64,000 bases of DNA from Opitutia bacterium ISCC 52. GTDB taxonomy: Bacteria > Verrucomicrobiota > Verrucomicrobiia > Opitutales > UBA2995. This document shows, one piece after another, positions 1-64,000 of the stretch (position 1 is its first letter; every line of letters starts with the position of its first letter). The notes under the pieces were generated by a model. It saw only the letters and a program-made list of their open reading frames with translations, ran no database searches and was not told the origin of the DNA. The stretch spans positions 3,801,894 through 3,865,893 of the forward strand of contig CP076040.1 of the NCBI GenBank assembly GCA_014529675.2, in the 5' to 3' direction. The position numbers and the translations under genes were made by a program.

Positions 1-185
1 GGGCCTTCCCCCCAACGCTCGTCAAAGTCCGGAGTCACATACCAAACATAGCCACCCTCAATGCTGGTGGTTTGAAAGAAACGAATGCCGTCTTCTACCG
101 CGCGCGTGGCATCGCGCTTGAGGTCTGCAAATGCAGTAAACGAAGTCGTAGACAGAAATAGGATAAGCAGGATAAGCGGTTTCAT
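1..185 (-). CDS. Secreted pectate-lyase-like protein, N-terminal part (runs off the left edge)
   Basis: Only the first 61 codons are in the window. They start with a clear signal peptide (MKPLILLILFLSTTSFTAFA), followed by DLKRDATRAVEDGIRFF and a GGYVWYVTPDFDERWGEG segment. The GGYVW...L/F..RWGEG pattern is typical of the start of secreted pectic acid lyase/squalene-cyclase-like alpha-toroid proteins (PL10-like) common in Planctomycetota and Verrucomicrobiota; this match is from memory of the family. The ATG at 183-185 is the only start near the signal peptide. It lies upstream of and in the same direction as nothing else visible, and the next gene (Gfo/Idh/MocA) reads toward it on the same strand, so the two may be co-transcribed. 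Assignment as a polysaccharide lyase is tentative because the catalytic region is outside the window. Confidence 0.55.
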   Translation of the reverse strand, partial: MKPLILLILFLSTTSFTAFADLKRDATRAVEDGIRFFQTTSIEGGYVWYVTPDFDERWGEG

Positions 186-249
186 GAAACCTTTGGATTT
201 GGATGAGTTTAGGATTTGCTCAGAGAGCTAGAAAAAAATTCTGTGAGTA

Positions 250-1596
250 TCAAACCTTAGGGTACTCCCATTCGCCACGATAATCGCGATAGAGAAGCTT
301 ATTCGCATCCTTGTCGCCAACGATGCGTTCTTTCTGACCGTCCCACTCGATGCCGCGACCCAGTTTGAAGGACAACATGCCAAGTAGGCTCAGATTGGTT
401 GAATAGTGAATCTCCTCAATATCGCAGACGGGTTTGTCTCCTGATTTGATACAGTGAAGTAGATCTGCCCACAGCTCACGAATGTTTTGGGAATTCGGCT
501 CATTGAGTTGAGCCCCCCGGTGAACCACGGGCTGATTTTTATTATTCGGATAAAAGGTCCAGCCTTCACGCCACCCCATGTGAAAAGTTCCTTCGGTGCC
601 ATAGAAGTAACACCCTACATTCTCGCCCTTTTCAGCATGGTTGCCGGCAAAGCGTCGGTGCTCCCAGCTAGCAGTGAAGTTTTCAAACTCATAAGTTGCC
701 ACCTGATGGTCGGGCGCATCGGTTGTTTGTTCCTTCTCGTTGTAAATGGCCGGTCCAGCGATGGGTCGACCACCCGTAGAGTAAACATGCTTGGGGTATT
801 TCTCTCCCAGGATCCACACGATCTGGTCGAGCCAGTGTACGCCCCAGTCGCCTAACATGCCGTTGGCATAGTCGAGGTAGTGACGAAAGCCTTTGGGATG
901 TATGGGCCGGCCCCCGGTTCCGGGTAAGGCTTCACAATAATGGCGAAGCGGCGCTGGACCGCACCACATATCCCAATCGAGTTCTTTGGGAGGCTCGGTG
1001 TTGGGAGTCGGTTTTTCCGGGCCACCTCCATAATGCACAAAAGAGCGCACCATGCCCACTTTGCCAAGGTTACCTGCCTTTATAAACTCATACCCGGAAA
1101 CATTGTGCGGAGCGATGCGACGGTGAGTACCCACCTGAACGACTCGATTCGCCGCTCGAGCAGCGTTAACCATCGCCCGTCCTTCCATGGCCGTATGCCC
1201 GATGGGTTTTTCAACATAGACATGGGCTCCGGCTTTCACGGCCTCAATCGTCTGAAGGGGATGCCAATGATCGGGGGTAGCAATAATGGCGATATCGACT
1301 TCTTCTTTGGCAAATAACTCACGGTAGTCGCGGTAAAGCTTAGGGTTATCGCCGCTCTCCTTCTTCACACGTGCCTGCATGGGTAGCAAATAGCGTTCAT
1401 CCACATCGCAAAGGGCAGTGATCTTGCACTCTCCTGAGGCCATGGCTTCACCCAGAATATTTCCGCCCCACCAACCGGTTCCTACGAGGACAGTGCGGTA
1501 CTTTTGACCACGAGATTGTCCGAGCAAGTAAGGAGCGGAAGCGAGAGCAGCACCAGCGATGGTGGCATCTTTAAGAAAGGTTCTTCGGGTATGCAT
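250..1596 (-). CDS. Gfo/Idh/MocA family oxidoreductase, Tat-exported
   Basis: An NAD(P)-dependent sugar or polyol dehydrogenase-like protein of 448 residues. The N-terminus carries a twin-arginine leader (TRRTFLKDATIAGAALASAP), followed by the Rossmann nucleotide-binding segment VLVGTGWWGGN and the hallmark EKP motif (VYVEKPIGH), then THRR. Twin-arginine export of such proteins folded with cofactor is common in PVC bacteria. An in-frame TTG lies one codon upstream of the ATG at 1594-1596; I chose the ATG. The C-terminal half (YLDYANGMLGDWGVHWLDQ) is the usual alpha/beta substrate domain of the large PVC subfamily. The substrate is unknown. It probably acts in the periplasm on a sugar derivative, together with the neighbouring SDR and lyase-like genes. 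Confidence 0.9.
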   Translation of the reverse strand: MHTRRTFLKDATIAGAALASAPYLLGQSRGQKYRTVLVGTGWWGGNILGEAMASGECKITALCDVDERYLLPMQARVKKESGDNPKLYRDYRELFAKEEVDIAIIATPDHWHPLQTIEAVKAGAHVYVEKPIGHTAMEGRAMVNAARAANRVVQVGTHRRIAPHNVSGYEFIKAGNLGKVGMVRSFVHYGGGPEKPTPNTEPPKELDWDMWCGPAPLRHYCEALPGTGGRPIHPKGFRHYLDYANGMLGDWGVHWLDQIVWILGEKYPKHVYSTGGRPIAGPAIYNEKEQTTDAPDHQVATYEFENFTASWEHRRFAGNHAEKGENVGCYFYGTEGTFHMGWREGWTFYPNNKNQPVVHRGAQLNEPNSQNIRELWADLLHCIKSGDKPVCDIEEIHYSTNLSLLGMLSFKLGRGIEWDGQKERIVGDKDANKLLYRDYRGEWEYPKV

Positions 1597-1732
1597 CAAA
1601 ACTGAAAGTTGATTATGATTTCGGGGCGATAGATGACTGCTTTACGGGATAGTTATTGTGCCCGTCTCGAATAGACAAGCAAGCAGGTAAATTGTGATCG
1701 CGCAGATTAACGATGCTTGCCTCAATACAGGT

Positions 1733-2488
1733 ATGAGATTGAGAGAAAAAGTTGCGTTGGTGACAGGTGCAGCCTCGGGGATCGGCAAAGCCTGTGTAGA
1801 AAAGTTTCTAATAGAAGGAGCCAGTGTCATGGCGACGGACATCAATGAAGACGCTCTCCAATCTCTTCAGGCTCCAGGATTGAAGTCCACCAAAGGCAAT
1901 GTGTGCAAGCGCGAGGACGCCGAACGAATAGTTGCGGAAACCGTAGCACAGTTTGGCCGAATCGATATCCTGGTGAACTCAGCAGGCATCACTGCAAGAA
2001 ACGTTGGACCCAATGCCGATTATGAAGAACGCTGGGACGCCGTCATGGAAGTGAACGTCAAGGGCGGCATGCTCATGAGCCATGCAGCCGTAGAAGCAAT
2101 GCGAGAAACAGGAGGAGGCTCTATCGTAAACATGGGTTCCATTATGGGTCTTGTGGGTTATCCGACCTCCCTGCCCTTTTCAGATGGGTACAACCCATAC
2201 CCGGTAAGCAAGGGAGCAGTGACACAATTCACACGCGATCTGGGAGTCCGGCTGGCCGCTGAAAAAATCCGCGTGAACGTGGTCTGTCCCGGATTCATTT
2301 ACACGGCCCTCACCGACAATGTCACACAAGATCCCGAGATACACGCTACCCTGAAAAGCCTTCATCCTATGGGCCGAATGGGGGAAGCCGAAGAGGTCGC
2401 CAATGTAACCGCATTCCTGGCATCCGATGAAGCTTCATTTGTTACCGGCGCAATGTGGACTGTCGATGGCGGGTATACCGCGCAGTAG
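1733..2488 (+). CDS. SDR family oxidoreductase
   Basis: A classical short-chain dehydrogenase/reductase of 251 residues. The cofactor motif TGAASGIG is close to the N-terminus, NSAG marks the fourth strand, and the catalytic triad is visible as S in MGSIMG plus Y and K in YPVSK. The C-terminal MWTVDGGYTAQ is typical of sugar- and 3-ketoacyl-type SDRs. Cytosolic, with no signal peptide. An upstream in-frame GTG at 1694 would add 13 residues, but the Rossmann strand begins right after the ATG at 1733 (MRLREKVALVTG), so I prefer that start. It is divergent from the Gfo/Idh/MocA gene and convergent with the PLP enzyme, whose stop lies about 15 bases away. Substrate not predictable. Confidence 0.92.
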   Translation: MRLREKVALVTGAASGIGKACVEKFLIEGASVMATDINEDALQSLQAPGLKSTKGNVCKREDAERIVAETVAQFGRIDILVNSAGITARNVGPNADYEERWDAVMEVNVKGGMLMSHAAVEAMRETGGGSIVNMGSIMGLVGYPTSLPFSDGYNPYPVSKGAVTQFTRDLGVRLAAEKIRVNVVCPGFIYTALTDNVTQDPEIHATLKSLHPMGRMGEAEEVANVTAFLASDEASFVTGAMWTVDGGYTAQ

Positions 2489-2502
2489 TTTACCAACGCG
2501 AA

Positions 2503-3999
2503 TCAAAGTGCCTCATCGAATGCCGCGATAATTTCCTCGATCGGCTCGGTGCCGACGGAGATACGAATCAGATCGGCGTTGATACCGTAGGCCATCAATT
2601 CGTCGCGTCCAGTGTCCGCTGAAACAATGTCGTAGTGAGCCATATACATGAAAGGACTCATCAGAGTGAGTTCCATGCCGAAGCTGGGGCCTTTGGGAAT
2701 GCGACAGGCATCGTAAAATTCGGCTACCGGTTTCTTCACTTCAATCGTAATCATGGCACCGGGAGAACCTGGTTCCTTTTCGATCAGTTGGTAGCGTTCA
2801 GCATTATCGCCACCACAGGCCCAAAACACTTTTGCTACTCCAGGATGATTTTCAAAAAACGCGGCTAGTTTGAGTGTATTGGCGTTCACCTGTTCGGCTA
2901 CCGACTCAACGTGGTCCAGCTGTTCCGCCACTCTTGCGACATCTCGGTGGTAAGGAGGTTCGACATAACTCGCAACGAGCTCCTTCGTAGATTCGTAAAA
3001 AGGCGAATCAGATTGGAGAGCGACCGCCCCCATCATGACGTCGCCTTCATGGGATATATACTTGGTCAGACTGGTGACCAGGATATCGGCAAAGGGCAAG
3101 GTGTCGACGTTGACAATCGAACTCACCGTAGGATCAAGGATCAAAGCCACTTCGTGCTCACGTGAAAGTTGCTGCAAGCGCTTTACGTCTGGAGTTTGAA
3201 CCAATGGATTGGTTGGAAGCTCCGCTATGATACCAGCTACTGTTTCGCCTCGTTCTTTCAGTACGGCTTCGATCTGATCCAGGTCCGTGGGATCGGGGAT
3301 AAAGATTTTCTGATCATCATCGCCGGCAAATTTGTTAAGGATCTCATAGGTATCCACGTAGATCCAACCTAGCTGGATCCATACCGTTCGGTCCTTTTTG
3401 GCCTGGACGTCTTGCACTGCCCGAAAGGCAGCGTAGATGGCGCTCATTCCAGAATTGGCCAGAAAAACATCTTCGTTGGTCCGTGCCCCAATCTTCTCAG
3501 TCAGCGTATCCTGCAAGCGTTCGTAGGCTTTCGGATCAGGGACCGTATTTCCATCCCCCTCAATAAGCCCTTCCTGTTTCAACAGATCTTCAGCTTCCCG
3601 TGAGGATATACGGTAGCCGGTATGCTGGAGAAACTTGCGGGCTTTTAGTTCGGCCTCTTCAACCTTCTCAACAGCAACGACTGCATGCGCCTCATCGGCC
3701 AAAACCTTAACGTGGGAAAAGCCTACGTAGCGCTGGAGCTCTTTAGCAGCCTGGTTCGAACACACGCAGTAAGTCACATAGTCCCCAAGCTCGTATTTTT
3801 TCTGCAAATACGCCTCCCACTGAACAACCCGGTGGTGAGACACAAACCGAGGATAAGCCACAGAGATTCGATTGTGCAGTTCCGCATCACGCTCCTCATA
3901 ACGAATCACATCCTCCATGGTTGGGAAACTGCATGAAACAGCATGCGGTTTTTCCGGAATAGGAGTGGCGAATGGAATCTGACTGGAAGGGATGTGCAC
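2503..3999 (-). CDS. Cystathionine gamma-synthase-like PLP enzyme with fungal-type N-terminal extension
   Basis: A 498-residue fold-type I PLP enzyme of the Cys/Met metabolism family. The catalytic lysine is K313 in TSLTKYISHEGD; DPT near 289-291 supplies the aspartate that contacts the pyridine nitrogen; ANSGMSAIYA near 181-190 is the phosphate-binding region. About 150 residues precede the PLP core, with HAVSCSFPTMEDVIRYEE (19-36) and AYPRFVSH (48-55). Bacterial MetB enzymes are about 380-400 residues and lack this; the extension resembles that of fungal cystathionine gamma-synthases. It likely joins an activated homoserine with cysteine in methionine synthesis, in the cytosol. No other methionine gene is adjacent. 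The ATG at 3999 is supported by conservation-like sequence starting within 20 residues. Confidence 0.85.
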   Translation of the reverse strand: MHIPSSQIPFATPIPEKPHAVSCSFPTMEDVIRYEERDAELHNRISVAYPRFVSHHRVVQWEAYLQKKYELGDYVTYCVCSNQAAKELQRYVGFSHVKVLADEAHAVVAVEKVEEAELKARKFLQHTGYRISSREAEDLLKQEGLIEGDGNTVPDPKAYERLQDTLTEKIGARTNEDVFLANSGMSAIYAAFRAVQDVQAKKDRTVWIQLGWIYVDTYEILNKFAGDDDQKIFIPDPTDLDQIEAVLKERGETVAGIIAELPTNPLVQTPDVKRLQQLSREHEVALILDPTVSSIVNVDTLPFADILVTSLTKYISHEGDVMMGAVALQSDSPFYESTKELVASYVEPPYHRDVARVAEQLDHVESVAEQVNANTLKLAAFFENHPGVAKVFWACGGDNAERYQLIEKEPGSPGAMITIEVKKPVAEFYDACRIPKGPSFGMELTLMSPFMYMAHYDIVSADTGRDELMAYGINADLIRISVGTEPIEEIIAAFDEAL

Positions 4000-4139
4000 G
4001 TCGGATGATTAAAGAAGGATGGAAGCCAAGCACCCGCGCAGAGGAATTCAATCGTTTTCTCCGTCTCAATCGGAGTTTGTCTTGTATCACGGAATGATAG
4101 GGCCAAGCTAAACGAACTCTCTTCTTTGGTCTTACAGGC

Positions 4140-4982
4140 ATGTTCGAACAGTTTAAACAGTGGTTTGCTTCAAAGACGACCGTGATCATTCACATCAACA
4201 CGGGTCGTAACTGCCTACTTGCATCAAAGAAATTTACTCTCGGATACGGCTCAGTGAATAGCTGGAGTTTGGATAATTCAAAGCCACCCTCGCAGTTACT
4301 CCACTTCCAGAAGACCAAAACGAGCCTCGAAGTAGAACCAACGAACCCCGGCGACACCTTACTTCTCGATGGCAAACCTTGGGCAGAAGAAGTTTTAGAT
4401 TTTGAAACCGAGTATACGCTGCAAGTTCACGAGGAACAGTTTCTAATCTGCGTGACAGAAAAGCCCAAAGCCTGGCTTAAACAAATCGACCTCAAGACCT
4501 GGATGGTGTTCGAACCATCTACGGGTGAGATCTATGGCCCCTTGGACAAACTCCAGCTCGAACCCTGGGTGATTGCAGAGCTCAAAGACCCAGATGAACT
4601 GATTTACTACCCCAAAGGTTCTGCCAAAGGTTTCTACATCAGCCAGGTCGTAGAAATGGAGCTTCCCGCAGCCAAGCCCCAAAAGGAAATAATTGAAGAG
4701 CGATTGAAAGAGCACCGCCCCTATTCTGCCGGCCAGAATAAAGAAAGTTCTCATCAGCCCCAGTGTCCTCATTGCTGGAGCCCGTACACGGAGGGTGATC
4801 AACTGACTATTGCTACTCACGAATCACTCCGTGGAGATCCCTTGCTCGGTGAAGATGAAATGCTACGGTTCGAGGCAGACAATTTTAATGACAACGGGCT
4901 GCCACTAGACGCTACCGGGAACGCCTTGCCTGGAAAAAGCCTGTCCCCAATGCCGATTAAAGATACCGCATGGACTCAGTGA
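4140..4982 (+). CDS. DO-GTPase-like protein, N-terminal half (FHA-like, GYF-like, first half of zinc ribbon); frameshifted
   Basis: This reading frame gives 280 residues, of which about 266 look genuine. Residues 12-100 are beta-rich and FHA-like (FTLGYG, LLHFQK, DTLLLDGKPW). Residues 121-170 resemble a GYF-type domain (WMVFEPSTGEIYGPL). Residues 209-212 are CPHC, the first knuckle of a zinc ribbon, followed by ATHESLRGDPLLGEDEMLRF, which I recall from PVC proteins that carry a zinc ribbon before a P-loop GTPase. After K266 the frame becomes unrelated and stops at 4982. Removing one A from the A5 run at 4934-4938 joins it to ACPQCR and a Walker A in the next frame, giving one protein of about 595 residues. 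So this is half of a broken gene or one hit by a sequencing indel. Confidence 0.72.
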   Translation: MFEQFKQWFASKTTVIIHINTGRNCLLASKKFTLGYGSVNSWSLDNSKPPSQLLHFQKTKTSLEVEPTNPGDTLLLDGKPWAEEVLDFETEYTLQVHEEQFLICVTEKPKAWLKQIDLKTWMVFEPSTGEIYGPLDKLQLEPWVIAELKDPDELIYYPKGSAKGFYISQVVEMELPAAKPQKEIIEERLKEHRPYSAGQNKESSHQPQCPHCWSPYTEGDQLTIATHESLRGDPLLGEDEMLRFEADNFNDNGLPLDATGNALPGKSLSPMPIKDTAWTQ

Positions 4983-5928
4983 CATTCCTCAAGCCTTTGT
5001 TTCCATTCTCGGCTCCCCCGGTGCAGGAAAAAGTTATTACTTATCCGTGCTGACAGAGATTCTACAGAAAAAGGCATTTGAGAATTGGGGGGTTCACTGG
5101 AAGGACGCTGATCCCACGGCCAACGCGCCGCTCAATGCAATGCGGCACCGACTCTTTACGGCGCGTAACGCACCGGAGGCCCTACTGGCGAAGACCAGCC
5201 TTGATGGACACTTGTATTCCAAGGTCACGCTCAATGGACGCCCCACTCTACTACCCAAGCCCTTCACTTACATTTTGGAAGGCAACAATGACACGTCGCA
5301 GAGCCTGACCTTCTACGATAACGCCGGAGAACATTTTCAACCCGGATCAGATGGAACGACCAATCCGGTAACGCACCACCTGGCCCATGCACACCTCTGG
5401 TGCTTTTTGTTTGATCCCTCCAAAGACGCCGCCTTCCGTGAAAACCGCACAGCGGCTAACGATCCACAGCTTAGTCGGAATTACCCGACCGAAAGCCAGG
5501 AGCACATTCTATCTGAATTGGAAAACCGGATACGCGTAATTCACCAGCTTTCTCCACTAGGAAAACTAAATACGCCCCTCGCCTTTGTGGTGGGTAAAAA
5601 GGACATCATTCAGGATTGGGATCCGATGACCCGTTTGGAAGATCCTTGGAATGGTCGTCATTTCAATTCCATGGTCGTTGAGGAAAATTCACGCATTCTA
5701 CGAGAGGGATTATTGGAACGCGTCCCGGCCCTGGTAGCACGCGCCGAAGCGCTATCCGAAAAAGTGGTTTACTTTGCCTCAACCTCTCTCGGACATTCAC
5801 CCCGTCGCATCAAAACGGGTGAGCTTAGTCCCGTCCCGCAAAAAATGGATCCCCATGGCGTGGAGGTTCCAGTCTTCTGGTGGTTGACCAACTGGTCCAC
5901 TGTATTCAATCCGCAACGACAGAAGTAA
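4939..5928 (+). CDS. DO-GTPase-like protein, C-terminal half (second zinc knuckle and GTPase domain); frameshifted
   Basis: Continuation of the preceding gene in the next frame, about 329 residues. It begins with CPQC (4942-4953), which completes the zinc ribbon, then FVSILGSPGAGKSYYLS with a Walker A at 5011-5034. Further GTPase marks are YDNAGEHF (switch II/G3-like, DxxG as DNAG) and VVGKKDII (G4-like, KxD). Between the in-frame TAG at 4906 and the GTG at 5047 there is no ATG, GTG or TTG in this frame, so the Walker A cannot be reached by an independent start; it must be read through from the upstream frame. The protein resembles the double-GTPase (DO-GTPase) TRAFAC-like family recalled from PVC genomes. 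Its stop TAA overlaps the ATG of the next gene (TAATG), so the two are translationally coupled. Confidence 0.72.
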   Translation, partial: ACPQCRLKIPHGLSDIPQAFVSILGSPGAGKSYYLSVLTEILQKKAFENWGVHWKDADPTANAPLNAMRHRLFTARNAPEALLAKTSLDGHLYSKVTLNGRPTLLPKPFTYILEGNNDTSQSLTFYDNAGEHFQPGSDGTTNPVTHHLAHAHLWCFLFDPSKDAAFRENRTAANDPQLSRNYPTESQEHILSELENRIRVIHQLSPLGKLNTPLAFVVGKKDIIQDWDPMTRLEDPWNGRHFNSMVVEENSRILREGLLERVPALVARAEALSEKVVYFASTSLGHSPRRIKTGELSPVPQKMDPHGVEVPVFWWLTNWSTVFNPQRQK

Positions 5929-6557
5929 TGGCTAAACAACTTATCTTTTGTAGTGTCCCTCATGGGCTTCAACCCGGCCGTAGCGGGTACTGCTTGATCG
6001 CAGGCCATACCGAATTACCGCAATCCCTCATCCGTCAACTCGAACAGGAGACCAGCGTCTTTCCTCCAAATGAGCAGGAAGATCACCCCGCAGTTCACGA
6101 AATCAAGAAGATCGGGGAAACCGAATGGCATATCTTTTCCCGGCAAACGACCGGGATCAAAGACTACACCGGAAGATTCAGCGGTTTAACCCATGTAGTG
6201 GTTGAACGAGGCAAGGATTTTCCCGAAGGCCTGGATCCTAAAACGGTACTCTGGAAATTCAAAAGCTGGGTAACAGCCATTCCAGACAAACCGAAAACCT
6301 ACGGTCCCGCCGAAGAAATCCATCTTGATGGCATGTATCAGCGAAAAGCCACAGGCCCCAGTGCAGAGACCAAGGAAGAAGCGGATACTGAAGAAGAGAC
6401 CTTTCATCTAAACCCCGATACCAATCGCGTACGCCCAAAACCGCGCCCTCGTAGTGGCATGTACTATGACGGCAAACGCAGAGGGAAAGGACGTGTCTGG
6501 GGCATTGCACTTGTAATCGTCCTGGGAGTTGTGGGTTGGAAGTTATTTTTTTCGTAA
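5928..6557 (+). CDS. GAP1-N-like GTPase-associated protein with C-terminal membrane anchor
   Basis: A 209-residue protein beginning MAKQLIFCSVPHGLQPGRSGY. The opening (small strand, then VP.GL.PGRSG..L....) matches what I recall of the GTPase-associated protein 1 N-terminal domain, which is found beside double GTPases in predicted bacterial conflict or signalling systems. Residues about 20-130 form the domain. A charged low-complexity linker (ETKEEADTEEE, RPKPRPRSG) follows, and a single transmembrane helix (VWGIALVIVLGVVGWKLFF) ends the protein, so the domain probably faces the cytosol at the membrane. The ATG overlaps the stop of the GTPase gene, so I used 5928 rather than the upstream in-frame GTG at 5880. 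The missing middle and C-terminal GAP1 modules make this a short variant. Confidence 0.65.
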   Translation: MAKQLIFCSVPHGLQPGRSGYCLIAGHTELPQSLIRQLEQETSVFPPNEQEDHPAVHEIKKIGETEWHIFSRQTTGIKDYTGRFSGLTHVVVERGKDFPEGLDPKTVLWKFKSWVTAIPDKPKTYGPAEEIHLDGMYQRKATGPSAETKEEADTEEETFHLNPDTNRVRPKPRPRSGMYYDGKRRGKGRVWGIALVIVLGVVGWKLFFS

Positions 6558-6613
6558 CTTAGTGAAACCGGTCCCCAGATGCGGGGTTTTACATTGAGAA
6601 TATAAACCTCTCA

Positions 6614-7129
6614 ATGAAATCAAAACACATCATTTTACTGATTTGCGGAAGCATTTCTTTGGTATCATTTTCCGGCTGCGAAAGCGGTCCGAGTGCACAA
6701 AACGGAGCTACATGGGGAGCCCTAACAGGAGCGGCTTTAGGAGCCATTGTCGGTCACCAGAGCGGTGACGGAGGAGAAGGTGCTGCTATCGGAGCCGTAG
6801 TGGGTGGAGCCATTGGGCATGCCATCGGAGACGAACAGGATCGACAGTATGTCCAGGTCCAACAGCAGCAGGCCGAATTAGAAATCGCCCAAGCCCGACG
6901 AGTGCGTGCTCAACAGGAAGCACAACGTCAACGCATGGCCGTAACCAGCCCTCAAACGGAAGATCGGGAAGTCTTGGCAGCCAAGCAACGTGCCGAAGCT
7001 GCGGAGGCAGAATTGGCACGCATACGTAAAGAAAGACAGGAAGCAGTTGCCCGCGCCCAAGCTATTGAAGCATACGAACAACGCCAGCGAGCAGCCGAAT
7101 CGGAGATTAACGCGCTTCAAGGAAATTAA
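6614..7129 (+). CDS. Glycine-zipper lipoprotein
   Basis: A 171-residue lipoprotein. The signal peptide ends in a lipobox-like FSGC (Cys about 22). Residues 32-75 contain a glycine-zipper repeat (GALTGAALGAIVGHQSGDG, GAAIGAVVGGAIGHAIGD), the YMGG/OmpA-associated type that inserts into or lies on the outer membrane. The rest is a long alpha-helical, Gln/Ala/Glu/Arg-rich coiled coil (QVQQQQAELEIAQARRVRAQQE and following). It starts 57 bases after the GAP1-like gene and may share its transcript, but the functional link is not shown. A stem-loop terminator follows at 7165-7197. Confidence 0.75.
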   Translation: MKSKHIILLICGSISLVSFSGCESGPSAQNGATWGALTGAALGAIVGHQSGDGGEGAAIGAVVGGAIGHAIGDEQDRQYVQVQQQQAELEIAQARRVRAQQEAQRQRMAVTSPQTEDREVLAAKQRAEAAEAELARIRKERQEAVARAQAIEAYEQRQRAAESEINALQGN

Positions 7130-7164
7130 ACGCGAGCAGCACATCTATTTACAGGTCATAAGAG

Positions 7165-7197
7165 AACTCTCTCGGATGTATGTCCGAGGGAGTTTTT
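7165..7197 (+). terminator. Intrinsic terminator of the GTPase/lipoprotein operon
   Basis: Perfect-but-one 12-bp stem: AACTCTCTCGGA (7165-7176) pairs with TCCGAGGGAGTT (7183-7194) with one G-T wobble, loop TGTATG, then a T run (7193-7197). It lies 36 bases after the stop of the lipoprotein gene. Confidence 0.8.
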
Positions 7198-7308
7198 ATG
7201 TACACCAACCTCGTCCCAAGAATGGAGCGCTATGACTTAAGGTTGCAATGAACCGGAAACCCAAATGTATTGCGTACTCCGACATCAATCCAACACAAAG
7301 AAGACATC

Positions 7309-7590
7309 ATGCCGAAAGTTATCGCCACTGCAGAAGTAGAAGACATTGAAAAATGGGAAGAAGGATTTGCCACCCATGGCGACCTTTTCACAGCGCAAAC
7401 GGTTGCTAATCCGATCAGCTATTTAACGGATCCGGAAAGCAATCAGATCATCCTTTGTTTTGAGCCAGAAAACCTGGAAACATTTTTCGAGCTTCTTGAA
7501 AAACCTGAAGCAGCTGAAGCGATGGCCCAAGACGGGGTCATAAGAGAAACCGTAAAGTTCTTTGTGCTGAATAAATCGGCTTCGTTTTAG
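7309..7590 (+). CDS. Small dimeric alpha/beta-barrel-like protein of unknown function
   Basis: A 93-residue cytosolic protein, MPKVIATAEVEDIEKWEEGF. The pattern of an N-terminal strand, helix with W, then LCFEPENLETFFELLEKPEAAEAMAQDGV and a terminal strand (ETVKFFVL) resembles ferredoxin-like dimeric barrel proteins such as DUF3764 or ABM-type; I cannot name the family with confidence. The ATG at 7309 is preceded by a purine-rich AAAGAAGAC (7296-7304). An in-frame upstream start at 7270 adds 13 residues of unconvincing sequence. It ends only 2 bases from the convergent SNF2 gene. Confidence 0.6.
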   Translation: MPKVIATAEVEDIEKWEEGFATHGDLFTAQTVANPISYLTDPESNQIILCFEPENLETFFELLEKPEAAEAMAQDGVIRETVKFFVLNKSASF

Positions 7591-7592
7591 TA

Positions 7593-10088
7593 TCACTCGT
7601 CCTTCGACGAACTGAGCAGAATCAAGTCACTCAACTTGGTGAAGTAGGACTTGAAATCGGTCATTTGAGTGAGGTTCCCGATGACTTGATCGAAGAGGTC
7701 CCGCTTCGAGGCCTTGAGCTCCATGATGCGTTCTTCGATGGTTCCTTGGGTAACCAAGCGGTAGACAAACACCGTTTTGTCCTGACCGATCCGGTGGACA
7801 CGATCGATCGCCTGATCTTCAACCGCGGGATTCCACCAGGGATCCATGAGAAAAACGTAATCAGCGGCATGCAAAGTAATACCCGTGCCACCTGCCTTAA
7901 GACTGACCAACATGATTCCCGCACCGGGAGTTTCTTGAAATTCGGCCACGGGCTTTTCCCTATTGGTGGTGCTACCACGCAATTCGTGAATGGGATACTT
8001 AGGCAAATTTTTCTTAACCGCACCTTTGATGCGATCGAGGAAGGTGACGAATTGACTGAATATAACCACCTTGTGTCCACTGGAGAGAACGTCGTTCAAA
8101 CGATCAATAAGAATGGTGATCTTTCCGCTATCGGAGTGCGGATGTTTTCCCCAGGGAGTAAGATGAGGATCGCAGGCCACCTGGCGCAAGCGAGTAAGCA
8201 ATGACAGCAGGTTGAAATTCTTCTTCTTTACAATGTCCTCGATGTCATTGCCGAGATCCTGGATACCTTCAGACGTCAGCTTGGCATATTCGCGTCGCTG
8301 AGCCTCGGTCATGGGGCAGAGTAAATCGGTCTCAACCTTTTCCGGAAGTTCTGTGGCTACTTCCTTCTTTGTACGCCTCAATACGAAGGGTGAAATTTGC
8401 TTATTGAGCCGTGGCAGATAGATCTCAGGTTCGTTGTCGAGATTCTCCTGAAAGACTTTTCGTCCGCCAAGTAACCCAGGCATTAGGAATCGAAAAATGG
8501 ACCACAAATCCTGTTGTTTATTTTCCAACGGGGTTCCTGTAAGGGCAAGCCGTCGTTCCGCATTTACGGAGTAACAAGCCTGACTGACCTTGGCATCAGG
8601 ATTCTTGATAGACTGGGCTTCATCGAGAACAACATACCCAAATTCAGCATCGCTCAACAGGTGCTTGTGGCGACGTAGCTGGGTATAGCTAGCCAGCCAG
8701 ATCTTGGAATCGGTCTTTTCACCAAAATGATTTCCACTACGCAGCACCTCCAACTCGGTACCAGGAAACCAACGATCAAATTCTGCTCGCCAGACAGGCA
8801 CCACACTCGCTGGGCAAACAATCAAGTGCCGTTTATCCAACATGTTCTTCTGTTTGAGCAGGCTCGCAACCTGAAGGGTTTTTCCTAAACCCATCTCATC
8901 GGCAAGCAAACCGTGGCAACCGACGTCACCTAAGTGCGAGAACCACTCGACTCCATAGCGCTGGTAATCGCGCAGAAACTCAGGGAGCTCCAATTCGGCT
9001 GGCTTGGTATCACTATCAAGCGCTTTGTGCCATTGCTTGAGCTCTTTGGACAGGGAAAGCTTTACTCGCTTGCGACCGTAAAGAGACAAGAGGAGATACC
9101 GAGGGATCTTCCCATCCGGCAACGAAGACTGAACCTCCTTGTAATCCCGGATGACTTTGCCTTGCTGTTCTCCGACTCGGACGATGCCGATGTTCGGAAC
9201 AAAGTGGAGTGTTTTGCCACGCTTGAAAAGCGACTTACCAAGATGCCCATCGATCTTCTTTCTTCCAACCGAGAATCGCCAATCCAAACTGGTATTTTCG
9301 TCATCCAATGAACCAGCCACGACCTCGAGATCGACTTCATGGATCGCCTTGGCCCGCTTCTCCATGGCCTTATCCATCCGGATATCAAAGTGCTTACGCC
9401 ACCCCGATAATGCATCTCCCACGAAGGCTGGTACCAGCCCCAGATTGTGGAGCCGATAAACCGCTTGGCTCTTAATAAACTGAAATTCACTTCTGTGAGC
9501 CAGGCCTGCTAAGCGGATGACTTGCTCTCGCTCTTTTGCACTGGGAAATTGATTCTTAGGAGGTGTCTTGAGGGCAGGTGTTTTCGATCCATCTTTATTG
9601 ATCCAGGACGCGGTTAAGGTCAGTCCTTGCTGACTCAACTCCAACCACAGGTCCAATGGCCGAGCAGGAATCTCTGGCTTTTTCGCAACTTCAGGTTTTG
9701 GTTTCTTCGGTTCCTCTTCTTTCTCCGATTTCGGTTTAAAAAACTGCGGCGATGGGGCCGCTTCCTCCACCACTAATTCTTCGATTTCATAAAAGCCAGC
9801 AACGGCAATCGCACGGCCGAAGGGTCGCTGCGTGGTGGATGCCCGAACTTCGAAGGTGCCATTCTTCCAATCGATCATGGCATAGGACTCTTGTTTTTCT
9901 ATCTTACAGTGGACAATGGCATCCGTCTCAGTGATCTCTACTTCGCGAATCTCTCCGCGTCGATAAAGCAAGCGACCGGCCTTTAATTCCTCCTTGGTAA
10001 ACTCTCGTTCCCAGTCGCCTGTAATCCGATCAAACCACTTTTCGATGGCTTGTTTCGTGAATAGATGATTGGCGTAACGGGCGTACAT
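7593..10088 (-). CDS. SNF2-family DEAD/DEAH-type ATPase/helicase
   Basis: An 831-residue SWI2/SNF2 ATP-dependent DNA translocase. Motif I is DEMGLGKT (397-404), motif II is LDEAQS (488-493, DEAQ), motif III is LTGTPLENK, and the helicase C domain shows VMLVSLKAGGTGITLH-like and the diagnostic VHRIGQDKTVFVYRL near 770-790. The first 370 residues lack the zinc-binding SWIM cysteines seen in many bacterial SNF2 proteins; instead there is a Pro/Lys-rich linker (about 115-145) and a beta-rich region. This bacterial class is linked to RNA polymerase recycling (RapA-like) or DNA repair; which role applies here is unknown. Stand-alone gene, convergent with the small protein at 7309-7590. Confidence 0.95.
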   Translation of the reverse strand: MYARYANHLFTKQAIEKWFDRITGDWEREFTKEELKAGRLLYRRGEIREVEITETDAIVHCKIEKQESYAMIDWKNGTFEVRASTTQRPFGRAIAVAGFYEIEELVVEEAAPSPQFFKPKSEKEEEPKKPKPEVAKKPEIPARPLDLWLELSQQGLTLTASWINKDGSKTPALKTPPKNQFPSAKEREQVIRLAGLAHRSEFQFIKSQAVYRLHNLGLVPAFVGDALSGWRKHFDIRMDKAMEKRAKAIHEVDLEVVAGSLDDENTSLDWRFSVGRKKIDGHLGKSLFKRGKTLHFVPNIGIVRVGEQQGKVIRDYKEVQSSLPDGKIPRYLLLSLYGRKRVKLSLSKELKQWHKALDSDTKPAELELPEFLRDYQRYGVEWFSHLGDVGCHGLLADEMGLGKTLQVASLLKQKNMLDKRHLIVCPASVVPVWRAEFDRWFPGTELEVLRSGNHFGEKTDSKIWLASYTQLRRHKHLLSDAEFGYVVLDEAQSIKNPDAKVSQACYSVNAERRLALTGTPLENKQQDLWSIFRFLMPGLLGGRKVFQENLDNEPEIYLPRLNKQISPFVLRRTKKEVATELPEKVETDLLCPMTEAQRREYAKLTSEGIQDLGNDIEDIVKKKNFNLLSLLTRLRQVACDPHLTPWGKHPHSDSGKITILIDRLNDVLSSGHKVVIFSQFVTFLDRIKGAVKKNLPKYPIHELRGSTTNREKPVAEFQETPGAGIMLVSLKAGGTGITLHAADYVFLMDPWWNPAVEDQAIDRVHRIGQDKTVFVYRLVTQGTIEERIMELKASKRDLFDQVIGNLTQMTDFKSYFTKLSDLILLSSSKDE

Positions 10089-10274
10089 AGGAACCCTTGA
10101 TCATCATATCTGAGGCCAAGTCAGGGCAACTCCTTTTTACAAGAAAGGGTCGATTTCGGTTAAGAAATGAAGGAAACATGAAAGGGCTGGATCGAAGGAC
10201 CCAATTCCAACTAAGATCGTGTAAAAGTGAAGGAGCCCGTTTTATATTAGACCATACATCTACCTACCCCATTC

Positions 10275-13187
10275 ATGGAAAAGCCACTCATCGACTTCTC
10301 ATTTAAACTAGCTATTGTTTTATTGTTCCCTCTAGCAGGTATGTCGCAACGGGAGACTCCCAATGTGGCGGATCCTTTGATCTACCCCTATGCAGATCCG
10401 GCAGGCAGCAGGGAGGGACATCGCTATGAGGATCATCCCATCAATGAATTTCGCCTGTACGACTTTTATCAGCGACAAGCCGATTACTACATGGAGCATG
10501 GAAATGTGCCCGACATCATCCCAGCCTATCCAGGAATGGAAGCGGGCATCAATGGACACTGGGGACGGTATAATCATTTTGATTTGTTCAGCGACATATG
10601 GGCACAGATGGACAACGGTCCCATCGTAACTTCCGTCATTCGCCAAGGACCTGACCCAATTGTAAAGGCCATCAACCTTCGCTTGGGCGACAATCAAGAC
10701 ATCTTCGCCTCCTTCGATCAGCTGACCTTAAGTTACCGCATGGTTTGGGAAGATGACTTTCTGAAATACCCTGAAGTGCGTTGGGGGATGATGGGCCTTG
10801 TCGAACCCGCAACTACTCCGCGACTCCAATCCTGGGACACTGGCTGGTCAAAAACGCCTACCTGGAACCAAAGCTACGATCCAAATGATATTGATTACCA
10901 CGGGTTCTTCCGATTCGGAAATAAAGCCGTATTCAGCTATCAGGTACATGAAACAAAAGTGATGGAAAGCCCTGCCGCGATCCGAGTAGGAGGTGATCCC
11001 CTATTCATCAGAACCATTCACTTTCCCGAAGGAGCTGAGGATTTGAATTTAAAGTTCTTCAAATCTCCGTCGGGTGACAATCCGACTACAACTACCAAGA
11101 GTGATGAGCTACTGCTAAGTTCACTCCTGCTAAACAGCCAACAGTTCGGAGTCGCGGTCAAATCGTCAAATACCCTGAACGACCTTAGTATTAAAGTCTC
11201 GGATGAAGGATACTTCTATTTGGAAATCTCAGAACTAGAGGCAGGGACAAGCTTGACCACCTATGCCTGGAATTCTGAGGAAGCACTATCTACCATCCAA
11301 CATGCAGTGGAAACTCACTCTACCATCGATCTCAGCGCATACATCCGCGGAGGACCCACTCACTGGCCGGAAGAGTTTGTAGTCAGCGGGGAGCTAGGGA
11401 AGTCGGACGGGCCCTACACCATTGATACGATTCCGGTACCCATTGAAAATCCATTCCCCTCCCCCATGTATTTGAATGGACTGGCCTTCTTCGAAAATGG
11501 AGATGCAGCCGTCTCAACCTTTTTTGGAGATCTCTGGTTAGTGAAAGGGATTGATGATCAGCTGGACAAAGTCTCGTGGCGCCGCATCGCTCAGGGGATC
11601 AATCAACCACTCGGCTTGGAAATCGTAGACGGCAAGATCCACGCCATCTGCAAAGACCAGATTACCATCTACCATGATCTCAATGGGGATGAGGAGATCG
11701 ACTACTTCGAAAACTTCTGCAATACTTTCCGTACTTCTGCTGGAGGCCATGACTACAATACAGGCTTACAGCTGGATGCTGAAGGCAACTTCTACTTCGC
11801 AACGAAACATGATGGCGTTCATCGCGTATCACCCGATGGCAAACAAGTGGACATTCTTGCGGATGGTTTAAGAAATCCAAATGGGATTGGAGTCGCTCCA
11901 GATGGGCGCGTGTGGGTAACCCCACAGGAAGGGCAATGGAACCCTGCTTCGCAAATCTTTCATGTTAAACAAGGTGACTACTATGGCTTTCAGTATCACA
12001 TGCAGGAAAAGAAAATTGAACCTGCCACGGCCTATATTCCACGTGGTATCGACAATTCAACCGGCGGTCAGCTGTATATAACCACGGACAAGTGGGGACC
12101 CATGAGGGACCAGGTCATCTCCCTTTCCTTTGGCACCAATTCACACTATCTGGTGCTGGAGGACATGAGCGGTCCCAAAGCACAAGGCGCGATCGTACCT
12201 CTTGACGGAGATTTCATTTCAGGAATCCACCGAGGACGCATTCATCCGATCGACGAGCAAGTATACGTGGTCGGCTCTCAGGGTTGGGGAACTTATTCCC
12301 AAACAGACGGATCTTTTGAACGCATTCGTTATACTGGCAAACCCGTTTATTATCCCCTCGGTTTCCAGATTTTCCAAAATGGCATCCGCGTCGATTTTGA
12401 CCATCTCCTCTCAAAGGAAGCGGTTGAATCGGTAAAGAAGGTCTTCGCCCAACAGTGGCAGTACATTTATACCATGGGTTATGGTTCTCCGGAATTCTCT
12501 ATTCGTGATCCCGAACAGTTTGGACACGATCCATTAGAAATAACCTCTGCCCACGTAGTTGGAGATGGGAAATCTTTATTCGTAGAAATCCCGGATATCG
12601 TCCCTGCCATGACCATCCATCTGCGCATGCATCTGACGTTTGCAAAAGGCGATCCATTCAAAACAGATCTTTTTGCGACAGCCCTGCACCTGGGAAAAGC
12701 ATTCACACAATTCCCAAAGGCGAAACCGATTGTACAAGGGAAACTGCAGGAGATTGAGCTTACGATTAAAATGCCTCCTCCGATTCCCGGCATTGAACCG
12801 GGAAGTGACGAACAGGGCCGTCCCATCCACCTCAAAGCTTTGACGGGTTTGAAATACGACCAAACCCGGATCTCAGCCAGTCCGGGAGAACGCATTTCAC
12901 TCACCCTGGAAAACACCGATGTCATGCCCCACAATTGGGTCATGGTGCGCTATGAAGGCTACACCAACGTAGGAGAGAAAGCCGATAAAATGGTTAACGA
13001 TCCGAATGCCATCACCAAACAATACATTCCGGAAGACCGAGACATCCTGGAATTTACACGGCTACTCAATCCCGGCGAGTCGACCACCATTCATTTTAAT
13101 GCACCCATATCCCCGGGGCACTACCCATTTCTTTGTACCTTCCCCGGTCATTGGCAAGTAATGCGTGGCTATCTGATTGTTTATTGA
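10275..13187 (+). CDS. Exported DUF6797-like/beta-propeller protein with C-terminal azurin-like cupredoxin
   Basis: A 970-residue exported protein (signal peptide to about residue 24, AGMSQ). Residues 40-370 resemble DUF6797 (IYPYADPAG, FDLFSDIWAQMDNGP). About 380-740 looks like a soluble PQQ-dehydrogenase or NHL-type beta-propeller (GLQLDAEGNFYFATKHDGVHRVSPDGK and GIGVAPDGRVWVTPQEG). Residues 855-970 are an azurin-like domain with all type 1 copper ligands: H886 (MPHNW), C954, H959 and M963 (FLCTFPGHWQVM), at the azurin spacing of 5 and 4. So copper-mediated electron transfer can be predicted, with the propeller as likely oxidase/dehydrogenase. Multidomain proteins of this type occur in PVC bacteria. 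Its partner may be the next gene, 47 bases downstream. Confidence 0.8.
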   Translation: MEKPLIDFSFKLAIVLLFPLAGMSQRETPNVADPLIYPYADPAGSREGHRYEDHPINEFRLYDFYQRQADYYMEHGNVPDIIPAYPGMEAGINGHWGRYNHFDLFSDIWAQMDNGPIVTSVIRQGPDPIVKAINLRLGDNQDIFASFDQLTLSYRMVWEDDFLKYPEVRWGMMGLVEPATTPRLQSWDTGWSKTPTWNQSYDPNDIDYHGFFRFGNKAVFSYQVHETKVMESPAAIRVGGDPLFIRTIHFPEGAEDLNLKFFKSPSGDNPTTTTKSDELLLSSLLLNSQQFGVAVKSSNTLNDLSIKVSDEGYFYLEISELEAGTSLTTYAWNSEEALSTIQHAVETHSTIDLSAYIRGGPTHWPEEFVVSGELGKSDGPYTIDTIPVPIENPFPSPMYLNGLAFFENGDAAVSTFFGDLWLVKGIDDQLDKVSWRRIAQGINQPLGLEIVDGKIHAICKDQITIYHDLNGDEEIDYFENFCNTFRTSAGGHDYNTGLQLDAEGNFYFATKHDGVHRVSPDGKQVDILADGLRNPNGIGVAPDGRVWVTPQEGQWNPASQIFHVKQGDYYGFQYHMQEKKIEPATAYIPRGIDNSTGGQLYITTDKWGPMRDQVISLSFGTNSHYLVLEDMSGPKAQGAIVPLDGDFISGIHRGRIHPIDEQVYVVGSQGWGTYSQTDGSFERIRYTGKPVYYPLGFQIFQNGIRVDFDHLLSKEAVESVKKVFAQQWQYIYTMGYGSPEFSIRDPEQFGHDPLEITSAHVVGDGKSLFVEIPDIVPAMTIHLRMHLTFAKGDPFKTDLFATALHLGKAFTQFPKAKPIVQGKLQEIELTIKMPPPIPGIEPGSDEQGRPIHLKALTGLKYDQTRISASPGERISLTLENTDVMPHNWVMVRYEGYTNVGEKADKMVNDPNAITKQYIPEDRDILEFTRLLNPGESTTIHFNAPISPGHYPFLCTFPGHWQVMRGYLIVY

Positions 13188-13233
13188 TGAACCGGAACTT
13201 GTGTTTCCCAAAACGATCTCATTTATTAAGCCT

Positions 13234-14307
13234 ATGTTATTTAATTCCCCTAAATGGTGGTGGTTAGCCTTTTGGTCCCTGCTTCTCATTACGCCTCCCA
13301 CCTTCAGCCAAGGCATTGAGCGCACCTCCTTTTCCAAAGAGGAACTCCTGGCTAATGCCATCACCTGGTTAGCTGATGTTGAAACTGAAGACACCTTGCA
13401 CGTCTACAAACTCAGTTGCCATTCTTGTATCATAGAATTGAAGGAGGCCTTCGCACAAGACACCCAGCCAATTGGGGCCATTAATTTCAGTACCTACAAA
13501 AAAGAAGACCGCCCTCTGGCCCAAGCTCTCCTTGCAACAACGCTTTCCCACAAAGAGGAAGCAAAGCGCAAAGAGGTCTTTGGAGAACTCCTCCGGTTAT
13601 TTGTAGAATCAGCGGATCAATACCACAAGAATTCAAAGGAATGGCTAGAGCTCTGCTTCGGCTTTTGGAACACAGATGAGGTGGACGTCGGAGACAAGGA
13701 AACCTGGGCCGAAGCGCTTAATTGGATGGATCGTCAAAATCGGATTAACATGCTCATGGATCTAACAGCTTTCCCAGGGAGCCTGGAACTGAAGCAAACA
13801 AATCCCATCCCGCCCGTACGCACCAAAACCTACCGCGACCAGTACTCGCTCGTCGCCCTTGCCCTACCCTGGCTCAAATATCCTGAGGTTCATCCGGTCA
13901 AGGGGCAGGCACCGTCGGCCAATCACCCCGAGAATATGCCGCTTACTTTTATCAATCCACTGAGGCCCATTAACACGGAGGGCTGGGAGCAATATGCTGA
14001 AAAAGCCAGCACCGGCACGTTCTGGAACTTCATAGGCGATCCAGACATTGTGCTTCATCCTCGTATGACGGAATTTCTAGCGGGTTTCCTGGCGTTACCA
14101 ACCGATGCCGAACGGCGCGATGCGTTTGCAAAAGCGATTCGCACCATAGCGGAAAGCCGAGGCTCATCTAAAAGTCTAATCGCCACCCTTCCCCGAATCA
14201 AAGATCAGCTTCTCCAGACGAAGGCTGATCGAAAGGAGGAGTTGACCGCGGAAGCCCATGAAATGCTCGAACATTTCCTCGTCTACGATAAAATTAGAAG
14301 GGAATAA
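13234..14307 (+). CDS. Exported protein of unknown function beside the azurin chimera
   Basis: A 357-residue protein with a signal peptide (MLFNSPKWWWLAFWSLLLITPPTFS). I do not recognise the family. Visible marks are one CHSC motif (LSCHSCIIELKEAF), which could bind a metal or form a disulfide but is not a CxxCH heme site, and a helical, charged middle and end. It starts 47 bases after the azurin chimera, in the same direction, so a common transcript is likely. The ATG at 13234 is chosen because the signal peptide begins there; the ORF is open from 13177, where only a TTG is available. No terminator or promoter was identified. Confidence 0.55.
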   Translation: MLFNSPKWWWLAFWSLLLITPPTFSQGIERTSFSKEELLANAITWLADVETEDTLHVYKLSCHSCIIELKEAFAQDTQPIGAINFSTYKKEDRPLAQALLATTLSHKEEAKRKEVFGELLRLFVESADQYHKNSKEWLELCFGFWNTDEVDVGDKETWAEALNWMDRQNRINMLMDLTAFPGSLELKQTNPIPPVRTKTYRDQYSLVALALPWLKYPEVHPVKGQAPSANHPENMPLTFINPLRPINTEGWEQYAEKASTGTFWNFIGDPDIVLHPRMTEFLAGFLALPTDAERRDAFAKAIRTIAESRGSSKSLIATLPRIKDQLLQTKADRKEELTAEAHEMLEHFLVYDKIRRE

Positions 14308-14431
14308 GTAACCATTTATGGCTTTAATGGAGTATCTTCTAAGACATCAATTTCATTGAAACTAGGTCACAGAATTAATTATTTATAGGCCTAGACACAG
14401 AACACCCTACCTTAAGTCAGGAGAACCCATT

Positions 14432-15721
14432 ATGAATAAAACAGTCTCACGAAGAAACTTCGTCAAAGGCACAGTAGCCGCGGCGGCAGCATCCAGCCTC
14501 TACAACATCGCAAACGCAAGCAGCCATGCCGGAGGCACCGTAAAGGTAGCTCTCATCGGTTGTGGCGGACGCTCGAATCGCGACATGCCCAATTTTATCA
14601 AAGCCTGTGAGCTTCTTGGCAAAAAAGCCAAGGTCGTTGGACTCGCAGATGCCTTTCAGGATCGCCTCGATACAGCCGCCGAAAAATACGGCGTAGATAA
14701 GAAAAACTGCTTCGTTGGGTTCAAAGCCTACCAACAAGTTGTGGAAACCGATGCCGAGTTCGTCATCATGGCAACCCCACCCAACTTCCGCGCCACCCAC
14801 TTGGAAGCGGTTATCAATTCAGGCAAACACGCGATGATCGAAAAGCCGATTGCCGTCGATGCCCCCGGATGCCGCAAAGTCATTGAGATTGGCAAGAAAG
14901 CTAAGAAAAAAGGCCTAGCCATCGTGGCCGGAACACAGCGCCGTCACGACATTGCCTGGCTGACCAATAAAGCGAGGATCGATGCCGGAGCGATTGGAAC
15001 CATCCTAGGTGGAACCGTTTCTTGGAATGGGACGGTTCCCTGGATTTGGGGCCGCGAACAAAAATGGGACAATCGCGAGTATCTAACCCGCAACTGGCTC
15101 AACTGGAGCGAAATGTCTGGTGACCACATCACAGAACAACACGTCCACAATTTGGATGTGGCCAACTGGTTTCTTGGTCGACACCCCGAAAGCTGTGTAG
15201 GTTTCGGAGGACGCGCACGCCGCCAATCGGGTAATCAATACGACTTTTTCAGCCTCGACCTGGATTACGGAGATGGCGTCCACATCCACAGTCAATGCCG
15301 TCAGCTTTCTGGTTGTTTCAACCGCGTTGGCGAATTTTTCCGTGGCACTGAAGGTGAATCCTTCGGTAACGGTAAGATGAAAGGCAAAGACGTAAAGATC
15401 CCGGAAATCGCCGTCGATTCTGACGACGGTTCGGTCCAGGAAATGGTTAACCTAATTCGCGGCATCTACAACGACAAGCCATTGAACGAGGCCAAGAATA
15501 TCGCTGAATCAACCGCAACCGCCATCATGGGCCGCTACTCAGCCTATACCGGCAAACTGGTTCAATGGTCGGACTTGATGCAGAATCCGAAATCTGAGTT
15601 CTATAACCTCACGGTTGGTTCTTCACCGGAAGATTTTGAAAAAGGCAACGTATCCATTCCTATGGAAAACGTGGTGCCCGTGCCAGGAGACGCCATTGCC
15701 GTTCGAAGGAAATACTCCTAG
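14432..15721 (+). CDS. Gfo/Idh/MocA family oxidoreductase, Tat-exported
   Basis: A 429-residue dehydrogenase with a twin-arginine leader (SRRNFVKGTVAAAAASSL). The Rossmann start is VALIGCGGRSNRDM, the EKP motif is AMIEKPIAV, and the helix with the predicted catalytic region has ITEQHVHNLDVANWF. A strong Shine-Dalgarno-like AGGAG (about 14419-14423) sits some 8 bases before the ATG. A stem-loop terminator follows. It is the most Tat-typical of the three such genes in the window. It likely oxidises a sugar or inositol-like substrate in the periplasm, feeding the sugar isomerase downstream; the substrate is not known. Confidence 0.93.
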   Translation: MNKTVSRRNFVKGTVAAAAASSLYNIANASSHAGGTVKVALIGCGGRSNRDMPNFIKACELLGKKAKVVGLADAFQDRLDTAAEKYGVDKKNCFVGFKAYQQVVETDAEFVIMATPPNFRATHLEAVINSGKHAMIEKPIAVDAPGCRKVIEIGKKAKKKGLAIVAGTQRRHDIAWLTNKARIDAGAIGTILGGTVSWNGTVPWIWGREQKWDNREYLTRNWLNWSEMSGDHITEQHVHNLDVANWFLGRHPESCVGFGGRARRQSGNQYDFFSLDLDYGDGVHIHSQCRQLSGCFNRVGEFFRGTEGESFGNGKMKGKDVKIPEIAVDSDDGSVQEMVNLIRGIYNDKPLNEAKNIAESTATAIMGRYSAYTGKLVQWSDLMQNPKSEFYNLTVGSSPEDFEKGNVSIPMENVVPVPGDAIAVRRKYS

Positions 15722-15741
15722 AACTCTTCTACACGCTTTCA

Positions 15742-15772
15742 AAAACGCCGGCCCCAGGGTCGGCGTTTTTTT
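15742..15772 (+). terminator. Intrinsic terminator after the Gfo/Idh/MocA gene
   Basis: A 12-bp stem with one G-T pair, AAAACGCCGGCC against GGTCGGCGTTTT, loop CCAG, followed by T-rich sequence (TTTTTTTG). It starts about 20 bases after the stop codon. Confidence 0.85.
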
Positions 15773-15790
15773 GTTTTAAAGATTTATGAT

Positions 15791-15860
15791 AAAGTGGCAC
15801 AAGCATCTTGCATGTGTAATCACCCTAACAAGATACAGGCAAGATGCCTGTGTTACTTTA
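15791..15860. repeat. REPIN-like palindromic repeat, family A, copy 1 (diverged)
   Basis: Two hairpins in inverted orientation about 20 bases apart. The left arm reads CACAAGCATCTTGCATGTG (imperfect), the right arm is ACAGGCAAGATGCCTGTG, followed by TTACTTT that mirrors AAAGTGGC on the left. Related to copies at 16932-17000 and 42225-42348. Lies between the terminator and the next gene. Confidence 0.8.
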
Positions 15861-15954
15861 ATCCCCGAGTGATCTGATTGGAGCCATCCATCAATCATTC
15901 TGGACATGAATGTCTCCTTAAGAGACTCTTCTTTTCAGTTAATCTACCTGCCTC

Positions 15955-16908
15955 ATGAATAACCTTACATCCCGTAGACAATTTATCGGCACTATGACAA
16001 CCGCAGCGGTCGGTGCCGGAATTCTGAATACAACTCAATCCGCATCTGCTATGCATCACAAATTACCCAAAGCCAATTTCAAGTATTGCCTCAACATGAG
16101 TACCATTCGCGGGCAGGAACTGGGACTGGTGAAGGAATTAGAAGTGGCAGCCGAGGCCGGGTACACAGGAGTTGAACCCTGGATTCGAACCATTCGAACT
16201 TACGTGAAAGAAGGAGGTTCTATGATGGATCTGAAGAAACGCATCGACGACTTGGGACTCACCGTTGAGAGCGCCATTGGATTCGCTCCCTGGATCGTCG
16301 ACGATCCGGTAGAACGTGCCAAAGGACTTGAGGAAGCCAAAAGCGATATGGATCTGTTGGCTCAAATTGGCGGCAAGCGGCTGGCTGCTCCTCCCAAAGG
16401 CGCCACCAAAGAAGCCGGACTCGACTTACTTGCTGCCGCCGATCGTTATCGAGCTCTTCTGGAAGTAGGCGACGAAATGGGTGTCGTCCCACAAGTAGAA
16501 GTGTGGGGATTCTCGAAGAACCTACATCGATTGGGACAAGCTGTTTTTGTAGCAATTGAAAGCGGCCATCCGAAAGCCTGTGTGCTTCCCGACATTTACC
16601 ACATTTACAAAGGTGGCTCCGACTTCACCGGTTTGAAAATGCTCAGCAAATCATCGGTCCATGCCTTCCATATAAATGATTATCCGGCTGACCCACCCTG
16701 GTCAAAAATCGGCGATAAAGATCGCGTTTTTCCAGGTGATGGCATCGCGCCCATGAAACAGATCATGACTACCCTGGTGAACATCAACCCGGATATGGTC
16801 TTCTCACTCGAATTATTTAATCCCACTTATTGGGAACAAGATGCTCTGAAGGTCGCAAAAACCGGACTTCGCAAAATGAAAGCTGAAGTAGAGAAAGCAC
16901 TTGGTTAA
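15955..16908 (+). CDS. Sugar phosphate isomerase/epimerase-like TIM barrel, exported
   Basis: A 317-residue protein with a twin-arginine leader (SRRQFIGTMTTAAVGAG). The rest is a xylose isomerase-like (AP endonuclease 2 fold) barrel: KYCLNMSTIRG at the first strand, GYTGVEPWIR, VPQVEVWGF, LPDIYHIYKGG, VHAFHINDYP and FSLELFNP, whose Glu/Asp/His residues at strand ends are the usual metal ligands. It likely isomerises or epimerises a sugar or ketose in the periplasm. It shares orientation with the Gfo/Idh/MocA gene upstream but a terminator and a repeat separate them. Confidence 0.88.
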   Translation: MNNLTSRRQFIGTMTTAAVGAGILNTTQSASAMHHKLPKANFKYCLNMSTIRGQELGLVKELEVAAEAGYTGVEPWIRTIRTYVKEGGSMMDLKKRIDDLGLTVESAIGFAPWIVDDPVERAKGLEEAKSDMDLLAQIGGKRLAAPPKGATKEAGLDLLAAADRYRALLEVGDEMGVVPQVEVWGFSKNLHRLGQAVFVAIESGHPKACVLPDIYHIYKGGSDFTGLKMLSKSSVHAFHINDYPADPPWSKIGDKDRVFPGDGIAPMKQIMTTLVNINPDMVFSLELFNPTYWEQDALKVAKTGLRKMKAEVEKALG

Positions 16909-16931
16909 TGGAGAAGATCTATTCCCCATGG

Positions 16932-17000
16932 AAAAGTAGCACAGGCATCTTGCCTGTGTAGGACCAGGAAGCAACACAGGCAAGATGCCTGTGCTACTCT
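16932..17000. repeat. REPIN-like palindromic repeat, family A, copy 2 (best preserved)
   Basis: AAAGTAGCACAGGC..TTGCCTGTG on the left and CACAGGC..GATGCCTGTGCTACTC on the right, in inverted orientation with about 18 bases between. Each arm itself folds as a hairpin, CACAGGCATCTTGCCTGTG and its complement. Located between two same-strand genes. Confidence 0.9.
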
Positions 17001-17063
17001 ACTCGAACCCCAATCCACTCTTATCCATTGCCCCAAAATCCACTCACCCCTATATTACATTCC

Positions 17064-17942
17064 ATGAATCGTATTCTCCTTTTCTTATTGTTTCTTCTTC
17101 CTATCTCGATCAACGCCCAAGACCTGGTCTTCGCCGAAGGCTCAGAATGGGAGGTTATTTCAGAGGGCCATCAATTTGCCGAAGGCATGGCCTGGGACAA
17201 GCACGGTCACTTTTACTTCACCGATGTCCCGCGTAATCTGTTGTTTAAAGTCGACAAAGACACGGGCGAGAAAACTTTGATTGATGGAGCAACTGGTCGA
17301 GCAAACGGCATCGCCTTCGGACCCGACGGTCGACTCTATGGCTGCTCTAGTGGTGACAAAGCGATCAATGCCTGGGATCCAAAGACCTGGGAAAAGACCG
17401 CCGTCAACACAGGCACGCTAAGTAACGATATAGCCATCCTCGACGACGGCACCATTTTCTACACCGATCCGAACAGCAAACTTGTCTGGCGTTTAGCCGC
17501 TGGATCATTCGAACGCAACTTGGCAGCCACACTTTCATGGAAGCCCAATGGCATTGCTCTATCTCTTGATCAAAAAACACTCCTGGTTGCCGAGTTTGAC
17601 TCCGATACCGTCCATGGCTTCTCCATCGGAGAACATTCGCGTCTCACAGGTGTAAGGTTTCCAGCCTATAAGCTAGGAATGACATCCGATAGCCTGACTC
17701 GGCTGGACGGAATGGTTGTGCTCACCGACGGGCGCCTGCTAAGCGGAACGGCTCTAGGAACTCAAATCGTACCTCCCGTTCATGCGTCTGCTGCTTCTGG
17801 GCCACTTATCATAATCCCATCACCCGATGGCCGCCCACGCTGCAATTACGCCAGAATCAGCCCCGACAACCAGTGGATGTATACCGCTTACCGCGACGAC
17901 CTGCTCAGACGGCGCCTAGCAGAGGGCTTTGGGCAACCCTGA
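17064..17942 (+). CDS. SMP-30/gluconolactonase-like beta-propeller, exported
   Basis: A 292-residue exported protein (signal peptide MNRILLFLLFLLPISINAQ). The six-bladed propeller shows the metal-site residues of the SMP-30 family: E in AEGMAWD, N in KPNGIALSLD and D in RLDGMVVL, plus several DG.FY/LYG motifs (HGHFYFTD, DGRLYGC). It probably hydrolyses a sugar lactone formed by the neighbouring dehydrogenases, in the periplasm. The ATG at 17064 is used because the signal peptide starts there; an in-frame TTG upstream adds 12 unlikely residues. Followed by the PSD1 gene on the same strand. Confidence 0.9.
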   Translation: MNRILLFLLFLLPISINAQDLVFAEGSEWEVISEGHQFAEGMAWDKHGHFYFTDVPRNLLFKVDKDTGEKTLIDGATGRANGIAFGPDGRLYGCSSGDKAINAWDPKTWEKTAVNTGTLSNDIAILDDGTIFYTDPNSKLVWRLAAGSFERNLAATLSWKPNGIALSLDQKTLLVAEFDSDTVHGFSIGEHSRLTGVRFPAYKLGMTSDSLTRLDGMVVLTDGRLLSGTALGTQIVPPVHASAASGPLIIIPSPDGRPRCNYARISPDNQWMYTAYRDDLLRRRLAEGFGQP

Positions 17943-18073
17943 ACTCTTGACGGCGCCTCCTAGTTCTGAGTTAATGTAGGGTGTCTCCGAGACATTGAGA
18001 CCTAGAACAGCTTTTGACAGCTGCAGGCATGACATACTCGATCACATACCGCTTACCCTCGCGAGGCATCGCT

Positions 18074-20182
18074 ATGCCCCGACTCCTCGCTGTTGTTGCT
18101 TGTAGTTTCCTCGCGCTATTTTCCTCTGACTCACATGCGGAATACTCCGAGCAGGAAAAATCCTATTGGGCCTTCCAACCCATTTCTAAACCTAGCGTAC
18201 CTGAAACAAAAGACCGAGGATGGGCACACAACGAAATCGATGCCTTTATTCTTCGTTCCCTGGAAATCAATCAACTGACTCCGACCCAGGAGGCAGACCG
18301 AACCACCCTCATCCGCAGGGCCACCCTTGATCTTCATGGATTGCCTCCCACTCCGGAAGCCACCGCTCGTTTCATAAACGATGCATCGCCCAATGCCTAT
18401 GAGAAACTGATCGACCGCCTTTTGGAATCACCTCGTTACGGCGAACGTTATGCGCGTCATTGGCTCGATCTCGTTCGCTATGCTGACTCGGATGGATTCA
18501 AATCCGATGTACTGCGACCCAATGCCTGGCGCTACCGTGATTACGTGATCAATTCTCTAAACCAGGACAAACCGTACTCACGATTCGTAAAGGAACAAAT
18601 CGCCGGAGATGAGCTGTATCCAAATAACGACGACGCAAAAATTGCCACCGGATATCTCCGCCTTTGGCCCTACGAAGATAACCAACCAGATATGGGTCGC
18701 CACTGGGAGGCGACCCTGGATGATATAACTGATGTATCCGGTGACGTGTTCCTGGGAATGAGCATGAAATGCGCTCGCTGCCACGATCACAAATTTGATC
18801 CCATTTCCCAAAAGGACTATTTCCGCTTTCGCGCATTCTTTTCTGCTATCTCACCCTGGGAGGAAATGTATCTGGGCGGTGAAAAAGCTGAACAGAGCTA
18901 CCAGAAGCAATTTGCACAATGGTATGCCATGACAGCTCCCATTCAGCAAGAGATGGAATCGATCAAAGCCGGTGCCTGGGAAATAAGGAGGCAGGTAGGT
19001 TACAAAAAACTGCCACCTTACATCCAGGAAATGATGGAAAAGGAAAACCGTACTCCCTATGAAGAGCAGCTGGCCCGTTTCGCTGATAAGATGATGAACT
19101 TTTTGGCCAATCGTGATTACGAAAAAGCTATTTCAAAAGAACACGTTCAACGCTGGCACGAACTGAAAAAGCAGTTAGCACAGTTTGACGAATTCAAACC
19201 TGCGGAACGTGAGGCAGTCTCAGCTGTAAGAGACGTTGGCAGAACCCCGCCACATACCCTGCTCAATACCGAGAAAGGTGAGGAGGACATTGCACCCGGT
19301 TATCTTTCCATCCTCGATTCAGGAGAGGCTGAAATCGCAGCACTTGACGAACAAATCAATTCCACAGGCCGCAGGACAACTCTCGCAAACTGGCTCACAG
19401 ACAATGAGAACCCGTTGAGCAACCGGGTTATGGTGAATCGTCTATGGCAATGGCATTTTGGAAGTGGATTAGTCAATTCGAGCAATGACTTTGGTGTCTT
19501 GGGCGATAAGCCCAGTCATCCCGAATTACTGGATTGGCTAACGCAGAAGTTTATCAACGAGAACTGGAGTCTCAAGTCAATGCACCGACTGATCATGACC
19601 TCCGCTACCTACCGGCAAGGATCCATTCGAATGGACGCTGATCTGGCAAACGAGCATGATCCGAAGAATCGGCTACTCTGGAAGATGCCTGTACGCCGAA
19701 TGGATGCTGAGCAATTACGTGATGCCATGCTTCATGTAACCGGGGAGATGGATCTGAATATGGGAGGCCGTGCAGTTGAGGAGGAAGCGTCCACTCGAAG
19801 ATCCATCTATGTGGTGAACAAACGGAACAAGCACAGCACCATGATGAACCACTTCGACACACCAGACTTGCACAACAGCTGCCACTTACGCGACGTAACC
19901 ACAACTCCAATACAAGCATTGGCATTGATCAATGGGAGCTGGACGATCAAACGCGCAGAACAATTTGCCCATCACTTGGAAACCCTGGAAGCCGGAAGTA
20001 AAAAAGAGCGCATCTCAATGGCATTTCAAAGAGCACTCGGTCGCGCACCTCAGGAAGATGAGCTCAAGGAAGCTCAAGCATTTCTCGAACTGACCAAAGG
20101 CAATCCTCATGAAGAGCGAGAAGCATGGATCGATCTCTGCCACGTGCTGATCAACACCAACGAATTTATATACATCAACTAA
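18074..20182 (+). CDS. PSD1-type protein (DUF1549 + DUF1553)
   Basis: A 702-residue exported protein of the DUF1549/DUF1553 type. The signal peptide is LLAVVACSFLALFSSDSHA. DUF1549 is marked by LIRRATLDLHGLPPTPEA, YGERYARHWLDLVRYADSDGF and CARCHDHKFDPI (CxxCH at about 233-237, heme-binding-like). DUF1553 is marked by NRVMVNRLWQWHFGSGLV and DDFG-like, LDWLT and TPIQALALING. There is no separate PSCyt1 cytochrome domain at the N-terminus. In PVC bacteria these are always next to a DUF1501 gene and tied to planctomycete/verrucomicrobial polysaccharide use; the biochemical role is unknown. The ATG at 18074 begins the signal peptide; ATGs at 18029 and a GTG-like start further up are alternatives. 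Confidence 0.93.
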   Translation: MPRLLAVVACSFLALFSSDSHAEYSEQEKSYWAFQPISKPSVPETKDRGWAHNEIDAFILRSLEINQLTPTQEADRTTLIRRATLDLHGLPPTPEATARFINDASPNAYEKLIDRLLESPRYGERYARHWLDLVRYADSDGFKSDVLRPNAWRYRDYVINSLNQDKPYSRFVKEQIAGDELYPNNDDAKIATGYLRLWPYEDNQPDMGRHWEATLDDITDVSGDVFLGMSMKCARCHDHKFDPISQKDYFRFRAFFSAISPWEEMYLGGEKAEQSYQKQFAQWYAMTAPIQQEMESIKAGAWEIRRQVGYKKLPPYIQEMMEKENRTPYEEQLARFADKMMNFLANRDYEKAISKEHVQRWHELKKQLAQFDEFKPAEREAVSAVRDVGRTPPHTLLNTEKGEEDIAPGYLSILDSGEAEIAALDEQINSTGRRTTLANWLTDNENPLSNRVMVNRLWQWHFGSGLVNSSNDFGVLGDKPSHPELLDWLTQKFINENWSLKSMHRLIMTSATYRQGSIRMDADLANEHDPKNRLLWKMPVRRMDAEQLRDAMLHVTGEMDLNMGGRAVEEEASTRRSIYVVNKRNKHSTMMNHFDTPDLHNSCHLRDVTTTPIQALALINGSWTIKRAEQFAHHLETLEAGSKKERISMAFQRALGRAPQEDELKEAQAFLELTKGNPHEEREAWIDLCHVLINTNEFIYIN

Positions 20183-20195
20183 CGCTGCAGCTCGT

Positions 20196-21647
20196 ATGAA
20201 ATTCTACCGCGATCACCATAACCAACTGGTTCCCCACATGGAAGCAACGGTGTCGCGTAGAGATTTCCTAATGCGGGCAGGAGGTGGCATTGCAGGGCTG
20301 GGACTTGCCGGTGTCCTCGGATTGGATAAAGCCTTTGGCAAAGTCACCGATCCTCTTCTCGCAAAACCAGGACATCATCGAGCAACGGCAAAGCGGGTTA
20401 TTTTCTTATTCATGGAGGGTGGTCCCAGTCACATTGATTTGTTCGACCCCAAGCCCCTCTTGAACGAGCTGCACGGTCAAACACTGCCAAAGAGCTTTAA
20501 AGAACCTATCACCGCCATGGGCGAGCAAGGATCTCCCTTGCTCGGTTCCCCCAGAAAGTGGAAACAACATGGTGAGAGTGGAGCCTGGGTATCAGATTGG
20601 TTTCCGCATATCGCCAACCATGTAGATGACATGGCAGTGATCCGCTCCTGTTGGGCCGATGGTCTCAATCATGTCGGTTCCGTTTGTCAGATGAACACGG
20701 GCTCGATCTTGGGCGGTCGCCCTTCCCTGGGTGCATGGGCAGTCTATGGACTGGGTACGCTAAACAATGACTTGCCATCGTTCGTCGTTCTGAAGGACAC
20801 CAAAAAGATTCCATTGGGGGGTGTCCGCAATTGGGGAACGGGCTTTATGCCCGCTACCTACCAGGGAACCCTGTTTGAGAATGGATCCGTCCCCATTCAA
20901 AACCTCAATCCGCCTACGCATATTACCAGCGCACGGCAGCGCAAAAAACTCGATCTTCTTAATCAGCTGAACCAGAAGCACGCGGAGTTAAATCAATTCG
21001 ACGACGAACTGGAAGCCCGCATCAACTCCTACGAAATGGCCTACCGCATGCAGGCCGAAGCTCCAGAAGCGGTTGATTTCTCGACCGAGTCGGAGGCAAC
21101 GAAGGCGCTCTATGGTATGGACCAAAAAGAGACCGAAGGTTTTGGAAGACAATGTCTCATGGCTCGCCGCCTGGCAGAACGAGGTGTGCGCTTTGTGCAA
21201 ATTTATAGTGGTGCCGGTAGTGCCTGGGACACCCATGCCAATCATGAGGAACGGAGTACGAATCTGTGCCGCTCTGTGGATCTTCCGATTGCTGGACTGC
21301 TCACCGACTTGAAACGACGTGGACTACTCGAAGATACGCTCGTCGTATGGGGTGGAGAATTTGGACGCACTCCGATGAGCGAAAAAGGTAATGGACGAGA
21401 CCACAATCCTTATGGTTTTACCATGTGGATGGCAGGCGGAGGCGTCCACGGCGGACAAACGATAGGAACCACAGACGATCTCGGCCTCTATGCAACCAGT
21501 GAGCAAGCTCACGTGCACGACTTACATGCATCGATCCTACATGCCATTGGTCTTGATCACATGCAGCTCGAATTCAAATCGGGCGGTCGGCTGGAACGAC
21601 CCACCATCAACTCGGGTAATGTCGTAGAGAAGTTGTTTACCGGCTAA
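20196..21647 (+). CDS. DUF1501 protein, Tat-exported (partner of PSD1)
   Basis: A 483-residue protein of the alkaline-phosphatase/sulfatase-like DUF1501 family. A twin-arginine motif (SRRDFLMRAGGGIAGLG) lies about 25 residues in. Signatures are FLFMEGGPSHIDLFDPKP, GGEFGRTPMSEKGNGRDHNPYGFTMWMAGGGVHGG and EARINSYEMAYRMQ. Starts 13 bases after the PSD1 stop, the usual tandem arrangement. It is predicted to act in the periplasm, with PSD1, in glycan processing; the substrate is not known. Confidence 0.94.
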   Translation: MKFYRDHHNQLVPHMEATVSRRDFLMRAGGGIAGLGLAGVLGLDKAFGKVTDPLLAKPGHHRATAKRVIFLFMEGGPSHIDLFDPKPLLNELHGQTLPKSFKEPITAMGEQGSPLLGSPRKWKQHGESGAWVSDWFPHIANHVDDMAVIRSCWADGLNHVGSVCQMNTGSILGGRPSLGAWAVYGLGTLNNDLPSFVVLKDTKKIPLGGVRNWGTGFMPATYQGTLFENGSVPIQNLNPPTHITSARQRKKLDLLNQLNQKHAELNQFDDELEARINSYEMAYRMQAEAPEAVDFSTESEATKALYGMDQKETEGFGRQCLMARRLAERGVRFVQIYSGAGSAWDTHANHEERSTNLCRSVDLPIAGLLTDLKRRGLLEDTLVVWGGEFGRTPMSEKGNGRDHNPYGFTMWMAGGGVHGGQTIGTTDDLGLYATSEQAHVHDLHASILHAIGLDHMQLEFKSGGRLERPTINSGNVVEKLFTG

Positions 21648-21704
21648 AGGATTAGCACCTCGACCTTATCGGAATCAGGATCGATACTAACTGGTTTAAG
21701 AAAT

Positions 21705-22988
21705 ATGGTTCGCCTCTTACTTCTCCTGACAGCGGTCACAAGCTTTTCGACAAGCCTGACCTTTGCGAATACAACAAAGCCGGTCAGAACTCTCGAAGCC
21801 TTTGCCCAGGCTATCGAGATAGCCAAACCGGGAGATCAGATCATTATAGCCAACGGAGAGTACCAAAACTGGTCCATTGAAATCGATTGTGAAGGAACGG
21901 CGAACCTTCCCATCAGCATCAAAGCTCAAAAAGAACACGCAGTCGTATTTACCGGGACCAATCGTTTTCGCGTCACAGGTAACCATTTAAAACTCAGTGG
22001 CTTTGTGTTTGAAGACTGCGACTTTCAATCAGACCTCATCGAATTCAAATCCGCAAAAAACAATACTCTGTCCCATTGTATCTTTCAAAACAGCGGAGGA
22101 GATAGAGCATCAATAGCTATTAAACCCGGTGCTAGTAACAACCTCATCTCCGAATGTGAATTTATCAACCTGGCAGCGCGGAGTATAAACCTTACGATCA
22201 ATGAGGATATCCAGACTCTGGGAATCCCCATGCATAACGTCATTCGAAAGAACCTATTCCGGGATATTCCAGCCAAGGGAGAAAATGGACGGGAGACCGT
22301 GAAGATAGGGCAGAACCAACCAGAGAATGGTCACGTCCGTGCCATGACTCTAGTAGAGGAAAACACTTTCATTCGCTGCAATGGTGAGGGTGAAATCATC
22401 AGTAATAAGTGCGCAGGTAATATCTATCGCAATAATACTTTCCAAGATTGCGATGGAGAACTGGTCATGCGGGGAGGCCGGGATTGTCTCATCGAAGGCA
22501 ATAAAATGTACAACTGTAAAGGAGGTATCCGACTATCGGGTACTGGGCACACCGTACAAAACAACTGGATCATTAACAGCAGGACCACAGGCATACGTCT
22601 GCTCTATGGCATGACCTCAGAACAGGGCGGACATTACCAGGCCCCGAGCGATTGCCTTATCACTCAGAATACCGTCGTTAATCCAGGAGAGGCTGGCATC
22701 CGGATTGGAGATGGCCGCGACAAAGACTGGGGAACAGAAAAAGGAATCCAGTCCATCGAACCGAAGAACAACCGCTTTGTTCGAAATATTATATCCGGAG
22801 TTCAGGGGGATTTGTTGGTTCATAACTTGGCCCCACACAATGAGATAGAAAGAAACATATTTCAACTAATCGAGAAGGCCGTTGTATCCAACCCGGGAAG
22901 CAATCCACTGTATATTGACCCCCTATTCCTTGACGAAGCAAACCAGGACTACCGGCTGCGGGCGAACAGCCCTGCAAGGTTTAAGTGA
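21705..22988 (+). CDS. PL6 family alginate/chondroitin-type polysaccharide lyase, exported
   Basis: A 427-residue secreted parallel beta-helix protein (signal peptide to about residue 21). The chondroitinase B/PL6 signatures are clear. The Lys-Arg catalytic pair is K235 (EIISNKCAGNIYRNN) and R256 (LVMRGGRDCLIEGN), 21 residues apart as in Pedobacter CslB (K250/R271). E228 and E230 (GEGEIIS) match the calcium-binding glutamates E243/E245 by the same offset. The usual serine after the lysine is a cysteine here (NKC). Substrate may be alginate or dermatan-type glycan; PL6 is mostly alginate in marine bacteria. The gene follows the PSD1/DUF1501 pair by 58 bases. Confidence 0.88.
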   Translation: MVRLLLLLTAVTSFSTSLTFANTTKPVRTLEAFAQAIEIAKPGDQIIIANGEYQNWSIEIDCEGTANLPISIKAQKEHAVVFTGTNRFRVTGNHLKLSGFVFEDCDFQSDLIEFKSAKNNTLSHCIFQNSGGDRASIAIKPGASNNLISECEFINLAARSINLTINEDIQTLGIPMHNVIRKNLFRDIPAKGENGRETVKIGQNQPENGHVRAMTLVEENTFIRCNGEGEIISNKCAGNIYRNNTFQDCDGELVMRGGRDCLIEGNKMYNCKGGIRLSGTGHTVQNNWIINSRTTGIRLLYGMTSEQGGHYQAPSDCLITQNTVVNPGEAGIRIGDGRDKDWGTEKGIQSIEPKNNRFVRNIISGVQGDLLVHNLAPHNEIERNIFQLIEKAVVSNPGSNPLYIDPLFLDEANQDYRLRANSPARFK

Positions 22989-23022
22989 TCTACAAAACGA
23001 GACCTACTTATAACTTATTGTT

Positions 23023-23852
23023 CTAATGCGATATCGTTACGTTACGATAATGAGCAATCGTTGATCCTTCGAACCAAAGAGCCACCGCTCCCTGACCGTC
23101 TGCCCCCGACTTCAAGTCGTTGACGATGATGGTCGGGTGCTCACTACCATGAACATAGAGCTTTGCCGTTTCGCCTTCGACAACGATTTCACCTTCGTCC
23201 AAGTCGCTGGTTGAAGGTCTACGTAGGCCTCATACTTGCTCGGTGTTTCTGAGCGGAGTTTGTACCAAGGATATTTCGGATGCGAAATGTATTGTGCAGA
23301 GTGATTGCGACGTTCCTGGTCGTTAGCCCGTCCATTTGTTGGGCGAAGATAGAAACAATCGTAGGTCTTCATATCCTCCTGAACCCGAAACGCTACACCG
23401 GCAAAGCCACGGGCTCCACCGGAAGCTCCGGGGGCGGGCTCACCTGCTAGCTCAAGTTCAATCGTTCCATTTTCGAAATCTTCCCCCACCACGATCAGAT
23501 GGTCATGCCGTGCGCCTTCAAATGCAGCAGGTCCATTTGGCGTAGCCATCTTCACCCTCAGAGGCATGTTGGCCACGATTACATTCTGGCAAGGAAGCTG
23601 TTCCGAATTCGTCGGCAGATTCAGAGTAACCGGAATGCGAACTTTTTGCCCTTTCCACCACTCTGCCACGACAATCTCCACCAACTTCTGCTGGATATCC
23701 GGCATTTTCGGATGAGGGCGCCAATCTTCAACGACGCGAACCTCTAGGCTGTCCACATCACGGATGCCCTGAAGGTCGAAGAGCTCTTCTCCATTAACCG
23801 ATAGGGCCATGAAAAGAAATAAGAACAAAGAAGAAAACAGACGGGGTATCAT
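23023..23852 (-). pseudogene. Exported LamG/DUF1080-like protein, frameshifted near its C-terminus
   Basis: The intact frame (23112-23852) gives 246 residues: signal peptide (MIPRLFSSLFLFLFMALSVNG), LamG-like beta strands (IELELAGE, GVAFRVQED, FYLRPTNGRAND, ISHPKYPWYKLR) and the segment EAYVDLQPATWTKVK. At that point the frame changes to nonsense. In the third frame the family ending continues cleanly as IVVEGETAKLYVHGSEHP, TIIVNDLKSGADGQGAVALW, ending HYRNVTISH and a TAG at 23023-23025. Inserting one A into the A3 run at 23187-23189 restores it. So it is either a one-base deletion in the genome or a sequencing error. Family function: exported glycan-binding or DUF1080-like hydrolase; exact role not known. 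Confidence 0.75.
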
Positions 23853-23983
23853 AAAACCGATTCTTTGTTGGAAAACAAATTCTCACAATGCAAATAACGT
23901 GCACTTTCCTACACATGAGCTTCCAGAGTTACCCGCTTAACACCTTTGCTGTAGGAGCCAATTTATTGTCACTCAGCATAAAA

Positions 23984-24018
23984 AAAGACCAGCCGTTGCC
24001 AGCTGGTCTTTGAAATTT
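23984..24018 (-). terminator. Intrinsic terminator of the M29-like peptidase gene
   Basis: Perfect 10-bp inverted repeat AAAGACCAGC (23984-23993) and GCTGGTCTTT (24002-24011), loop of 8. On the minus strand it is followed by seven Ts (23987-23981), a complete rho-independent terminator located 15 bases past the stop at 24033. Confidence 0.85.
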
Positions 24019-24032
24019 AAGTTGCGACAATA

Positions 24033-25199
24033 CTAAGCTTCCAATGCGGCCTTCAAATAGGCGGCTGGCTGAAAGTTTTCGATGACTACATGGGTCTCAC
24101 CGTTTCGATGCACCCGAACTTTTGGAACATTGACCATAGGTGTTTTATGCGGAGCAAACAGAATGTCGTCGTGTGTGGCATTTTGCGCTTCAGCAAACAG
24201 GTCTGGAGTCAGGTGACCTCCGAGGTGGTCACTCCGTCCTGTAGCCACATGAACGGTTCCAAGAATCTTCTCATCCTGGATGTCACGGCCCGAAACGGGC
24301 AGTGTTTGCGTTCCGAATCCTAATTCGCCGATCTCTCCCGTGACGGGATCACTAGTCATCTTGGCATTGTGTGCATCAATCGTTGTTTGGTCACCTGAAA
24401 GCAGCTCAGCAGACTGAATTCTACCGCCGGACACATTCATGATGCCAATCGATCCATCATCATAGAGCATGGGAAACTGACCTTCAGCGCCGGCTGGCAC
24501 GAAATAAACTTCACCCGCAGGCAGGTTAGCGATGTCCGGTTCCTTACCCAGGCAAAGTCCGTGGCTCTTTTGAGCATCCTGCTGATCAAGGATCAGTTTC
24601 AGGGTGTAAGTTGTTTCGCCCACGGAAAAATCGATTTCGGCCCAATCCGCATGGGTCATGCTTAGACGAAGCTTCTCAGCCTCAGCGGAGACCTCGTTGT
24701 AATCGACGGCCAATCCCGAGCGAAGAATGATGTCATTCATGCCATGCATAGTTGCACCCCGGAAACCGATCTGTTTCGCAGAAGCAGTTAGAGGAGCCGT
24801 GGCCGACTCGGAAGAAATACAAAGAACCAGGTCGTAGGGCTTGTAAACAGCCTCTTCTAAACTGAGATGATTACCTTCGATATCGTAACAATCTTCGGGC
24901 AGGTCGAGGTTTGAACCTCCGGTGCGTTTATAGGCATACATCTCTCCGCCGGTCAGTCCTAGCTCATCAAGGATACCGTCTTTAAATCCACGATAGAATT
25001 TTTCATACGCGTGACGCTGGATCGTAAGATCCGGGTTCTCCAGAAACTTAAAGCCTTGAACGCCGCGAGGGTCATCAAGATCGATCAGAATGCAGACTTT
25101 TTCACCGGCATCCGGATCGAAAACCGTCTTTAATAATCGCGCCAGATTGAATGGCGGGAATGGTTTTAGATCTTCCTCGGTAGTGGGTAATTCTAACAT
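24033..25199 (-). CDS. M29-like aminopeptidase family protein
   Basis: A 388-residue cytosolic protein without a signal peptide. The C-terminal third carries NLPAGEVYFVPAGAEGQF, ELGFGTQTLPVSG, DEKILGTVHVATGRSDHLGG and ATHDDILFAP, the arrangement of the metal-binding part of M29 (aminopeptidase T) proteins. The N-terminal half (LARLLKTVFDPDAGEKVCILIDLDDP, DLVLCISSESATAPL) fits the M29 nucleotide-like domain. Probably a dinuclear metallopeptidase; substrate not known. The ATG at 25199 lies well upstream of homology. Single-gene transcript by the terminator above. Confidence 0.65.
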   Translation of the reverse strand: MLELPTTEEDLKPFPPFNLARLLKTVFDPDAGEKVCILIDLDDPRGVQGFKFLENPDLTIQRHAYEKFYRGFKDGILDELGLTGGEMYAYKRTGGSNLDLPEDCYDIEGNHLSLEEAVYKPYDLVLCISSESATAPLTASAKQIGFRGATMHGMNDIILRSGLAVDYNEVSAEAEKLRLSMTHADWAEIDFSVGETTYTLKLILDQQDAQKSHGLCLGKEPDIANLPAGEVYFVPAGAEGQFPMLYDDGSIGIMNVSGGRIQSAELLSGDQTTIDAHNAKMTSDPVTGEIGELGFGTQTLPVSGRDIQDEKILGTVHVATGRSDHLGGHLTPDLFAEAQNATHDDILFAPHKTPMVNVPKVRVHRNGETHVVIENFQPAAYLKAALEA

Positions 25200-25375
25200 G
25201 GTGTGTTCTATTTTTTGAGTTTTCGGTTGAGGCCGAAAAGAGAGATTAGCGGTGACTCAGAGAGTCTTCTAAAAAGTAAGAATTTTTAACATAGCCATAA
25301 AACAGCTATTTGAAACGTTTAATCAGTGGAAAATCCTGTAATGTTCGTCCACAGTTATTCACTAAGATAATTCCT

Positions 25376-26989
25376 ATGTCGCAGCATTCCACCTTTCCTT
25401 ACAAAAAACTTCTTGTTTTAACGCTGTGGCTGGCGACCTGGACATTGGTAAACAGAGACCTTTTGCTGATCCCGTTGTGGCCGAGTATTTTAGGGTTATT
25501 ATCAGTGCTGCTTTTGCGAAAAGTCATAGCAGGACTGCTTATAGGCGGATCCGCCGGAGCCATTCTTCTCAACGATGGAAACCCCGTGGAGGCATTTGTC
25601 GCTATCTTCACGGACCACTTGATCCCAGCCCTCCAGAGTGGGTGGAACATCAGCGTCCTTATTTTCACCCTGCTGCTTGGAGGCTTTGTCGCCCTGATCG
25701 AACAGGGAGGTGGCATACAAGCACTGCTTAATCGCTGGGTGCGAGCGTCAGGGTCGATTAAGAAACGTATCCAATGGTCGGGCTTCGCTTTAGGAATCGT
25801 GTGCTTTTTCGATGGACTGGCTAATAGCCTACTAGTTGGCAAGACGCTCTCTCCTTTAGCTCGGAAGGCAGGAGTCTCCAAAGAAAAGCTATCCTATATC
25901 GTCGACTCGACCAGTGCTTCAGTTGCTTGTATTGCCGTCATCTCAACCTGGATTGCCTATCAACTTTCGATGATACGCGAAGGGTATAAACAAGTTGGGA
26001 TCGAGGAGGTAAATGCCTTTGCAATGTTTTTCCAATCCATACCTTTAAACTTCTATTGCTGGTTCACTCTGGCCCTTCTAGCTGTGGTCATTGCCAATAA
26101 CTGGAACATTGGCCCGATGCGGAAAGCTGAGATCCGAAGAGCCGACCATAACTCCATATCGGATTCGGATCCCGAAACCATCGACCAACCTACGGATGGT
26201 GCCTGGCGAGCGATCCTGCCCTTACTGGTATTGATAGCGGGACTGATGATCGGACTGTATGTGGACGGCGCCGAAGGAGGTCTACTACCCTTCTCATTTG
26301 CGAAATTAACTGCGGCCTTTGGTGCAGCTGATGCGGCTAAGATACTTGTCACGGTGAGCGCATTTGCCTGCCTGGTCGCATTTCTAACCAACATGACTCA
26401 GTTCAAGGAAGAAAGCGCATCCGACATTTTTATGGGAGGTATTTTGAACCTGTTTACTCCCTGCCTCATACTCATCAGCGTATGGATACTGAGTAGCACT
26501 TTATCTCAGCTGGAAGCGGCACCGGTTCTCACGGCTTTATTAAAAGGTAACCTTCCACCCATGCTTTTCCCGGCTGCGGTTTTTGTAACCGGTACCCTGA
26601 TCTCGTTCACAACCGGGACTTCCTGGGGAACCATGGGCGTCCTCATGCCACTCGCTATTCCCGTGGCCTTAGCCATGGGCGGAGCAGATGCCGGTGACTC
26701 CCTTGTTCCTATCACCATAGCTGCGGTTTTCAGTGGTGCCGTGTTTGGTGACCATTGCTCCCCACTGAGTGACACCACGATCGTATCCTCAATCGCCTGC
26801 GACCTAGATCCACTCGACCACGTGCAAACCCAAATCCCTTATGCACTATTGGCCGCCGGGCTTGCCGTGATTGTGGGATTTATCCCAGCGGGACTAGGGT
26901 TCCCTGGATGGATCAGCCTCATCATCGGCGCTATCATCCTAATCAGCCTTCCACGCATCTTTAAAAATTCTCCTACGACACAAACTTGA
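25376..26989 (+). CDS. NhaC-family Na+/H+ antiporter
   Basis: A polytopic inner-membrane protein of 537 residues with about 12-14 predicted membrane segments. NhaC superfamily signatures are GKTLSPLARKAGVSKEKLSYIVDSTSASVACIAVISTW, GTSWGTMGVLMPLAIP and GDHCSPLSDTTIVSS. Exchanges Na+ (or a related ion or dicarboxylate-like amino acid) against protons. I took the ATG at 25376; a TTG at 25310 would add 22 non-membrane residues. The next gene starts 2 bases after the stop, so the MFS gene is co-transcribed and probably co-regulated. Confidence 0.93.
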   Translation: MSQHSTFPYKKLLVLTLWLATWTLVNRDLLLIPLWPSILGLLSVLLLRKVIAGLLIGGSAGAILLNDGNPVEAFVAIFTDHLIPALQSGWNISVLIFTLLLGGFVALIEQGGGIQALLNRWVRASGSIKKRIQWSGFALGIVCFFDGLANSLLVGKTLSPLARKAGVSKEKLSYIVDSTSASVACIAVISTWIAYQLSMIREGYKQVGIEEVNAFAMFFQSIPLNFYCWFTLALLAVVIANNWNIGPMRKAEIRRADHNSISDSDPETIDQPTDGAWRAILPLLVLIAGLMIGLYVDGAEGGLLPFSFAKLTAAFGAADAAKILVTVSAFACLVAFLTNMTQFKEESASDIFMGGILNLFTPCLILISVWILSSTLSQLEAAPVLTALLKGNLPPMLFPAAVFVTGTLISFTTGTSWGTMGVLMPLAIPVALAMGGADAGDSLVPITIAAVFSGAVFGDHCSPLSDTTIVSSIACDLDPLDHVQTQIPYALLAAGLAVIVGFIPAGLGFPGWISLIIGAIILISLPRIFKNSPTTQT

Positions 26990-26991
26990 GT

Positions 26992-28362
26992 ATGTCTTCC
27001 TTATCTCTTGAAGCGATCGCCCAACGAAACATAAGGCTCTTCATTGCCTTCCGAGCACTTTTCAACGCACGTTTCTACTATCCGATCTTCGCCATCATCT
27101 ATTTGGATTTTGGATTAAGCCTGGAGCAGTTTGCCCTCCTTAATGTCATTTGGGCGGTAACCATTATTCTAGCTGAAGTACCTTCAGGAGCGTTGTCCGA
27201 TTTATTCGGCCGAAAGAAACTACTCGTTTTCACCACCAGTCTGATGGTGGCAGAAATGGCGGTCTGGGCATTTGCCCCACGCGCAGATGCAACGGTTCTT
27301 TTCTGGATATTGGCCATCAACCGAATACTAAGTGGCTTGGGAGAAGCATCGGCGAGTGGGTCGGATGAAGCCCTCGTGTTTGACTCACTCGACCAAGCGG
27401 GTCTCAAAGACAAGTGGTCAGAGGTCCTGGCAAAGATGGCTCGGATCCAGTCGTTTGCCTTTATGTTCGCGATGGTCATGGGAGGAGTCATTTACGATCC
27501 CAATATTGTTGGTAAAGTAGCCAGTGGCCTCGGACTGGATGTAGAGGTAACCAAGGAAACCGTCTTACGATGGCCGGTTTACCTGACCCTGATTTCATCC
27601 ATCATTGTTTTTCTCGTTTCGCTAAGATTTATTGAACCAGGAAAAAAGAAGGAAGCGCACGAATCTCCGGCATTAGGTGAAGCCTTTAAACAAACCTGGG
27701 ATGCGGGAAGATGGATCGTACACACTCCTTTTGCACTGGTAGTCATCATAGCCGGCGCATATGCCGATAGCGTCATTCGGATGTTTGTAACCTTGAGCAG
27801 CCAATACTATGAGCTCATTGAATTTACCCCGGTTTATTTTGGATTCATTGGTGCCGGCATTTCTGCACTGGGGATATTTACAGCCTCCTTGAGCAAGTGG
27901 CTCGTCGATCATCACTCACCTACTTTTAATTTCTTTGCTGTCTGCACCATCGCGATGACTGGCTTTATCGGAGCAAACTTTCTGGTTCCATACATCGGCC
28001 TCATTTTTGCGATACTCATGTTTGTCGCATTCTCGATAACCATGTTTTGCCTATCCTATTACCTGAATCACATCAGCAAGAAAGGCATGCGAGCAACCGT
28101 GTTGAGCTTTAAAGGTATGGCGGGCAACTTGGGCTATGCATTCATAGGCTGGCTTTATGCCATCCTCGGAAGCCATATAAAGAAAGGCGACCCTGAGCTC
28201 GCAACCGATGTCGATGCCCTCTTCGCCTCAACCTTAATCTACTTTCCCTGGTATTTTATTACGGGGATTGTATTGGTAGTCTTAATAGCCCTCTGGCGCT
28301 GCCCTCGGCCGACCAAGGCGTTCCGTGAAATGGACAACGATCCAGCGGGGGAAGATGGCTAA
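26992..28362 (+). CDS. MFS transporter
   Basis: A 456-residue major facilitator with 12 predicted helices. The A-like motif is ALSDLFGRKKLLVF after the second helix, and VPSGALSD marks the MFS loop 2-3. It lies 2 bases after the NhaC stop (TTGAG then ATG), so it is tightly coupled. The gene context (sulfatase 217 bases downstream, NhaC upstream) suggests a sodium-linked uptake or export of a sulfated-glycan fragment or sulfate ester product; this is inference. Confidence 0.9.
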   Translation: MSSLSLEAIAQRNIRLFIAFRALFNARFYYPIFAIIYLDFGLSLEQFALLNVIWAVTIILAEVPSGALSDLFGRKKLLVFTTSLMVAEMAVWAFAPRADATVLFWILAINRILSGLGEASASGSDEALVFDSLDQAGLKDKWSEVLAKMARIQSFAFMFAMVMGGVIYDPNIVGKVASGLGLDVEVTKETVLRWPVYLTLISSIIVFLVSLRFIEPGKKKEAHESPALGEAFKQTWDAGRWIVHTPFALVVIIAGAYADSVIRMFVTLSSQYYELIEFTPVYFGFIGAGISALGIFTASLSKWLVDHHSPTFNFFAVCTIAMTGFIGANFLVPYIGLIFAILMFVAFSITMFCLSYYLNHISKKGMRATVLSFKGMAGNLGYAFIGWLYAILGSHIKKGDPELATDVDALFASTLIYFPWYFITGIVLVVLIALWRCPRPTKAFREMDNDPAGEDG

Positions 28363-28389
28363 ACACGAAAGTTCTTATATAGGAGCACC

Positions 28390-28461
28390 TGCTCATTGGA
28401 TGCGAAAACAGAATGATTGAGAAAACAGCCCTCCTCAAAGAGAAACGTAATCCAATGGGCA
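28390..28461. repeat. Inverted repeat between MFS and sulfatase genes
   Basis: TGCTCATTGGA (28390-28400) and TCCAATGGGCA (28451-28461) are complementary in 10 of 11 positions, with a spacer of 50 bases. Could be a weakly diverged mobile or regulatory element; no other copy was seen. Confidence 0.4.
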
Positions 28462-28615
28462 GTTCTGCGCATAGGAATTACCCATAAAATCCCTCTTCCC
28501 CCTCATTATACTCCCAGCTTCCCCCTCGATAAGATCTCACGCCCAAGATTCAAGGGGCCTGTATTTGACATAATGCCCTATGAGAGGACTTAATAAAGAC
28601 CACTCACAACCTAAT

Positions 28616-30118
28616 ATGTCAGAAAGACCCAACGTACTTCTCATTTCTACGGATCACTGGCCAGCCTCCTTGTTGGGCTGCGCAGGCCATCCCGCAATTC
28701 AAACACCCACCCTGGACCAGCTAGCTGCCAACGGTACCCGATTCACCAATACCTACGCGGAATGCCCGGTGTGTATACCCGCTCGCAGGACCTTAATGAC
28801 AGGCACCCCTCCTAAGACCCACGGAGATCGGGTATTCTCAACGGAAATGCCGATGCCTGACCTACCGACCATGGCAGGCACCTTTAGAGATGCGGGTTAC
28901 CAAACCTATGCCGTGGGAAAGCTTCACGTCTACCCACAACGCAATCGGATTGGATTTGATGACGTAATTCTCGATGAAGAGGGACGCCAGATGTATGGCG
29001 TAGTTGATGACTACGAGCTATTCCTTGGCGACCAAGGTTATGCCGGGCGATTTTTCGAACATGGCATGAGCAACAATGAGTATAGCCATCGGACCTGGGC
29101 CTTCCCTGAAGACACTCATGCCACCAATTGGGCGGCCAACCAAATGTGCCGAGTCATAAAGCGCAAAGATCCCGAACGGCCTGCCTTCTGGTATCTCTCA
29201 TTCCGCCACCCCCATCCTCCGCTTCTACCCATGCAACACTACATGGACCTTTATCGCGATATGGGAGTGGATATCGACATGCCGTACAAAGGCACTTGGG
29301 AAGACGGCGAGGACCCTTGCTTCAGCAATCAAATTGATTTTGATCGAGGAAATAAATTCACCGAGGAGCAGATACGAGGAGCACGGCTAGCCTTTTACGC
29401 ACTCTGCACGCAAATTGATCATCAGCTTCGAGTCATCATTGGAACCCTGCGAGAAGAGGGCCACCTCGATAATACCATCATTTGTTTTACCTCCGACCAT
29501 GGAGACATGCTGGGGAATCATGGAATGTGGGCCAAACGCGTCTTCTTTGAAAACTCAGCAAACATCCCCATGCTACTCATGGGAGTAAAAGATGATGAAC
29601 GAGTCGGCCATCATCGTGTGGATGAAAGACTCGTGGGATGGCAGGATGTCATGCCCACCCTACTCGATTTAGCCGGTATAGACATTCCCGATACGGTTGA
29701 AGGCATCTCCATGGTAAGTGAGAAAAAACGAGATTGGTTCTATGGAGAGATCGACGAACTACCACGAGCCTCCCGCATGATTCGCGACGATCGCTACAAA
29801 CTCATTTACTACGCAACTGGCAACAAGAGCTTTCTATTTGACCTGGAAACAGACCCACCTGAGAAGACAAACCTGGCTGAATCTCCAGAGCATGCGGATA
29901 CCCTGAAAAGACTGCATGACATTCTAATTACTCAGCTCTATGGTGGAGATGAAGAGTGGGTGGAAGATGGCAAACTAGTGGGAAAACCGAATAAGCCTTT
30001 TTCTCCAGGCCCCAATCGAAGCCTCACCAGCCAACGAGGAGCGCACTGGCCTCCCCCACCGCCTTCCAATATGCCACAGATCGAATGGTATTCAGCTGAG
30101 CAAGACCCGAAAAGCTGA
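28616..30118 (+). CDS. Type I sulfatase (CxPxR)
   Basis: A 500-residue sulfatase. The formylglycine site is C53-I-P-A-R57 (from this start; C65 if the ATG at 28580 is used), with NVLLISTDHW as the first metal-binding strand, a TSDHGDMLGNHG second metal strand, and KLH-like residues later. There is no obvious signal peptide, so it may be cytoplasmic or intracellular, unlike the sulfatase at 30705. It acts by hydrolysing a sulfate ester, probably on a glycan or choline-like substrate. Sulfatase needs formylglycine generation by FGE or an anaerobic maturase; neither is in the window. The upstream inverted repeat and NhaC/MFS genes precede it. Confidence 0.92.
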   Translation: MSERPNVLLISTDHWPASLLGCAGHPAIQTPTLDQLAANGTRFTNTYAECPVCIPARRTLMTGTPPKTHGDRVFSTEMPMPDLPTMAGTFRDAGYQTYAVGKLHVYPQRNRIGFDDVILDEEGRQMYGVVDDYELFLGDQGYAGRFFEHGMSNNEYSHRTWAFPEDTHATNWAANQMCRVIKRKDPERPAFWYLSFRHPHPPLLPMQHYMDLYRDMGVDIDMPYKGTWEDGEDPCFSNQIDFDRGNKFTEEQIRGARLAFYALCTQIDHQLRVIIGTLREEGHLDNTIICFTSDHGDMLGNHGMWAKRVFFENSANIPMLLMGVKDDERVGHHRVDERLVGWQDVMPTLLDLAGIDIPDTVEGISMVSEKKRDWFYGEIDELPRASRMIRDDRYKLIYYATGNKSFLFDLETDPPEKTNLAESPEHADTLKRLHDILITQLYGGDEEWVEDGKLVGKPNKPFSPGPNRSLTSQRGAHWPPPPPSNMPQIEWYSAEQDPKS

Positions 30119-30126
30119 TTGTCTAT

Positions 30127-30166
30127 ACCGCCTTAAAGAATTCTTACCTTATAAAAGGCGGTTGTT
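30127..30166 (+). terminator. Possible terminator with a long loop
   Basis: ACCGCCTT (30127-30134) pairs perfectly with AAGGCGGT (30155-30162), followed by TTGTTG. The loop of 20 bases contains its own palindrome AAGAATTCTT. Located 9 bases after the sulfatase stop. The T run is weak. Confidence 0.4.
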
Positions 30167-30204
30167 GTAATGAGTGGACCTTTGTTCCCAAAAGTAACGT
30201 CATA

Positions 30205-30675
30205 ATGAAACCTTCACTTCAAAAGATTTTGTCTGGAGACTATTTGGCTATACTCTCGGGTTTGTTCCCGATTGTTATGTGGTTACTGTTTATAGACTCC
30301 CTGACCATCGCAGTTATCCAAAAATTGCTGGGGAAAGGCATAAACGATAACGATCCAGCGATCTTTACGTGGATCGCGATCTGCACAACTATCCTGTTTG
30401 TTCCCATATTCTATTATCGCATTCAATCCATTTATTTACACTTCAGGACAGCGATTGAGGTAGAAGGCATCATCACCAGGATTGTTCGTTATAAAGACCG
30501 AGGCAGAATTGAGTTTGACTATATCTATGAAGACCAAGCCTACCACGCGGGCAATGCTATCCATCGAAATAAGTTTACTCGATCGCTGAAAGAGCGAGAC
30601 GCTATCATATTGGCGGTATCTCCCACCAACCCCCAAAAGGCCCTCATCAAAGGACTGTATATTCAGGAGGAATAA
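30205..30675 (+). CDS. DUF3592-like membrane protein
   Basis: A 156-residue protein with two predicted transmembrane helices (LSGLFPIVMWLLFIDSLTIAVI and IFTWIAICTTILFVPIFYYR), followed by a beta-rich soluble domain (VEGIITRIVRYKDRGRIEFDYIYEDQAY, ILAVSPTNPQKALI), the usual plan of DUF3592-type proteins. Function unknown; ATG at 30205. Confidence 0.6.
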   Translation: MKPSLQKILSGDYLAILSGLFPIVMWLLFIDSLTIAVIQKLLGKGINDNDPAIFTWIAICTTILFVPIFYYRIQSIYLHFRTAIEVEGIITRIVRYKDRGRIEFDYIYEDQAYHAGNAIHRNKFTRSLKERDAIILAVSPTNPQKALIKGLYIQEE

Positions 30676-30704
30676 ATTTAGCGCTCGGAGTGTATGGTCG
30701 GAGT

Positions 30705-32462
30705 CTAATTGACCTGTTTCAATTCCACCGAGAGCACATCGATCACACGTTTTCCAGGCTTCTTCAATGAACCGAGTCGAAGGGTTCCCGTACCTTGGGA
30801 GAGTTTTAATGTGCCTAACTTGAGAGGCTTAAAATCTTTTACGAAGTAATGAGACTCAGCCATACGCTCGAGTGATTTATCCCAGAGGGGTGGATCAAAT
30901 GCCTCAGTGACTTCAGCATGGACGGAATTTCCTCCATCCAGTTTCAACTCGACGACAGCCCCCTCATCTCCTTCGGCACAGGTGTAAAGAACGGTGACTT
31001 CATAATCGCCGCTCTTACCGATCTCAACCGGCCAGGTAATGGAGTCATCCACATGCGTCCAATGCGTGAAGAATGAGTTGTTGGGCGATCGAACACTCCG
31101 CTGAATCGTACCGTGTTCCTGTCCGTCTCTGGCAGGTAAGGTTGTTGATGGACCAAAACCAACCGTAAAGGGTCGGGCAGTGTATCGCTTAAATTCAAGC
31201 TGCATGGTTTCGCCAAACTGCTCGGCCTGCTCTTTAAGGCTGGCCGCAGCATGAGGATATTTGGATGACACATCGCGCTGCTGACCGCGATCAACCGCGA
31301 CTTCAAACAGCCGACCATTTGCATCCATTCTAAAAAGTGGGCTGCGCACACTCACCTGATTACCTCTAATGGAAAACAAAGGTCTCGGCGGCCAGTGCGA
31401 AGCTCCATCAAATAGCAAAGGCTTGAAGCTCTGTCCATCGAGGGGCTTATTGATGTTTAAGGTGATCCCTGCAAGATCAACCAAGGTCGGAAGCAAGTCG
31501 ATCGCTCCAGTTACTTGCGTCCGTTTCTCAGCAGCGGGAATCGTTCCGGGCCATCGGATTAGAAAAGGAGAACGCAGACCGCCTTCATCATTCGATCCCT
31601 TGCGCCCTTTCATTCCACCATTCCAACGATAGGAGTTGGGACCATTGTCCGAGAAGTAGACCACGATGGTGTCTTCTTCTAGGCGAAGCTCCTCCAGCGT
31701 CTTTAAAACCCGCCCGACATTCCAATCGATGTTTTCACACATGGCGAGGGCAGCGCGAGTCATCATGACATCTTCTCTTTCCGGCTCCCAAAAGCGCATG
31801 GCCGGATCCTTCCCTTCGAACTTGCTGTAATACTCATCCGAAATGTACATCGGCGAGTGCGGAGTGTTGTAAGGTATGTAGCAAAAGAAGGGCTTCTCCT
31901 GATTACTCTCAATAAACTCAATCGCATGGTCAGTGAAATCATCAACCACGTACCCCTTCCCTGTTACCTTCTTCCCATTATGATCCAATGGCGGACTGAA
32001 GTAGTGCCCCCAATGCCCTGAGGTAAATCCATAGTACTCATCAAATCCACGATCATTGGGGTGGTACGGAGTCTGAGTTCCATTGTGCCATTTTCCGAAT
32101 GACCCGGTGACATAGCCGTTTGCTTTAAACACATTTGCAATGGTCGTTTCGTCCGCATTGAGCCTACCTTGTCCACGGCTCACACCACTTACTCCTGTTC
32201 GGGGATAGTAACGGCCCGTAAGAAACTCGGCCCGGGTCGGAGCACACACCGAACAAACATAGAAATTGTCCATGGTCGTTCCCTGCTCAGCCAGAGAATC
32301 AATATTCGGGGTCGATAGATTTGTATTCCCATTGATGCTCAGATCACCCCATCCCTGGTCGTCCGTTAGAAAGATGACGACATTCGGTTGACGAGGAATC
32401 GCAGTGATAGAGCTTACATACGAAACAACAACCAATAGAATAACTGAGAGAGGGATTTTCAT
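30705..32462 (-). CDS. Exported type I sulfatase (arylsulfatase family)
   Basis: A 585-residue sulfatase with a signal peptide (MKIPLSVILLVVVSYVSSITA). The first metal strand is NVVIFLTDDQGWGDLS, the formylglycine site is C73-A-P-T-R77, and VYFSDNGPNSYRWNGGMKG carries the second metal residues. The C-terminal 150 residues contain a beta-sandwich (VEIGKSGDYEVTVLYTCAEGDEGAVVELKLDG), often present in arylsulfatases of marine bacteria. It acts in the periplasm or extracellularly on a sulfated polysaccharide. Converges with the DUF3592-like gene and shares strand with the MFS gene just upstream (10-base gap), so those two may be co-transcribed. Confidence 0.95.
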   Translation of the reverse strand: MKIPLSVILLVVVSYVSSITAIPRQPNVVIFLTDDQGWGDLSINGNTNLSTPNIDSLAEQGTTMDNFYVCSVCAPTRAEFLTGRYYPRTGVSGVSRGQGRLNADETTIANVFKANGYVTGSFGKWHNGTQTPYHPNDRGFDEYYGFTSGHWGHYFSPPLDHNGKKVTGKGYVVDDFTDHAIEFIESNQEKPFFCYIPYNTPHSPMYISDEYYSKFEGKDPAMRFWEPEREDVMMTRAALAMCENIDWNVGRVLKTLEELRLEEDTIVVYFSDNGPNSYRWNGGMKGRKGSNDEGGLRSPFLIRWPGTIPAAEKRTQVTGAIDLLPTLVDLAGITLNINKPLDGQSFKPLLFDGASHWPPRPLFSIRGNQVSVRSPLFRMDANGRLFEVAVDRGQQRDVSSKYPHAAASLKEQAEQFGETMQLEFKRYTARPFTVGFGPSTTLPARDGQEHGTIQRSVRSPNNSFFTHWTHVDDSITWPVEIGKSGDYEVTVLYTCAEGDEGAVVELKLDGGNSVHAEVTEAFDPPLWDKSLERMAESHYFVKDFKPLKLGTLKLSQGTGTLRLGSLKKPGKRVIDVLSVELKQVN

Positions 32463-32472
32463 GAGTATAGGT

Positions 32473-33621
32473 TCAAGTAGAGGTAGCTAAACGACTTCGG
32501 TTTAATTTATAAGACCCAAAAATATAAAATAATGCGCCGAACAACGCGACTATGGAAATGGCTTTAAACATGATCGCGTATCCAAAGTTTTCAGCGAGAT
32601 AACCCGTCACGCTGGCTCCTATGAAGTTTCCAAGCATGCGCATGGCCATATAGTATGAAAGCACAGTAGCTTTTTGACCTTTTCCAGCCAAGCTCGACAA
32701 ATAAACAATTGCCGCTACTTCAACCCCACCCCAACAAATACCGTGAAGTAATAAGGGGATCCAAAGAAGTTCGGGGCTTAAAATAAATGCCGAGAAAAAA
32801 ATCCGCACAGGCTGAGCCAGAAAAGCAATGGAAATAACGAAAACAGGATTCGAATGATCCATCCATTTCCCCATAAGCGGGAGAGAGATCAAGGCCATAA
32901 ATCCTGCAAATCCGAATAGCAGCCCCAACAACTGCGTACTACCTCCCAACTCCCTTGCATAAGCGGAGTAAAACCCACCCATCGCTGGTTCCGAAAATGC
33001 GATAAAAAAGTAAGTGATAAGAAAGAGTTTAATAGCCGGCTTGAGGGCCCCTATAGTTAGGGGTTGCGGCGGAGCCTGTTTTGTTTCCGGTTCGCGCAAT
33101 TGAAATAGAAGAAAACAGGAGGCAAATATGATGAGCGCACCGACCTGAGCTACGGTATCAATCTTCTTGAAGATCAAAGGCAGTACCATGCCACCCACTA
33201 TAAACCCCAGGGATCCAAACGCCCGATAGACACCAAAGTCACGCCCCTGACTCCCATGACCGAATGAGCTTACGGCCAATGCCGGCATCATACCAAACAC
33301 CATGGGAGAAATGATGGCTTTGATGAGAGCATAGAGCGCGAATTCCCATACTGAGGAACAAATCGAGAAGTAGAACAACAGGAAGACGAAAACAACCGAC
33401 CCCCAGATCGCAATTTTGCGATGCCAGTGATGACGGTCAGCAAGACGCCCCCAAAAAAGAGAACTGAGAATAAAGATGCCGCTACCAACACCCAAGATGA
33501 ATCCAATCGCCGTTTCACCGACGCCCATGTCTTTCATCCGAACGGCCTCAAAGGCAAAGAGTATACCAATGGAGGCAATCTGCATTAAGCAGGTGATGCG
33601 CAATGTCCATTTGATACTCAT
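32473..33621 (-). CDS. MFS transporter
   Basis: A 382-residue major facilitator, 12 predicted helices. Recognisable: LFWGRLADRHHWHRK (loop 2-3) and IGFILGVGSGIFILSS. Placed directly upstream of the exported sulfatase on the same strand, 10 bases apart, so a role in taking up the desulfated product is plausible. Separate from the MFS gene at 26992. The ATG at 33621 begins right with the first helix. Confidence 0.9.
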   Translation of the reverse strand: MSIKWTLRITCLMQIASIGILFAFEAVRMKDMGVGETAIGFILGVGSGIFILSSLFWGRLADRHHWHRKIAIWGSVVFVFLLFYFSICSSVWEFALYALIKAIISPMVFGMMPALAVSSFGHGSQGRDFGVYRAFGSLGFIVGGMVLPLIFKKIDTVAQVGALIIFASCFLLFQLREPETKQAPPQPLTIGALKPAIKLFLITYFFIAFSEPAMGGFYSAYARELGGSTQLLGLLFGFAGFMALISLPLMGKWMDHSNPVFVISIAFLAQPVRIFFSAFILSPELLWIPLLLHGICWGGVEVAAIVYLSSLAGKGQKATVLSYYMAMRMLGNFIGASVTGYLAENFGYAIMFKAISIVALFGALFYIFGSYKLNRSRLATST

Positions 33622-33917
33622 AGAGGAATTTCTGACGGCTCAACTCAATGAGTCAACGCAGTCTTCGCAAACAAACCCTCGGCCACCGGATTGGATGAAA
33701 GATCCGCTTATATTTTCTAACTATGGGAGCGGCTTGTTATTGAGTGCAAGACTTGTAGATGTGTCCTCACTTCGTTCGTCGGTAACGCCGCGATCCCATT
33801 GACATTTGTCGACCTAAAAAAGACGCAAAGCACCTCCCATAGTTTTAACCACTACTTCAACTCCACCGCCTATCGACGGTGGCTACTCTAACTGAGATTT
33901 GGCGTTCCTAGCGAGCG

Positions 33918-35366
33918 TTACACTTTTTTGGCCGTTGGGACTCGGAAGCCCTTCCGGTTTTTGTCTTGAAGCAACCTGTTCGCGTCCTTGGCTAATTCGC
34001 CTGTGTGGCGTTCTTTTTTAGCATCGAAGTTTAGCCAAGGTCCCACCGTATACTCGGTGCCATCCTCTGGTAAGCCGACGCCCTTTTTCATAATGCTGTG
34101 CAGTTTCGAAAAGTGCTCGTAGGCATCTGTATTGTCACCGAAGCGACCGGCTTTTTTATTGAAAGGTACTTTGGAGCCTAGGCGATAGGAGTTGTTCATC
34201 AGGTGCCCCATGACGCAGCCGTAATGGGCATCGAGGACATTGCCGTTCGCCATCTCTGGTTTACCGGCACGACAAGCAGCCACGAAACTACCCCAGTTTC
34301 CACCCGGTGTAACTTTGCCGTCTGGGATATCGATCTCCTCACCCACGCTGCTGCCGGGAGCGAAGTATTTCCAGTCACTGATATATCCGCCATCTTCAAA
34401 ATAGTACTCATTCATCACTTGGCGCTGGTAGCCTTCGTAATTCACGTTGCGCACATTGAAGAAGACTTGCTGGCCATTCGGATACTCGGCCGCGGCAAAC
34501 ATCGTGTTGGGTGTTTCACCTTGATCATTCCAGGCAAACCGTCCTCCCATTCCCATAACGCGCGTGGGGTGAGTCTGGTCAGGGTCCAAAGCCCAGCGCG
34601 CAACATCGAGTTGATGCGTACCCTGGTTGTTCATGTCGCCGTTGCCAGTAGCCCAAAACCAGTGCCAATCGTAGTGCACGTAGTTGGCATGATAATCCTT
34701 CAGGTTGGCGGGTCCAAGCCATAGGTCCCAATCTAGATTCTTGGGAGCAGCAGTTGTCGACTCGAATCCGATGGTGTCGCGCGGTTTACAGCAGTAACCA
34801 TAAGAAATTTTCAACCGCCCAAATTTACCTGCCTGAATCATTTCGGTAAGGCCGGCGAATCTTGGTTCACTACGCCGCTGCGTGCCATGCTGTATCACCA
34901 CTCCGTATTTTTCCTGAGCAGCGACAGCGATACGGCCTTCCTTCACGTCATGACTCATGGGCTTTTCGACATAGACATGTTTGCCCGCCTGAGCCGCCCA
35001 TATCGTCATCAGAGAATGCCAATGATTCGGCGTCGCAATCGAAACGGCATCGACATTTGGATCGTCCAAGACGGTGCGGATATCCGAAACGCCCTTACAG
35101 GTAAACTTACCCTGAATCCGCCCTTTCAAGTCCTCCATTTTTTCAGCCAACACATCGGCATCGGGATCTACAAGGTAGGCAATCTCAACATTGGGCTGTT
35201 TGAGCCAACCGCTCACGTGGCTTTTACCGCGACCGTGCAATCCAACCACCGCAATTCGTAAACGGTCGTTCGCTCCAAAGACGGTATGAGAGGCGCTGGT
35301 GCCAGCAAGAAATACTGACGCACCCAGGGCGGATTGTTTAATAAAGGTTCTTCTATTTGTTTTCAT
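33918..35366 (-). CDS. Gfo/Idh/MocA family oxidoreductase, Tat-exported
   Basis: A 482-residue dehydrogenase with a twin-arginine leader (NRRTFIKQSALGASVFLAGTS). The Rossmann motif is IAVVGLHGRGKSHV, the EKP motif is VYVEKPMSH, and THQLDVARWALD is the predicted catalytic helix. It lies 296 bases upstream of the MFS gene on the same strand. Third Tat-exported member of the family in the window. Confidence 0.93.
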   Translation of the reverse strand: MKTNRRTFIKQSALGASVFLAGTSASHTVFGANDRLRIAVVGLHGRGKSHVSGWLKQPNVEIAYLVDPDADVLAEKMEDLKGRIQGKFTCKGVSDIRTVLDDPNVDAVSIATPNHWHSLMTIWAAQAGKHVYVEKPMSHDVKEGRIAVAAQEKYGVVIQHGTQRRSEPRFAGLTEMIQAGKFGRLKISYGYCCKPRDTIGFESTTAAPKNLDWDLWLGPANLKDYHANYVHYDWHWFWATGNGDMNNQGTHQLDVARWALDPDQTHPTRVMGMGGRFAWNDQGETPNTMFAAAEYPNGQQVFFNVRNVNYEGYQRQVMNEYYFEDGGYISDWKYFAPGSSVGEEIDIPDGKVTPGGNWGSFVAACRAGKPEMANGNVLDAHYGCVMGHLMNNSYRLGSKVPFNKKAGRFGDNTDAYEHFSKLHSIMKKGVGLPEDGTEYTVGPWLNFDAKKERHTGELAKDANRLLQDKNRKGFRVPTAKKV

Positions 35367-35454
35367 GGGGTAATGGGTTCGATCTCATACTAATCGCACG
35401 AAAAACCCTGCGGTTCAAATAGAAATCACGGACGGGAAGTGGCACAGCACCTGC

Positions 35455-36429
35455 ATGGTTCCACCTATGAAGCGCTGTATAAAATTACCTCCAATACTCT
35501 TGTGTCTACTCCTGTTCATTGCTGGTGGAGGAACAGCCTTTTCGAAGAAGTTCGTTACCATTCAACTGGACTGGATTTACAATGCCCAGTTTGCCGGTCT
35601 CTACCAGGCGATCGAGCAAGGCTATTTAAAGGAGTTTGATCTCGAAGTGACCCTATTGGAAGCGCCCAAGAGTGTGGGTGTCGTTGAGAGTCTTACTGAC
35701 TCAGACGATCTACGCTTCGGCGTCTCAGAGAGTTCAGTTCTGCTAGGAAAACGACGCGAAGGCCATCCCATCGTTGCACTGGCACCCATGTTTCAAACCA
35801 GCCCAATGGGTTGGATGCACCTTCCCAAAAGTAATATCCAGTCGGTCAAAGACTTTAAGGGTAAGCGAATCGGGATTCACGCCGACGGTCTAAAAATTCT
35901 TGGCATCGCATTGGCCAAGCACGACTTAAGCCTCGACGACATTCACTTTGTCGAAGTGGGCTATGATCCAGCTGTGCTGATTAAAGGTCAAATCGAACTT
36001 ATGCAGGCCTACTACATCGACGAATTTGTCGAGTTGCAGCGACGAACCGATAACGCAGGTCACATCGAACTAGCCGGCCAAAATGGTTATCTAGCCTACT
36101 CCCAGGTCCTCTTTACCACCGAAGCTATGATTGAGAGTCAGGCAGAGATTGTCGTCGCCGTCACCGAAGCCTGCCGAAAGGGCTGGGCTTATGCATTGGA
36201 CCACAAAGAAGCAACCATCGATCTCATTCTCAGCAAATGGAATCCAGAAATAAATCGAGACTATCAACTCGCATCACTCGAAAAGATCGAGCAACTGGTG
36301 CGACCAGAAAACTCAAAGATCATGCCTTGGCCTTCCATTGAAAAATGGCAAGCCATGCAGGAACTTCTACTCGAGTATGACCTTCTTCCCAGCCCCGTTG
36401 ACTTGTCAGAGTTTGTATACCAACCTTAA
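35455..36429 (+). CDS. NMT1/THI5-like ABC substrate-binding protein
   Basis: A 324-residue periplasmic binding protein with a signal peptide (KLPPILLCLLLFIAGGGTAFS). Signatures are VTIQLDWIYNAQFAGLYQAIEQGYL, GVSESSVLL and GKRIGIHADG, as in ThiY/SsuA/TauA-type proteins. It likely binds a pyrimidine, sulfonate or taurine-like solute; no permease or ATPase gene is near, so it may pair with distant transporter parts or act alone. An ATG at 35467 is a plausible alternative start. Confidence 0.8.
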   Translation: MVPPMKRCIKLPPILLCLLLFIAGGGTAFSKKFVTIQLDWIYNAQFAGLYQAIEQGYLKEFDLEVTLLEAPKSVGVVESLTDSDDLRFGVSESSVLLGKRREGHPIVALAPMFQTSPMGWMHLPKSNIQSVKDFKGKRIGIHADGLKILGIALAKHDLSLDDIHFVEVGYDPAVLIKGQIELMQAYYIDEFVELQRRTDNAGHIELAGQNGYLAYSQVLFTTEAMIESQAEIVVAVTEACRKGWAYALDHKEATIDLILSKWNPEINRDYQLASLEKIEQLVRPENSKIMPWPSIEKWQAMQELLLEYDLLPSPVDLSEFVYQP

Positions 36430-36484
36430 GCTCAGTACCTGGGCGGATCCCCAGCGCGGAAGCCGACCTTCAACCTAAGAGAGT

Positions 36485-37204
36485 TCACTTTTTAGTACTC
36501 ACTTTGAACAGTTGATTAAAGAATCCAGGCGTCCTTGCCTCAAAGGTCATCGTCTCCTTCAAGAAAGGATGCTGTAGCGTCAAGGAGGCTGCGTGAAGCC
36601 CCAGGCGTTTCATGCGGATACCTTTACGTCCGTACAACTTATCTCCCACAACCGGGTTTTTCCTCTCCGAGAAATGAACCCGGATCTGATTTTTCCGCCC
36701 GGTCAGTAAATCAATTTCCAAAAGACTATACTGACTGGATTCCTTTAATACCTTGTATGCGGTCTTTGCCAGTTTACCCTGCGAAGGGTTCTTCACCGAG
36801 TACATATTGTAGGCCTTGTTCTCAGCGAGATAGGAAGAGATAACCCCTTTCTTCTCATCAAGTCGTCCATGAACAACCGCCAGATACTTCTTTTGAAACT
36901 GAGACCACTCATCTTGTAAAAAACGCTTGGCGGACTCCGTCTTGGCAAACACCAACACGCCCGAGGTATCCTTATCCAATCGGTGAACAATAAAGATTCG
37001 CTTTTTCGACTTGGCATCCCCCTTCCGAACGAAATCAGTCAGCAGTGTGTAGGCGGTGATGTCACGCGGACGATCCGTACTGATCGTGAGTATCCCACAG
37101 GCCTTATCGACGACAATGATGTCGTGATCTTCATAGAGCACAGGCACCCCACGCGGTTGATACCGTTTGGGAGGTTGTTTAAAAGGTTTCCTATTTCCGG
37201 ACAT
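36485..37204 (-). CDS. RluA family pseudouridine synthase
   Basis: A 239-residue protein with the catalytic segment HRLDKDTSGVLVFAKT (Asp in RLD) and GRKNQIRVH further on. It makes pseudouridine in rRNA or tRNA. No S4 domain at the N-terminus. It shares strand with the peptidyl-prolyl isomerase upstream (37 bases apart). Confidence 0.93.
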   Translation of the reverse strand: MSGNRKPFKQPPKRYQPRGVPVLYEDHDIIVVDKACGILTISTDRPRDITAYTLLTDFVRKGDAKSKKRIFIVHRLDKDTSGVLVFAKTESAKRFLQDEWSQFQKKYLAVVHGRLDEKKGVISSYLAENKAYNMYSVKNPSQGKLAKTAYKVLKESSQYSLLEIDLLTGRKNQIRVHFSERKNPVVGDKLYGRKGIRMKRLGLHAASLTLQHPFLKETMTFEARTPGFFNQLFKVSTKK

Positions 37205-37240
37205 TCAAAGGATCCAATCGCTCACAGGATCAAAGGTCAC

Positions 37241-37831
37241 TCACCGAATCCGTTGAACCGAAAGTATTTTAACAGGCTCCACCAACATCTGTTTTTCCTC
37301 TGGCAGTTGTTGAATGGCCTGAACCACGTCCATGCCTTCAACCACCTTTCCAAAGGCAGCAAAGCCCTGCCCATCCGGGTTCCGCGTCCCACCGAAGTCC
37401 AATTCAGGTTGATTACCCAAACAGATAAAGATCTCACCAGCAGCCGTCCCCGGTTCGACCCGGGCCATCGATAACACGCCATCCTTGTGCAAGATTCCCG
37501 TCTCCTTCGTCGTTTCATGCCTGATCGGTGGCAGATTATTGGGATGCTCACCGCTAAAACTGAGCCCGCCCTGAATCACCTCGATCTTCACATCGTTGTT
37601 CGGCTGATTCCGCATCGTAACCACTCGGTAGAACGTCGCTCCTTCGAAACGCTTTTCATCCACGTAGCGAAGAAAATTGGAGGCGGTGATGGGTGCGTCG
37701 TCTTCATAGATATCTAGAAGGATTCGTCCATGATCAGTGAGCAATTCTATTTGCGGATTGGATTTTGTACACGCAGAGAAGGCAAACCAACCGAGCAACA
37801 AAAGATAGACACCAAACAATGCAGATTTCAT
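37241..37831 (-). CDS. Cyclophilin-type peptidyl-prolyl isomerase, lipoprotein
   Basis: A 196-residue protein. The signal sequence ends in a lipobox (LGWFAFSACTKS). The cyclophilin domain runs from IELLTDHGRILLDIYEDDAPITASNF to the end; FYRV, IQGG, GVLSMAR, GEIFICLG and GFAAFGKVVEGMDVV are the family landmarks. It acts as a periplasmic or outer-membrane-anchored foldase. The ATG at 37831 is chosen because the lipoprotein leader begins there; ATGs further upstream (37849) are possible. Confidence 0.9.
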   Translation of the reverse strand: MKSALFGVYLLLLGWFAFSACTKSNPQIELLTDHGRILLDIYEDDAPITASNFLRYVDEKRFEGATFYRVVTMRNQPNNDVKIEVIQGGLSFSGEHPNNLPPIRHETTKETGILHKDGVLSMARVEPGTAAGEIFICLGNQPELDFGGTRNPDGQGFAAFGKVVEGMDVVQAIQQLPEEKQMLVEPVKILSVQRIR

Positions 37832-38007
37832 TCGGCTAATTAGCTGCATAATCCCCTTTATATCAAATGCCAAAACGCACTGCTCACCAGTGTTTGGAAA
37901 ATACAATAACAGACCCTAGATACAAACTTGAACGACAATGATCAGCCCACGATCGGCGGCCAGGTACCCTCGTGTTCCACCAGATACGACTCGATCGCTT
38001 TGCTTTT

Positions 38008-38970
38008 TTATCCTCCGGTATACCGCTGTTTCACACTGGAGTGAACCTGAGTGGGGATTTTATTGAAGTCAGGAATCTTCCGGTAGTGTTTTCCCAACAA
38101 TCTATACTTTCCTTTGTATTCGTTGTGTTGGCTGGCCAATGGGTTGATATCTACATCCTCCATGTAATCTTCAAAAACCAAACCGCACTCATCAGCTTCG
38201 TCCCGAATCCACGCGAAGGGAATGTTTGCCAGCAGTCCGCCATCCTTGTCGGGCTTGTAACTTCCCCCAACATCCGAATGCACCCCAGCAAACCACACCT
38301 GCTTCAGGTCCACGCCTTCTTTCGGTTCCCAAATCGTCGGTTCAAAGTCGTTCCGCATTTCATCTAACGCCAACGCATGACGGGCGGTTTTGATATTACT
38401 ACCCATCTTTCGATCATAGAAGAGGTGTTTGTCTTTAATGAGGCCAAATATAGTAAACGGTAACCCCAATGAGCCAACCGTATCCCATACACCTATAAAA
38501 TGAACGTTCGTCTCTTGTTGCACCGAGTACTTCTCTCGCCACTTAATTGAGTATTCACCACTCGGCTTCCGGCGCCGGCTCTTATATAAAGCAAACGCCT
38601 CCTCGACTCGCTTTCCCTCAGCCCCTTTTAAAATGCTACAATTGTTTATCAGCCCACACAGACTTCTGACCGTATAAGCACCCCGACTAAAACCGAAAAG
38701 GAATATTCGGTCACCCGGTTCATAGTTGTGAACCAGGAAACGGTATCCATCCATGACGTTTTTTTCCAGGCCGCTGCCAAATGCACCCCCACTCACCTTG
38801 TCATGGTAGGAACCAATTCCCCAATCGTAAAACACAACCTGCTTTTTTCCTCCCCTACCTCGAGGAGCAATGCCTCGCGCAAATCTCAGAACGTTCGTGG
38901 GGTAGTTATCCCTGCCTAATTGCTCTGGTCGATTCCAAGTTCCGTCTGCACAAATGACTATGTTTTTCAT
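38008..38970 (-). CDS. DUF2235 alpha/beta hydrolase-like protein
   Basis: A 320-residue protein starting NIVICADGTWNRP, with the nucleophile elbow GFSRGAYTVRSLCGLI (Ser about 96) typical of DUF2235 proteins, some of which are type VI secretion phospholipase effectors (Tle1-like). No signal peptide and no T6SS gene is near, so a cytosolic hydrolase of unknown substrate is the safer reading. Single gene, divergent from the phosphatase-like gene. Confidence 0.85.
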   Translation of the reverse strand: MKNIVICADGTWNRPEQLGRDNYPTNVLRFARGIAPRGRGGKKQVVFYDWGIGSYHDKVSGGAFGSGLEKNVMDGYRFLVHNYEPGDRIFLFGFSRGAYTVRSLCGLINNCSILKGAEGKRVEEAFALYKSRRRKPSGEYSIKWREKYSVQQETNVHFIGVWDTVGSLGLPFTIFGLIKDKHLFYDRKMGSNIKTARHALALDEMRNDFEPTIWEPKEGVDLKQVWFAGVHSDVGGSYKPDKDGGLLANIPFAWIRDEADECGLVFEDYMEDVDINPLASQHNEYKGKYRLLGKHYRKIPDFNKIPTQVHSSVKQRYTGG

Positions 38971-39074
38971 TTATTTCCTGATGGGTTTAAGACTCGCAGC
39001 AATTAAACATTTGAGAAATTCTTGAGTCAACAAAAGGGCATCTAAACAGTGTGATGCATGGGAACCCATAATCG

Positions 39075-39425
39075 ATGAATTCCGAAAATCCTCCGAGGAA
39101 GCTCCTCTTCATCTGTAGCCGGAATAAGTCGCGCAGCTACACTGCAGAAAAACTGTATGAAAAACTGGATCAGTATCAGGTGCGTTCGCGCGGGACAGAG
39201 AATGGGTCTCGTATTAAAGTTACGGAGGGAGATATCGGATGGGCAGATATTATATTCACAATGGAAACGCGCCACTCCCATCGATTGAAGAAAAAATTTC
39301 CTGACAAGATCGTAGGGAAGCGACCAGTGACTTTGTTCATCAAAGATATCTACGATCCTCTGGATCCGAAACTGATCGAGGAGCTGAAACAAAAACTGTC
39401 TCCGCACATTGAAGTCCCAGAGTAA
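39075..39425 (+). CDS. Low-molecular-weight protein tyrosine phosphatase-like
   Basis: A 116-residue protein. The CX5R-S signature is C14-S-R-N-K-S-R-S. A later DP pair (IYDPLDP) may give the general acid, as in LMW-PTPs, but the family member is shorter than usual (about 150 residues), so substrate is uncertain. Small stand-alone gene 58 bases upstream of cyanophycinase. Confidence 0.8.
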   Translation: MNSENPPRKLLFICSRNKSRSYTAEKLYEKLDQYQVRSRGTENGSRIKVTEGDIGWADIIFTMETRHSHRLKKKFPDKIVGKRPVTLFIKDIYDPLDPKLIEELKQKLSPHIEVPE

Positions 39426-39482
39426 AAGCTCCACCATAACTCCCTTGATCCCTGATCAGCGTGACGTAATTATGAGCTTCCA

Positions 39483-40358
39483 ATGAAGTCACCCTTTTCC
39501 ATAAGAATTTTGTCGATGCTGGTCGGCAGCTATCTCCTTCTTTCTGTTTCCCCGATCCAAGGACAAACGAAGACCCAAGTCGGCCCCGAGAATGGCACCC
39601 TTTTGATCGTGGGCGGGGGTGCAGGTAAAGAAATGTATGAGCGGTTTATTACATTGGCTGGAGGAAACGATGCGCCTCTCGTTTATATATCTACGGCGAG
39701 TCCGTCGATGACGGCTCAGCAGCGGGAGGAGCGTGGGGATCGTTTACGCTCACTGGGAGCAACGAACGTGACGGTGATGCATACGCTTGATCGCTCGGTG
39801 GCAAATTCGGAAGCCTTCGTCGCACCGCTGAAAGAAGCGAAAGGCGTCTGGTTTGGAGGGGGGCGACAATGGAACCTTGTCGATGCCTATGCGGGCACGA
39901 AAGTAGAAGCACTGCTGTGGGAAGTATTGGAACGGGATGGGGTCATTGCAGGGAGCTCTGCGGGAGCAACGATCCAGGGATCGTACTTGGCGCGCGGTGA
40001 TACTCGCAACAATCAGATCATGGTCGGTGACCATGAGGTAGGATTTGGTTACTTGAGAAATGTAGCGATCGATCAGCATCACCTGGCCCGCAATCGACAC
40101 TTTGACATGTTTACCATTTTGAAGGTATACCCAGATCTACTGGGTGTAGGCATCGATGAAAATACAGCTATGCTCGTTCAAGGGGATCAATTTGAAGTGG
40201 TAGGTGAAAGCTATGTCACCATTTACGATGGCAGCTTTTGGTCCAAGGAAGGAACGGAGGGTAAAGAAGTGCCCGACCTATCTCGGTCGTTTTATTTCCT
40301 AGCTCCTGGGGATAGGTATGATATGGCAAAGCGGCAGGTGATCACAACACGCCGATAA
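39483..40358 (+). CDS. Cyanophycinase-like S51 peptidase, exported
   Basis: A 291-residue exported protein with a signal peptide (ILSMLVGSYLLLSVSPIQGQ). The catalytic elbow is IAGSSAGATIQG, preceded by GVWFGGGRQWNLVDAY, both standard for S51 cyanophycinases. It would cut Arg-Asp dipeptides from cyanophycin or act on peptides in the periplasm. No cyanophycin synthetase is in the window. Confidence 0.9.
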   Translation: MKSPFSIRILSMLVGSYLLLSVSPIQGQTKTQVGPENGTLLIVGGGAGKEMYERFITLAGGNDAPLVYISTASPSMTAQQREERGDRLRSLGATNVTVMHTLDRSVANSEAFVAPLKEAKGVWFGGGRQWNLVDAYAGTKVEALLWEVLERDGVIAGSSAGATIQGSYLARGDTRNNQIMVGDHEVGFGYLRNVAIDQHHLARNRHFDMFTILKVYPDLLGVGIDENTAMLVQGDQFEVVGESYVTIYDGSFWSKEGTEGKEVPDLSRSFYFLAPGDRYDMAKRQVITTRR

Positions 40359-40470
40359 CCTGGCCAAAGGAGCTCTCAATGGTGTCACCACCATTGCTAC
40401 ATTGTTCGCAAGTGTGATGAAGATCATTGGAGCATGCCTGTTCCGAAGGATTAACTACAGCCTCAATGAG

Positions 40471-40495
40471 ATCGGGGCGTGAAGCCCCTCCTGCA
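40471..40495. repeat. Short hairpin repeat, family B, minus-strand copy
   Basis: Read on the minus strand this is TGCAGGAGGGGCTTCACGCC followed by CCGAT. It matches the pattern TGTAGGAG-(n)-GCTT-(n)-GC of copies at 46814-46841 and 55204-55229. Confidence 0.6.
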
Positions 40496-40500
40496 CCTTA

Positions 40501-40671
40501 TCAGCTACCTTTCAGGTATTTATCGAGAAACTCGACAATCTGCCCGTAGCCTTTGATCTGGTTTTCCTTCTTGAGAAATCCATGACCCTCATCAGGGAAC
40601 ACTACATATTCAACCGGAGTGCCATTGGAACGAATCGCCTCAACCATGTCATCGGACTTCACCTGGAGTAG
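40501..40671 (-). pseudogene. C-terminal remnant of an S9 (prolyl oligopeptidase) hydrolase
   Basis: VKSDDMVEAIRSNGTPVEYV, then VFPDEGHGFLKKENQ and GQIVEFLDKYLKG, is the last stretch of an S9 family peptidase, including the catalytic His in GHGF. About 600 residues of the family are missing. The N-terminal extension read in the same frame (MASHLTRWLLQ) comes from another gene in a different frame. The remnant therefore begins at a recombination junction near 40671. Confidence 0.75.
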
Positions 40672-41164
40672 CCACCTCGTTAAATGTGACGCCATCGGCG
40701 GTTGTTACAATTCCTGGATTGTCGTCATGTTGCGCTCCCATAAAATAAAACAAGCCATCATGAAAATATACATTTCCGGTATTACTCGGTAAATTGTGGG
40801 AAGAAATCTCAGTCCAATTTTCTAGGTCTGAGCTGAAGTGCGCAGTACCATTCGCATATGAGAATATCACGTATATACCATTGCCATACGCAATACCGAA
40901 TGTTGACCCCGAGTGGCCGGTAAGGTGTGAAGACCAATTGATTCCATCATCACTACTTATAATCACCCCAGCCCTTTCGGTCGCTCCAATAAACTTCCCA
41001 TTCACATTTTTAAGGTTGTTAATATGATCGGGAGTCGGATTAGGACTTATTACTTGAAGTTGTTCAAAGACTGTCTGAGCACCTAAGCAAAACGGAAGCA
41101 GGCAGCCAAAGAAAAACAGGAGGAGGCGATAATGAGGAGGTTTAGATACAGTACTGGTTTCCAT
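40672..41164 (-). pseudogene. 5' remnant of an exported repeat protein (BNR-like), truncated at the S9 junction
   Basis: Starts with an exported leader (RLLLFFFGCLLPFCLGAQ), then BNR-like strands: GVIISSDDGINWSSHL, TAHFSSDLENWTEISS, NPGIVTTADGVTFNEVATPG. After the codons for PG the sequence becomes the S9 remnant frame; the gene stops a few codons later at 40649. The rest of the protein (several hundred residues normally) is lost. Start at 41164 where the signal peptide begins. Confidence 0.65.
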
Positions 41165-41350
41165 AAGGAATTGCAAAACAGCAAGCTCGCAAAGGCAAGC
41201 ATGGAGCATAAACCCTACTCCTTCTCACTTTTCATTTTTATCTGAAAACCGGAGAATTATCTCATAGGTGCGAGCGCCATATCTAATATTAGATCTGGAA
41301 CCTGCGAAACCGATTGACAGATATATTTCCCATATCTCCATTCATGCCAA

Positions 41351-42232
41351 ATGTTTAATAGGACGACAAACAGGCTGATAGTGGGACTTGCCCTCCTGGG
41401 TATAGTTTCTTGCTCAAAACCTAGTGAGACAACTGACTCGAACCTTCAATCCTTCGAAGTAAAAGGAGTCCTCCTGCGCGTCGAAGATGAAGGCCGGACC
41501 TTGATCATCGATCACGAAAAAATCCCGGGCTACATGGGAGCGATGACCATGCCCTTTCGATTGAAGGATTTAAGTGAATCGGAAAAGGCGCAACCGGGAG
41601 AGGAGATTAGCTTCACCTACAAGGTAGCTGAATTGGAGTCCTGGGTCGAAGGTGTCGAACCAACGGGAAAGACCCGGGAACTGAAATCTCCAAGCGCCCC
41701 ACCCGACCCAACCAATAAGCTACTAAAAGTCGGGGACCTCTTTCCTGACTTTAGTTTGTCAGATGAGAATGGGGGCCCAGTTCAACTGAACGATTACCGT
41801 GGGATGGTCGTAGCCCTGACTTTTATTTTTACCCGCTGCCCGGTCCCTGAATATTGCCCGGCCATGATGAGAAACTTCAGTAGCGTGGAGAAGCTATTGA
41901 ATGCCGATCCAGTTGCAGCGAATAACTTCAAGCTACTTACCGTATCCTTCGACAGTGACTACGATACACCTGAAGTCATGAAAGCCTACGGCGAACAGTT
42001 TGGCAAAAGCTCAAACAACTGGAGTTTGTTGACCAGCCCCGAAACAAAGGACATCCGCTCACTCGGAGAATCCGTGGGCCTGATGTTTGGCAAGAATGAT
42101 ACCGCCATCTATACGCATAACTTGCGCACGGTCGTGATGGATGCTCAAGGACACATCGCAAAGATCTTTACCGACGAAAGCTGGAAACCAGAAGAGTTGG
42201 TAGAGGCGATGAAGCAGGCTGCGAAAGAGTAG
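41351..42232 (+). CDS. CusF-like/SCO1 fusion lipoprotein (copper chaperone)
   Basis: A 293-residue lipoprotein (lipobox at C21, GIVSCSK). Residues 36-100 are a CusF-like copper-binding strand set (HEKIPGYMGAMTMPF, the MxM motif). Residues 120-290 are a SCO1/SenC thioredoxin domain: FIFTRCPVPEYCP with cysteines C163 and C169 and a late conserved His in IYTHNLRTVVMD. The cysteines are separated by five residues instead of three. It would deliver copper to a cytochrome oxidase in the periplasm. The stop TAG is inside a family A repeat. Confidence 0.9.
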   Translation: MFNRTTNRLIVGLALLGIVSCSKPSETTDSNLQSFEVKGVLLRVEDEGRTLIIDHEKIPGYMGAMTMPFRLKDLSESEKAQPGEEISFTYKVAELESWVEGVEPTGKTRELKSPSAPPDPTNKLLKVGDLFPDFSLSDENGGPVQLNDYRGMVVALTFIFTRCPVPEYCPAMMRNFSSVEKLLNADPVAANNFKLLTVSFDSDYDTPEVMKAYGEQFGKSSNNWSLLTSPETKDIRSLGESVGLMFGKNDTAIYTHNLRTVVMDAQGHIAKIFTDESWKPEELVEAMKQAAKE

Positions 42233-42348
42233 CACAGGCATCTTGCCTGTGTGTATTCGGAAAAGACCCATCTTCACCCATGTTTCAAGTATACATGAAT
42301 TCGGTAGACGCCTTTAACAATAAACAGGCGAGACGCCTGTTCTACTTT
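42225..42348. repeat. REPIN-like palindromic repeat, family A, copy 3 (wide spacer)
   Basis: Left arm AGTAGCACAGGCATCTTGCC (42227-42246), then TGTG; right arm AACAGGCGAGACGCCTGTT (42323-42341), followed by CTACTTT. The right hairpin differs in its loop (GAGAC) but keeps the ACAGGC/GCCTGT stem and CTACTT edge. The left arm overlaps the stop of the SCO gene. It lies between two convergent SCO genes. Confidence 0.8.
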
Positions 42349-42401
42349 GATAGATGGAGAGAAAGAACGCGAAGAATACTACCACTCAGCCTTCAACCTT
42401 C

Positions 42402-43028
42402 TCAATACACTCCCGATTCCTGGATCAGGACCTGAAATACATCGGTCAACGATTCAACCGTCCGCTGATTCAGACCATCGCAGAAATAGCGCACCACGCC
42501 CTTACCATCGATCACAAGCATCTTGTCGCTATGCGAAATGGCACGTTCGGAACTGTGAGCCAGGTCCTCATCATGAGTCAGAGGCACCAGGAATTTCTTG
42601 GTCACCAACTCTGTCACTTTTTCAATGTCCCCGGTTAACAAACTCCATCGCTCATCTTCACCGTAGGGCTTGGAGTAATCGAGCAGCCGCTGCGGCGTGT
42701 CGGTCTGAGGATCTACACTGAAGGATACAAATGCAATGTCTGGCCTGTCACCCAAGTTGCGTCGCACCAGAGTCATTTGCTGGGTTAGCAATGGGCATTC
42801 GGCCGCGCAGGAGGTGAACACAAAATTGGCCAGCCAGATTTTGCCTTCCAACTCCTCAGAGGAAAACGGGTTCCCATACTGATCGGTCAACTCGAAGTCT
42901 CCGATTTCCCAATAGGTATCGATCTTATTCTCACGCTCCCAAGGCTCGTCCTCCTTTTTGGAGGGCATCAAAACCAGGCCCAAAACCAAAAAAAACATGG
43001 CAATTATTCCAACCACTATAGCTTTCAT
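42402..43028 (-). CDS. SCO1/SenC family protein, membrane-anchored
   Basis: A 208-residue protein. One N-terminal transmembrane anchor (VGIIAMFFLVLGLVLMPS), then the thioredoxin-like SCO domain with C74-A-A-E-C78-P (CX3C) and a His in ISHSDKM. It helps to build the CuA site of cytochrome oxidase in the periplasm. Convergent with the CusF-SCO fusion gene, both probably serving the same oxidase, though no oxidase gene is in the window. The ATG at 43028 begins the anchor; upstream in-frame starts would add a basic leader. Confidence 0.93.
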   Translation of the reverse strand: MKAIVVGIIAMFFLVLGLVLMPSKKEDEPWERENKIDTYWEIGDFELTDQYGNPFSSEELEGKIWLANFVFTSCAAECPLLTQQMTLVRRNLGDRPDIAFVSFSVDPQTDTPQRLLDYSKPYGEDERWSLLTGDIEKVTELVTKKFLVPLTHDEDLAHSSERAISHSDKMLVIDGKGVVRYFCDGLNQRTVESLTDVFQVLIQESGVY

Positions 43029-43124
43029 CCCAACACACATAGAAATCCTGATCCGAAAAGCTACCAAAATCGGCAGAGATCCTTTTGTGTTTTCTTGAGT
43101 TATCGATTCTGTTTGAGTTCTCAT

Positions 43125-44066
43125 ATGCAAAAGAAAGTCACACCCCAAGAATCGGAATCTTCCGACACAACGCTTTCTCGTCGTGAATTGATAAAGACCG
43201 GTGCGGTTGGAACCGTAGGCCTCCTAGCTGGAAGCAGCGTTTCTCAAGGTCAAATCGTTCCGACTCACAAATCGGTTGCCGATGGTCGTATTCGTCAGTC
43301 CGTGATGGGCTGGTGCTTTAGAGACCGCATGGACGTCCCGACACTGGCCAAACACTGCCAAAAAATTGGCCTGGTAGCCATGGAAGGCATCTCTTCGGAT
43401 CATTACCCCATGGTAAAGGAACTGGGCATGGATATCTCTCTCGTTTCCGGAGCCCATGGATTTGCCAAAGGACCCTGCAATCCAGAATACCATGACCTGG
43501 TTGTGGACGGACTCTCGGGCGCCATCGATCTGGCCAAGGAAGTTGGCTGTAAGAATGTGATCACCTTCACCGGGATGCGCTTCGACGGCATGGATGAGGA
43601 AAAAGCAGCCCAACGCTGTGTCGATACCTGGAAGGAAGTGATCGGAAAAGCCGAGAAGAATGGCATCACGCTGGTTCTGGAACACCTCAACTCACGCGAC
43701 GATACCCACCCGATGAAGGGACATCCCGGATACTTTGGTGACGACGTCGACTTCTGCATCGACCTGATCAAACAAGTGGGTTCGGAGAATTTTAAGTTAC
43801 TCTTCGATATTTACCATGTCTCAGTAATGAATGGAGACATCATCCGCCGCATTCATCAATACAAAGACTACATTGGCCACTACCACACGGCCGGGAATCC
43901 AGGACGTGGCGAAATCGACGGTTCTCAAGAAATCCACTACCCACCCATTTTTGAAGCCATCCTTGAAACCGGCTACGAGGGATTCATTGCCCACGAGTTT
44001 ATCCCGACCTGGGATGATGCGGTCGCCACGCTTCAACAAGCGGCTCAGCTCTCCTATTACACTTAG
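43125..44066 (+). CDS. Hydroxypyruvate-isomerase-like TIM barrel protein, Tat-exported
   Basis: A 313-residue protein with a twin-arginine leader (SRRELIKTGAVGTVGLLAG). The xylose isomerase-like barrel has GITLVLEHLNSRDDTHPMKGHP, LFDIYHVSVMNGD, GHYHTAGNPGRGEIDGSQEI and IAHEFIP: E, D, H and E metal ligands in the order of hydroxypyruvate isomerase/Hyi-type proteins. It probably isomerises a small hydroxycarbonyl or sugar acid in the periplasm. Divergent from the SCO gene; starts 97 bases away. Confidence 0.92.
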   Translation: MQKKVTPQESESSDTTLSRRELIKTGAVGTVGLLAGSSVSQGQIVPTHKSVADGRIRQSVMGWCFRDRMDVPTLAKHCQKIGLVAMEGISSDHYPMVKELGMDISLVSGAHGFAKGPCNPEYHDLVVDGLSGAIDLAKEVGCKNVITFTGMRFDGMDEEKAAQRCVDTWKEVIGKAEKNGITLVLEHLNSRDDTHPMKGHPGYFGDDVDFCIDLIKQVGSENFKLLFDIYHVSVMNGDIIRRIHQYKDYIGHYHTAGNPGRGEIDGSQEIHYPPIFEAILETGYEGFIAHEFIPTWDDAVATLQQAAQLSYYT

Positions 44067-44094
44067 GAGTGTGAAAAACACCTAGCCGTCGCAC

Positions 44095-46143
44095 ATGGCT
44101 GGCAAGAACAGACTGCTTAAAGTCGGAACCCTCCTGGGCCTCCTCTTCATTGGAGCTTGTCTCATCACTTGGTGGCGTCTGCCTGATGTGCTTAATCTTT
44201 TAGTTAACCAGCAGTTGAAGAAGCAGGGCTTTGAGGACTCCACCATAACTTTTGAGTCAGCAGGCCCCAGCCAGCTTGAGATTCGAGCAGCGACTATCCA
44301 GAGCCCTGGGTGGTCGGTGGAAATGACTTCAGCCAAACTGGACTACTCGCTAAGCGAACTCATTCAGAATAAAGAAGCCCATCAGGCGAACATCGATACA
44401 CTACTGATTCATGTTAAACCGGAAGAACTCCCCTCCAGCGACGAACCCCTCACCTTGAATGCGCTCCAACTTATACCCGTAAGAGAAACACGGGTACACA
44501 ACGGCCAATTGAACGTGGAGTTTCCAAAGAGCCAACTCCAAATTCTGTGGAGTGGTTCCTTAAAACGCACTGAGAAAAACATACTGTCACTGAATCTTAG
44601 TCGCCTGGAAGTCCAGGCGGTCAACAGCGACGAAAATTCCACGCTAGAAGTACAACCCATTGAGAACCCTGAAGGACTCCTTCAAATCGACTTGGCAATG
44701 GATGGAACCAGCCTATCGTTAAACTGGCAACTCCCCAGTCTAAATGTTGTGGCACCCGAGTGGCAATTAACCGAGGGATCCTCCTCAGGAGACATCCATT
44801 TCAATGATCTCGAATTGGGAGAAACTCCCCTCACAAATAGCTCGCTTCTCATCCCAGCACTCCTGGCAAAAGCCGACGGAGAAGCCAACTGCACTCTCAA
44901 TGAATTTGTGTTCAATAGCCTTTCCGCCCAATGGATATCCGGTTCCCTTGGAATCAGCCCGGGGCAACAGGCGACGGAATCCAATTCCATACTGTCTCTG
45001 AATGCGGGCACTGTGGCATTGGCAGGACAAACTCTCGAACAAACCAGCCTCCAACTGGAGAACCGGGGAAACATGAGCGACATGAGGACGCAGGGAATCC
45101 TACAATTCCTCTTCGAAGGCACGGAAGCCAAAATAGACTTCAGTCACACCTCCCACGATCTGGACAAGGAGATGTCATTGAATGGCGAATACAGCGCTTC
45201 TCCACTTGTGCTTGAATACTCTGACCTGCCAGGTCGCTTCATCCCAGGATTTGAGGATATGATTTTCAACGGATCGGTGACGGCTAATGGTGAATACATG
45301 TTTTCGGATGCATTAATGGATGCCACCGCCATCTTGAACCTATCAGACAGTTCAATCTCCATCCCCAAAAATAAGCTGGAAGTCACGGGCATTGAATCGA
45401 CCCTTAATATCGCGTCTTTAAAAAACCTCCAGAGCAGCAAGGGAGCATCTGAGATAACCATTGATCAAATCCATCTCGGTGACTTGTCGTTCCAAAATAC
45501 CCAGTTTCTTTTCGATTTGCTGGACTCCAAAACCTTTACCTTAACGGATGGAAGTACGGACCTCTTCGAGGGTACTTTAAAGCTAGCACCTGCAACCGTT
45601 AAACTAAACCCGACGCAGATAGATACATCCATAGCATTCGAACACCTCTCACTAAAGGCGATTGTCGATGGCATGGATCTCTTTGATGGGACTATGGAAG
45701 GCGCCGTCAGTGGACATCTGCCGATCCGGTTCAAGAATGGCCACTTTGAAACGAACGCTGGTTATCTCGAATTAACCGAAGGGATTCCAGCTCGATTGAA
45801 TTACAATACGGAGGGAATGTTTACTCCGAAAGAAGAAGAAGAAGAGGAGGAGGAAAAAGGCTTCCTCTCATCCATAGGGGATAAAATCCTGGAAAAGCTA
45901 AAGTTGGCCCCGGAAAACGTAGTCGAGGATGCGCTGAGTGATCTGACCATTCATGAGCTACGTATCGATCTGCTGCCTGAGAATAGCCCGAACACCCCCG
46001 CCAGAATCCATCTGGCCGGCGAAGGAATAACCGGAGCGACTGTCGTACCCCTGGTTCTGAACACGAACATCAACGGCACCACCGACGAGCTCCTGCAGTT
46101 TCTTCTTCAGATCCACTCCTTGGGAACTCCCTCGCTCCAGTAA
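44095..46143 (+). CDS. ydbH: YdbH-like intermembrane protein
   Basis: A 682-residue protein anchored by one N-terminal helix (VGTLLGLLFIGACLITWW), followed by beta-rich AsmA-like repeats (IEIRAATIQ-type, LSLNLSRLEVQ, SLNWQLPSLNVV). Near residues 575-600 an acidic stretch of eight glutamates (EEEEEEEE) precedes GFLSSIGDKILEKL. The C-terminus (LTIHELRIDLLPEN, VPLVLNTNINGTTDELL) matches the YdbH signature. In E. coli, YdbH and YnbE form a bridge between inner and outer membrane that transports phospholipid with TamB and YhdP. Followed by ynbE and ydbL, the same order as in E. coli. Confidence 0.85.
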   Translation: MAGKNRLLKVGTLLGLLFIGACLITWWRLPDVLNLLVNQQLKKQGFEDSTITFESAGPSQLEIRAATIQSPGWSVEMTSAKLDYSLSELIQNKEAHQANIDTLLIHVKPEELPSSDEPLTLNALQLIPVRETRVHNGQLNVEFPKSQLQILWSGSLKRTEKNILSLNLSRLEVQAVNSDENSTLEVQPIENPEGLLQIDLAMDGTSLSLNWQLPSLNVVAPEWQLTEGSSSGDIHFNDLELGETPLTNSSLLIPALLAKADGEANCTLNEFVFNSLSAQWISGSLGISPGQQATESNSILSLNAGTVALAGQTLEQTSLQLENRGNMSDMRTQGILQFLFEGTEAKIDFSHTSHDLDKEMSLNGEYSASPLVLEYSDLPGRFIPGFEDMIFNGSVTANGEYMFSDALMDATAILNLSDSSISIPKNKLEVTGIESTLNIASLKNLQSSKGASEITIDQIHLGDLSFQNTQFLFDLLDSKTFTLTDGSTDLFEGTLKLAPATVKLNPTQIDTSIAFEHLSLKAIVDGMDLFDGTMEGAVSGHLPIRFKNGHFETNAGYLELTEGIPARLNYNTEGMFTPKEEEEEEEEKGFLSSIGDKILEKLKLAPENVVEDALSDLTIHELRIDLLPENSPNTPARIHLAGEGITGATVVPLVLNTNINGTTDELLQFLLQIHSLGTPSLQ

Positions 46144-46186
46144 ATAGTTGTAACTTATTCCAGTTTTTGGAGTCTTATCATTCATC

Positions 46187-46402
46187 ATGCCTTTGCCAAA
46201 ACAAACAACCCCTTTGCTGCTCTCCAGTATTGCCGCTGGCGCGATCGCAGCACTCACCGGCTGCATCAATGTAAAAACGCACAGCACGATTGAGCCGATT
46301 TACATGACCTTGGATGTGAATCTTAAGGTTCAGCTGCAACAGGAGCTAGACAATGTATTTGCGGACATCGATGCGGCATCTGAAGCCATTGACGAAGAAT
46401 AA
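46187..46402 (+). CDS. ynbE: YnbE-like outer-membrane lipoprotein
   Basis: A 71-residue lipoprotein. The lipobox is LTGC, followed by INVKTHSTIEPIYMTLDVNLKVQ, which aligns with the YnbE pattern (IEP...MTLDVNLKV). It is the partner of YdbH in the E. coli intermembrane bridge. Placed 44 bases after ydbH; 15 bases before ydbL. Short, but the position and motif make the identification strong. Confidence 0.85.
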   Translation: MPLPKQTTPLLLSSIAAGAIAALTGCINVKTHSTIEPIYMTLDVNLKVQLQQELDNVFADIDAASEAIDEE

Positions 46403-46417
46403 CAACCGACTATCGCG

Positions 46418-46798
46418 ATGAAAAAACTTACACTATTTATTTCCCTTCTAATTAGCACCTTCTTGTTTTCAAGCGTTCACACCTTCGCACAAGACGAGGC
46501 CGCATTGAAACAGGCCATCATGCAACGCGTGTCTTCGGTCGATAGCATTAAACTGGCCGGCAAGGTCGGCGAAAATAACGTTGGCTTGCTCGCCCAACGC
46601 GGAGCACTTTCGAGCGAGGAGACCTCCCTGATGAATGCGGAAAACAAAGACCGCAAAGCACTCTACTCCATATTGGCCAAGCGCCTGAAGCTGAGCCTCA
46701 AAGTGGTAGGCCAAGGCCGTGCCGAAGAGTTGCGCAAGAAATCAGCATCCGGAGTTTGGCTCCAGGACGACAAGGGCAAGTGGTACAAACAGAAGTAG
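46418..46798 (+). CDS. ydbL: YdbL-like periplasmic protein (DUF1318)
   Basis: A 126-residue protein with a signal peptide (MKKLTLFISLLISTFLFSSVHTFA). The body QAIMQRVSSVDSIKLAGKVGENNVGLLAQRG, NAENKDRKALYSILA and GVWLQDDKGKWYKQK matches YdbL/DUF1318. It completes ydbH-ynbE-ydbL. YdbL regulates or assists the bridge in E. coli. Confidence 0.88.
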   Translation: MKKLTLFISLLISTFLFSSVHTFAQDEAALKQAIMQRVSSVDSIKLAGKVGENNVGLLAQRGALSSEETSLMNAENKDRKALYSILAKRLKLSLKVVGQGRAEELRKKSASGVWLQDDKGKWYKQK

Positions 46799-46813
46799 CA
46801 TAGGACTGTTTAT

Positions 46814-46841
46814 CGATCTTTGAGCAAAAGCTCCTCCTACA
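46814..46841. repeat. Short hairpin repeat, family B
   Basis: On the minus strand TGTAGGAGGAGCTTTTGCTC followed by AAAGATCG. Same layout as copies at 40471-40495 and 55204-55229, with compensatory changes in the stem (GGAGC/GCTC). Confidence 0.55.
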
Positions 46842-46943
46842 ATTTCCCTAGGTTCTGGAGTTTTTATTTTGGAGGAAGAGAAAGACCAAGACTAAGAGAA
46901 GAACGGTACCTGAACACTGAAACCCGACACCTGACACCAAACA

Positions 46944-47867
46944 CTACCATGTCCGTTTGGACATAAACGCGTCCAGGTCCTTGCGGCTCATGGGCAGCTG
47001 ATCCGGATTCTCGTCTAGCCAACGGAGAAAGTGTTCCTTGATCGCATCCGTCCATGCGTTGTCCATTTGGCCGGTGTCGTAGGTTCCTGCTTTGAGCATT
47101 TCGTAACCGAAGGCATCGCGAACACCAATGAACTCGGCTGTCAGGATCACCTCCTCTGCCATGTGGGCAGGGATAAAGAGAACGCCTGTGGGTTCTGAAA
47201 TTACCAGGTCTCCTGGAAGCACAATCGCCTTCCCAATTCGGATGGGCGTGTTGAGCCCCATCAGAACTACCTCCTCTAGAAAAGTGGGATCGAAGTCCCG
47301 AACAAAGGCGTTGAAGCCTTCAATCTCCGCCATCCCTGAACGATCTCGAGCGGACCCATCGAAAACAACGCCTGTTCCCGTTTTGTTATAAATGGCCGTT
47401 CCCAAACTGTCGCCAATCAATGTGCCCTGGGCAATTTTTCCAAAACTATCAGCCACGTAGACATCCCCTTTTTGCAGTTCCTGAATGGGCCAGGAATTGT
47501 GATTCCCGGAACGTCCCTCAGCATGCCCACGCTCCATGATATTTTTTAAAACATCCGGACGACTCGGCATATAGTGTGCCGTAAGTGCACGACCAATCAC
47601 TGGCACATCCTCATGGATCATCTTCCAATTCCCTTCGAACTGGTTTTTGTAACCCGCATTGTAGAGCACCACCCAGGCTTCCTCGATACCAATCTTCGCG
47701 GCTCGCTCGATCAATGCATCCGGTATTCTTGGACGTCCGTCTTCAAAGCGCTCCCCTTTCCACTCGGAGGTGAGGAAAACCATTTCATCGCGAGATATGG
47801 TTTGGGCATTTAAGAAGATCCCCAGGGAAAGGCCCAGAAACAGCAGAAGAGTGAATAGTCGTTTCAT
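46944..47867 (-). CDS. Exported RraA family protein (dimethylmenaquinone methyltransferase/HMG aldolase-like)
   Basis: A 307-residue protein with an N-terminal signal peptide (MKRLFTLLLFLGLSLGIFLNA), which is unusual for RraA. The RraA core is GDSLGTAIYNKTGTGVVFDGSARDRSG, with the RD of the substrate-binding motif, and IVLPGDLVISEPTGVLFIP. RraA proteins are aldolases for 4-hydroxy-4-methyl-2-oxoglutarate or RNase E regulators. Here export and a MR/MLE enolase on the same strand 29 bases away suggest a periplasmic sugar-acid catabolic role. The ATG at 47867 begins the leader. Confidence 0.88.
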   Translation of the reverse strand: MKRLFTLLLFLGLSLGIFLNAQTISRDEMVFLTSEWKGERFEDGRPRIPDALIERAAKIGIEEAWVVLYNAGYKNQFEGNWKMIHEDVPVIGRALTAHYMPSRPDVLKNIMERGHAEGRSGNHNSWPIQELQKGDVYVADSFGKIAQGTLIGDSLGTAIYNKTGTGVVFDGSARDRSGMAEIEGFNAFVRDFDPTFLEEVVLMGLNTPIRIGKAIVLPGDLVISEPTGVLFIPAHMAEEVILTAEFIGVRDAFGYEMLKAGTYDTGQMDNAWTDAIKEHFLRWLDENPDQLPMSRKDLDAFMSKRTW

Positions 47868-47895
47868 AAAATCTAGTTTGGTATTTTGATAATGA

Positions 47896-49212
47896 TTACA
47901 GAGAGTTCCACTTCTCGGTGGAAGCAAATACGCTCATATCATCAGGATGTAGCACGTTCATAATATGATCCATGTTCAACTCGATGCCTAGGCCAGGAGC
48001 ATCGGACACCGGCGCAAACCCGCGATCCGTCAACGAGTGATCGCTGGTCGTTTGAACCATATTTGCCCACCTGGAATACCCTTCTCCATCTGGATGGAAT
48101 TCAAGCGCACGGTGATTGTTTGTGGCGGCAGCGCTGTGGACATTGGCTCTAAAGGACACGGGAGTCCCAGCGTAGTGCATCACAAGTTTAATACCATTGT
48201 CTTCGGCATAGTCTCCAATGAGTTTGGTTTCAAGAATACCTCCAGCAGTCGCCAGGTCAGGATGCACATAATCTACCGCCTGATTATCGCACAGTATTTT
48301 AAAGCTTTCGCGGGCAAACATCGATTCGCCCGTCGCAATCGGAGTATCAATCCGACCCCTAAGTGCTTTTAGATCCTGAGTCTGAGCCCAATTGATAGGT
48401 TCCTCAATCCAAGCCAAATTGGTTTTCTCAAGCGCTTTGGCTTGGCGGGTCATGTTATCGAGATTACGTCCCACAAAGTGATCCGCAGAAATCGGCATGT
48501 CATCACCGACCGCTTCACGAACCATTTGCAGGTAATCCGCAATCAAAGCGATTCCCTTGTCCGTGAGCATACCTTCCTTGTATTCATTTTGTGTTCCTGG
48601 GACATCTTCAAGCAGTCGAAACACTCGAAGCATTTTGAGCCAGGTGAACCCCTGCTCGACCCGAGCCAGCACTTTGGAGCGAATCAATTCGTGGTCTTTA
48701 TCCGAAAAGGTATCACCGTATAATCGGACACGATCCCGATACTTTCCTCCGAGTAGTTGCCATACGGGTACGCCATAAGCTTTCCCGGTCAAATCCCACA
48801 GTGCCATATCGACGGCACTCACTCCACCTCCCAAACGGTTGTGTCCTCCAAACGGTTTTACTATGCGAAACAGTTTTTCCACATTGCACGGATTCTTTCC
48901 TAGAAGCAGGTGCTTCAACATGAGCGCATGCTTTACCTCGCCACCGTCTCTGACTTCTCCGTATCCGTAGATATCCTGATTCGTATCCAGGCGAATAATA
49001 GAGCACTTACGCCCCATGTGCTCCACGGTGACATAGCGCATGTCCGTTATCTTCAAATTCGAAGGGCTCGAAGCACGGTTTAGACCCGACGTAGCAGCGG
49101 CAGCTACTTGATCCATCGGCAGATGAAACAAGCCTCCTAAAGCGGCTCCACCCAATACGGATTTTTTAAGAAAGTTTCTACGATTTGTGGAGTAATCAAA
49201 CGGTTTCTTCAT
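47896..49212 (-). CDS. Mandelate racemase/muconate lactonizing enzyme (enolase superfamily), Tat-exported
   Basis: A 438-residue enolase-superfamily enzyme with a twin-arginine leader (NRRNFLKKSVLGGAALGGL). Residues include AVDMALWDLTGKAYGVPVWQLLGG, WLKMLRVF, DMPISADHF, LAWIEEPINW, IATGESMF, YVHPDLATAGGI and KLVMHYAGTPVS: the metal ligands D, E and E are present and a His is in the last position. Acts as a dehydratase or racemase on an acid sugar. Upstream of rraA-like and downstream of the cupin gene; all share the strand. Confidence 0.92.
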   Translation of the reverse strand: MKKPFDYSTNRRNFLKKSVLGGAALGGLFHLPMDQVAAAATSGLNRASSPSNLKITDMRYVTVEHMGRKCSIIRLDTNQDIYGYGEVRDGGEVKHALMLKHLLLGKNPCNVEKLFRIVKPFGGHNRLGGGVSAVDMALWDLTGKAYGVPVWQLLGGKYRDRVRLYGDTFSDKDHELIRSKVLARVEQGFTWLKMLRVFRLLEDVPGTQNEYKEGMLTDKGIALIADYLQMVREAVGDDMPISADHFVGRNLDNMTRQAKALEKTNLAWIEEPINWAQTQDLKALRGRIDTPIATGESMFARESFKILCDNQAVDYVHPDLATAGGILETKLIGDYAEDNGIKLVMHYAGTPVSFRANVHSAAATNNHRALEFHPDGEGYSRWANMVQTTSDHSLTDRGFAPVSDAPGLGIELNMDHIMNVLHPDDMSVFASTEKWNSL

Positions 49213-49243
49213 AAAGAAAGATGGGGGTTGCTAATTACTAGAC

Positions 49244-49320
49244 CGGCATTGCGGGGACGCAATGGCCCTACCATATTCGGTAATCTGTAAATGGTAGTGT
49301 GAGAGCGTCTCGCTCCGCCG
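49244..49320. repeat. REPIN-like palindromic repeat, family C, copy 1 (diverged)
   Basis: Left part CGGCATTGCGGGGACGCAAT, followed by GGCCCTACC (49244-49272). The right part starts at ATGGTAGTGTGAGAGCGTC and ends TCGCTCCGCCG. Arms are complementary in outline with GACGC/GCGTC and CCTACC/GGTAG. Same class as 61586-61660. Confidence 0.65.
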
Positions 49321-49400
49321 CACTATGCGTCTACAATTCCAATCAATAAATAGCATATCTAGAGGTTCACTTACAAAAGCCACCCGGTGGAAATTTCAGA

Positions 49401-50294
49401 TTACTTTTTCGTCTTGGTAGGATCGTCGGACCTTATGGCCAAGATAATGGAGTGCTCCTCACCTTCAGAATTCAGGCTATAGAATCCAACTTCCGTTCCA
49501 GCAGCCCAATAGAAGGCATCTCCTTCCTGGCTTGGATGCCGCTCTACATTGCCATATTGATCAAGACCCGCGACCATGTAACCACTTCCTTGGAGAACAA
49601 AGTAAACTTCTTCCTGAGTGGGGTGACGATGCGGGTTGTTGGTCCCACGCGGCGCAAAATCCATGATGAATAAGCTCTTCATTTGAGATGCTGAAGCGAG
49701 ACGATCACGTGTGCTGGTTGTGTCACCCATCAGGAGTTTATACTGAGTCGTCGGACCATGGCTTCCAAGCACTTGCAGCTCCACTTCATCCGCATTGGCG
49801 ATTTCAAGATTCTTCTTGGGTTGGTAGTCCACTCCTTTCGGAATCTTATATCCCATAAAGAGTACTTTGATCGGCTCACTGCTGTCATTTGTTATGCCAT
49901 GCCGCACACCAGCAGGCACATATAGAAAATCGTTTTCTCTCAAAGGTGCTTCCTCACGATCATAGATCAGAGTTCCTTTTCCTGAAGTTACATACAAAAC
50001 ATATTCTTCCATGGCACGTTTCACAATCGCACTGGCTCCGCCTGGTTGAACCGTGAGCTCCCCCATACGCGTAATGGCATTCAGATGTTGCTCATCCTTG
50101 TCACCCTCTCCGAAGATCGCCTTGTAGGTGGCCGTATCCGTATCCTTGGTCAGATCGGACTCACTGTATTTCAGATTAGGAACATAGCGCGAAAGATACA
50201 GCTGCTGTTCGTGAGCAAATAAAGGGCTCTGCAAGCAGAGCGCGGCCACTGGCAATAGAAGCAGGGCCAAGAACTTAGAGGTAGATTTATACAT
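49401..50294 (-). CDS. Exported bicupin
   Basis: A 297-residue protein with a signal peptide (FLALLLLPVAALCLQSPLFAHE). Two cupin domains: residues 85-160 (VTSGKGTLIYDREEAPLREND, VPAGVRHGI) and 200-280 (PRGTNNPHRHPTQEEVYFVLQGSGY). The second has HRH plus E, a full cupin metal set; the first is reduced. Located on the same strand as the enolase and rraA, and 440 bases of noncoding sequence separate it from the DUF1080 gene. It may bind a sugar or act as a dioxygenase. The ATG at 50294 begins the leader. Confidence 0.85.
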   Translation of the reverse strand: MYKSTSKFLALLLLPVAALCLQSPLFAHEQQLYLSRYVPNLKYSESDLTKDTDTATYKAIFGEGDKDEQHLNAITRMGELTVQPGGASAIVKRAMEEYVLYVTSGKGTLIYDREEAPLRENDFLYVPAGVRHGITNDSSEPIKVLFMGYKIPKGVDYQPKKNLEIANADEVELQVLGSHGPTTQYKLLMGDTTSTRDRLASASQMKSLFIMDFAPRGTNNPHRHPTQEEVYFVLQGSGYMVAGLDQYGNVERHPSQEGDAFYWAAGTEVGFYSLNSEGEEHSIILAIRSDDPTKTKK

Positions 50295-50499
50295 GATATT
50301 TTGAAGAATTTGAAGTTCGCTTCGAAATATGGGGCCAAAGCAATTAATACCTAAACCCAGCAATGAATGCGGGTCCAATAGAATTTCGCAATTTAAGAGG
50401 GTATTATCAGTAGCGAATCAAAGTAGAAGATTCGTTTAAACGCTAACTGAAGTTTAACAGTAAACATCTCTAAAATATAGGCACTAGGAACACACCCTA

Positions 50500-50512
50500 T
50501 GTAACCGTTACA
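50500..50512. promoter_or_regulatory. Operator-like palindrome, copy 1 (TGTAACCGTTACA)
   Basis: Perfect inverted repeat with 6-base arms around one central base. Its form matches LacI-family operators (TGTAAC-N-GTTACA). It lies 206 bases upstream of the cupin start and 221 upstream of the DUF1080 start. Regulation inferred. Confidence 0.6.
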
Positions 50513-50650
50513 CCTGGAGATTATATGATGCCATAAAACTCTGGCAATGAACCATTAATGCCGCCGACAGCAGCAGATTAGAAATTACGTTAAGAGCAGG
50601 AGCCCCTTAAGACACATGGCAAACCATCCTTGGCAAATCCGATGGAGCCC

Positions 50651-50663
50651 TGTAACTGTTACA
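50651..50663. promoter_or_regulatory. Operator-like palindrome, copy 2 (TGTAACTGTTACA)
   Basis: Perfect inverted repeat, extended to 15 bases by flanking C and G. 151 bases centre-to-centre from copy 1 and 70 bases upstream of the DUF1080 start. A LacI-type regulator that could bind here is not in the window. Confidence 0.6.
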
Positions 50664-50732
50664 GAATAATGAGTTAGAAGATCCTCGTGCTTAATGAAAG
50701 CTATCCAATAAACCTATTCTTCTACCTGATCA

Positions 50733-51506
50733 ATGATGCACACTCACCAATTCCGACTTCATAATTCATTCCTGATCAACCTTTTGCGCAGTATTGCTAT
50801 TCTGCTAGCTCTCGCATCGATTTTACTCCTGTTCCAAGGTTGTGGATCCGCTCAAGATTCTAGCTCAAAAGCTTCAAGCGGCAGCGATTGGATTCGCTTA
50901 TTCGATGGTTCTGATTTGAGTAGCTACCGCATCTTTGCCTTTCCCGATGCAAACTCCGATCGTTGGACAGCAGAGGACGGGGTGCTCAGCCTGGCCGCAA
51001 GAGCAGAAGGCTCGAAAAGTAAGCTTGATTTAATCATCACTTCGGAACCTCTCGGTGACTTTGAGTTTTCATTCGAATGGAACATCTCACCCGGAGGAAA
51101 CGGTGGCATCTTCTACATGGTCAATGATGACCCCCAATACACCAAGCCCTGGCACACGGGATTGGAGATGCAATTGCTCGACAATGGCGGACACGAAGAA
51201 GGGCAAATAAAAACCCATCGCAGTGGCGACCTCTACGACCTCATTGAATCGAATAAAGAAACTACCCTTCCTGCCGGCGAATGGAACCAGTCGCGTATCG
51301 TTCGTAAAGGAAATGACGTCGAACAATGGATGAATGGCAATCTTGCCGTCTCCTTCACGATTGGATCCAGTGAATGGAAGGAGCTTATTTCCAAAAGCAA
51401 ATACGCCGAGTGGCCAGAATATGGAAAGATCGATCGAGGGCACCTGATTCTTCAGGATCATGGGGACCAGATTTCATTTCGAAACCTGAAGCTCAAAGAA
51501 CTTTAG
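50733..51506 (+). CDS. DUF1080 lipoprotein (3-keto-disaccharide hydrolase-like)
   Basis: A 257-residue lipoprotein (LLFQGCGS, Cys about 37). The LamG-like DUF1080 fold is marked by WIRLFDGSDLSSYRIF, DFEFSFEWNISPGGNGGIFYMV, HTGLEMQLLDN, AGEWNQSRIVRKGNDVEQW and RGHLILQDHGDQISFRNLKL. Family members hydrolyse 3-keto-sugars or bind glycans, in the outer membrane or periplasm. A pair of operator-like palindromes precedes it, so it is probably controlled by a sugar-responsive repressor. Confidence 0.92.
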   Translation: MMHTHQFRLHNSFLINLLRSIAILLALASILLLFQGCGSAQDSSSKASSGSDWIRLFDGSDLSSYRIFAFPDANSDRWTAEDGVLSLAARAEGSKSKLDLIITSEPLGDFEFSFEWNISPGGNGGIFYMVNDDPQYTKPWHTGLEMQLLDNGGHEEGQIKTHRSGDLYDLIESNKETTLPAGEWNQSRIVRKGNDVEQWMNGNLAVSFTIGSSEWKELISKSKYAEWPEYGKIDRGHLILQDHGDQISFRNLKLKEL

Positions 51507-51615
51507 AAAAAAGCCCGTTCCTGGTGAAGATGTTACTAGTAACACTTTACAGCACTGTGAGTGTTTCAGTACATTCGTAAGCTAACTTCCAATCGCTCTC
51601 TTTCGACCAACCTAC

Positions 51616-53172
51616 ATGAGCCAACCCAATATTCTTTTCCTGCTCAGCGATGAGCACAGCTTTCGATTTTTCTCACACCTGAGTGAAGAGAAAGGAGGAG
51701 AGCCTGTTGAAACTCCCCATCTGGATGCACTCAAGGATCAAGCGGTAAAGTTCAACCATACTTACTGCCAGATGGCCTTATGCACACCCTCTCGTCTTTG
51801 CCTGCTGTCTGGCAAACATGCACGTGGTGCGGGTGCCTGGAATAACGACTCTACCCTTTCGCCAGATCTGGTCACATTGCCCGCCACCCTGCGCAAGGCA
51901 GGTTACGAAACCAGTCTGATCGGTAAGATGCACCTGGGAGGTAGTCGACAATTTGTAGGCTTTCAACACCGCCCCTATGGAGATCTGACCGGCGGGACCG
52001 GACACCAGGGACAGGAGCCACCCGCATGGTATGAAGGTGATAAATTTACCTGGCGCTTCGATGGAGCGGGCAAGCTCGAGTATCCGGAAAGTGCCCTTCA
52101 AGAACAGATCACTGCCCAAGAGACCGTTGCCTGGATCCGTGAGCACCGGCATGAGCAACCTGAGAAACCATGGTTCGCCCTGGCCTCTTTTAGCAGACCG
52201 CATTTCCCACTCACTGCACCTAAACGCTGGACGGATAAATATCCTGTCGACCAGGTAACCGATCCGAAGGCACCTGCATCCGGAGATACCTTTGATCACC
52301 CGGTAAATCAAACGATGCGAGAAGGGTTCCGCGTAGAAGGCCTCTCCTATGAAGACCAACAAAAGATGCGGGCTGGATACTTTGCCTGCGTCAGCTACTT
52401 TGATGAAATCATTGGGGATTTGCTCAACCGACTTGAGCTCTCCGGCGATTTAGAAAACACCATCATCATTTACGCTTCAGACCACGGTGAGATGGCTGGC
52501 GAACATGGCAGTTGGTGGAAGCACACCTATCACGAAGCAAGTACTCGTGTCCCCATGATCATTTCGCTTCCTGAACATCGTTCGGGAAGCAAGGCAGCCA
52601 CTCAGGTTGAAACGCCCGTCTCGCTCATCGACCTCTACCCCACTCTGTGTTCCTTTGCCGGAGCAGATTTTTCCGAAGCAGAAGGACGCGACCTGAGTCA
52701 GTCATTAACGCAGAGTGAAGAGCCGGAGCTCATCCCCATTTTCAGTGACAACTTAAAACCCAGGTGGGGTGAAGGATCGGAGTATCGCATGGTGAGGTAT
52801 GGAGATTTCAAATACGTAGGATTCCGTGGCGGCTCAGAGTTTTTATTCAATCTCGTCAATGACCCGCTTGAACAAACGGACCTTTCAAAGGGCGACCCTG
52901 ATCCAGAAACTTCAGCCATGCTAGAAAAACTCAGAGCAGTGGTATCTGATACCATCGATTTCGAAGCTACGGAGAAAGAACGTCTGGAGGGCACCGAAGA
53001 TTTAGAAAAGCGTTTTCCACATCGCATTGGGCCGACCCAAAATAACCTTTATCATTTTAAGGACGGTCGAATTATTAACGGGGAAGACGTTGTCTATAAC
53101 CCGACAGTCGTTGCAAAAAGCGCAGAAGAAGCCTTTGGCGAAGCTTGGCAGGATCAGAATATGCCGGATTAG
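51616..53172 (+). CDS. Type I sulfatase (CxPxR), cytosolic
   Basis: A 518-residue sulfatase. The formylglycine site is C56-T-P-S-R60 (MALCTPSRLCLLSG). NILFLLSDEHSFRFFS is the first metal strand and IIYASDHGEMAGEHGSW the second. No signal peptide is visible. The end (FPHRIGPTQNNLYHFKDGR) is longer than in minimal sulfatases. It is 110 bases downstream of the DUF1080 gene on the same strand, possibly part of the same sugar-sulfate response; no maturase is present. Confidence 0.93.
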   Translation: MSQPNILFLLSDEHSFRFFSHLSEEKGGEPVETPHLDALKDQAVKFNHTYCQMALCTPSRLCLLSGKHARGAGAWNNDSTLSPDLVTLPATLRKAGYETSLIGKMHLGGSRQFVGFQHRPYGDLTGGTGHQGQEPPAWYEGDKFTWRFDGAGKLEYPESALQEQITAQETVAWIREHRHEQPEKPWFALASFSRPHFPLTAPKRWTDKYPVDQVTDPKAPASGDTFDHPVNQTMREGFRVEGLSYEDQQKMRAGYFACVSYFDEIIGDLLNRLELSGDLENTIIIYASDHGEMAGEHGSWWKHTYHEASTRVPMIISLPEHRSGSKAATQVETPVSLIDLYPTLCSFAGADFSEAEGRDLSQSLTQSEEPELIPIFSDNLKPRWGEGSEYRMVRYGDFKYVGFRGGSEFLFNLVNDPLEQTDLSKGDPDPETSAMLEKLRAVVSDTIDFEATEKERLEGTEDLEKRFPHRIGPTQNNLYHFKDGRIINGEDVVYNPTVVAKSAEEAFGEAWQDQNMPD

Positions 53173-53207
53173 AGAAAAGTGGAAAGGCAAGTTACAGATA
53201 ACTTGCC

Positions 53208-53675
53208 CTAGCCCTTTGATTTTTCTATATCGGAAATCGCTTCACTGAGGCTCTTATAAAATTCCAACTGCATCGAACTATCGTTGGTGATGAGAACGAA
53301 GCTGCGAATGCCTCGACTTTCAAAGTAGTTAATCTTCGTAAGCTCAGTCCAACGGATCGACTCTTTGATTTGACCATTTGAGCGATACGCACTGATGCCT
53401 TCGTCATCGAATACATAGCGACAATTGATTGCACGCTGCAGAATAATCCCAACGCCCAAGGTGAGGATAGCAAAGCCGATAAACAGCCACGCGTCACTCT
53501 TTAGCGGCCAGCTGAGTTCGGATACCAAAACCAGACAAACCATGAGTAGTATGGGGAAAAAAGTCGAAAAGACGTGAGCCAGGACACGATTCCCAATTCT
53601 TCCCCCTTTGGTATTTTGAAACTCTCCCCGGACGGCTCTAAGGCTGTCCGCAAAATCATCTGTTACTTCTGCCAT
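53208..53675 (-). CDS. Small membrane protein, bacterial PH-like domain
   Basis: A 155-residue protein with two predicted transmembrane helices (VFSTFFPILLMVCLVLVSE and AWLFIGFAILTLGVGIILQ), followed by a beta-rich domain (YVFDDEGISAYRSNGQIKESIRWTELTKINYFE) as in bacterial PH-like proteins. Function not known. The next gene upstream on the same strand ends 18 bases away. Confidence 0.6.
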   Translation of the reverse strand: MAEVTDDFADSLRAVRGEFQNTKGGRIGNRVLAHVFSTFFPILLMVCLVLVSELSWPLKSDAWLFIGFAILTLGVGIILQRAINCRYVFDDEGISAYRSNGQIKESIRWTELTKINYFESRGIRSFVLITNDSSMQLEFYKSLSEAISDIEKSKG

Positions 53676-53693
53676 TTCTTTTCAGGTGAAGAC

Positions 53694-54524
53694 TTAGCTG
53701 TCATCTCCATAAGTAAAAGCCCAATCGCTATCGAGCGATTGAAGAAAGGTATTTACACTCTCATTGAAACGACCGGGATCTTCGTAAAAGACCATATGGC
53801 CACAGTTTTCGAAAAACTGCACATCTACCTCGCCCGGAATTGAGTCAGCGAATGATTGGACGTCCGGCGGTGCCGCATAAAGGTCCTCCGTTCCTGTGAT
53901 AGCTAAACAAGGAACTTGAACGTTCTGAGCATTCTCAACAGCAGAAGCACTGATCAAGGCCTCAATCGATTGCACATAGCTATCCTCAGCATTTAGTTCA
54001 AGAAGGCGCTGAAACATACCCACCAATTGCCGTCTTTCCCTCAAAGTTCCTTCAGCAAATATTCCAGGCATGGCCTCCTCACCAATCCCATTCATGCCTA
54101 CTTGCTCGATGCGGGAAATCCGTGTAGTCAGCTTTTCTTTAATCGAGGAAACGGGCTCAGGCAATCCACCCAGAAAAACAAGCCCGGCGACCGCATCTGG
54201 TCGCTCGGCGTAGGCCTTTAAGGCAACAATCGTCCCCATGGAATGGCCTAAAAGAACGGACGGCTCAGGTGACACCAGATCAATCAGCTCAACGGTCGCT
54301 TCAACTGCGGCTTCGATCGAAAACCGATCCACTGTGTTCACATTGAAGCCGGTACCCGGCATATCAAAGGACACAATCCGGCGTGATTCGATCAAGGACT
54401 GCGAAAGCCCGGTAAAGAAGTAGCTGCCACCCCCAATGCCGTGTAAACAAATGAGTCCGCTCCCACTGCCCGAGTCGTCAACAAGTAATGGCGTTCCTCC
54501 CTTCCAGGCGACCAGCTTTCTCAT
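53694..54524 (-). CDS. Alpha/beta hydrolase
   Basis: A 276-residue hydrolase with LICLHGIGGGSYFF, the oxyanion region, and the nucleophile elbow GHSMGT (Ser), an Asp in ITGTEDLYAAPP and a His in FENCGHMVFYEDP. Cytosolic and of unknown substrate; esterase or dehalogenase-like. Starts 15 bases downstream of the DJ-1-like gene on the same strand, so the two are co-transcribed. The ATG at 54524 is preferred over an upstream TTG. Confidence 0.9.
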   Translation of the reverse strand: MRKLVAWKGGTPLLVDDSGSGSGLICLHGIGGGSYFFTGLSQSLIESRRIVSFDMPGTGFNVNTVDRFSIEAAVEATVELIDLVSPEPSVLLGHSMGTIVALKAYAERPDAVAGLVFLGGLPEPVSSIKEKLTTRISRIEQVGMNGIGEEAMPGIFAEGTLRERRQLVGMFQRLLELNAEDSYVQSIEALISASAVENAQNVQVPCLAITGTEDLYAAPPDVQSFADSIPGEVDVQFFENCGHMVFYEDPGRFNESVNTFLQSLDSDWAFTYGDDS

Positions 54525-54538
54525 AACAAATCCCTGGT

Positions 54539-55090
54539 TCAAGATGGCAGATTATCAAAAATAAGCCGGTAAAAGTCAGGATGGGAAAGCCAGGTCTGAC
54601 CACAAATCATCTTACCATCCATATAGGCTTCGTCACTCATCCAGGTACCTCCCTGAGATTCAGCCTCAAACTTACAGTGCTCGTAACAAGTAATTTTCTT
54701 ATCCTGGCAAAGCCCCGCTGTCGCAAGAATCTGGATACCGTGACAAATACTATAGATCCACTTATCTTGCGCATGAAAATCCTTTACGATCTGAATAACA
54801 ACAGAATCATTACGCAAATACTCCGGCGCCCTACCCCCGATAAGGAGGACGGCCTTATAATCATCCACATTTACATCCGCAAACGAAACGGTCGACTCGG
54901 CACCATATCCAGGTCCTTCAAAATAAGTATCCCAACCGGGCATAAAGTCATGGCGAACCAAGTTCAGTGTGCGCACGCTCGGGGCAGCAATATCAACCTC
55001 CCAGTTAGCCTCCTGGAATCGATGAAGCGCATAGAGCACTTCGTAGCTTTCACCTCCGTCACCGGTTACAATCAATAATTTATTACTCAT
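54539..55090 (-). CDS. DJ-1/PfpI family protein
   Basis: A 183-residue protein of the DJ-1/PfpI superfamily. The nucleophile cysteine is in YSICHGIQIL and an acidic residue is in DGGESYEVL. Family members are glyoxalases, peptidases or redox-stress proteins. It is the first gene in the transcript with the alpha/beta hydrolase. Confidence 0.9.
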   Translation of the reverse strand: MSNKLLIVTGDGGESYEVLYALHRFQEANWEVDIAAPSVRTLNLVRHDFMPGWDTYFEGPGYGAESTVSFADVNVDDYKAVLLIGGRAPEYLRNDSVVIQIVKDFHAQDKWIYSICHGIQILATAGLCQDKKITCYEHCKFEAESQGGTWMSDEAYMDGKMICGQTWLSHPDFYRLIFDNLPS

Positions 55091-55203
55091 AAAAAAACTC
55101 AGGGGGTTATCAAAACCTTAGATGAATTCGATTCAGGCCAAGGGTCAACCACCGAAAGAATGGTACGCTAAAATTGCCTCCAACAACACCATCATGACTC
55201 AAC

Positions 55204-55229
55204 TGTAGGAGCGGCTTTATGCCGCGATT
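55204..55229. repeat. Short hairpin repeat, family B
   Basis: TGTAGGAGCGGCTTTATGCC followed by GCGATT. The GCGGC/GCCGC stem with a TTTAT loop is the same as the widespread REP-like hairpin type. Related copies at 40471-40495 and 46814-46841. Confidence 0.65.
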
Positions 55230-55265
55230 GCTTTGGAATTACCCATTTAAGGAGTGCCGCCTCAT

Positions 55266-56375
55266 TCATTCTTTCTCAAAAAGCACCATGCCTCGGATGT
55301 TCTCTCCCGTTTCCATATCAGAAAAGGCCTGATTGATCTCCTCGAGCTCATAGTATTTGGTAACCAATTCATCGAGTTTCAGCTTCTTCTGACGATAGAG
55401 ATCCAACAGGTAAGGCATATCTTCACTGGGCAGACAGGAGCCAAAAAAGGACCCCGTGATCTTTTTTTCCCAGACCGGTATAAACACGGCGGGAATAGTA
55501 ATTGTCTGCTTGGGACTGGTGATTCCAATAATCACGGCGTTTCCACCGACCCCTAACATGTTATAGGCCATTTCAATAGTAGCCGGCAGTCCTATGGCTT
55601 CGAATGAGAAATTAACTCCATTTCCGTCCGTCAGTCGCTTCACTTCTTCAACCCCATCGACATCCTTTGAGTTTATGCAATCGGTCGCACCGAAGAAGCG
55701 GGCCTGATCTAGTTTTGAGGACACTTGATCGACCGCGATAATCTTCGAAGCACCGGCTAGCTTAGCTCCTTGAATGACATTGAGCCCAACGCCTCCGCAA
55801 CCGATGACAGCTACCGTGGATCCGGCCGGGACTTTTGCCGTTCTGGTTACCGCTCCAACACCGGTGGTAACCCCGCAACCAAGAAGCGCTGCATGCTCAA
55901 AGGTATATCCAGGAGGTAAAGGAAGCACGGAATTGGTATGTACCACCGTATACTCAGAAAGCGTCCCAATACGGGAAAACTGGTAGATATCCTGATCACC
56001 CTTATGGAAACGAAGAGTGCCATCAATCAGAGTGCCCCGCTTCCCACTGAAGTGAACCTCACACAGAGTCGGGTGACCTGTCTTACAGCGATGACACTCG
56101 CCGCAGGAGGACACAAAGGGAAGCATCACTCGGTCGCCTACTTTATAACCATCTGTTTCTGGGCCTACTTCTACCACCGTCCCTGCACCTTCGTGCCCCA
56201 GCACTTCTGGAAGATCATGCGGAATCGTGCCGGTCATTACAGAATAGTCGCTATGACAAATACCACTCGCTGCAATCTTGATGAGCAATTCACTCTTCTG
56301 GGGCGGTCGAAGCTCTATTTCTTCGACGACGACGGGCTCATTGAATCGGTATACGACAGCTGCTTTCGTTTTCAT
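55266..56375 (-). CDS. Zinc-dependent alcohol dehydrogenase (class III-like MDR)
   Basis: A 369-residue medium-chain dehydrogenase. The catalytic zinc ligands are C in GICHSD, H and E in LGHEGAG and C in LLGCGVTTG. The structural zinc site is CGECHRCKTGHPTLC. The NAD fold is AVIGCGGVGLNVIQGA. Matches class III/glutathione-dependent or benzyl-type alcohol dehydrogenases, cytosolic, oxidising a primary alcohol. Stand-alone gene. Confidence 0.95.
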   Translation of the reverse strand: MKTKAAVVYRFNEPVVVEEIELRPPQKSELLIKIAASGICHSDYSVMTGTIPHDLPEVLGHEGAGTVVEVGPETDGYKVGDRVMLPFVSSCGECHRCKTGHPTLCEVHFSGKRGTLIDGTLRFHKGDQDIYQFSRIGTLSEYTVVHTNSVLPLPPGYTFEHAALLGCGVTTGVGAVTRTAKVPAGSTVAVIGCGGVGLNVIQGAKLAGASKIIAVDQVSSKLDQARFFGATDCINSKDVDGVEEVKRLTDGNGVNFSFEAIGLPATIEMAYNMLGVGGNAVIIGITSPKQTITIPAVFIPVWEKKITGSFFGSCLPSEDMPYLLDLYRQKKLKLDELVTKYYELEEINQAFSDMETGENIRGMVLFEKE

Positions 56376-56561
56376 AAAATACTTTTCCCCAAAAGTAGAG
56401 CATCTTATTCATGACGCAACTCCAGAAGCTTGGAAGGGGCCAATTTATCCACCATATCCCACGTAATGGGATTTCCCTTACGCACTGACGACCTCAAATT
56501 CACATTCCTCGCAAATGCTAAGAGCAACAGGCTTTCCTGATGAATGTTCCTCTACAGAACT

Positions 56562-56930
56562 TTAATTAACCATCTTACAACCATACATCACGCGGCCTAC
56601 TGCATCAGACTCGTATTTGATGTGCACATTCTCCTCTGGTCGATCGAGGACCCCTGCAAACACCTTTGTCAGCTTCAAGGCTTCCGCCTCTAAAAGATCG
56701 GGCGCAGGACGCGTGCGTTTGAGCACTGAAACCATTACCGGACCGATGTAGCTATCCAGGGTCGTCTTATTCTCCGCCCAATAATGCTGAGGTCTGGGGT
56801 TGATCTTCACTCAGGTTTTACCAGGCGGCGTATCAAATACTTTCCCCGCGGCATCCGCCAAACGTTGAACGGCATCACCCATCAAGGTCTCTTTGGCACG
56901 AAATACAATGTCTATGTCAAGTTGAGGCAT
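56562..56930 (-). pseudogene. Tautomerase-like protein interrupted by an in-frame TGA
   Basis: One frame runs from the ATG at 56930 (MPQLDIDIVFRAKETLMGD, then AVQRLADAAGKVFDTPPGKT) to the stop TGA at 56811-56813 and goes on without a frame change to VKINPRPQHYWAENKTTLD and ENVHIKYESDAVGRVMYGCK, ending at 56562. The total would be 122 residues. The usual residue at the TGA position is Trp (GKTWVKIN-like), one base away from TGG. So it is a nonsense mutation or a sequencing error. Similar to 4-oxalocrotonate tautomerase-like families, though an N-terminal proline is not the very first residue (MP, so P2 becomes P1 after Met removal). Confidence 0.65.
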
Positions 56931-57062
56931 TTCCGCTAGCCCACCATTTAGGCCTCATTCATCACCAGAGAGAAAAGAATCTTTATCTTTTTTTGAAATT
57001 CGTGTTTTGAGACGCGGGACTACCGCAAAAATTATATGAAAACTGTAGGAGCACCAAGCTAG

Positions 57063-57851
57063 CTAATTTAGAATTCTCCTCGGCCGGCTGATCGCCACAT
57101 CATAAGCTCCGCGCGTCCAGTAGCTTCCAGCATGCACTGCTTCTTTAGACCAAGTGAAGTCGTTTTCTAAAAGGCTGGTATCCTCCCAGGTCGTTTCAAG
57201 AGGCATTACCTCCCAAGGATCATGCAGGATGCGAAAGACGCGCTTGATGCCTCCCCAATCAGTGAAGGCACTATACCGCTCACAGAGAAATTCTTCGACG
57301 GTATCGAGTTCGCAGTGGGAAGCCTCTAGGTCAGGAACGGATTCACAAGTGTAACGAAGTCTTTGGGACGGTTCTACTTCTACTGCACCCCATAAACCAT
57401 CGGCAGGATCTTTGTGATCAAATCCAATGTGAGCATAGCGGTAAGGGAGCCCATAAGTCATTCGCCCCGCTGGAACGGCCGGCAAGCTGTTCACATATTC
57501 TTTGATGAAATAGATGCCCGGCTCACCGCGATGCTTCACATAGGTCCGGACATTTAGAAAGCTGTGATGACTGATCGGATAGTGAAACCAACGCGTCCAC
57601 TCACCCAAGCGATTCACATACATCCGTGACGTCCTGAAGCCAACCAGCGTGACGTAGGCCTTCCCTTCAAAGAGATCCAACTCGAAGGGTACAAAGGGCT
57701 CGAGTACGGCTGGATCTACCTCGAAGTGATGAAAGACCAAGTCCGTCCAGTCGGCTTTGAAGAGCGGAGCCTTTTCATAAGAGTGGAACCGCCATCGAGC
57801 AAATCGTAGTTTTCGCTCATGGTCGTATCCTGGCCGCTCGAGAAGGGTCAT
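57063..57851 (-). CDS. DUF2071 (YqjF-like) protein
   Basis: A 262-residue protein with ADWTDLVFHHFEVDPAVLEPFVP, FELDLFEGKAYVTLVGFRTSRM and FLNVRTYVKHRGEPGIYF, the DUF2071 pattern. The C-terminal half (YGLPYRYAHI) completes the beta barrel. Function unknown. Starts 2 bases after the DCC gene stop, so the genes are translationally coupled. It belongs to the GbsR-controlled operon. Confidence 0.92.
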   Translation of the reverse strand: MTLLERPGYDHERKLRFARWRFHSYEKAPLFKADWTDLVFHHFEVDPAVLEPFVPFELDLFEGKAYVTLVGFRTSRMYVNRLGEWTRWFHYPISHHSFLNVRTYVKHRGEPGIYFIKEYVNSLPAVPAGRMTYGLPYRYAHIGFDHKDPADGLWGAVEVEPSQRLRYTCESVPDLEASHCELDTVEEFLCERYSAFTDWGGIKRVFRILHDPWEVMPLETTWEDTSLLENDFTWSKEAVHAGSYWTRGAYDVAISRPRRILN

Positions 57852-57853
57852 CG

Positions 57854-58228
57854 TTAGTCACCTCCGATTCGGCAGGTTCCACCTACACAATAACGGTTCG
57901 CGGCAAACGCCCGGTAGAAATACTCAAACGCCGTATTGAAGACGGGAAGACTTCCCAACAAGTAGAAGGGATACATCCACCAGACAAAGCGCGCCAGATA
58001 GATCCAGGCATCCACACCCCCAATCACCTTTCCTTCATCGGTGAGTACTTTCATTTCTTCCATCAGCTCAGCAGGACTGAGACCCGTCGCAGGTCCCACC
58101 CACTCCGCTTGCAAGGCTTCCCAATGAAATCCGCACTTTTCAAACATCGGCGCCAAGAGCCCCTTCATGCGCAAGCAAACGCGGCAGGCACCATCGTATA
58201 ATATCCAATTTTTCTTATATTCTGTCAT
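57854..58228 (-). CDS. DCC family thiol-disulfide oxidoreductase (DUF393)
   Basis: A 124-residue protein with LYDGACRVCLRM (DxxCxxC) as the DCC signature, plus a C-terminal Cys in YCVGGTCRIGGD. Thioredoxin-like fold, redox partner unknown; often next to DUF2071. Its ATG (58226-58228) overlaps an operator-like palindrome by one base. First gene of the DCC-DUF2071 unit. Confidence 0.93.
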   Translation of the reverse strand: MTEYKKNWILYDGACRVCLRMKGLLAPMFEKCGFHWEALQAEWVGPATGLSPAELMEEMKVLTDEGKVIGGVDAWIYLARFVWWMYPFYLLGSLPVFNTAFEYFYRAFAANRYCVGGTCRIGGD

Positions 58229-58245
58229 TTCTGTATATAGAGAAA
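58228..58245. promoter_or_regulatory. GbsR-operator-like palindrome, copy 1
   Basis: TTTCTGTATATAGAGAAA: arms TTTCTGT and AGAGAAA, one mismatch, around ATAT. Located directly at the start codon of the DCC gene on the minus strand. Same pattern as copy 2 at 58806-58823. Confidence 0.65.
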
Positions 58246-58265
58246 TTAAGCGTTAAAAAAAGTGA

Positions 58266-58790
58266 CTAGCTCAATTTGAGGAGCTGACGCACTTTGTTTC
58301 CCATATTCACAAACTTGATAATGGTTTTAGCCGGCCAGTTGTGAAACAGCTCGTACAATTTGGTGGTGGTGTTCATAAACTCGTATAGCTCCTTGAGCCG
58401 ATCTCGCGTGTAAGCATCACTCCCATCCGCTTCCGACTCAGCCACGCAATCTTTGAGAAATGCTATGGTTGGATCATACTCCCTCCGCTTGCGCTCATTG
58501 CCAATGATTCGGAAGAGCTCCCACACATCCGTAATAGTTTCAAAGTGGTCACGACGATCACCCAACACATGAACGACCCGGACAATCCCCCAGCCTTGCA
58601 GCTCCTTGAGGCTGTTGCTCACGTTGGAGCGCGCCACAGCCAAAGTCTCGGTGATTTCCTCCGCATTGAGCGGATTCGGAGATACATAGATGAGTGCATG
58701 AATTTGGGCCACCGTGCGATTGATGCCCCACTTCATACCCATCTCGCCCCAGTGCAGGACGTATTTCTTTTGTATCTCAGTGAGTTCCAT
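58266..58790 (-). CDS. GbsR/MarR-type transcriptional regulator
   Basis: A 174-residue regulator. Winged-helix core with GINRTVAQIHALIYVSPNPLNAEEITETLAVARSNVSNSLKELQGWGIVRVVHVLGDRRDHF, the GbsR subfamily pattern. It binds DNA, usually as an autorepressor. It is upstream of DCC-DUF2071 on the same strand and its own start is preceded by an operator copy (58806-58823). Confidence 0.94.
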   Translation of the reverse strand: MELTEIQKKYVLHWGEMGMKWGINRTVAQIHALIYVSPNPLNAEEITETLAVARSNVSNSLKELQGWGIVRVVHVLGDRRDHFETITDVWELFRIIGNERKRREYDPTIAFLKDCVAESEADGSDAYTRDRLKELYEFMNTTTKLYELFHNWPAKTIIKFVNMGNKVRQLLKLS

Positions 58791-58805
58791 TACTATATTC
58801 TTCTA

Positions 58806-58823
58806 TTTCTGTATAAACAGAAA
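58806..58823. promoter_or_regulatory. GbsR-operator-like palindrome, copy 2
   Basis: TTTCTGTATAAACAGAAA: perfect 7-base arms (TTTCTGT/ACAGAAA) around ATAA. 16 bases upstream of the regulator start codon on the minus strand. The second copy at the next gene start suggests one regulator controls both. Confidence 0.7.
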
Positions 58824-58857
58824 TTAATGAATAGCAAGCCGGGAATGGGAAAAATGG

Positions 58858-58941
58858 CCAGTGGTCAGTGGTCAGTGGTCAGTGGTCAGTGGTCAGTGGT
58901 CAGTGGTCAGTGGTCAGTGGTCAGTGGTCAGTGGTCAGTGG
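58858..58941. repeat. Tandem repeat of the 7-mer TCAGTGG (11 perfect copies plus one variant)
   Basis: Units run without a break from 58865 to 58941; the first one at 58858 is CCAGTGG. It lies in the intergenic gap between the GbsR gene and the rhodanese-YceI gene stop. Not a CRISPR (no spacers). Open frames across it (VVSGQWS repeats) are by-products. Confidence 0.9.
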
Positions 58942-58999
58942 AAAACGAAACCAACCTCAACCGGTTACCAATTTCCAATCACTAATTACTGATCACCGA

Positions 59000-59911
59000 T
59001 TACTGATTACCGGTTACCTGACAGATCAGCTGAAAGCTCACCGTGACCTTATCGTTGACCACATGCTGGCCCAGTTTTTCGAAAAACTTCCCACTGCCAT
59101 AAACAGAGCCGAATCGAGTGCGGTTAATTTTGAAACGGCCTTGCAGACCGTATTGTCCGCCAAGAAAGACTTCCTGAGCTTTAAACTCGAGGGCTTTCTT
59201 TTTTCCCCGAAGGTGCATGGACCCAAGAACAATGAGATTCGAATCTCCGGGGCCGATTACATCCAGGGGTTGAACATCGCTTAATTCAAAACCGGCGGTG
59301 GGATGATCACCTACACTGAAAAAATCATCGGACTCGAGGTGATGGATAAGATAACCCGCCATCTTTTCATCTTTAATGTCGGAACAGGACATCTTCGTCA
59401 TGTCCAAGGTGACAGACCCGCCCGATAAATGCCCATGCTGCGTCTCAAGAAAGCCTTCGGACAAAGCGATGCGACCGTTGTGTTGATTAAACAGATTGCG
59501 ACCGGTCCAGCGAAAGACGCTCTTTTCAAGATCGATCTGGTAACGACCATCCGGAACGCGCGAGGAAGCTTCACCCTCACCTTCTACTGAGAATCCGGCT
59601 GAGACCCAGGCATCCAATCCACCTTCTAAAGCCAGGACTTGGGTGTAACCAGCGCTTCCAAGTCTATCGGCAGCAAGTCCAGCACCCCCAAACCAATCAT
59701 TTTTCCCGTAGACAACGATCGAATCATTCTTCTGAACTCCAAGAGCCTCAACGCCGTCGATAAAAGCAATCTCGTAGACACAGGCATGCTTCGAACTTGG
59801 TATCCGCATTTCAGCAAAGGCTTCATCGGACAATACGTGAATTAGATGCGGCGGCTCAGATCCTTGGAGCAAATCCTTCAACTGGGCCGGACTTATAGTA
59901 GATGATGACAT
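59000..59911 (-). CDS. Rhodanese-YceI fusion, rhodanese lacks its catalytic Cys
   Basis: A 303-residue cytosolic fusion. Residues 1-110 are rhodanese-like (AQLKDLLQGSEPPHLIHVL, ACVYEIAFIDGVEALGV, GYTQVLALEGGLDAWVSAGF). The active loop reads VVYGKNDWFGGAGLA where family members have a Cys in place of Gly after VVY, so it is likely not a sulfurtransferase. Residues 125-303 are a YceI lipocalin-like domain (YQIDLEKSVFRWTGRN, LEVSGGSVTLDM-like, HPTAGFELSDV), which binds polyisoprenoids or amphiphiles. An upstream in-frame GTG at 59935 would add 8 residues; I used the ATG at 59911. Confidence 0.8.
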   Translation of the reverse strand: MSSSTISPAQLKDLLQGSEPPHLIHVLSDEAFAEMRIPSSKHACVYEIAFIDGVEALGVQKNDSIVVYGKNDWFGGAGLAADRLGSAGYTQVLALEGGLDAWVSAGFSVEGEGEASSRVPDGRYQIDLEKSVFRWTGRNLFNQHNGRIALSEGFLETQHGHLSGGSVTLDMTKMSCSDIKDEKMAGYLIHHLESDDFFSVGDHPTAGFELSDVQPLDVIGPGDSNLIVLGSMHLRGKKKALEFKAQEVFLGGQYGLQGRFKINRTRFGSVYGSGKFFEKLGQHVVNDKVTVSFQLICQVTGNQ

Positions 59912-60093
59912 GAACCGATCATCTGAATCCTCCACATATCAGGCAAAACAAATGGTTCACCGTTACAGAATTGTTACTTGAAAATAGGGTTGTTCCAAAA
60001 GCTGACCTTCTAGCATAATACCCTTCTTTAGCTCATTCGTAGATTCATCGGCTTCCTCCGTATTGACCGATTCCCGTTTTCCCCAGTCCATTT

Positions 60094-61050
60094 ATGCGTA
60101 TTCTCAGTCGCCTTGCCCTGCTTTCCGCCTTCAGCCTATCGGTGCTCACTTCACTCACGGCCGCATTTCCTGAAAAACCCATCAAGGTCATTCTTCCGAC
60201 CAATGCGGGAGGCGAAACGGACGGGCTGGTTCGATTGCTTCAACGCGGGATCGCCGAAAAGCAACTGTTGTCCGAGAAAATGGTCATTGTAAATTTGCCC
60301 GGAGCAGGCGGCACCCTGGGAACACGCAAAATAAAACAAGCCAAACCCGACGGCTATACTATCGGCCTCTGGCATTCGGGCATCGTTACCTCCAAAGCCA
60401 TGGGAATTGTCGATTTCGATCACAACGACTTTGAGCTGATCTGTATGTCGGGCTACACGGAGTTATTACTTGGAGTGACGGAAAAATCCCAATTCAAGTC
60501 CATCGAAGGATTACTGGATGTTGCCCGCGCCGAACCCCGTTCCGTCAAAGTCTCCACCAATATTGGCCTCCCCGTACACCTCATCCCACTCTTATTTGCC
60601 GAGGAGGCTGGAGTTGAATTTCGCTTCATCCAAAGCGGTGGAGGAGCACCGCGACTCACCTCGTTGCTCGGAGGTCACAGCGATATGACCATGTTATCCA
60701 CCATGGCGTTCATAAACTTTCGTGAATCAGGATTAAAACCCCTGGTCACCTTTTCCGGAGAGAGGGATCCCTTGTTCCCCAACGTGCCAACCGCCAAAGA
60801 AATTGGCGTAGATGTAGAGTTAGTCGAAATCCGTGTCTGGCTCGCACCGAAAGGAACACCGGAACCAATACTGAACACCATTCGCACCGCCATTCAAACC
60901 GTCATGCAGGATCCAGAGATTTCCGGTGAAATGAAAAAGCTGGGTGTCGTTCCCAAGTTTGGAGGCGAAGAAGTCGCTCAACCCATGCTCGATGTCCTGC
61001 TCCAAAAAGTGGCGCCCTTGGTGGGGAAAGCCCGTAACATGGGTCCATAA
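60094..61050 (+). CDS. tctC: TctC-like tripartite tricarboxylate transporter substrate-binding protein
   Basis: A 318-residue periplasmic binding protein with a signal peptide (LALLSAFSLSVLTSLTAA). Bug-family marks: FPEKPIKVILPTNAGGETD, VNLPGAGGTLGTRKIKQAKPDGYTIG and MFLSTMAF-like region plus SGERDPLFPNVPTAKEIG. It collects a carboxylate solute for TctAB. The first gene of tctC-tctB-tctA. Confidence 0.93.
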   Translation: MRILSRLALLSAFSLSVLTSLTAAFPEKPIKVILPTNAGGETDGLVRLLQRGIAEKQLLSEKMVIVNLPGAGGTLGTRKIKQAKPDGYTIGLWHSGIVTSKAMGIVDFDHNDFELICMSGYTELLLGVTEKSQFKSIEGLLDVARAEPRSVKVSTNIGLPVHLIPLLFAEEAGVEFRFIQSGGGAPRLTSLLGGHSDMTMLSTMAFINFRESGLKPLVTFSGERDPLFPNVPTAKEIGVDVELVEIRVWLAPKGTPEPILNTIRTAIQTVMQDPEISGEMKKLGVVPKFGGEEVAQPMLDVLLQKVAPLVGKARNMGP

Positions 61051-61073
61051 CTCGATTTCTTCACAGGTTTAAC

Positions 61074-61550
61074 ATGCGACAGCTCTACCACTCCGTCCAG
61101 GATTACATCATCAGCGCCTTTACCATTGTATTGGCAGGCTTGGTGCTTTGGGGAGCTCGCGACATTCCTCCACCCTTTTTCGATCCCTTGGGATCAGCCG
61201 CCGTGCCCAAGGCGGTCGCTTATATCTTAATTGCCCTGGCGGCAGGCATTGCGATCCGGAGGTTCTTTCAAAATAAAACCTCGCCGGGAGCTGGGGTTGC
61301 CGATGAAGGCTATCAGTTGGAACCTTTACGGGCCATTGGCGTAGTGGGATTGTCAATACTCTACACACTCGGCATGGGAACTGGCTTCCTGGGATTCCGT
61401 TGGGGCACCATACTCTATATCACGATCACCGGCGCCCTCCTCGCGAAAGGCAATAAACCTGCAATGATGATCAGCCTGGCACTGGGGCTCCTATTTGGGC
61501 TAGGTGGCTCGTACCTCTTTAGTGAAATATTCTACATCGACCTACCCTAG
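61074..61550 (+). CDS. tctB: TctB-like small membrane subunit
   Basis: A 158-residue protein with four predicted transmembrane helices (IISAFTIVLAGLVLWGA, AVAYILIALAAGIAI, AIGVVGLSILYTLGMGTGFLGF, MMISLALGLLFGLGGSYLF). Small subunit of the TTT carrier. 23 bases after tctC. Confidence 0.92.
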   Translation: MRQLYHSVQDYIISAFTIVLAGLVLWGARDIPPPFFDPLGSAAVPKAVAYILIALAAGIAIRRFFQNKTSPGAGVADEGYQLEPLRAIGVVGLSILYTLGMGTGFLGFRWGTILYITITGALLAKGNKPAMMISLALGLLFGLGGSYLFSEIFYIDLP

Positions 61551-61585
61551 ATCACATCTACCGAATGATAATTTTCAACACATTT

Positions 61586-61660
61586 CGGCATCGCGAGGAC
61601 GCGATTGCCCTACCCGGATTTGCAAAAGAAGGTAGGGCTACTGCGTCCTCGCAGTGCCGC
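61586..61660. repeat. REPIN-like palindromic repeat, family C, copy 2 (well preserved)
   Basis: CGGCATCGCGAGGACGCGAT followed by TGCCCTACC on the left, GGTAGGGCTACTGCGTCCTC then GCAGTGCCG on the right, inverted with a spacer of about 16 bases. It splits the tctCB and tctA genes. Related to 49244-49320. Confidence 0.85.
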
Positions 61661-61712
61661 TTTTCATCAGGAATTCGTTTAATCTAGCAAACAACTTACC
61701 AGACCCGTACCC

Positions 61713-63197
61713 ATGGATCTACTACAAGCACTACAATACCTAATGACCCCCGAGCCCATGATGTGGCTCTTGATTGGGGTGGCTAGTGGTATCTTTGTGG
61801 GCGCCATTCCAGGACTCGGCGGGGGCATGCTTATGGTACTCACCGTACCTCTGACATTCTCCATGGATTCCACCCATGCGGTATTGCTCCTCATGGGCAT
61901 GCACGTAGGATCGGTCTCAGGAGGGCTGATCAGTGCAACTCTATTGAAGATGCCGGGGACACCCTCGGCCATGATGACGACCTTTGATGGTTACCCCATG
62001 GCTCAAAAAGGAAAACCGGGCCTGGCGTTGAGCCTAGGGATTGGAGCCTCATTTCTGGGAGGGCTCATCTCAGCGATTTTTCTGATCATCCTGGCACCGC
62101 CCTTGGCCAAGCTCGCGCTCAAGTTTGGCCCCTGGGAGTATTTTGCCATGGTCCTGATGGCCTTGGTCCTCATCTCCTCCATATCCCAGGGCACGATGCT
62201 CAAAGGCTTGCTCTCGGCCATGCTAGGAATCACCGCAGCCCTTCCCGGATTGAATGCATCGGATGGACAGCTGCGCCTGACCTTCGGGCATGAATCAATG
62301 ACAGATGGCTTCAATTTGCTACCCGTCCTGTTGGGTATTTTTGTCATGAGCCAACTGATCAAAGATACGGTCGAGCTGAACAAAAAGGCGACCAGTATAT
62401 CCCTGAAAAATTCACGGCTATTTCCAAAACTCGCTACCTGGAAGAAACACATCACCAACTTATTGCGCTCGTCGATTGTCGGCACCTGGATTGGAATTCT
62501 ACCGGGGATTGGTGCAAGCATCTCATCGATGGTCTCCTATGGCATGGCCAAGGCATTCAGCAAGACGCCGGAGAAATTTGGTACCGGCCACGAAGAAGGC
62601 ATCGTAGCCTCCGAGGCCGCCAACAACGCCAATGCAGGTGGCGCACTCATCCCACTGATCACTATGGGCATTCCCGGTGCACCTGTGGATGCCATTCTTC
62701 TCGGTGCGATGATCATGCACGACATCCAACCCGGACCCCTGCTATTCCAAACGAACGGTTCATTAGTATGGGCCCTGATGGGCGGCTACCTGGTGGCCAA
62801 CATCCTCATGTTTCTGATCATGCTCTTTTCCACCCGAGCCGTGGCCAAGGTCATTAACATCAATCGCGCTTACCTGATACCGGTCATATTTGTATTCTGC
62901 GTGATTGGGGCATTCGCTGAGAGTAATCGCATCTTTGATGTCTGGCTGGTCCTCGTGTTTGGAATCGTTGGCTTCTTTTTAGACAAAGCGAAATTCCCTT
63001 TAGGCCCATTTGTTATTGGCTACGTCTTGACCGGTTTTCTTGAGGAAAACCTTCGGTCAGGCCTGCAAGCCTCGGACGGTTCCTTCCTCCCTCTATTTAC
63101 CCGACCCCTCGCGCTCACATTTGTCTTGGTCGCAGTTCTCTTCCTCCTGCTTCCATTTTACACAGAATGGAAACGGAAACGGAAACAAGCGGCCTAG
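61713..63197 (+). CDS. tctA: TctA-like large membrane subunit
   Basis: A 494-residue protein with about 11-12 predicted helices. TctA signatures: GIFVGAIPGLGGGMLMVL, GMHVGSVSGGLISATLLKMPGTPSAMMTTFDGYPMAQKGKPGLAL and GILPGIGASISSMVSYGMAKAFSKTPEKFGTGHEEGIVASEAANNA. Major carrier subunit. Separated from tctB by a family C repeat of about 75 bases, but the genes are in line. Confidence 0.95.
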   Translation: MDLLQALQYLMTPEPMMWLLIGVASGIFVGAIPGLGGGMLMVLTVPLTFSMDSTHAVLLLMGMHVGSVSGGLISATLLKMPGTPSAMMTTFDGYPMAQKGKPGLALSLGIGASFLGGLISAIFLIILAPPLAKLALKFGPWEYFAMVLMALVLISSISQGTMLKGLLSAMLGITAALPGLNASDGQLRLTFGHESMTDGFNLLPVLLGIFVMSQLIKDTVELNKKATSISLKNSRLFPKLATWKKHITNLLRSSIVGTWIGILPGIGASISSMVSYGMAKAFSKTPEKFGTGHEEGIVASEAANNANAGGALIPLITMGIPGAPVDAILLGAMIMHDIQPGPLLFQTNGSLVWALMGGYLVANILMFLIMLFSTRAVAKVININRAYLIPVIFVFCVIGAFAESNRIFDVWLVLVFGIVGFFLDKAKFPLGPFVIGYVLTGFLEENLRSGLQASDGSFLPLFTRPLALTFVLVAVLFLLLPFYTEWKRKRKQAA

Positions 63198-63342
63198 TTT
63201 TCTGCGGAGCTATACCTTGTATTCCCACGCTTTCCCTTGGGACTTGATAAAAAATGGATCCGGGAACAGACTCCTGGCGTAATATGTCAGTATGGGGGCC
63301 GCCAGTAAGATACAGCATGATCCCAATCAACCAGCGAAAACG

Positions 63343-64000
63343 ATGATCAAACGCACGCATATCCCTTTCAAACTAGTCGCGAGTGTAAGTCTCGGTATCA
63401 CCCTTCTCCTGAGCAGCCAGACCCTGGCCTACAAGCCTGTCTACATCCACAGCGACGCCGACGAAGACTACCTCGCTCAACGATCACCAGATAAACGGGA
63501 AACCTATTACTTTTTCGAGGGGCTCTTTTTTGGAGGCTACATTCGAGATGACAGTTTAACCGATGTGAGCTTTTTACAGCTCGCCCAATCGATGGCTCCT
63601 CACCTGACCCAACAAAATTATTGGCCAGCGGAGAGTAAGGAAGATTGCGATCTGCTACTGATAGTTAATTGGGGAACGACCAACCCGGGACACCATGGTG
63701 ACGTGGCCGGACGCATTATTCCCGATCCCTTCGACGGCGAGTATTACGACGACCTGGCAGCAGGCAGCTACAAAGAATCGGATTATGAATGGTTCGGTAA
63801 GCGCCGCAACTCAAAGCTCCTCGGATTTTATCCCTACCTTCGCTGGGAACACTTCACCGGCATCACACGACAAGATGAATACGAACTGCGAGCCGCTCTT
63901 CAGACCGAACGCTACTTTATCATCGTAACCGCATTCGATTTCCAGGAATTGCTGGAAAACAAAGAATGGAAACGCCTCTGGTCCACCCGTTACAATATTC
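63343..64000 (+). CDS. Exported protein of unknown function, N-terminal 219 residues (runs off the right edge)
   Basis: The ATG at 63343 starts a signal peptide (FKLVASVSLGITLLLSSQTLA) followed by YKPVYIHSDADEDYLAQRSPDKRETYYFFEGLFFGG and later ADLL-type LLIVNWGTTNPGHHGDVAG. I do not recognise a domain beyond a general verrucomicrobial secreted-protein pattern that I recall without name. The frame is open to the last base of the window, so the gene is incomplete at its 3' end. Confidence 0.75.
   Translation, partial: MIKRTHIPFKLVASVSLGITLLLSSQTLAYKPVYIHSDADEDYLAQRSPDKRETYYFFEGLFFGGYIRDDSLTDVSFLQLAQSMAPHLTQQNYWPAESKEDCDLLLIVNWGTTNPGHHGDVAGRIIPDPFDGEYYDDLAAGSYKESDYEWFGKRRNSKLLGFYPYLRWEHFTGITRQDEYELRAALQTERYFIIVTAFDFQELLENKEWKRLWSTRYNI

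Follow-up and report, generated by a model that had tools for sequence, protein, structure and literature searches.

The window is a 64,000-nucleotide stretch of DNA from the genome of an uncultured Verrucomicrobiota genus (G000), which is assembled into one contig of 4.8 Mb and is 97.8% complete. Its forward strand carries a DO-GTPase2 gene (positions 4140-5928, with an ATG start at 4140), followed by the gene of a reduced GAP1 protein of 209 residues (5928-6557). The two genes are coupled by a TAATG overlap (5926-5930), in which the GAP1 start codon lies inside the GTPase stop codon. The pair is neighbored by an aminotransferase-like gene, a glycine-zipper lipoprotein gene, and an SNF2 gene.

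The DO-GTPase2 gene is composed of an N-terminal part (4140-4982, delimited by its open reading frame), with a degenerate FHA region, a GYF-like segment, and the first of two CxxC pairs (CPHC), and of a GTPase domain (4909-5928), with the second pair (CPQC) and the catalytic motifs. In an HMM search of the window proteins, the GTPase part matches the Pfam family DO-GTPase2 (PF19993) at 6.9e-7 and 29.6 bits, with a cut-off of 27, and the protein encoded by the next gene downstream matches GAP1-N2 (PF20013) at 1e-11 and 45.5 bits, with a cut-off of 24. Both scores exceed the curated cut-offs, and the matches are therefore not due to chance. The original prediction of a DO-GTPase next to a GAP1-N-like protein is thus borne out, and its coordinates, GTPase motifs, and TAATG coupling are confirmed on the sequence. 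No significant match to the pair was found in NCBIfam, and solved structures searched by sequence gave no match for either the GTPase or the GAP1 family.

Reading frame and domains of the GTPase

The 595-residue GTPase is not encoded in one open frame. Frame 1 meets a stop codon at 4982; from about 4909, the part containing the P-loop lies in a different frame. The break (about 4909-4930), located from the translations and from a DNA alignment with three intact relatives, lies between the two CxxC pairs, upstream of the P-loop, and is a one-base length difference in a short run of G. Two genomes of the same genus, G001 and G002, contain the pair as well, and there the GTPase gene is open over about 600 codons; the GTPase frame of G004 is also intact. 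The sequence downstream of the break evolves no faster than that of the relatives, and therefore the break either arose very recently or is an error of the assembly. Programmed frameshifting is unlikely, as the genes of the relatives are uninterrupted and the short G run provides no clear slippery site.

The GTPase domain contains the TRAFAC motifs Walker A (GSPGAGKS), DNAGE, and GKKD, including the conserved glutamate after DxxG. Walker A and DNAGE are kept in all 21 GTPase sequences compared, seven of which, all distant, were negative in a pattern search for the G4 motif xKxD. The intact GTPases of G001, G002, and G004 retain every GTPase motif. The domain in the window is 79% identical to that of an intact protein from the same genus, and the best matches elsewhere in the class reach at most 42% identity. 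The intact relative L017 scores 35.8 bits against DO-GTPase2. A search of the window genome with the DO-GTPase2 profile returned no row, despite the hmmscan match of the gene, probably because the short, near-cut-off match falls under the search threshold. In the phylogenetic tree, the GTPases of the genus group in a single clade with a support of 1.0, which sits on a long stem next to the members from the class.

Synonymous sites are saturated, and selection was therefore expressed only as proportions (pN/pS). These are 0.14-0.17 for the GTPase domain, 0.23-0.33 for GAP1-N2, and 0.17-0.19 for the adjacent SNF2 gene. The GTPase domain is as strongly constrained as SNF2, and the window branch shows no acceleration. 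In each of the three genomes with the pair, purifying selection clearly acts on both the GTPase and the GAP1-N2 domain, also 3' of the break.

The N-terminus of the window GTPase had been described as containing FHA-like and GYF-like regions and a zinc ribbon. None of these has a Pfam match in the window protein, but they can be traced as degenerate versions through distant relatives and profile comparison. A distant member from the same phylum (L104) combines FHA (1.7e-17), GYF_2 (3e-11), and DO-GTPase2 (3.6e-6) in one protein. The N-terminus of the genus aligns in hhalign with order-level N-termini from the same class at 5.7e-22, and these align with genuine FHA proteins at 1.1e-10. Direct profile comparison of the genus N-terminus with the distant FHA members gave no match, so the link from the genus to FHA depends on the intermediate family. 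The FHA (PF00498) signature residues GR and SxxH occur in six distant relatives, and the distant operons L103, L104, and L108 keep them intact. A pattern search did not find them in the intact proteins of the genus, and the alignment shows that the window N-terminus lacks them too. Phosphothreonine binding is therefore unlikely in the window genus. The GYF-like segment aligns with a set of GYF_2 (PF14237) segments at 4.9e-5 with an hhalign probability of 68% over 23 columns, which is only suggestive of a GYF domain. The CPHC and CPQC pairs flanking the frame break are consistent with a zinc ribbon. An AlphaFold2 model of the FHA/GYF part, computed from a two-sequence alignment, had a mean pLDDT of 33 and was too poor to use.

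The reduced GAP1 protein and canonical operons

The window GAP1 protein, delimited by Pfam, hydropathy and charge, and alignment with full-length GAP1, is formed by the N2 domain (residues 1-122), a linker of about 50 residues, a basic stretch, and a terminal membrane helix. The helix is the sole hydrophobic stretch of the protein (residues 190-208 of 209), as had been predicted. In the GAP1 proteins of the genus, basic residues precede the helix and zero to one residue follows it; one residue follows it in the window protein. Full-length GAP1 is built of N2 and then the middle domain GAP1-M, which Pfam detects in relatives at 4.8e-12, 2.1e-13, and 7.6e-12, and at a borderline 3.8e-5 in a relative from the same order. 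GAP1-M (PF20014) has no Pfam match in the window GAP1, and about 100 residues are missing in the alignment with full-length GAP1. In most class members, the GAP1 membrane helix is followed by 145-898 residues outside; the window protein lacks such an outside part and has no GAP1 C-terminal domain. AlphaFold2 run on a two-sequence alignment gave a mean pLDDT of 45, with the C-terminal helix as the sole confident element, and the model was not used for a fold search.

Canonical Verrucomicrobiota operons are ordered as a GTPase, a GAP1 composed of N2 and the middle domain, a membrane protein of about 1000 residues, and often a GYF membrane protein. Their GAP1 often includes a membrane helix, followed by a large part outside. 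Conserved pairing was examined in 23 GAP1-N2 loci outside the window family, which are a non-random set picked to be diverse, and some of which stop at contig edges. The GTPase is directly upstream of GAP1 in 17 of them, so that the GTPase and GAP1 constitute a lasting pair. The protein of about 1000 residues, typically with one membrane helix, is directly downstream in 17 of the 23, and several loci add a GYF protein with membrane helices. This third protein is present in 9 of 11 same-order relatives that have GAP1-N2. It has no match in seven of the eight genomes of the family, including that of the window, where its absence is not an assembly gap because the genome is one contig. The remaining genome, G005, lacks the pair and has one weak third-protein match of 86 positions. 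The earlier reading of the pair as a reduced form thus agrees with the loss of GAP1-M, the GAP1 outside part, and the third protein.

The canonical operons of the phylum (L027, L028, L112, and L114, and the distant L103, L104, and L108) share with the window the GTPase-GAP1 order and the FHA/GYF/zinc ribbon/DO-GTPase2 architecture, of which the FHA and GYF regions in the window GTPase are putative and degenerate. Unlike the window, they have GAP1-M or its equivalent, usually the third protein, and often the GYF membrane protein.

Occurrence of the pair and relation to described systems

GAP1-N2 occurs in 125 of 373 genomes of the order. The window genus is the only one with a confirmed short stand-alone GAP1, which is present in three of its six genomes (G000, G001, and G002). 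G009 has a 282-codon GAP1-N2 frame with a recognisable middle domain, and a few other frames in the order with fewer than 300 residues match only in part, some of them lying at contig edges. Elsewhere in the phylum (388 genomes), the GAP1-N2 frames, except that of G009, are longer than 300 residues, and three distant proteins near 300 residues that were scanned all contain GAP1-M.

G003 and the second genus of the family lack the pair, and so, apparently, does G005. The pair is an accessory element, since its flanking genes are found without it in G003 and in G007, a genome from outside the window genus. G002 contains a further, partial copy, located where a contig ends. G004 has a GTPase alone (L077, 5009-6826), which is 59% identical to that of the window in the GTPase and has the same N-terminal architecture, but is placed at another genomic location and is directly followed by a strong terminator, with no GAP1. 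After this terminator lies a partial-tRNA-like sequence that ARAGORN does not call. The window genome also encodes an unlinked GYF_2 protein (G000:C1:829196-829324, within a 354-residue frame), which is not specific to the pair since a similar one is present in G003, which is without the GTPase pair.

GAP1-N2-type DO-GTPase systems were described, as a prediction only, by Kaur, Burroughs, Iyer and Aravind (2020, eLife 9:e52696; PMC7159879), who found them to be membrane-associated, their GAP1 often bearing C-terminal membrane helices. The suggestion that the locus is an undescribed system was therefore too strong, and the window pair is a new reduced variant of a described class whose role is predicted only. 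The pair resembles those systems in its DO-GTPase followed by a GAP1-N2 protein, its zinc-ribbon cysteines, its GAP1 membrane helix, and a phylum range that includes Verrucomicrobiota (PMC7159879). It differs in having a GAP1 of only N2 and a tail anchor, with neither GAP1-M nor an outside part, and in being without an FNIII, effector, or other variable gene. The fusion of FHA to the GTPase is not mentioned in the main text of Kaur et al., and GYF in their systems is a partner protein only (PMC7159879). A 2024 paper ties a DO-GTPase to membrane-related stress (PMC11237479). We found no experimental study of any DO-GTPase/GAP1 member in the open literature.

A predicted membrane-tethered GTP switch

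We propose, with moderate confidence, that the pair is a minimal, lineage-specific GAP1-N2-type DO-GTPase system, predicted to function as a membrane-tethered GTP switch. Such a switch would consist of a GTPase that keeps its catalytic motifs and a GAP1 that has shrunk to its N2 domain. According to the positive-inside rule, the GAP1 N-terminus would face inwards, and N2 is thus predicted to reside in the cytoplasm, held at the inner membrane by the C-terminal tail anchor. N2 most likely binds the GTPase and sets its nucleotide cycle; we infer this regulation of GTP turnover from the co-occurrence of the genes and from the hypothesis of Kaur et al. (PMC7159879). No effector gene, and no linked FNIII gene, is present at the window locus; if there is an effector, its gene must lie elsewhere, or a process of the host envelope must take that role. 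The intact pairs of G001 and G002 count for the proposed switch, and the broken frame of the window copy counts against it. Since G004 has the GTPase alone, the GTPase may not always need GAP1. A more tentative speculation is that the tail-anchored GAP1-N2 is a sufficient partner, and that the pair is the irreducible core of DO-GTPase systems, a membrane-tethered switch without an effector that no longer serves in conflict and instead controls an everyday process of the envelope.

The broken frame could also be the latest step in the decay of a leftover pair of an ancestral multi-gene system that is drifting to loss. The missing GAP1-M, outside part, and third protein, the absence of the pair from G003, from the family's second genus, and apparently from G005, and the long stem of the GTPase clade are all consistent with such a remnant. 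However, the purifying selection on both domains extends to all three genomes and to the sequence 3' of the break, two of the three pairs are open, and the three intact GTPases have lost none of their motifs, which makes a decaying remnant rather unlikely.

The patchy presence of the pair and its differing genomic locations within the genus would agree with an anti-phage or anti-invader switch, the conflict role that Kaur et al. predicted for the class from its variable effectors (PMC7159879), with the effector elsewhere in the genome. We regard this as unlikely, as no effector lies beside the pair, the neighbors are household genes conserved without it, a PADLOC defence-system search gave no match, and neither did a search of phage and plasmid sequences. 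It is highly improbable that the pair is an envelope-stress module with the adjoining lipoprotein as its outer-membrane partner; the original prediction had raised the lipoprotein as a possible envelope partner. The lipoprotein gene directly follows GAP1 in G000, G001, and G002. However, in G007, which belongs to another genus of the family, the orthologous lipoprotein gene (L079, 5546-6067) sits beside the aminotransferase-like gene (6285-7814) with no GTPase or GAP1 between them. The lipoprotein is also present in G004, where the single detected GTPase is at another site, and the synteny of the flanking genes holds whether or not the pair is there. The lipoprotein is therefore independent of the pair, its adjacency in three genomes reflects shared synteny, and the partnership was rejected as largely refuted. 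A terminator between GAP1 and the lipoprotein gene was also considered; its hairpin is weak and not conserved.

As a natural two-gene version, the proposed switch shows which parts of the system are dispensable and which stay under selection. It is also a small expressible target, with a GTPase of about 600 residues and a soluble domain of about 120 residues, for the question of whether GTP turnover is controlled by GAP1-N2.

The comparison also reveals the third membrane protein as recurrent, following GAP1 in most of the Verrucomicrobiota operons read. It typically has one membrane helix near residue 350-370, and it matches no Pfam family above the cut-off (L112, 1003-4032; L027, 7386-10169; L108, 6897-9965; and others), and it may be an unrecorded core component. 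The third component is followed in L108 by a PilM/FtsA-like gene (10005-11807; PF11104, 1.4e-9), and in L103 by a gene (10368-12224) that looks similar. In three families of the order, the GTPase operon is preceded by a divergently encoded candidate ECF sigma/anti-sigma pair (L028, 8665-9761; L027, 2963-4050; L022, 556-2140). Upstream of the canonical GAP1-N2 operon in L114 (G053, 8441-12800) is a MotA/ExbB-like channel gene (PF01618, 4.9e-10). The same region encodes a GYF_2-PrsW protease fusion and two proteins, each with an N-terminal membrane helix, that are possibly ExbD/TolR-like; it may be an ion-channel module tied to a DO-GTPase system.
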